From positions 13,745 through 36,630 of the forward strand of contig PALY01000092.1 of the NCBI GenBank assembly GCA_002707085.1: 22,886 nucleotides of DNA, written 5' to 3'. Under the pieces are notes generated by a model. The model did no database searches. It worked only from the letters and a program-made list of their open reading frames with translations, and was not told where the DNA came from. This DNA comes from Deltaproteobacteria bacterium (GTDB lineage Bacteria > Myxococcota_A > UBA796). Shown piece after piece: positions 1-22,886 of this stretch (positions are counted from its first letter, which is position 1; the number at the start of each line of letters is the position of its first letter). The position numbers and the translations under genes are program-made.

Positions 1-893
1 CCGAATGCAATGATGGCGGCTCCGAGGGCTTCAATGGGTTGTGGCCATTCATCCAAAACCACAGTTGCGAGCAAGGTAGCGCCCACAGGCTCCAGAAGAA
101 CAAATGCGCCGATAAAGTAGGCCGGAACGAAACGGACCGCGTAGCTAAAGCCAATATGTCCCATGAATTGTGGGCCTATGGCCATGGCGATAATGACCCA
201 CCAAGCATTGTTTCCGACTACGCCCAGCGGCGCTCCGATGAGGAGTCCGAAAGCCAGAAGGGAGGCTGCACAGCTGATGCAAAGCAATGCGCCATATGGG
301 GCCAGATCCACGTGGGGCCGGATGGATCGTCCGATGGTCAGATACAAACCCGCCAACATTCCACCAGCTGTCGCCATTCCATCCCCCATCAGTGTGACAG
401 GTTGGCTTGCACCACTTCCGGGTCCGGACATCAACCAGACCCCGCATAATGCCACGCCAATTCCCATCCAAAATCGTTTCGATGGTGGTTTTTTGAATGC
501 CAACCAAGCAAGGAGTCCGGCCCAAACGGGTGTCAGACAAACCAAGACAGTGGAACGCATGACGGTGGTGTGTTGAAGGCTTCCGAACCAGGCCCAGAAA
601 TGGAGGGCCAGACAGAACCCAGCGGCAAGTGTCCCCAAGGTATGCTTTGGGTTGGTGGGCATGGCCCCAGGACGAAACAGTGCGGGCAATAATGCAACGC
701 CTACCAGTCCTGTTCGCCACATGGCGATGCCGATGGGATGCATGTCTGGAACCAGACGCACCAATACAGCCGCCGTACTGATGGCGACAATGGCTAAGAA
801 CAAAACGATGGTAACGCTTGGAGAACGCACAGTGGGTTCCAGGTTAGCCCGTATAGAGCAGGAGAGCAGATGGTACCGATCGTGTTCGCTCAT
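1..893 (-). CDS. EamA/DMT-family permease (3' end outside window)
   Basis: A continuous reading frame runs off the left window edge with about 297 codons visible. Its translation is almost entirely hydrophobic helices separated by short loops, with stretches such as IVLFLAIVAISTAAVLVRL, LGTLAAGFCLALHFWAW and AYFIGAFVLLEPVGATLLAT. The last, where a Glu-Pro sits inside the final helices, is typical of the second EamA repeat of drug/metabolite (RhaT-like) exporters. About ten helices in two repeats would be expected; only the last helix and tail are missing. The substrate cannot be told. I chose ATG at 893-891, which overlaps the divergent hydrolase gene by 24 bases. A GTG at 830-828, just before the first helix, is an equally possible start with no overlap. 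Neither has a strong ribosome binding site. The family call is firm, the exact start is not. Confidence 0.85.
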   Translation of the reverse strand, partial: MSEHDRYHLLSCSIRANLEPTVRSPSVTIVLFLAIVAISTAAVLVRLVPDMHPIGIAMWRTGLVGVALLPALFRPGAMPTNPKHTLGTLAAGFCLALHFWAWFGSLQHTTVMRSTVLVCLTPVWAGLLAWLAFKKPPSKRFWMGIGVALCGVWLMSGPGSGASQPVTLMGDGMATAGGMLAGLYLTIGRSIRPHVDLAPYGALLCISCAASLLAFGLLIGAPLGVVGNNAWWVIIAMAIGPQFMGHIGFSYAVRFVPAYFIGAFVLLEPVGATLLATVVLDEWPQPIEALGAAIIAF

Positions 894-1376
894 GGTTTGG
901 AAGGATCACCAGAAGGCACCAAAGTCCAGTGGCTGAAAGCGCAAGGGTTGGAAGTGATTGCGCCGGATGGTCGGGGAATGGTGTTGCAAGATCGGCTTAC
1001 TGATTTGGAAATTGAAACACGACGTGGAGGCTTGTTGTTGGTGGGCTCTAGCTATGGCGGATTGGCCGCAGCCTGGTTGGCCGAACAATACCCAGATCGG
1101 TTTGTTGGCCTTTTGTTGTTGGCGCCAGCCTTACACCACACGGAACCACCTGTTGTGGATGCAGCAATACTGAAGGCTCCCGTCGTAGTCCCCACGCTGG
1201 TGATTCATGGGCTTCATGACGAGATTGTGCCAATAGAGGTAAGTCGACGGTATTGTGAGTTGTCGGGAACTCATGCAGAACTTGTAGAAGTAAACGATGG
1301 CCATAGGCTCATCAATTCACTTCCGCTTATTTCACAAGCAGCATCCAAGATGGGTGGTTTGGACTCCACGTCGTGA
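870..1376 (+). CDS. Small alpha/beta hydrolase, YqiA/UPF0227-like
   Basis: A 168-residue cytoplasmic alpha/beta hydrolase without signal peptide. An early HGLEGSP segment (residues 8-14) supplies the oxyanion-type loop. The nucleophile elbow is GSSYG (59-63, Ser61), the acid is Asp117 in VIHGLHDEIVP and the catalytic His145 lies in NDGHRL, so the full Ser-Asp-His triad is visible. The size and the Gly-Ser-Pro loop resemble the short YqiA/YcfP-type esterases, but the substrate is unknown. The start is supported by AGGAG (860-864) at good spacing. It diverges from the permease gene with overlapping 5' ends and converges on the flagellin gene, the two stop codons being one base apart with no obvious terminator between them. 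Confidence 0.8.
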   Translation: MVPIVFAHGLEGSPEGTKVQWLKAQGLEVIAPDGRGMVLQDRLTDLEIETRRGGLLLVGSSYGGLAAAWLAEQYPDRFVGLLLLAPALHHTEPPVVDAAILKAPVVVPTLVIHGLHDEIVPIEVSRRYCELSGTHAELVEVNDGHRLINSLPLISQAASKMGGLDSTS

Positions 1377-1377
1377 T

Positions 1378-2202
1378 TTATCCGGAGATGAGTCCGATCA
1401 CCCCGGAAGAGATCTGGCTTGCCTGGCTCAAGGCGCTTGCGCTCGCTTGATTTTTAATCTGAAGCGCGGTCATTTGCGTGGTGGTAGCAGCCATGTCTGC
1501 GTCTGTGATTCGAGATTTCGATTGAGCCAAGGCTTCACCATGGGATTGAGCGAATTGAATCGAACTCATCAGCCGGTTTTCTTGGGCGCCCAATGTCGCA
1601 AGTTGGGAGTTGGCAGTTTTAATCCCTATATCGATCCTATCGATCGCAGTCTGGGAGGTGGCGGAGTCGCTCGATAAGTCGATAACTCCGACTGCAATTA
1701 CTACCGCCCTTACGCTTCCCATGGACAAAGTGATTCGGTCATTGTCGGTGTTTCCAGTCCCGACTTGAACATCGTACTCTTCACCATTGCTTACTTTTTG
1801 TCCGTTGAAGTCAGTGACTTGTGCCAGTCGCTTCATTTCGGACAATATGCTTCTCCATTCATCGTCAATGTAGGTGCGCTGTTCTTGGGACATGATGTCT
1901 GAAGAGGACTGAACAGCCAGTTCTCGGGCGCGATCGAGCAAATCTCTGGCGGTATGTACAGAGGCTTGAGACATATGACTCATGCTGATGCCATCATTGG
2001 CATTTCGAATGGCTTGTTCATTGGAGTGAATTTGCGCGGACAATTCGATGCTGATGGCCGATCCTGCAGCATCGTCTGCAGCCCGAGTGATTCGATGACC
2101 GGAAGAAGCTTGATCCAATGTACGCCCCAGCTGCGAATGCACATTTGATTGCTGATTCGCAGCACGGATGGCCAAATTATTTGTTCTGATACCAATAGAC
2201 AC
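1378..2202 (-). CDS. fliC: Compact flagellin (D0/D1 domains only)
   Basis: This 274-residue protein is the filament subunit of the bacterial flagellum. The N-terminal flagellin domain shows IRTNNLAIRAANQQ, then ASSGHRITRAADDAAGSAIS and DLLDRARELAVQSSSD, which correspond to the conserved D0/D1 coiled-coil helices. The C-terminal domain shows TLGAQENRLMSSI and SRITDADMAATTTQMTALQI and ends in a short hydrophobic tail. The variable D2/D3 surface domains are absent, leaving only about 40 residues between the conserved ends, so the filament would be smooth. The start is a GTG; the preceding bases show no clear Shine-Dalgarno. No other flagellar gene lies in the window, so it is an isolated subunit gene here. 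A FliA-like promoter candidate lies about 145 bases upstream. It could instead be a flagellin-like FlgL paralogue, but the length and C-terminus favour flagellin. Confidence 0.88.
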   Translation of the reverse strand: MSIGIRTNNLAIRAANQQSNVHSQLGRTLDQASSGHRITRAADDAAGSAISIELSAQIHSNEQAIRNANDGISMSHMSQASVHTARDLLDRARELAVQSSSDIMSQEQRTYIDDEWRSILSEMKRLAQVTDFNGQKVSNGEEYDVQVGTGNTDNDRITLSMGSVRAVVIAVGVIDLSSDSATSQTAIDRIDIGIKTANSQLATLGAQENRLMSSIQFAQSHGEALAQSKSRITDADMAATTTQMTALQIKNQASASALSQASQISSGVIGLISG

Positions 2203-2220
2203 AATACAGTTCGTTTGCTG

Positions 2221-2298
2221 TATTTCTGCTCACTCGTACCACTGAGGCAGTTGCGATTTTGACATCGACTGCCCAAGTGGGTTGTGTAAGCAGAAATA
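2221..2298. repeat. 10-bp inverted repeat upstream of flagellin
   Basis: TATTTCTGCT at 2221-2230 is matched by its exact reverse complement AGCAGAAATA at 2289-2298, with 58 bases between. It lies in the untranslated stretch between the flagellin start and the promoter candidate. It could be an operator pair or a long-range mRNA pairing, or it could be chance; only the repeat itself is seen. Confidence 0.3.
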
Positions 2299-2346
2299 GT
2301 GGAGGAAGAACGGTCGGGCCGTCGGGACTGGCTGGACCAATTGACC

Positions 2347-2373
2347 TCTACGGACGGAACTGTACAAACTTTA
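2347..2373 (-). promoter_or_regulatory. Candidate sigma-28 (FliA) type promoter for flagellin
   Basis: Read on the minus strand, TAAAGTTT (2373-2366) matches the enterobacterial FliA -35 element exactly. It is followed after 11 bases by TCCGTAGA (2354-2347), which keeps the CCG core and final A of the -10 consensus GCCGATAA but differs at four positions. Spacing is correct and the downstream gene is flagellin. The distance to the start codon (about 145 bases) is long, so this is a candidate only. Confidence 0.35.
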
Positions 2374-2415
2374 GTATATTTTTGAAACACCCGTTTTCGT
2401 TGGTTCGACGTCCCT

Positions 2416-2646
2416 CTATAATGACGGTTCCAACTGATTCATGGATGGTTTGTTGGTCTCACAAGATTTGGTGCAGTCGGCTTTGATCACGTCGGCTGCC
2501 ACAGCCCGTGCCATGTTGTTTCGCAAGCACGCTTTCATACAGTCAGCAACCTGTGCATTATCTGCTGCATCCGGGATCTCTGAGGTCGTCAGACTTGGTG
2601 AAGGCTGCCCATTGGTAGCACAAGCCAGAAGCAACAGCAGGATCAA
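2416..2646 (-). CDS. Small twin-CX3C lipoprotein
   Basis: A 76-residue predicted lipoprotein of unknown function. A very short hydrophobic leader ends in the lipobox LLAC (Cys9). The mature part has exactly four cysteines arranged as Cys36-X3-Cys40 and Cys58-X3-Cys62 with 17 residues between, in predicted helix-forming sequence. That is the geometry of a disulfide-locked helical hairpin, as in eukaryotic twin-CX3C proteins; homology to those is not claimed. The start is TTG. An in-frame stop lies just upstream, GAGG precedes the TTG at 7 bases, and TTGA overlaps the stop of the upstream membrane-protein gene, which argues for translational coupling. The leader lacks the usual basic n-region, the weakest part of the call. 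A periplasmic or outer-membrane location is inferred. Confidence 0.65.
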   Translation of the reverse strand: MILLLLLACATNGQPSPSLTTSEIPDAADNAQVADCMKACLRNNMARAVAADVIKADCTKSCETNKPSMNQLEPSL

Positions 2647-3188
2647 GATTCGACCTCATCGTTCTCTGTTTCAGCGAGTTCATCCAGCAAAGTGTTTTCT
2701 GCTCCCAATGGTGGGATGTCAGTGTTCGGTGTTGATGGCACCGTTTGGGTTGGAACTGTCAACACGGGTGCGTCAAGGTTCTCCGTAATTTCGTTGGCTG
2801 GGTTGATTACAGTGGCCTGTTCTGCCAGCGGTGTGTTGAGATCGAATGGCGGATGCGTGGGGTCTTCTACAGCCTCGACCAAAGTGGCCAACTCAGGGTT
2901 GCTGTTTGTGGAGGCCGGTTCGTCCATGACCGTTTCCGAATCTGGATCTGCTTCGTGATCTGCGGGGTCGTACATGGGTTCGGGTATGGGTGCGATGGCG
3001 GTTTCAAGTGCGTACAAACTGATCAGGACCAACATCAGTACGGCCCCCAAAAGAGTCAGCCAGAGTTCTGGTCGTTCTCTTGTTTGCATCAAGTGAATAC
3101 CGATCGGTACACAGGCTACGGTCAGTGTGAGAAACACACCAACGCCGATTCGCCGCACCTTCAGGGTTCTTGGGTCCAGATCTCCCAT
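2643..3188 (-). CDS. Two-TM membrane protein with acidic Pro/Thr tail
   Basis: A 181-residue protein that I do not recognise. Residues about 14-34 and 42-63 form two hydrophobic segments separated by a short charged turn (MQTRERPE). A basic N-terminal stretch (TLKVRR) suggests the N-terminus, and hence the tail, stays in the cytoplasm, though the charged turn makes this uncertain. The remaining 118 residues are rich in Asp, Glu, Pro, Thr and Asn, without cysteines or a recognisable fold, and are probably disordered. The ATG has no strong Shine-Dalgarno. It is the first gene of a two-gene unit with the twin-CX3C lipoprotein, whose start overlaps its stop. It diverges from the first MopE-repeat gene across a 174-base gap, so that gap must hold promoters for both directions. 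Confidence 0.65.
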   Translation of the reverse strand: MGDLDPRTLKVRRIGVGVFLTLTVACVPIGIHLMQTRERPELWLTLLGAVLMLVLISLYALETAIAPIPEPMYDPADHEADPDSETVMDEPASTNSNPELATLVEAVEDPTHPPFDLNTPLAEQATVINPANEITENLDAPVLTVPTQTVPSTPNTDIPPLGAENTLLDELAETENDEVES

Positions 3189-3281
3189 TTTTATGGAGTA
3201 ACCCGAGACTCAGACTGGGCCATTCCGTGTGCGAGTGACAATAAGCCAGCGACTTTTGGCCAGATTTTCAAGTCCATATAC

Positions 3282-3362
3282 ACAAAGTGCTTCAATGAAA
3301 TCTTGATACGTGGTACCGTCGGCGCCTGTTGGCTTATTTGAGAAGCCTGAAAGGGGAATATG
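3282..3362 (+). promoter_or_regulatory. Conserved upstream block, copy 1 (promoter/5' leader)
   Basis: This stretch aligns almost without gaps with 5903-5984 upstream of the paralogous gene. Shared sub-blocks are ACAAAGTGCTTCAA, TACGTGGTA followed by CGTCG, GGCTT and the ribosome binding site AAAGGGGAAT. Intervening bases differ freely, so the shared blocks look selected rather than merely recently copied. I could not assign a sigma-factor class. The second ATG (3363) is 6 bases from GGGG, as in the paralogue, and was preferred to the ATG at 3360. Confidence 0.45.
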
Positions 3363-5771
3363 ATGAATACGAAGATGTCTATACCGGCGTTGTTGGCCAT
3401 GTGGTCCGGCTCTGCCATGGCGATTGATACGCTGACTGTGGGCGCAAACAGTGGAAACCTTGCGACCGAGCAGATTTACTCTGAAGGTGACATTGCAGGT
3501 ACGGTATCCCACGTCAACGAATCAGACTTCAATGCGATGAGCGTCTCAGATATGATGGCGTATGATGTCATCTTGATCCAATGGGCTTCGGCTGAGAGCC
3601 TGGATACCAGTTGGGACGGCAGAATGGCCGACTATGTGTACGCGGGTGGTGGGTTTATCTTTGATGGTGACCCCAACAATGTAGGCGATTTATCTCCCAT
3701 GGTCACAAGTTCAGGATCCGGTTGTGGTTCACCGTGGGTATTCGTGGACTCCGTGGATGGGTTGACCGACGGAATTACCGAGGAGTTTGTAAACTGCCAC
3801 GTAGTCTATGACTCTTGGGACACGAGCTTCCTCAATGAACTGATGCGCGATGGCAGTGACCAAGTGGTCATGCTGTACGGTAACTATGGCTCGGGCCGCG
3901 TCATTTTGACCGGGCCAGATCAGGATTTCCACGCAAGCAAGGGTGCGGGTGGTGACTCTGGGAACCAGTACAACTTCTTGATTAACGAAATCAATTGGGT
4001 TTCAAGCGGTTGTTTGGAAGAATCATTCTATCTGGATGCCGATGGCGATGGTTATGGCGATGCATCCGAGAGCGTAGAGTCTTGTGAAGCGCCGACTGGC
4101 TATGTTTCAGACGCCACAGACTGTGATGACACAGATGGTTCGGTGAATCCGGGTGCGACAGAGATTTGTGATGGCATTGATAATGATTGTGATGGTGAAG
4201 TAGATCCGTCCTCTTCATCCGATGCATCGACTTGGTACGCGGACGTGGATGGCGATGGCTATGGTGATGCCGCTGCGACATCGGTGTCCTGTGATGCCGT
4301 GGATGGTTGGGTAGCGGATGCGACCGACTGTGATGACTCGGATGCAGCGGTGAACCCAGGTGCCACTGAGTATTGTGACGACATCGATAACGACTGTGAT
4401 GGTGAAATTGATCCATGGTGGTCAGCGGATGCGACCACCTGGTACGAAGATTGGGATGGCGACGGTTACGGCGATCCATCCCTTTGGTACACAACGGAAG
4501 CGTGTGACTTGCCCGATGGCTACACGAGCGCTGAACTGGCGACAGACTGCAACGATGTAGACGCTACGATTAACCCTGATGCGATCGAAGTTTGTGACGG
4601 TGTGGACAACGATTGTGATGGTGTGATTGATCCATCGGATTCATCGGATGCCTCTACCTGGTACGCGGACGTAGATGGCGATGGGTATGGTGATGCGGAT
4701 GCGACAGCGTTGGCTTGTGACGCTTCTGATGGTTGGGTAGCGGATGCGACCGACTGTGATGATTCGGATGCCGCGGTGAATCCAGCAGCCACAGAAGTAT
4801 GCAACGGCATTGATGATGATTGTGATGGTGTGATTGATCCATCGGATTCATCGGATGCCTCTACCTGGTACGCGGACGTGGATGGCGATGGGTATGGTGA
4901 TGCGGATGCGACAGCGTTGGCTTGTGACGCTTCTGATGGTTGGGTAGCGGATGCGACCGACTGTGATGATGAAGACGCAGCCGTCAATCCTGGTGCCATA
5001 GAGGTGTGCAACGGCATCGATGATGATTGCGATGGTGTTGTTGATCCTGATGATTCCGCTGATGCGGGCACTTGGTATGCCGATGCCGATGGTGATGGCT
5101 TCGGTGATGCTGACACCAGCATGACGGGTTGTGATGCGGATGATGGCTATGTCACTGACGACACGGACTGTGACGATACAGATGCGACAGTACACCCGGA
5201 TGCAGAGGAAATATGCGACGGGATTGACAATGACTGCGATGGAGAAGTCGATGGTCCTGATTCCAAAGACGCGATCACGTTGTATGAAGACAACGATGGC
5301 GATGGCTTTGGATTGGAGACATTCGAAGAGATCTGTGTTGAAGATGAATCCGCTTGTGATTCCGGCATGATTGACACCGGCTGTGTCGAAGAGACTTGTG
5401 ACATGGTCTCTACGGCAGTGGCTTCGTGTGACGAGCTGGAAGGCTATGTGGAAGACAACACAGACTGCGATGATGAAGACGCAGATGTGTACCCAGGCGC
5501 CCCTGGATTGGATGACGAGTGTGTCGAATTGGAAGACACGGGCGTCATGGATGACACGGGAGATTTCGAAGATACCGGTGGCGATGACACAGGCGTTGTC
5601 CCTGGTGGCGATGAAGATGCCGATGCTGACGATGATGATGAAGGCGACACCGGTGGTGACGGCGACAAGTTGGATGTTGATTGTGGTTGTGCCACAGGCA
5701 CACTGACGGGCAGTTCACCTTGGTTGGCTACACTAGGGTTGTTGGCGCTTGTTCGCCGCCGCCAAGACTGA
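3363..5771 (+). CDS. Secreted MopE-repeat protein with GATase-like N-domain, paralogue 1
   Basis: An 802-residue, extremely acidic surface protein. Order: signal peptide (1-20, cleavage after AMA); an N-domain (21-216) of alternating strands and helices with YDVILIQWAS, a YAGGGFIFDG glycine turn and GSGRVILTGP, which resembles class I glutamine-amidotransferase/ThuA-like folds but shows no catalytic Cys-His pair I can place; six MopE-type metal-binding repeats of about 63-69 residues (DGDGYGD ... DCDD ... CDGIDNDCDG); a degenerate seventh with a Cys-rich insert; DTG linkers; and a terminal CGC, hydrophobic helix and RRR of MYXO-CTERM type. Myxococcota are known to process such tails and expose the protein on the surface. 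The repeats should bind divalent metal through Asp loops held by disulfides; which metal is unknown. It is tandemly duplicated with the next gene and has its own terminator. Confidence 0.88.
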   Translation: MNTKMSIPALLAMWSGSAMAIDTLTVGANSGNLATEQIYSEGDIAGTVSHVNESDFNAMSVSDMMAYDVILIQWASAESLDTSWDGRMADYVYAGGGFIFDGDPNNVGDLSPMVTSSGSGCGSPWVFVDSVDGLTDGITEEFVNCHVVYDSWDTSFLNELMRDGSDQVVMLYGNYGSGRVILTGPDQDFHASKGAGGDSGNQYNFLINEINWVSSGCLEESFYLDADGDGYGDASESVESCEAPTGYVSDATDCDDTDGSVNPGATEICDGIDNDCDGEVDPSSSSDASTWYADVDGDGYGDAAATSVSCDAVDGWVADATDCDDSDAAVNPGATEYCDDIDNDCDGEIDPWWSADATTWYEDWDGDGYGDPSLWYTTEACDLPDGYTSAELATDCNDVDATINPDAIEVCDGVDNDCDGVIDPSDSSDASTWYADVDGDGYGDADATALACDASDGWVADATDCDDSDAAVNPAATEVCNGIDDDCDGVIDPSDSSDASTWYADVDGDGYGDADATALACDASDGWVADATDCDDEDAAVNPGAIEVCNGIDDDCDGVVDPDDSADAGTWYADADGDGFGDADTSMTGCDADDGYVTDDTDCDDTDATVHPDAEEICDGIDNDCDGEVDGPDSKDAITLYEDNDGDGFGLETFEEICVEDESACDSGMIDTGCVEETCDMVSTAVASCDELEGYVEDNTDCDDEDADVYPGAPGLDDECVELEDTGVMDDTGDFEDTGGDDTGVVPGGDEDADADDDDEGDTGGDGDKLDVDCGCATGTLTGSSPWLATLGLLALVRRRQD
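4026..5540 (+). repeat. MopE-type repeat array, paralogue 1 (6 full + 1 modified)
   Basis: Repeats start with WYADVDGDGYGD (type A) or WYEDWDGDGYGDP (type B, with two extra residues and ATDCND instead of ATDCDD). Each carries four cysteines, in the positions TxxC/xxC, DCDD, C-D/N-G and NDC or DDC. The order is first, A, B, A, A, A', then a modified last unit with extra cysteines and no CDGIDNDCDG end. Boundaries are approximate. Confidence 0.8.
4611..4970 (+). repeat. Recent 207-bp tandem duplication inside the repeat array
   Basis: Bases 4611-4763 and 4818-4970 (153 bp each, offset 207 bp = 69 codons) differ at a single position (GTAGAT versus GTGGAT in the Asp-loop). Other repeats of the gene differ much more in synonymous sites, so this copy arose or was homogenised recently. 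The offset keeps the reading frame. Confidence 0.85.
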
Positions 5772-5791
5772 TTCGAACCGCAACAAAACAA

Positions 5792-5830
5792 AAAGCCCCC
5801 TGTTTACCGATGGTGTGAACAGGGGGCTTT
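5792..5830 (+). terminator. Hairpin terminator after paralogue 1
   Basis: AAAGCCCCCTGTTTAC (5792-5807) pairs with GTGAACAGGGGGCTTT (5815-5830) across the 7-base loop CGATGGT; one pair is a T-G wobble. A-run before and T-run after make it intrinsic-terminator-like in both directions. It lies 20 bases after the stop codon and is the counterpart of the hairpin at 8860-8898. Confidence 0.8.
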
Positions 5831-5902
5831 CTGGTTGCCGTTTATGCCGACGATATGGGCTTCGATGAGATCGAGATTCCAATAAACCTGACCGAAGTTG
5901 GG

Positions 5903-5984
5903 ACAAAGTGCTTCAAACGAATCTCCTTACGTGGTAGCGTCGCCTCCTGCGGGCTTGTTTACTGGTACATAAAAGGGGAATCTG
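5903..5984 (+). promoter_or_regulatory. Conserved upstream block, copy 2 (promoter/5' leader)
   Basis: This is the counterpart of 3282-3362, with the same sub-blocks in the same order and within one base of the same distance from the ATG. It ends in the ribosome binding site AAAAGGGGAAT, 6 bases from ATG 5985. The identical stretch then continues through the signal-peptide codons (5983-6055 equals 3361-3433, 73 bases without a difference). Confidence 0.45.
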
Positions 5985-8840
5985 ATGAATACGAAGATGT
6001 CTATACCGGCGTTGTTGGCCATGTGGTCCGGCTCTGCCATGGCGATTGATACGCTTACTGTAGGGGCAAACAGTGGTAACAAGGCCACGGAGCAGATTTA
6101 TTCGGAAGGCGATATTGTAGGCACGGTAGCTCACGTCAATGAGTCCGACTTCAATTCGATGAGTGTTGCGGACATGATGGTCTACGACGTCATTTTGATT
6201 CAATGGGCTTCAGATTCAAGTCTCGATGTCACTTGGGAAGGCCGGATGGAAGAGTACGTCTTGGCTGGTGGTGGATTCATCTATGATGGAGACCCCAATA
6301 ATCGCGATGATTTATATCCGCTGGTTACTGATTCGACGGGTGAGAGTTGTGGTTCCTCATGGACTTTTGTGGACTCCGTGGATGGGTTGACCGATGGCAT
6401 CGTGGAAGATTTTGCCAATTGTCATGTGAGCTACGGGAGCTGGGACTCGAGTCTCAGTGAGTTGATGCGAGATGGAAGCAGTCAGGTGATCATGCTGTAC
6501 GGCGACTATGGCGCAGGCCGTGTGATTTTGACGGGTCCGGACCAGGATTACCATGCAAGTAAGGGGGCTGGTGGGTATTCCGGAAACCAGTACAACTTTC
6601 TAATCAACGAAATCAATTGGGTGTCCAGCGGTTGTTTGGAAACATCGTTTTATTTGGATGCGGATGGCGATGGATACGGCAATGCAAGCGAGAGTGTCTC
6701 TTCTTGTGAAGCGCCCTCTGGCTATGTTTCAGACGCCACAGATTGTGATGATTCAGATGGTGCGGTGAATCCGGCTGCAACAGAAATTTGTGATGGCTTG
6801 GACAACGATTGTGATGGTGCTGTTGATCCTTCTGATTCATCGGATGCGTCGACTTGGTACGCGGACGTTGATGGCGACGGCTATGGTGATTTGGCAGAAA
6901 CTGCGGCAGCATGTGACGCACCGTCTGGGTATGTTTCAGACGATACCGATTGTGATGATTCAGATTCTGCAGTGAACCCAAGTGCGACCGAGTATTGCGA
7001 TGGTATCGACAATGACTGTGATGGGGACATTGATCCAGATGATTCAGCCGATGCGACGACTTGGTACGAGGATTGGGATGCTGATGGTTACGGAGACCCT
7101 TCGGAGTCCTTTGCGGTAACGGCGTGTTCCTTGCCTGATGGCTATACCAGCGTTGATCTGGCAACGGACTGCAATGACATAGATGCTTCGATCAATCCGG
7201 ATGCCACAGAGGTTTGTGACGGTGTGGACAACGATTGTGATGGGGCTGTTGACCCATCGGATTCATCCGATGCCTCCACTTGGTACGCGGACGTTGATGG
7301 CGATGGGTATGGCGATGCCTCGGCCTCGTCGGTGTCTTGCTATGCCACAGTTGGTTGGGTCGCAGACGCCACAGATTGCGATGACTCTGCAGCTGCAGTG
7401 AATCCAAGCGCAATCGAGTATTGTGATGGCATCGATAACGATTGTGATGGCTCAGTTGATCCATCAGACTCAGCGGATGCAACGACATGGTACGAAGACT
7501 GGGATGGCGATGGATATGGTGATCCTTCACTGTTTTACGCAACAACAGCGTGTTCGTTACCGAGTGGCTACACCAGCGTTGATCTGGCGACAGACTGCAA
7601 CGATGTAGACGCTTCGATTAACCCTGATGCCACAGAAGTTTGTGATGGTGTGGACAACGATTGTGATGGTGAAGTTGACCCATCGGATTCATCGGATGCC
7701 TCCACTTGGTACGCGGACGTAGATGGTGACGGGTATGGTGATGCTGACTCAACGGCGCTGGCCTGTGAAATCTCTGATGGTTGGGTTGCTGACGACACCG
7801 ATTGTGATGATGCGGATGCGGAAGTGAACCCAGGAGCTACAGAGGTCTGCAACGGCATTGATGACGATTGCGATACCGTGATCGACCCATCGGATGCTTC
7901 AGGGTCCTCGGCTTGGTACGCCGACGCGGATGGTGATGGCTATGGTGACTTGGCCACCACCGTAATGGCTTGCGCAGTCTCTGGCGGTTGGGTCGCTGAC
8001 TCGACCGACTGTGATGATGCGGATGCTGCAGTGAACCCTGCCGCCACAGAAATCTGTAATGGCATTGACGATGACTGCGACGGTGTCGTCGATCCGCTTG
8101 AGGCTGCTGATTCTACGATTTGGTATGCCGATGCCGATGGCGATGGCTTCGGTGATGCAGAGACCAGCATGACGGGTTGTACGGCAGAAGATGGCTATGT
8201 CAGTGACGACATGGACTGTGACGATACAGATGCGGCTGTGAATCCGGATGCAGTAGAAGTATGCGATGGCATCGATAATGACTGCAGTGGAGAAGTCGAT
8301 GGTGTTGATTCTGAAGATGCACTCACGTTGTATGAAGACAACGATGGCGATGGCTTTGGATTGGAAACATTCGAAGAGATCTGTGTGGAAGATGAATCCG
8401 CTTGTGATTCAGGGATGATGGACACTGGCTGTGTCGAAGAGACCTGTGACATGGTGTCGACGGCTGTGGTGTCCTGTGATGAACTGGATGGCTATGTGGA
8501 AGACAATACCGACTGCGATGATGAAGACGCAGACGTGTACCCAGGCGCCCCTGGATTGGATGACGAATGTGTCGAATTGGAAGACACGGGTTCGGCAGAT
8601 GACACGGGCTTTGCTGATGACACGGGCTTTGCTGATGACACAGGTTCCGCTGATGACACAGGAATTGTCCCTGGTGGTGACGAAGATGCCGATGCGGACG
8701 ATGACGATGAAGGCGACACTGGCGGTGACGGCGATAAGTTGGATGTTGATTGTGGCTGTGCCACAGGGACACTGACGGGCAGTTCACCTTGGTTGGCTGC
8801 ACTGGGGCTGTTGGCGCTTGTTCGCCGACGCCAAGACTGA
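5985..8840 (+). CDS. Secreted MopE-repeat protein with GATase-like N-domain, paralogue 2
   Basis: This 951-residue paralogue of the preceding gene has the same order of parts: identical 20-residue signal peptide, GATase/ThuA-like N-domain to about residue 216 (YDVILIQWAS, LAGGGFIYDG, GAGRVILTGP), then eight full MopE-type repeats and one modified Cys-rich repeat, a DTG linker array and the CGC/hydrophobic/RRR sorting tail. The 148 extra residues are mostly two additional repeats plus a longer linker. Both ends are far more alike between the paralogues than the middle. One repeat has GYGN in place of GYGD (first), one has DADGYGD (third) and one has DCDT for DCDG (sixth), so some metal loops may be weakened. 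It ends in a strong hairpin that also serves the convergent peroxidase gene. Surface exposure and metal binding are inferred from the families. Confidence 0.88.
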   Translation: MNTKMSIPALLAMWSGSAMAIDTLTVGANSGNKATEQIYSEGDIVGTVAHVNESDFNSMSVADMMVYDVILIQWASDSSLDVTWEGRMEEYVLAGGGFIYDGDPNNRDDLYPLVTDSTGESCGSSWTFVDSVDGLTDGIVEDFANCHVSYGSWDSSLSELMRDGSSQVIMLYGDYGAGRVILTGPDQDYHASKGAGGYSGNQYNFLINEINWVSSGCLETSFYLDADGDGYGNASESVSSCEAPSGYVSDATDCDDSDGAVNPAATEICDGLDNDCDGAVDPSDSSDASTWYADVDGDGYGDLAETAAACDAPSGYVSDDTDCDDSDSAVNPSATEYCDGIDNDCDGDIDPDDSADATTWYEDWDADGYGDPSESFAVTACSLPDGYTSVDLATDCNDIDASINPDATEVCDGVDNDCDGAVDPSDSSDASTWYADVDGDGYGDASASSVSCYATVGWVADATDCDDSAAAVNPSAIEYCDGIDNDCDGSVDPSDSADATTWYEDWDGDGYGDPSLFYATTACSLPSGYTSVDLATDCNDVDASINPDATEVCDGVDNDCDGEVDPSDSSDASTWYADVDGDGYGDADSTALACEISDGWVADDTDCDDADAEVNPGATEVCNGIDDDCDTVIDPSDASGSSAWYADADGDGYGDLATTVMACAVSGGWVADSTDCDDADAAVNPAATEICNGIDDDCDGVVDPLEAADSTIWYADADGDGFGDAETSMTGCTAEDGYVSDDMDCDDTDAAVNPDAVEVCDGIDNDCSGEVDGVDSEDALTLYEDNDGDGFGLETFEEICVEDESACDSGMMDTGCVEETCDMVSTAVVSCDELDGYVEDNTDCDDEDADVYPGAPGLDDECVELEDTGSADDTGFADDTGFADDTGSADDTGIVPGGDEDADADDDDEGDTGGDGDKLDVDCGCATGTLTGSSPWLAALGLLALVRRRQD
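6645..8579 (+). repeat. MopE-type repeat array, paralogue 2 (8 full + 1 modified)
   Basis: The order is first, A, B, A, B, A, A, A', modified last. The A-B pair occurs twice in succession, indicating that a two-repeat block was duplicated as a unit. Paralogue 1 has one A-B pair and three A-like units instead. Boundaries are approximate. Confidence 0.8.
8580..8669 (+). repeat. 18-bp coding minisatellite (DDTG linker)
   Basis: Five consecutive 18-base units encode (E/D)DTG plus two variable residues. Units two and three are identical (GATGACACGGGCTTTGCT, 8598-8615 and 8616-8633). Paralogue 1 has only a short, irregular DTG stretch here. The array spaces the metal-binding repeats from the C-terminal anchor and looks slippage-prone in frame. 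Confidence 0.8.
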
Positions 8841-8859
8841 TTCGTCCAGTATAGAACTC

Positions 8860-8898
8860 AAAGTCCCTTGTTCACCTATGGTGTGAACAAGGGACTTT
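8860..8898. terminator. Bidirectional terminator shared by convergent genes
   Basis: AAAGTCCCTTGTTCAC (8860-8875) and GTGAACAAGGGACTTT (8883-8898) form a perfect 16-bp stem with the 7-base loop CTATGGT. The TAG stop of the minus-strand peroxidase gene (8878-8876) lies in the loop, so the last codons of that gene form one arm of the stem. Flanking A and T runs suit both directions. Confidence 0.85.
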
Positions 8899-10192
8899 CT
8901 GGTTGAGACTCTAAAGACGCAGCCAGGGGCGCCCCAGTCAACGCTTCAAGGAAGGTGACCACGTCTTCAACCTGTTGGTCGTCGAGTGAAACATCCAACA
9001 GCAGATCTTCTCGGTGTCCAAATTCTGGGTATTCGTTCACTTCGCCATAGTGGCGAACCACTTGCTCCAGAGTGTCAAAGTGACCTCCATGCATGAAAGG
9101 TGCAGTGAGTGCCACACTTCGGAGTGAAGGGACCTTGAACTGGCCTTGTTGTTCACCACTTGTACTGAGGTGGGCGAGTTTTTCGATGCTGGACTCTGCT
9201 GCGTCACTATAGAGGCCATCTCCACGGAAAGGGTCTTCCAGTAGTCTGATAATTCCCGTCAATCGTCCTTGGTCGCCGCCGCTAAGCCAGTCACGCTCTC
9301 CCAAGCCGATGTTGGCAAATTCACGGTTCGTAAAAGAAGGTCCGGCATGGCAAAAATGGCACTTGGCTTCACCAATAAACAGCTTGAGTCCACGGATTGC
9401 GGATTCGGACATATGGTCGTCGGTGGCTTTACCTTCCACCAATAATGCTTCAGCGAAACGGTCATAGGCGCTATCGCGGCTTACGATTTTTCGTTGAAAG
9501 GCTGCCATGGCTTTGCCAACATTTGTGAACACGATGTTGGCTTCATGTTGTGCTTCAGGTGTCATCGACATCCATGCCACTGTGTCAGGGTGGTCCGGAT
9601 CGTTAAGAACGGGTCGACCATCGGTTGGCCAAGAAGACATGTCAGGGAGACTCCCGAAGGTTTCTCTGTAGGCCCGGCTTAAGGACTCATCATTGGCCAA
9701 GTAGTGAGCCATACGAAGCCGATTACTGTCCATCTCGGCGACATCTTCAATGGGCTGGATTGCCTGGCACCATTGAGTGTCGCATCGCCCGTCCCAGAAA
9801 AACCAGCGGTTGTTGGCTGTGTTGAACAATGGCATGGAGTGTCGGTGTACTTGACTGACACCTTCGCCAAGTTTCAAACCGTCGGACCATCCTTGGGAGG
9901 GATCATGACAGGTGGCACACGAGACATCTCCTGATGAAGACAGACCTTCATCGAAAAACAGGTATTGACCCAGATGAACCGCCCAAGGATCTTCAGCATA
10001 CATGTTGGTTGGATCTGGTGTGACGTCGGGCAAAGGCCACATGGTACGCAGCATTTGAATCTCTGTTGCAGAGAAATCCATCGTTGCGGATGGAGGCACT
10101 CCTGTGTCATTCACTCCATCTGTTGGAGAGGACTTTGAGGTACATCCCAACAACAACAGCGGTGTCAGTCGCAGCAAATCACATCGAACCAT
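8876..10192 (-). CDS. Di-haem cytochrome c peroxidase family lipoprotein (CcpA/MauG type)
   Basis: A 438-residue periplasmic or surface lipoprotein: leader plus lipobox LLGC (Cys17), then two c-haem motifs, CATCH (92-96) and CHFCH (278-282), the hallmark of the bacterial di-haem peroxidase/MauG superfamily. Met367 in TAPFMHGGHFDTLEQVVRHYG sits where peroxidases carry the axial Met of the electron-transfer haem (MauG has Tyr), favouring H2O2 reduction over amine-dehydrogenase maturation. Length fits the family with a 40-residue lipoprotein linker. It is the last gene of a minus-strand operon. Its ATG lies 28 bases inside the preceding YtkA-like gene, with GAAGAG 6 bases upstream, so translation is probably coupled. 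It converges on MopE-repeat paralogue 2; in Methylococcus a surface-associated peroxidase of this superfamily is encoded beside mopE. Confidence 0.9.
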   Translation of the reverse strand: MVRCDLLRLTPLLLLGCTSKSSPTDGVNDTGVPPSATMDFSATEIQMLRTMWPLPDVTPDPTNMYAEDPWAVHLGQYLFFDEGLSSSGDVSCATCHDPSQGWSDGLKLGEGVSQVHRHSMPLFNTANNRWFFWDGRCDTQWCQAIQPIEDVAEMDSNRLRMAHYLANDESLSRAYRETFGSLPDMSSWPTDGRPVLNDPDHPDTVAWMSMTPEAQHEANIVFTNVGKAMAAFQRKIVSRDSAYDRFAEALLVEGKATDDHMSESAIRGLKLFIGEAKCHFCHAGPSFTNREFANIGLGERDWLSGGDQGRLTGIIRLLEDPFRGDGLYSDAAESSIEKLAHLSTSGEQQGQFKVPSLRSVALTAPFMHGGHFDTLEQVVRHYGEVNEYPEFGHREDLLLDVSLDDQQVEDVVTFLEALTGAPLAASLESQPESPLFTP

Positions 10193-10623
10193 GCGTACTC
10201 TTCGGCTTGCCCATCACTGCTCACATTTGCATGCAGTCGCCAATGTCCAGTCATGTGAAACTGCATGCCTGTGACGGTAAAGCTTCCATTGCCATTGCTT
10301 GTGACAGAGGCTTCTGTGTTCATTCCATGTTCATGTGCTGGCATGGTTGCATCGAAAGTGAGGGCGGCGTCAGATGCAGGTCCTTCTGCATTGCTGACAT
10401 TGAGGTTTAGGGCGAAGTTTTCGCTCAAAACGATGGGGTCAGGATCTGACGCATACTGCAGTGTCCAGGTCGACCCTTCTGTGGTGGCTTCAGTCGTGAA
10501 ATTACCATCTTCAATGGCCGTGTCATCGCCACCATGGTGATGGTGGTGATGGTCTCCTGTATCGGAAGACTCTTTTTCAGAGCAGCCCAAGACCAGAAGA
10601 AATAGCGCGAACAATTTGTTCAT
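10165..10623 (-). CDS. His6-bearing YtkA/FixH-like lipoprotein
   Basis: A 152-residue lipoprotein: leader, lipobox VLGC (Cys14), then a flexible segment with six consecutive histidines (25-30, encoded at 10551-10534 with mixed CAT/CAC codons). A beta-sandwich-like domain (about 50-147) follows with SENFALNLNVS, MPAHEHGM (94-101) and GMQFHMTGHWRLH, the pattern of YtkA-like/FixH-type periplasmic domains, where Met and His are often copper ligands. The protein ends in CCD, an additional possible thiol metal site. Its ATG overlaps the stop of the upstream 1060-residue gene by ATGA, and the peroxidase start lies within its 3' end, so it is the middle gene of a coupled trio. A role in metal capture or delivery is an inference; the family call is moderately sure. 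Confidence 0.75.
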   Translation of the reverse strand: MNKLFALFLLVLGCSEKESSDTGDHHHHHHGGDDTAIEDGNFTTEATTEGSTWTLQYASDPDPIVLSENFALNLNVSNAEGPASDAALTFDATMPAHEHGMNTEASVTSNGNGSFTVTGMQFHMTGHWRLHANVSSDGQAEEYAWFDVICCD

Positions 10624-13600
10624 AAGGTACCCAGTTTCTTCCTTCTCAAAACGCTAAATAATGCGATCGTGAATAGCCAAGAGCCGATTTTGTAGCTGGG
10701 GTTAACGGTAGCACAACCTGTTGCTCCTTTGTCCGTTTTTGACGGTGGTGGTTCAGATGTGTCCTCTTCGGGCAAATCTGCCCACGATGGCTCCGCACAA
10801 GGGCCATCGTCGTCATGAGCATCCAACCAATTGGCGATGCCATCACAATCTTTGTCGAGCAGGCCCTCTTCCGTATCTGTACGCCCATCACCATCTGAAT
10901 CCACATCCAGGTAGTTGGGGAACCCGTCTTCGTCGGGATCGTCGATGCCTTCAAATGATGTTCGGAGGCTGTCGCCATCATCGTCATTATCGATGCGATT
11001 GATAGAGCCGTCGTCATCGGAGTCGATTGGCAATTCATCAATGTCCAAGATGTTGTCTCCATCGGCATCGATGTCGATGAAATCCGGGCTGCCATCTTGG
11101 TCGGTGTCGATGACACCTTCATCTGTATCAGGGATTCCATCGTTGTCGGAGTCGATATCGATGTGATTGCCCAAGGTGTCCCCGTCAAAATCGGTATCGG
11201 TTTCGACCACTGTGTCGATACCGTCGCCATCGTCATCTGTATCCAGCCGATCGACTTGTCCGTCTTCATCTGTGTCTATCGACAGTTCATTTTGGTCCAA
11301 GACGCCATCATTGTCGGAATCTGCATCGAGACGATCTGGGATGCCATCGGTATCGGTATCTCCGAACCCTTCAATTTCGTCCCCATAGCCATCGTCATCG
11401 GAATCGGGGTCACGGTAATCGGCGATCCCGTCACCATCACTGTCCATGGTGCCTTCAATTAGTGTGGAGATACCATCGCCATCATCATCTGAGTCCAAAC
11501 GATCAATCTCGCCATCGGTATCGGTGTCGCCATCGAACTCAATGGCGTCAGGTATACCGTCATTGTCGGAATCGGTGTCGATGTAATCAGCACTGCCGTC
11601 AGAATCCGTGTCGACACTCCCTTCTATTTCATCCAAGATTCCGTCATTGTCTGCATCGACATCCAGGTGGTTGGGTAGCCCGTCTCCGTCCATGTCTTCA
11701 TCGGTTTCGATGAGTGTGGGGAGACCATCATCGTCATCGTCTGGGTCTCGGTAGTCTTCGTTTCCGTCTCCATCTGTATCAATGAGACCTTCCGCTTCAT
11801 CTGGAATCCCATCATTGTCACTGTCGGTATCGGTATGATCGGACCATCCGTCCAAATCCGTATCGATGGCGCCTTCGGTGGAGTCACCGATACCATCTGC
11901 ATCGGAGTCGAGGTCCAAGTGGTTGGGGATTTCATCTCCATCTGTATCTGGCAGGGTGTCCGCTGGATCCGTCCAATCGTAATCGTGGATCTCTATAATG
12001 GTGGGAATTCCATCATTGTCGTCATCATCATCGAATGGATCTGCCAGTCCATCGGAGTCGGTATCCGGCAGCCTGTCTCCCTCTCCAAGTTCCATCCCAT
12101 CCGGGATCCCATCATCATCCATATCTGGGTCATCAGGGTCGAGTCCCAACAGCATTTCTATTTCGCTGGACAGTCCGTCTTCATCTTCGTCATCATCTTC
12201 GGCAAATCCATTGCAGTCATTATCGAGTCCATCTACGAGTTCGGGGGCGCCGCTGTAAATGGAGTCATCGGTGTCGTCGCAATCGAGGCCACCATAGGCT
12301 TCTGCATCATGTCCATCCCTGTCTGCGTCATAGTCAGACCAACCATCGCAGTCGTGGTCGATGCCGTCGTACAAGATGTCCGTGGCGCCTACATAGCGAG
12401 TGTCGTCCTCGTCATCACAGTCGCTTCCACCACATAGATCGCTATCAAAACCATCACCATCTACGTCACATACATCTCTACCATTACAGTCTTGGTCAAC
12501 TCCGTCATATGGGATTTCGGGAGCGCCAGGCCATGTTTCAGGGTCCTCGTCGTTACAGTCACGTCCGCCGCACTCTCGAGGCTCAAAGCCGTCTCCATCT
12601 ACATCACATAGGTCTGCACCATCACAATCTTGATCGATTCCGTCATATGGGATTTCGGTCATGTCGGGTGCGAGAGTGGGGTCGGTGTCGTCGCAGTCTT
12701 CGCTTCCCGTTGTGTAGCCGGAGGGCGCTGTACAGGACACTGTCGGGTCGTCGATTGTCCCGTAACCATCACCGTCCCAGTCCCGATACCAGGTGTCTGC
12801 ATCTACCGAGGATGCGTCGTCGGTAAGGCCATCACAGTTGTTGTCTATACCGTCACACCACTCATCTGCACCGGGGTAGATTGTGGACAAGCTGTCATCA
12901 CAATCCTCGGAGTTTGTGACCCGTCCTTCTGGTTCGGTACAGGCGCGGATGTAGTCGAGAGGATCGCCGTACCCGTCCCCATCGGCGTCATCATACCAAG
13001 CATCCCCATCGGTTGGCTCTTCGTCAATGTCTCCATCGCAGTCATTGTCACGGCCATCGCAGGTTTCGGATCTGCCCGGCCGCACCCAGGATGTGCTGTC
13101 ATCACAGTCATCTCCGCCGCAACGCTCGGCGAGGTAGCCGTCATAATCCCAGTCGCAAGCTTGGTATCCCAGGCCCGTGGGTTCCCCGGAACCATTTTCC
13201 ATGACCAGAAGCCAGTCGCTTGGCCAGTCTGTGAACGTACCCCAAGCGGATGGTCCCCAATCCGACAGGTCAGTGCTTGTGATACTTCCCCACAGATAGG
13301 GTGCTTCATCGATTGTTGTCAGGGTATTGCTGGTGCCTTCCGTGCCCGAAAAATCACCCCAACTTTCGAGACCTGAGAGCGTTGTAGAGGTTCCACCGGT
13401 AGCCACCCACAAGCCCGTCCCGCCCCGTCCAATCCACAGCATGATTTGGTCCATGGTATCGATGGCGCCCTCTTCTGAACTGAGGTGGCAACTTGTAGCC
13501 AAACTGGTCACCAATATGTTTCCATCGACTGCGGGCGCCCATCTCTCTTGGGTGGCCACCAATGCGGATAAGTCACTGGTTGTGGGTGGTTCACAGCCCA

Positions 13601-13802
13601 TGTCACCGACGACAATGGCATCAAAGCCAAGAAAGTCTTCTGCAGTCGCGGCTCTCCACGCGGAGTCATCCCACACGGTGACGTAGTGGTGGGTCTCCAG
13701 TTGTGCGACTTCATCGGTTGCGGTGGGTCCGTACACGAGAACGCGCAGGTGGGACCAGCCTGTGGATGTCAGCAGGAGGATAAGCAGAGGCATAGCCGTC
13801 AC
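10620..13802 (-). CDS. Giant Asp-rich surface protein: GATase-like domain, MopE and TSP3-like repeats
   Basis: A 1060-residue secreted protein. Parts in order: short signal peptide (to about residue 17); an N-domain (18-215) whose DDSAWRAATAEDFLGFDAIV matches the NESDFNAMSVSDMMAYDVIL segment of the two plus-strand paralogues; about six MopE-type repeats (218-535), the later ones shorter and ending EIPYDGIDQDCDG; about twenty thrombospondin-type-3-like Asp repeats (536-998, DSDNDGIPD, DTDGDG); a Pro/Glu linker; and a C-terminal TGCAT, hydrophobic helix and RRKK of MYXO-CTERM type. TSP3 repeats bind many Ca2+ ions and give a stiff rod. The start is GTG; ATG at 13793 is an alternative that still leaves a signal peptide. 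It overlaps the next gene by ATGA. A TATATAT motif in the 71-base gap upstream may be a -10 element. Confidence 0.88.
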   Translation of the reverse strand: MTAMPLLILLLTSTGWSHLRVLVYGPTATDEVAQLETHHYVTVWDDSAWRAATAEDFLGFDAIVVGDMGCEPPTTSDLSALVATQERWAPAVDGNILVTSLATSCHLSSEEGAIDTMDQIMLWIGRGGTGLWVATGGTSTTLSGLESWGDFSGTEGTSNTLTTIDEAPYLWGSITSTDLSDWGPSAWGTFTDWPSDWLLVMENGSGEPTGLGYQACDWDYDGYLAERCGGDDCDDSTSWVRPGRSETCDGRDNDCDGDIDEEPTDGDAWYDDADGDGYGDPLDYIRACTEPEGRVTNSEDCDDSLSTIYPGADEWCDGIDNNCDGLTDDASSVDADTWYRDWDGDGYGTIDDPTVSCTAPSGYTTGSEDCDDTDPTLAPDMTEIPYDGIDQDCDGADLCDVDGDGFEPRECGGRDCNDEDPETWPGAPEIPYDGVDQDCNGRDVCDVDGDGFDSDLCGGSDCDDEDDTRYVGATDILYDGIDHDCDGWSDYDADRDGHDAEAYGGLDCDDTDDSIYSGAPELVDGLDNDCNGFAEDDDEDEDGLSSEIEMLLGLDPDDPDMDDDGIPDGMELGEGDRLPDTDSDGLADPFDDDDDNDGIPTIIEIHDYDWTDPADTLPDTDGDEIPNHLDLDSDADGIGDSTEGAIDTDLDGWSDHTDTDSDNDGIPDEAEGLIDTDGDGNEDYRDPDDDDDGLPTLIETDEDMDGDGLPNHLDVDADNDGILDEIEGSVDTDSDGSADYIDTDSDNDGIPDAIEFDGDTDTDGEIDRLDSDDDGDGISTLIEGTMDSDGDGIADYRDPDSDDDGYGDEIEGFGDTDTDGIPDRLDADSDNDGVLDQNELSIDTDEDGQVDRLDTDDDGDGIDTVVETDTDFDGDTLGNHIDIDSDNDGIPDTDEGVIDTDQDGSPDFIDIDADGDNILDIDELPIDSDDDGSINRIDNDDDGDSLRTSFEGIDDPDEDGFPNYLDVDSDGDGRTDTEEGLLDKDCDGIANWLDAHDDDGPCAEPSWADLPEEDTSEPPPSKTDKGATGCATVNPSYKIGSWLFTIALFSVLRRKKLGTL
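10809..12197 (-). repeat. Thrombospondin-3-like calcium repeat array
   Basis: The coding sequence is a long run of Asp-loop units alternating between DSDNDGIPDxxEG and DTDxDGxxDxxD, about 35-37 residues per double unit. On DNA level it is a degenerate GATxxxGATGG-type repeat, which produces many spurious long ORFs in the other five frames. Boundaries are approximate. Confidence 0.75.
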
Positions 13803-13873
13803 ATCATACCGCGATTGGCGGATATATAGGCGGTCATTTCAACGTACGGAGTGCTGTCAATCCGTCGGCCTAA

Positions 13874-14734
13874 TTATCGTATGGCGACCATGTCAGGAGG
13901 ATCTACTTCCTTCACGATGTCGCCGTGGTACAGCGGTATCCAAAATCGGTCGCCAGGAACCAGGATGGGTGGGTCTGTCAACTTGACCATGTCGCCCCGC
14001 TTCAGAATGCAGCGCACGATGCCACGTTTGTTGAAGTTGTTGTGGTTGCCCGGATATTCGGAACGGACGTTCACGCCCATCTTGATTTCAATGGTCTCAC
14101 CTTGTCGGCCCGGGAGGTCTTTTCCAGCATAGTAGTAGCCAACAAAGTCACCGGGTTCATTGTGTGTACAACGACCATTCTTCCATGCCGGTCCGTTGGA
14201 AACGAGTTTTGGTTTCTTATGTGAGGTGATGTAGCCAGGACCACTGAGGTCGATTTTTGGCTGGGGTTCTTCCTCTACAACAGGAACCTCCACCACTTCT
14301 TCGATGGGTTCTACTGCAGCCACAGTTTCCACCTCGATGGGTGCGACAATTTCTGCTTCGGCCACCACAGGAGCAGTGTCGTTTGCACCCATGTGCCATC
14401 CAAGGACTCCAAAACCGAGTGCTACGGATGCGGCGGCTGTTGCCGTCATAAGACGCGTACGTACGATGCGAGCGCGAGCCCCCAAGAGATTGCAGACTGC
14501 TTGTAGGTTTTGATCGGTTTGGTCTGTACGAGATGCGACCACAGCAAGGTGAGGCAAGCGTCGTTTGGTTTGTGCTGTGGTGATCAAACGTTCCCAGGCT
14601 ACATCGGGTGTTGCATCTTTCGCAGGATCATCGACTCCCGCTTGGCGGGCGAGCATGGATCGGACGGAAGGATCAGAAAAGCGTTTTGCGAAAAATTCCG
14701 CAAGCTCTCGGCGTTCGGTTTCAGAAAACAGCAT
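13874..14734 (-). CDS. EAD1-like / transmembrane / SH3-like sensor protein
   Basis: A 286-residue single-pass protein. Residues 3-80 (ERRELAEFFAKRF, SDPSVRSMLARQAGV, AWERLITTAQTKRRLPHL, then a polar end with NLQAV) follow the helical pattern of effector-associated domain 1, a death-like adaptor of bacterial conflict systems. A basic stretch (RARIVRTR) precedes one TM helix (95-116), so this domain is cytoplasmic. A Glu/Val/Pro linker (119-160) leads to a periplasmic domain (about 195-280) with MGVNVRSEYPG and GDMVKL, like bacterial SH3 domains. I preferred ATG 14734, which has GGAG 6 bases upstream, over GTG 14746. It lies 71 bases before the giant repeat gene on the same strand and may head that operon. 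No EAD-bearing partner is in the window. The domain calls rest on pattern reading and are moderate. Confidence 0.6.
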   Translation of the reverse strand: MLFSETERRELAEFFAKRFSDPSVRSMLARQAGVDDPAKDATPDVAWERLITTAQTKRRLPHLAVVASRTDQTDQNLQAVCNLLGARARIVRTRLMTATAAASVALGFGVLGWHMGANDTAPVVAEAEIVAPIEVETVAAVEPIEEVVEVPVVEEEPQPKIDLSGPGYITSHKKPKLVSNGPAWKNGRCTHNEPGDFVGYYYAGKDLPGRQGETIEIKMGVNVRSEYPGNHNNFNKRGIVRCILKRGDMVKLTDPPILVPGDRFWIPLYHGDIVKEVDPPDMVAIR

Positions 14735-15118
14735 GGTGGGCTCCACAGTCTTGACATGACAAGCCTATACCAAAAGTAGTTTCTTGAAAAGGGGTATAGC
14801 TATAGACAATCGCAACACGCTGTCGTATTTCGGGCCTACAAGGGAGAGGGAGAGGCTGTCGGACGTTCAGTTTTTATTTCGAACTACTTCGTAAATTTTC
14901 TCATTTTGCTCTTGGAAGTGTGCATTTGAAGATCAAAGTAGGACCTACACAATCATTGAAATGTGATGTGTCGTTCGACGAAAACTTTCTTCGATAGAGT
15001 GGTTTGCGAGGATATGCGGCTATTTCGGTCACAGGGGATTCATGCTGTCACTCATCACCATCGATATTCACTTTGCAATCGGCACCCTGTGGGGTGTTTT
15101 GCGAATGATGGCTGAGGG
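14735..15118. other. Divergent intergenic region between the EAD-like gene and trpG
   Basis: This 384-base gap must hold promoters for both directions. I see a 7-bp inverted repeat (CTATACC 14765-14771, GGTATAG 14793-14799) overlapping the palindrome TATAGCTATA (14795-14804), placed 30-70 bases before the EAD-like gene and so operator-like. The middle (14860-14960) is AT-rich without a convincing -35/-10 pair. The last 77 bases belong to the short ORF annotated at 15042. No RNA gene is recognisable. Confidence 0.5.
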
Positions 15119-15128
15119 GTGGCTGTGA
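15042..15128 (+). CDS. Possible 28-residue leader peptide with two Trp codons, coupled to trpG
   Basis: An ATG preceded by AGGGGA opens a 28-codon frame that ends in TGA at 15126-15128, overlapping the favoured trpG start as GTGA. The peptide is hydrophobic (FAIGTLWGVLRMMAEGWL at its end) and has Trp at positions 17 and 27, the latter one codon before the last. A Trp-containing short ORF abutting an anthranilate-synthase gene suggests a leader peptide that senses charged tRNA-Trp or simply delivers ribosomes to trpG. The Trp codons are not adjacent, unlike classical trp leaders, and I found no clear attenuator hairpins. It could be fortuitous. Confidence 0.35.
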   Translation: MLSLITIDIHFAIGTLWGVLRMMAEGWL

Positions 15129-15718
15129 AAACCAGGCTTTTACTCATCGACAATTACGACTCATTTACCTTTAATCTAGCGCAAGCCTTTCAGGTGTTGG
15201 GAGCGGAGGTCATTGTGCGCCGCAATGACAAGATTGAATTGGATGAAGCGGAAGCGATGAATCCGACACACTTGGTCATTTCGCCGGGTCCGGGTAGGCC
15301 GGAACAGGCGGGTGTCTCCATGGCGATGATTGCACGATTTATGGAGCGCATCCCCGTGTTGGGTGTGTGTTTGGGCCATCAAGCCATATCCTTGGTGTTT
15401 GGCGGCGAAGTGGGGCCATCCAAGTCTTTAATGCACGGAAAAGAGAGCGCTGTGTACCATGATGAATCCGTACTATACGCCGGTTTACCAAATCCGTTTC
15501 AAGCCGGTCGGTATCACTCTTTATCGGTACCATCCTTTGGCCTACCCGCTGACTTTAGTGTCGCATCGCATACATCGGATGGTGAAATCATGGGTTTTCA
15601 TCATCAAACCTTGCCTGTGCTTGGAGTACAGTTTCACCCCGAATCAATTCTGACCCCACAGGGCGATCAGCTGTTAAGAAACTTTCTTGAAATGAGTCCC
15701 TTGGGGCAATCAACTTGA
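15125..15718 (+). CDS. trpG: Anthranilate synthase component II (glutamine amidotransferase)
   Basis: A 197-residue class I glutamine amidotransferase. It supplies ammonia from glutamine to the TrpE subunit for anthranilate synthesis, or to PabB if it is amphibolic. The start LLLIDNYDSFTFNL is the TrpG/PabA signature; the oxyanion segment is SPGPGRPEQAG. The catalytic triad is complete: Cys82 in GVCLGHQAI and His171 and Glu173 in QFHPES. Length is standard. I chose GTG 15125 because GAGGGG lies 5 bases upstream and the resulting N-terminus matches the family; GTG 15119 would overlap that site. trpF follows after 57 bases on the same strand, probably in one transcript. No trpE, trpD or trpC is in the window, so tryptophan genes are split in this genome or lie elsewhere. 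Confidence 0.92.
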   Translation: MKTRLLLIDNYDSFTFNLAQAFQVLGAEVIVRRNDKIELDEAEAMNPTHLVISPGPGRPEQAGVSMAMIARFMERIPVLGVCLGHQAISLVFGGEVGPSKSLMHGKESAVYHDESVLYAGLPNPFQAGRYHSLSVPSFGLPADFSVASHTSDGEIMGFHHQTLPVLGVQFHPESILTPQGDQLLRNFLEMSPLGQST

Positions 15719-15775
15719 TTCCCGTATTCATGGTTGAACTGTGATACTTGAGGACGACTTGGAGCGTAAATCACC

Positions 15776-16399
15776 ATGCACATCAGTGTAAAAATGTGTG
15801 GATTCATCGAGCCAGAGGGCATTGCACATGCTGTTCGTGCCGGTGTGGATGCGATTGGGCTGGTTCTTGACCCCTCTCCCCGACAGATCAGCATGACACA
15901 TGCCGAAACGCTGATGGCTGTAATCCCGTCCCATGTTCAATCGGTGATCGTTTGTGGCCGACCTAACTTGGCTGAACTGGAAGAGATTCGAGAACGCTTG
16001 AAACCGGATTTGATTCAGTTGATGGCAGATGCGCTTCCCGACAAGAAACATGGTTTTGATGTGTTGCCGGCATTTGAAGATGGACCCAACATCATAGAGA
16101 GGGTGAGTGAATATCAGCGGTATATACAGGAATCCAAACCGATGGTGTTGGCGGATGGCCCGAAGCCCGGCAGTGGTGTGTTGGCAGACTGGGATCGCAT
16201 TGAAGCTTTGCGACACAGCACCCGTTTGGTGATTGCGGGTGGATTGACACCAGAGAATGTGGGCGCAGCGATTGCTCAAATGCATCCGTATGGTGTCGAT
16301 GTAAGTTCGGGCATTGAGGTGTCGCGAGGAATAAAAGATCCTGAACGCATCCACGCTTTTATGGCTGCGGTTCGCAAAGCTGAACACCTGTTGAACTGA
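15776..16399 (+). CDS. trpF: Phosphoribosylanthranilate isomerase
   Basis: A 207-residue TIM barrel catalysing the Amadori rearrangement of phosphoribosylanthranilate to CdRP, step three of tryptophan synthesis. The N-terminal VKMCGF carries the catalytic base Cys8, and Asp127 in LADGPKPGSG is the expected catalytic acid. The phosphate is bound by GGLTPENV (155-162) and VDVSSGIE (174-181). Downstream helices are family-like. It is divergent in the middle: the usual QLHG after strand 4 reads QLMA, and the common VGVFVN strand reads VIVCG. The key catalytic residues remain, so I expect activity. A GGAG lies about 8-9 bases before the ATG. It converges on the dehydrogenase gene. Confidence 0.9.
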   Translation: MHISVKMCGFIEPEGIAHAVRAGVDAIGLVLDPSPRQISMTHAETLMAVIPSHVQSVIVCGRPNLAELEEIRERLKPDLIQLMADALPDKKHGFDVLPAFEDGPNIIERVSEYQRYIQESKPMVLADGPKPGSGVLADWDRIEALRHSTRLVIAGGLTPENVGAAIAQMHPYGVDVSSGIEVSRGIKDPERIHAFMAAVRKAEHLLN

Positions 16400-16403
16400 C
16401 CCT

Positions 16404-16457
16404 AATGGGTGGTGGGGTTGCGGTAGAGAGGTGGGGTTGCGGTAGAGAACCCCCATT
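16404..16457. repeat. 19-bp direct repeat with hairpin between convergent genes
   Basis: GGTGGGGTTGCGGTAGAGA occurs twice without a gap (16411-16429 and 16430-16448). GGGGTT of the second copy (16433-16438) can pair with AACCCC (16448-16453), and an outer AATGGG (16404-16409) with CCCATT (16452-16457); the two pairings compete. It sits in the 69-base gap between trpF and the dehydrogenase gene, so a terminator role for both is likely, although no T-run follows. Confidence 0.6.
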
Positions 16458-16468
16458 GATTCATGCAG

Positions 16469-17701
16469 CTACTTGGGGTCCATCCTGAACACCGTTCCCT
16501 TACTAAAGGCTGCGACATACAAGGTACCGTCTGCACCTTGGCCGAATGTACTCGGCATGAAAGGCCATTGTCCCAGGCTTTTGGCCTTCATGAGAGGACC
16601 CGATCGGTCCTTTGGCAGTGGAATGGCCCACAAGCGTCCAGTGACAAAATCCCCGAATACATAGTGGTTTTGGATTGGGGGAATATGGCTTGAAGTTGCG
16701 ACATACCCACCCGTGATGCTTCTACCTTCATCGTGACCATACTCATAAATGGGTTCTACGAAACCCTCTTTGGAGCATGTGCTGTCTGGTGGAAAGCAGT
16801 GTCTCGCCTCTCGTGTGTTCCAGCCGAGGTTGTCCCCCGATTGGACGATGCTGACTTCTTCGTACGCATTTTGGCCCACATCGGCCAAGATCATTCGCCC
16901 ATCTGGACCAAAGGAGAATTTCCAAGGGTTGCGGATGCCTGTGGCCCAAATTTCATCTGGAATGTCATTGTCGTTCAAGAATGGATTGTCGGCTGGGTTG
17001 ATGTATGGGGTTTCTGTGTTTGAATTTACGTCAATCCGCAGCATGGAACCAAGCCATGTGGTTTTGTTTTGGCCATGTTCGTGGGGGTCGTTTCGCCACC
17101 CCCCATCTCCAAGTCCAATGAACAGCATGTTGTCTGGTCCAAATGAGATTTGGCCTGCATTGTGATTTGCGTATGGCTGAACAACTTGAAGAATTGTACC
17201 GGTTCGTTGGGCTTTCCACGTTTTAGGATCGATATTCCATTCTGAAATCTCACTGACTTCTTTGCCGTCAACTTCTACGGATGTGTGAAAGAAAACCCGA
17301 CCATTTGTTTCCCATTGTGGGTGAAAGGCTGCGCCCAACAGCCCTTGTTCGGACTTTGTGAGCACATCGATTTCCAATACTTTACTGTACTTTCCTGTAC
17401 TCAAATCGAAGTGGGAGGCGATGCCTTTCTTCTCAAGAATCAGTCCGTGTGTGCTGGATTTTGGCACAAACTGCATGTCGGTGATTTGATCAAGCCCATT
17501 CATTACGGGTGTCAGCACAATGGCGACCTGTTCTCGTTTTTTGTCGGGTCCACTGAAGGCAGGCATGATGGAACTATTGGCAGATGCACCGGCTGAACCA
17601 ACGGTCACAGGTTCATGGTCCTGTGGGTAGTTCTTGATGACGATGGCCCGCACTGAGTCACAGGCAGAAAGTACGAACAGCAATATGAGTGCGCGAATCA
17701 T
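16469..17701 (-). CDS. PQQ-dependent glucose/sorbosone dehydrogenase-family lipoprotein
   Basis: A 410-residue periplasmic lipoprotein: leader, lipobox LSAC (Cys14), a 50-residue linker, then a six-bladed beta-propeller of the soluble aldose-dehydrogenase (GSDH/YliI/HHIP-like) family. Diagnostic segments are GLLGAAFHP, NHNAGQISFGP (the His of the soluble glucose dehydrogenase active-site motif), LFIGLGDGG, LGSMLRIDV, WATGIRNPWKFSF and GRSITGGYV. The family oxidises aldose sugars with PQQ and calcium, and electrons pass to periplasmic acceptors. The natural substrate here is unknown. ATG 17701 gives a standard lipoprotein leader with AGG at 8 bases; the upstream GTG 17710 lacks a proper site. 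It lies 55 bases after degP on the same strand and may be cotranscribed. No PQQ biosynthesis gene is in the window. Confidence 0.88.
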   Translation of the reverse strand: MIRALILLFVLSACDSVRAIVIKNYPQDHEPVTVGSAGASANSSIMPAFSGPDKKREQVAIVLTPVMNGLDQITDMQFVPKSSTHGLILEKKGIASHFDLSTGKYSKVLEIDVLTKSEQGLLGAAFHPQWETNGRVFFHTSVEVDGKEVSEISEWNIDPKTWKAQRTGTILQVVQPYANHNAGQISFGPDNMLFIGLGDGGWRNDPHEHGQNKTTWLGSMLRIDVNSNTETPYINPADNPFLNDNDIPDEIWATGIRNPWKFSFGPDGRMILADVGQNAYEEVSIVQSGDNLGWNTREARHCFPPDSTCSKEGFVEPIYEYGHDEGRSITGGYVATSSHIPPIQNHYVFGDFVTGRLWAIPLPKDRSGPLMKAKSLGQWPFMPSTFGQGADGTLYVAAFSKGTVFRMDPK

Positions 17702-17755
17702 AAACAGCACCTAACGGACTGTTGCATCTATCGAGGTTGAAGTCTTGCCGGGTCT

Positions 17756-19201
17756 TTATGGTTTTGGAACTGCCACGTAGATTCGTCGTTGGTCCCGTTG
17801 AACAACAAAAAGAATGTGATCTCCGCGGATATGAAGAGCGCTCACCAACGAACTGATCTCTGGTGTAGCCTTGCCGTTCACTTGAAGAATAATGTCTCCG
17901 CTTTGAAGTCGTCCAGCGGCAGGACTGTCTTCTTGAACTTGTGACACAGCAACGTATTTACTTGTGGTTTTTTCAAGCTGGATACCGATTTTCTTCAGGA
18001 TTGGCGCCGACCATGGTCCACGATTGATGGAGTTGGACTCGTATCGTGCGGTACGAATCTCTTGTTCGTCTGGCCTTTTGCCGAGTTTGACTTTCACCTT
18101 CTTCTCAGCACCGCTGCGAAGAAGATTGACGTTGATAGAATCCCCAGCACGGTGATTCCCAATGGATTTGATCAGGTCCTTGGAGTCATTGATTTTGTCA
18201 CCATTGATGGAGGTGATCACGTCTCCTGGCAACAGTCCGGCCTTGTCGCCTGGTTGGTTGGTATGTACTTCGGATAGCAAGACACCCGTTTGTTCTTTGA
18301 TGTTCAGGCCGGCAGCGAGTTCTTTGTTGATGTTTTGGAGTCCCACACCAAGCCAGCCTCGTGCAACTTCTCCATTGTTTTTTAGATCCTCTAAGAAAGG
18401 AGAAACCATGTCTGATGGAACCGCAAATCCGATTCCCTGACCTGAACGTGTGATGGCGGTATTGATCCCGATCACCTTGCCTTCGAGGTTGAACAAAGGT
18501 CCACCAGAATTGCCGGGATTGATGCTTGCATCTGTTTGAATGAAGTCGTCATAAGGGCCGGCTCCAATCACACGGCCTTTGGCGCTGACAATTCCAGCGG
18601 TCACCGTATGTGAGAGTCCAAAGGGGTTGCCAATGGCCACCACCCAGTCACCCACCTGCATGGGGTCGGATTCGCCGATGTCTACGAAGGGCAATGGTTC
18701 CTTGCTTTCAATCTTCACCAGGGCGATGTCGATTCTCGAATCTGTACCAACGACGGTTCCTTCAAACTCGCGTTCGTCAGCCATTTTTACTGTGACTTTG
18801 TCGGCATCGGCAACCACATGGTTGTTGGTCAACATGTATCCATCAGCGGAAATAATGAAGCCAGACCCTTGGCCTGTTTTGACCCGAAACTCGGGTGTTT
18901 CTTGGCGGGGCATAGGGCTACCAAAAAATGGAGCGAAAAACTCCATCATTGGAACTTGTTGGTTCCGTACTTTTTGCTCCACATGAATGTTCACCACTGC
19001 GGGCTGTAAGGATTGAACCAACGGTGCCAGGGATAGAGACGGACTGTAGTTTGCGGGTGGGCGTTGAGCCTCAGCACTGCTTGCTTCTTCCTTTTTTTTG
19101 CTTTCTTCTACGGCATCCGCAACGAGTTGCCCGGTAGCGTGAGCAGCACCTGCGCCCAGAACAAATGTGGCAAGGCAAGCGAATAAAGACGAGCGTTTCA
19201 T
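17756..19201 (-). CDS. degP: Do/HtrA-family periplasmic serine protease (DegP/DegQ-like)
   Basis: A 481-residue envelope quality-control protease and chaperone. A signal peptide (1-22, AHA) is followed by a Lys/Glu/Ala linker, then a trypsin-like domain with the complete triad His128 (TNNHVV), Asp158 (RIDIALVK) and Ser232 (INPGNSGGP). The substrate-gating LA-loop region carries a Met/Phe/Pro-rich stretch (PMMEFFAPFFGSP). Two PDZ domains follow (about 282-375 with GWLGV, and 400-480). Architecture and length match DegP/DegQ/MucD. AAGGAG lies 8 bases before the ATG. It follows the TolC-family gene by 74 bases on the same strand, consistent with an envelope-stress or efflux grouping. The 481-residue size fits both DegP and DegQ; I cannot separate them. 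Confidence 0.93.
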   Translation of the reverse strand: MKRSSLFACLATFVLGAGAAHATGQLVADAVEESKKKEEASSAEAQRPPANYSPSLSLAPLVQSLQPAVVNIHVEQKVRNQQVPMMEFFAPFFGSPMPRQETPEFRVKTGQGSGFIISADGYMLTNNHVVADADKVTVKMADEREFEGTVVGTDSRIDIALVKIESKEPLPFVDIGESDPMQVGDWVVAIGNPFGLSHTVTAGIVSAKGRVIGAGPYDDFIQTDASINPGNSGGPLFNLEGKVIGINTAITRSGQGIGFAVPSDMVSPFLEDLKNNGEVARGWLGVGLQNINKELAAGLNIKEQTGVLLSEVHTNQPGDKAGLLPGDVITSINGDKINDSKDLIKSIGNHRAGDSINVNLLRSGAEKKVKVKLGKRPDEQEIRTARYESNSINRGPWSAPILKKIGIQLEKTTSKYVAVSQVQEDSPAAGRLQSGDIILQVNGKATPEISSLVSALHIRGDHILFVVQRDQRRIYVAVPKP

Positions 19202-19275
19202 GTGAAGAACTCCTTGGGCCGACTTTTCAACCCCTCAGAAGGGCTTGATCTTCCTTCAGACAAAATATTTCTGAT

Positions 19276-20703
19276 TTATAGAGTTCCTTTCAGACGTTCC
19301 AGTTCAATCAACGCGAGTTGGTAGGCCCCACGGGCCTGTTCTAAGGCGATGCGGGCATCGTCCACGGCGGCGATGGACTCCAATACATCTTTTTGGATTA
19401 CACGGCCCGCCTCACGAAGCGCGCGCTCTGCTCCCAATGTTTGCTGAGCGAGCTGTAGATTGGCTTCTGTAAGGGTGAGTTGTTTGTGGGCGGCTTCCAA
19501 TTTTCGGACTTGGTCGCGTACTTGACTCAAGGTTTGTCGCTCTAAGTTTTCTCGATCGGACCGGGCTTTGGCTGCATTGGCTTGAGCGGTCATGTATTGA
19601 CCTCGATCGGCTCGATTGAGCAAGGGAACACTGAGGTTTCCTCCGACCGACCATTCAGGCAGTTCTCCTTCAAACAATTCTTGTGCTGCCCCGTCGGTAC
19701 TGGGTTCATATCCCACCAGGCCATAGCGAACGGTCATGTCCAATTGCGGTAAGCGGCGGTGTTTTGCATCGGTTCTGGCCATCTCTGCGGCTTCTTCCCG
19801 AATTCGTGAAGATTGAAGCTCTGGATTGTTCTCCAGCGCAATTGTTTCTATGCTCTTTAGGTCGAGTTCAACGGGAACAGGTGTGGCCGGGTCGGTACTG
19901 AGTATAAGCTTTTGGCCGGGAAGTTCTCCGATTAAAACCAACAGTGCATCTTCGGCTCCGGCAGCGGTATCGATGGCGTTCAGGAGATCGAGTTCGGCCT
20001 GAACAACAGAAGCATCGACACGTGACTTCTCAACGGGAGCGAGCCGGCCTTGTTCCACTTGTGCGAGAACGATTCGTTGCTCTTCTTTTGCGGTTTCTAC
20101 TGCCAAAGAAGCAATGTCTGCCATCTTTCGCGTGGTCCGCGTATTCCAATATGCGCTTGCGGTGTCTGCCAGTGTTTGCTGGCGGATGGCGCGTTGCATT
20201 GCTGATGCGATGGATTGACTTCGGACGGCTTGACGGATGCCTTCAAGGTTGGAAGCCAAACGGTGACCTTCAAGGATGTTTTGGGTGATAGAAGCCACCA
20301 TTCTACTTTCAAATAGGGGCTCTTCGCTTTCGACGATAAATCCGGTTTCACGAAGTTCGTATTTGAACCGTGTTTTCGTGGTTTGCCATTCCAAATCGAT
20401 TTGTGTCCCAGTCGGCAGAAATTGGGACACCCCGGCCGTCCAGTTCAGGCTTTTAAACTCGCTCAGCACTTCACCGAATTCACGAGTCGATTCGGATGTG
20501 AATTGGTTGGTGTTGGTGTTGAGGTTGGCCATGGGGTCGTAAATGCCTTTGGCGGCAATCAGCGCTCCATCAGCTGCATCAACGTCGAGTTTGGCACCAT
20601 ACAGAGATGGGTTTCTGGCGAGTGCTGTTTCTAAGGCTTGTTCGTAGCTCAAGGTCAGAGGTTCAGCGCTGGCAGTAGATAGAAAAATGAGTACGGGGAT
20701 CAT
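19276..20703 (-). CDS. TolC-family outer-membrane efflux protein
   Basis: A 475-residue outer-membrane factor, with a short signal peptide (about 13 residues, ending ASA). Two homologous halves each open with the family pattern: LSYEQALETALARNPSL near residue 18 and SIETIALENNPELQSSR near residue 290. Long Ala/Gln/Arg/Glu-rich coiled-coil helices (for example ARSDRENLERQTLSQVRDQV) form the periplasmic tunnel, and intervening strand pairs such as FKYELRETGFIVES would form the barrel. Three protomers make the exit duct for the RND pump. Its ATG overlaps the pump's stop by ATGA, so the two are made together. No membrane-fusion adaptor is visible; it would be expected upstream of the pump, beyond the window. 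Confidence 0.9.
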   Translation of the reverse strand: MIPVLIFLSTASAEPLTLSYEQALETALARNPSLYGAKLDVDAADGALIAAKGIYDPMANLNTNTNQFTSESTREFGEVLSEFKSLNWTAGVSQFLPTGTQIDLEWQTTKTRFKYELRETGFIVESEEPLFESRMVASITQNILEGHRLASNLEGIRQAVRSQSIASAMQRAIRQQTLADTASAYWNTRTTRKMADIASLAVETAKEEQRIVLAQVEQGRLAPVEKSRVDASVVQAELDLLNAIDTAAGAEDALLVLIGELPGQKLILSTDPATPVPVELDLKSIETIALENNPELQSSRIREEAAEMARTDAKHRRLPQLDMTVRYGLVGYEPSTDGAAQELFEGELPEWSVGGNLSVPLLNRADRGQYMTAQANAAKARSDRENLERQTLSQVRDQVRKLEAAHKQLTLTEANLQLAQQTLGAERALREAGRVIQKDVLESIAAVDDARIALEQARGAYQLALIELERLKGTL

Positions 20704-22886
20704 TTGGCGACCTCCGAGGTGGTGTTTTGTCCGATGAGGTGCGCGAGCCAGCGACGACTGGTGCCTCGCATGTCATCGAGGATGGTGTAGAGGAAAGGAA
20801 GCAGAAATAAGGTGAGCAGAGTGCCTGTGGCGAGACCACCGACAACGACCCGTCCAAGGGGTGCGTAGGGCATGCCCACGAAACTCGCGTCGCCAATTGT
20901 CATGGGGACAAGACCAAAAATGGTGGTCAAGGCTGTCATCAAAATGGGGCGGAGCCTTCGGGTCCCACCTTCGATCAGCGCTGTTAAACGATCGGTTCCT
21001 GATTCGCGCAGTCGGGTCACCAGGTCGATGTACACAATCCCGTTATTAACGACAACGCCCACCAATATGACCAGTCCCACACCACTCATGGTGTCGAAGG
21101 ATGTGTCCGTTAGAAACAGCATCCAATACACACCCAAGAATGCCATGGGAACGGTTGTGATGATGCTCATGGGAAGCAGAAAGCTTTCAAAAAGTACGCC
21201 CATGATCAAGAAGACGAAAATTACCGATAGGAGCAATGCCATGTTGCGGGCATCGTCCTCTTCCCGGTCTTGTTCTTGAGACCATGATTTGGACCACGTG
21301 TAGCCTTCAGGAAATTGCATTTCTCGTAAAGCCCGCTCCATGGTCGACCAAGCCTGCTCTTTCGATAGGCCGTCTTCTAGGTCTACGGTGATTGGGTAGC
21401 TTGTGATGCGATTTTCGCGGTGAATGGAACTGATGCCTTGGGCGTAGTCCGTATTTGTCACCGTTCGCAGGGGCACCACCTTCATGGTTGTGGGTGAGAA
21501 CATGGGGAAGTCCAGAAGCCGGCTCAGGTCTTTTCGGTCGTCAAGGCGAAAGCGGGCAACGACATCAATATCTTTGTTTCCTTCATGAAATTCAGGCAGC
21601 GCCGATGCTCGAAGGGCGAAGCCCACAGTCCGTCCAATTTGTTGTGGGCTGATTCCATGCCTAGAGGCTGAGTCCCGATCCACACTCAGCCGAATTTCCC
21701 TTCCTCCTTCTGCTTCCATTTCTGGAATGGCACCGACGACACCGGGAATGGCATTGATCACTCGCTGTACGGAGTTGCCCAGTCTCTCAAGTGTCAGTGT
21801 GTCTTCTCCATGAAGGAAGATTTCAATCTGGTTGATGGGAGGTCCGCCCGAACCACCCCAGCCAATCCCGAGTTCAACACCTGCGATTTGCGGTAGATTT
21901 TCCTTTGCATCATCGATGACATCGTCTCTTTGGAGCATTCCGTCTTCGCGTTCCGCGAGGTACACCGTGGTACTGCCCCGCTGGCTGGTGTCCCTCATTC
22001 GGGCGCGCCATGTGCGCACACCCCATCGCTCTTTATTTTCTTCGACGTACGCATCGATTGTTTCAATGACGTTCAGCCTGTCATAGTAGCTGGCATCAGC
22101 CGACACTTTGTAACGAATGCCAAAATCGTCCAGATTCCCTTCGGAAGCTTGGTTGCATCCCACCGCTTGAACAGGCACCACCATCGTTACAAAAACGAGA
22201 GATATCAGCAGCATTAAGGCGTCAGTACGGTTCGATAAGAACCACTGGAGAGAGTTCCGATAACGGTTGGATAGCCACGTGACCCAGGGAGGTTCTACGG
22301 ATGCTTTGGTGTTTTGAATCACCGTAGTGGTGAGCGGCGTAAAGAAGAGTGCGACCAGTAGACTGATTCCGAGCGCCCAGACCACGGGCATACCCAGTTC
22401 ACTCATAAAGAATGAAAAATCAGCATCGCCGCTCATCAGGATGATGGGAAGAAACACCACCATTGTGGTGAGTGTGGAGAGTGTGATGGCCAGACCAATA
22501 TCGGTGGTGCCTTTCACTGCCGCGGTTTGAACCCCATCCCCTTGTTGCCGTCGTGCATCGATGCTTTCGACGACGACGATGGCATTGTCAACCACCATAC
22601 CAACGGCGAGCATCAAGCCCATCAAGCTGAGCAGGTTTAAGGAGCGGCCCGCAAAATATGTGGTGGTGACGGTCAGCAATAGGGTGAACGGAATGCATGC
22701 CGCGATGAGCAGGGTCATCTTCCATTGGCGCAGAAATGCAAACAGCACAACGATGGCGAACAGCCCACCCCACAGGGCTGTATCCAATAGATTATCGATG
22801 GATCCTTGAATCAAGTCCCCTTGATTGAAAAAGGTGACAAACTTGATGCCCTTACATCGAGGATCGTTTTCCAATTCTACGAAGGT
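20700..22886 (-). CDS. RND efflux pump, AcrB/HAE type (5' end outside window)
   Basis: The frame runs off the right edge; 728 residues are visible of the usual 1020-1050, so TM1 and most of the first porter half are missing and no true start is present. TM2-TM6 carry WKMTLLIAACIPFTLLL and GLMLAVGMVVDNAIVVVES, the TM4 proton-relay motif, with Asp-Asn where AcrB has Asp-Asp. After TM7 comes the second porter loop (about 240-520) with IEIFLHGED and VDRDSASRHGIS, and then TM8-TM12 with GVLFESFLLPMS, GVVVNNGIVYIDLV and LRPILMTALTTIFGLVP. It uses proton motive force to expel drugs, lipids or other molecules through the TolC-family partner encoded next. Substrate class cannot be read from sequence. 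The Asp-Asn relay is common outside the AcrB subgroup. Confidence 0.92.
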   Translation of the reverse strand, partial: TFVELENDPRCKGIKFVTFFNQGDLIQGSIDNLLDTALWGGLFAIVVLFAFLRQWKMTLLIAACIPFTLLLTVTTTYFAGRSLNLLSLMGLMLAVGMVVDNAIVVVESIDARRQQGDGVQTAAVKGTTDIGLAITLSTLTTMVVFLPIILMSGDADFSFFMSELGMPVVWALGISLLVALFFTPLTTTVIQNTKASVEPPWVTWLSNRYRNSLQWFLSNRTDALMLLISLVFVTMVVPVQAVGCNQASEGNLDDFGIRYKVSADASYYDRLNVIETIDAYVEENKERWGVRTWRARMRDTSQRGSTTVYLAEREDGMLQRDDVIDDAKENLPQIAGVELGIGWGGSGGPPINQIEIFLHGEDTLTLERLGNSVQRVINAIPGVVGAIPEMEAEGGREIRLSVDRDSASRHGISPQQIGRTVGFALRASALPEFHEGNKDIDVVARFRLDDRKDLSRLLDFPMFSPTTMKVVPLRTVTNTDYAQGISSIHRENRITSYPITVDLEDGLSKEQAWSTMERALREMQFPEGYTWSKSWSQEQDREEDDARNMALLLSVIFVFLIMGVLFESFLLPMSIITTVPMAFLGVYWMLFLTDTSFDTMSGVGLVILVGVVVNNGIVYIDLVTRLRESGTDRLTALIEGGTRRLRPILMTALTTIFGLVPMTIGDASFVGMPYAPLGRVVVGGLATGTLLTLFLLPFLYTILDDMRGTSRRWLAHLIGQNTTSEVAK

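Follow-up and report, generated by a model that had tools for sequence, protein, structure and literature searches.

The window, the whole stretch of 22,886 nucleotides that was analysed, belongs to a host genome (G000) that is 72% complete, with 3.87 Mb in 165 contigs. Its minus strand carries a trio of overlapping genes, encoding a giant secreted protein, a small lipoprotein and a di-haem enzyme, on which two plus-strand genes converge. The features of the locus are as follows:

13802-10620, minus strand: gene of the giant MopE/TSP3 secreted protein, 1060 aa, GTG start
13158-13748, minus strand: N-terminal domain of the giant, residues 19-215
10623-10165, minus strand: gene of the YtkA/CtaK-like lipoprotein, 152 aa (PF13115)
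10192-8876, minus strand: gene of the MauG/MbnH-type di-haem enzyme, 438 aa (PF03150, NCBIfam)
8860-8898, no strand: hairpin where the plus-strand MopE-repeat gene and the trio converge, -26.1 kcal/mol, z -6.87
5985-8840, plus strand: convergent MopE-repeat protein, 951 aa, neighbour of the trio (PF11617)
3360-5771, plus strand: second MopE-repeat protein, 803 aa, neighbour of the trio (PF11617)

The giant gene and ytkA overlap by 4 nt (ATGA) and the ytkA and enzyme genes by 28 nt, and these coordinates uphold an earlier, sequence-only reading of the three as a coupled unit lying tail to tail with two MopE-repeat proteins. An in-frame ATG at 13793 is a likelier start of the giant than the GTG at 13802. 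The hairpin between the plus-strand genes and the trio is near-perfect and is a candidate two-way terminator. Scans for promoter and terminator consensus gave scores no higher than those of shuffled sequence. The trio is preceded on its own strand, at a distance of 71 nt, by a gene at 13874-14746 whose 290-aa product weakly matches EAD1 (effector-associated domain). Against the MYXO-CTERM tail model (TIGR03901), the plus-strand MopE-repeat proteins reached 16.3 bits, below the cut-off of 20, and the giant gave no match. No ctaG or oxidase gene lies near the trio in the window, where the giant occupies the place of ctaG upstream of ytkA, and the Caa3_CtaG family (PF09678) found no match in genomes G000-G003.

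The trio is a real, conserved and coupled unit of narrow range, present in three of the 377 genomes of the phylum that were searched (G000, G002 and G051), which represent two families. Its absence from every relative, on which the sequence-only reading was to be given up, was thereby not borne out, as homologous trios exist in two relatives, and the giant's stop overlaps the ytkA start in the same way in all three genomes (ATGA, GTGA and ATGA; 4 nt in 3/3). The giants are homologous, the window protein being 57% identical to that of G002 over 1042 residues and 49% identical to that of G051 over 774, the contig of the latter (L093) starting inside the gene and lacking the beginning of it; a stricter repeat pattern missed the giant of L093, which is included in the counts. 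In the tree, the enzymes from these genomes form one group (support 94), and enzyme identity is 46-60%. Searches for the giant's N-terminal domain recovered 18 copies in all, its carriers numbering 5 among 63 genomes of the order and 14 among 377 of the phylum; three of the copies, those in G000, G002 and G051, immediately precede ytkA and the enzyme gene. Around the other 15, no YtkA was found within the 6-20 kb fetched for each, and a single weak enzyme match appeared, roughly 8 kb away (L135). The domain is likewise absent from all 78 named enzyme loci. G051 possesses both types of locus, another of its contigs having ctaG followed by ytkA and then by the beginning of an enzyme gene. The gene calls behind L093, L102 and the neighbour with the EAD1 match are crude.

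The sequence-only reading had taken the lipoprotein to be an addition to a pairing of MopE and a di-haem protein, and this view has to be reversed: YtkA and the di-haem enzyme form the widespread core, and the giant is the local addition. In 67 of the 78 named loci, which were fetched by the enzyme alone and some of which start right at it (L217, L241), the gene immediately preceding the enzyme, and sharing its strand, encodes YtkA; going by their record titles, these paired loci span Myxococcota, Planctomycetota, Pseudomonadota, Chloroflexota and Verrucomicrobiota. When the best 100 enzyme matches within the phylum were set against roughly a hundred YtkA matches, at least 54 proved to be paired. 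Among order-level genomes, 23 of 58 have the enzyme at E 1e-40 or better and all 23 also have a YtkA match, though in some of them the two matches lie on separate contigs; of the remaining 35, 17 have a YtkA match too, several beside a more diverged enzyme. In L212 the two proteins share one open frame, a one-chain fusion whose YtkA part was found by our own profile and motif rather than by Pfam, and in L230 YtkA is fused to an NHL-repeat protein instead of the enzyme. In one locus, L102 (G027:C230), two enzyme genes converge with about 3 kb between them, and YtkA accompanies neither. Open-licence PMC text, which leaves subscription papers outside its scope, gave no recognisable description of the YtkA-enzyme pair among the matches listed, and the pair is apparently undescribed.

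Within the window's own phylum, the pair stands in many relatives beside the genes of a terminal oxidase. Context was compared in 61 sources (the window, L069-L108 and L159-L178; 54 with the enzyme, 45 with the pair), which were picked for enzyme or YtkA matches, making only the shares of context meaningful. The order ctaG, ytkA, enzyme occurs in 21 of the 61, and 10 of these 21 hold the whole set ctaA, ctaB, COX2, COX1, COX3, COX4/cytochrome c, ctaG, ytkA and enzyme. Names in L083 are Pfam-based (COX15-CtaA, UbiA, COX2 with a cytochrome c domain, COX1, COX3 and Caa3_CtaG) and CtaG is Pfam-confirmed in four further loci; genes without a Pfam check were named by their similarity to L070, L083 and L089 proteins. 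In the tree, a branch with support 99 has the COX-linked enzymes together on one side. Two loci titled Klebsiella pneumoniae (L207, L250) hold this environmental enzyme family under titles that are probably wrong, and the enzyme of L207 groups with oxidase-operon enzymes of the window's order. A second pair in the host genome (L089, G000:C113:14601-16308) follows genes for an SdhB-like iron-sulfur protein and an FAD-binding subunit, and L091 of G002 has the same arrangement, with the pair behind a succinate-dehydrogenase-like iron-sulfur gene. In 19 named loci out of the 78, almost all of them with Planctomycetota in the title, a large secreted protein of NHL-repeat type (a name Pfam-checked in L195 and L230 only) ends just before YtkA, whose domain starts 48-261 nt further on. 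Another secreted protein family lies near the pair in 25 loci of Planctomycetota, often directly downstream (L188, L189, L201, L210, L229, L231, L234 and others).

The YtkA protein matches PF13115 with 39.7 bits against a cut-off of 25.9 (E 7.7e-10), and the same family at E 0.001 matches 51 of its 61 relatives, leaving 10 without a match. It bears a lipobox, LVLGC, recognized by inspection, and three further stretches of interest:

10534-10551, minus strand: His6 run of YtkA, residues 25-30, within the linker that follows the lipid-anchor Cys
10321-10344, minus strand: MPAHEHGM motif of YtkA, residues 94-101, predicted copper ligands
10240-10257, minus strand: HMTGHW motif of YtkA, residues 123-128, predicted copper ligands and Trp128

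Among 97 aligned YtkA proteins, a count that leaves out L212 and L194, where open frames run on, and that is partly dependent because several named loci share contigs with unnamed ones, Met94, His97, His99, Met124, Gly126 and Trp128 are present in all, Met101 in 78 and His123 in 85. Of the 79 proteins whose lipobox Cys could be aligned, 10 have a linker with at least three His, although one of these comes from a duplicate contig. The predicted fold lies nearest to CrdA of Helicobacter pylori (PDB 9ll2/9ll4) rather than to a cupredoxin electron carrier, with weaker matches to FetP/P19, PmoD and CopC; the match lists contain no MbnP chain, an absence that carries no weight. On sequence and predicted fold, YtkA is probably a copper-binding beta-sandwich lipoprotein. 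Two types can be told apart by their cysteines, in that 19 of the 97, including that of the window, end in Cys-Cys, and another 15 instead carry at least two Cys in the loop that follows the copper motif, all 15 in loci with ctaG.

The di-haem enzyme matches PF03150 with E 1e-37, and its AF2 model has a mean pLDDT of 90.6. A lipobox Cys17, kept in 11 of 11 aligned sequences, suggests that it is probably a lipoprotein as well. Its haem-related features are the following:

9905-9919, minus strand: haem motif 1 of the enzyme, CATCH, residues 92-96
9347-9361, minus strand: haem motif 2 of the enzyme, CHFCH, residues 278-282
9047-9049, minus strand: Tyr382 of the enzyme, aligning with index 294 of MauG chains (axial ligand Tyr294)

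Across 113 enzyme sequences, again partly dependent through contigs shared between named loci (e.g. L182, L187, L252) and unnamed ones, Cys92, Cys95, His96, Cys278, Cys281, His282 and Glu153 are invariant, and Tyr occupies position 382 in 112, where the compared peroxidase sequences have Met. The earlier designation as a di-haem peroxidase needs correcting, as the haem-ligand position is MauG-like and not classical-peroxidase-like. The enzyme falls well below the cut-offs of both named families, with 146.2 bits against 443.85 for the MauG equivalog (TIGR03791) and 151.8 against 362.85 for MbnH (TIGR04039). No MbnP model appears among the NCBIfam matches of the YtkA protein, the giant, the two plus-strand proteins or the 61 YtkA proteins. 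Structural ranking was set aside as a means of discrimination, since the Z scores of the enzyme model are as high for peroxidases as for MauG. The surface Trp199 of MauG, two residues before the second CXXCH, falls on Ala276 of the enzyme by offset, leaving hole hopping through an equivalent of that residue unsupported.

The giant is built of its N-terminal domain, which matches no Pfam family at E 0.01, about six MopE-type repeats (PF11617; 159.9 bits, 6 stretches), about 22 TSP3-like repeats and a C-terminal hydrophobic tail with basic residues at its end. The sequence-only reading had drawn its copper clue from the name MopE, and this part of the argument fails. What the giant shares with MopE is the repeat, its sequence matching MopE* (PDB 2vov) only over chain residues 1-46 (E 0.0016), a region that is not seen in the crystal and whose first 24 residues are linked to weak Cu(II) binding, and the copper ligands Kyn130, His132 and His203 (PMC3423442, in excerpt) fall outside it; MopE as a pointer to copper was accordingly rejected. 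The repeat name alone also says little because PF11617 repeats abound in the host genome, where 342 candidates, 150 of them scored, are spread over no fewer than 42 of the 165 contigs. With 261 Asp and 12 His among 1060 residues, this Asp-rich protein would fit calcium better than copper. An N-terminal His of the mature giant was considered as a copper brace and dropped, being found in the window and L090 and absent from other copies with a visible N-end. The surface copper and redox system proposed earlier nevertheless survives as the best reading in its copper and redox parts, with its evidence coming from the lipoprotein: the CrdA fold, the CtaK family, the conserved Met and His residues and the ctaG neighbours in relatives are the grounds on which the trio is read as a copper system.

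Several known systems resemble parts of this arrangement. The operon of the copper methanethiol oxidase, mtoX-SCO1/senC-mauG, likewise combines a client gene, a copper chaperone and a MauG-like enzyme, with SCO1-MauG fusions in some genomes (PMC5739008, in excerpt), but its chaperone is SCO1 rather than a YtkA/CtaK type, and the neighbour here is the giant, an NHL protein or caa3 oxidase instead of MtoX. MbnP and MbnH (TIGR04052/TIGR04039) also form a conserved copper-associated gene pair of a partner and a MauG-like di-haem enzyme (PMC3621798, in excerpt; MbnH 6e1c), whereas the enzyme described here scores far below the MbnH cut-off and its partner is YtkA, matched by no MbnP model. The precedent cited in the sequence-only reading, a mopE gene beside a di-haem gene in Methylococcus, is correct, the two being co-transcribed (PMC3912023, in excerpt). 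MopE-SACCP and CorA-CorB of methanotrophs pair a secreted protein with a di-haem protein of the BCCP/MauG family, and the MopE repeat is common to both settings; co-transcription is reported there (PMC3912023, PMC3423442, both in excerpt). Unlike those systems, the giant does not match the kynurenine-copper domain, a copper lipoprotein gene intervenes between giant and enzyme, and no giant accompanies the pair beyond the trio clade (0 of 78 named loci).

The lipoprotein itself resembles CtaK (YtkA) of Bacillus subtilis, a YtkA-domain lipoprotein with conserved His and Met and a His-rich stretch, which together with Caa3_CtaG serves the caa3 oxidase (PMC9145763, PMC13344008, both in excerpt); in relatives of the window, ytkA immediately follows ctaG. 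The available parts of those two papers mention no di-haem enzyme with CtaK, and the window differs in having neither ctaG nor oxidase nearby. With CrdA of H. pylori, YtkA shares its fold and the positions of Met94, Met101, Met124 and Trp128, but not His97 and His99. A copper protein beside a MauG-type enzyme is thus known as such, whereas its combination of YtkA/CtaK and an enzyme that is MauG-type but belongs to none of the named families is new, and for this combination the caa3 operon is an unexpected home and the giant a local extension.

The best reading, drawn by analogy, is that the pair would work like mtoX-SCO1-mauG with YtkA in place of SCO1, a lipid-anchored copper chaperone and a likewise lipid-anchored MauG-type enzyme making up a copper-and-oxidation cassette that matures a client, which we favour by a modest degree. 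What is observed is the order of the genes, their overlaps, the conserved residues, the predicted fold, the distribution and the fusions, and we infer the copper binding, oxidation chemistry and client. YtkA would hold Cu(I) in a Met/His site of Met94, His97, His99 and Met124, often with Met101 and His123, and a His-rich tail may help its copper handling in some members. The enzyme would activate peroxide at one haem, store oxidising power on the His/Tyr haem and act on copper-loaded YtkA or on the client, by Cu(I) oxidation or by oxidation of a disulfide or aromatic residue. The commonest recognisable client in the phylum would be the caa3 cytochrome oxidase, because the cassette follows ctaG. 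Plain peroxide defence, in which a peroxidase beside a terminal oxidase removes H2O2 and YtkA is an electron donor or a separate copper guard, with no maturation, would account for the invariant Glu153, the shared operon and the equal structural scores, and BthA, in its excerpted source, reduces H2O2 with a Tyr ligand. It is nonetheless rather unlikely, given the near-universal Tyr where compared peroxidases have Met, a predicted YtkA fold nearest to CrdA instead of a cupredoxin carrier, and a degree of pairing and fusion that seems tighter than detoxification needs. More improbable still is that the enzyme modifies the chaperone itself, oxidising Trp128, for example to kynurenine, to complete a high-affinity Cu(I) site. 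Such finishing of a Cu(I) site from Trp to kynurenine is reportedly the case in MbnP. The invariance of Trp128, four residues from Met124, and the MauG-type ligand of the enzyme would suit it, as would the kynurenine that MopE*/CorA has in its copper site, proposed to arise in this way beside such enzymes (PMC3912023, PMC3621798, both in excerpt). The same Trp, however, is present in H. pylori CrdA and in all 33 YtkA proteins without an adjacent enzyme gene, a weak control in that their genomes carry an enzyme elsewhere, and it was rejected as proof of kynurenine formation for being unspecific.

How the giant relates to the copper-and-oxidation cassette is a separate matter. In the trio lineage, a copy of the cassette is tied by overlapping genes to the giant, a candidate client or surface scaffold. 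That the giant is instead a passenger, a surface protein that a MopE-rich genome put before a self-standing cassette with no joint action of the three, is a possibility of some substance, if the less likely one: the spread of MopE repeats over the host contigs, the 15 N-domain copies lacking YtkA and the absence of the domain from the named loci all speak for it. The retention of homologous giants and the 4-nt overlap in two families, at such divergent enzyme identities, argues against a mere passenger, as does the large NHL-type secreted protein that takes the same place in Planctomycetota.

Speculatively, and with a good deal less confidence than the cassette itself, YtkA and the MauG-type enzyme might constitute a general system of oxidative modification coupled to copper delivery, which would finish the caa3 oxidase (its CuA subunit or a chaperone) in Myxococcota and would have been re-aimed in side branches at giant secreted proteins, MopE/TSP3 in one case and NHL in Planctomycetota, making copper proteins or proteins with protein-derived cofactors. 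That a terminal-oxidase operon should end in a gene for a MauG-type enzyme, directly preceded by two copper-assembly genes, suggests that the assembly of respiratory copper sites includes a step unmentioned in the available parts of the assembly-factor literature (PMC9145763, PMC13344008). The coupled trio poses a simple question as to the client, and the natural one-chain fusion of L212 offers a single construct for it.
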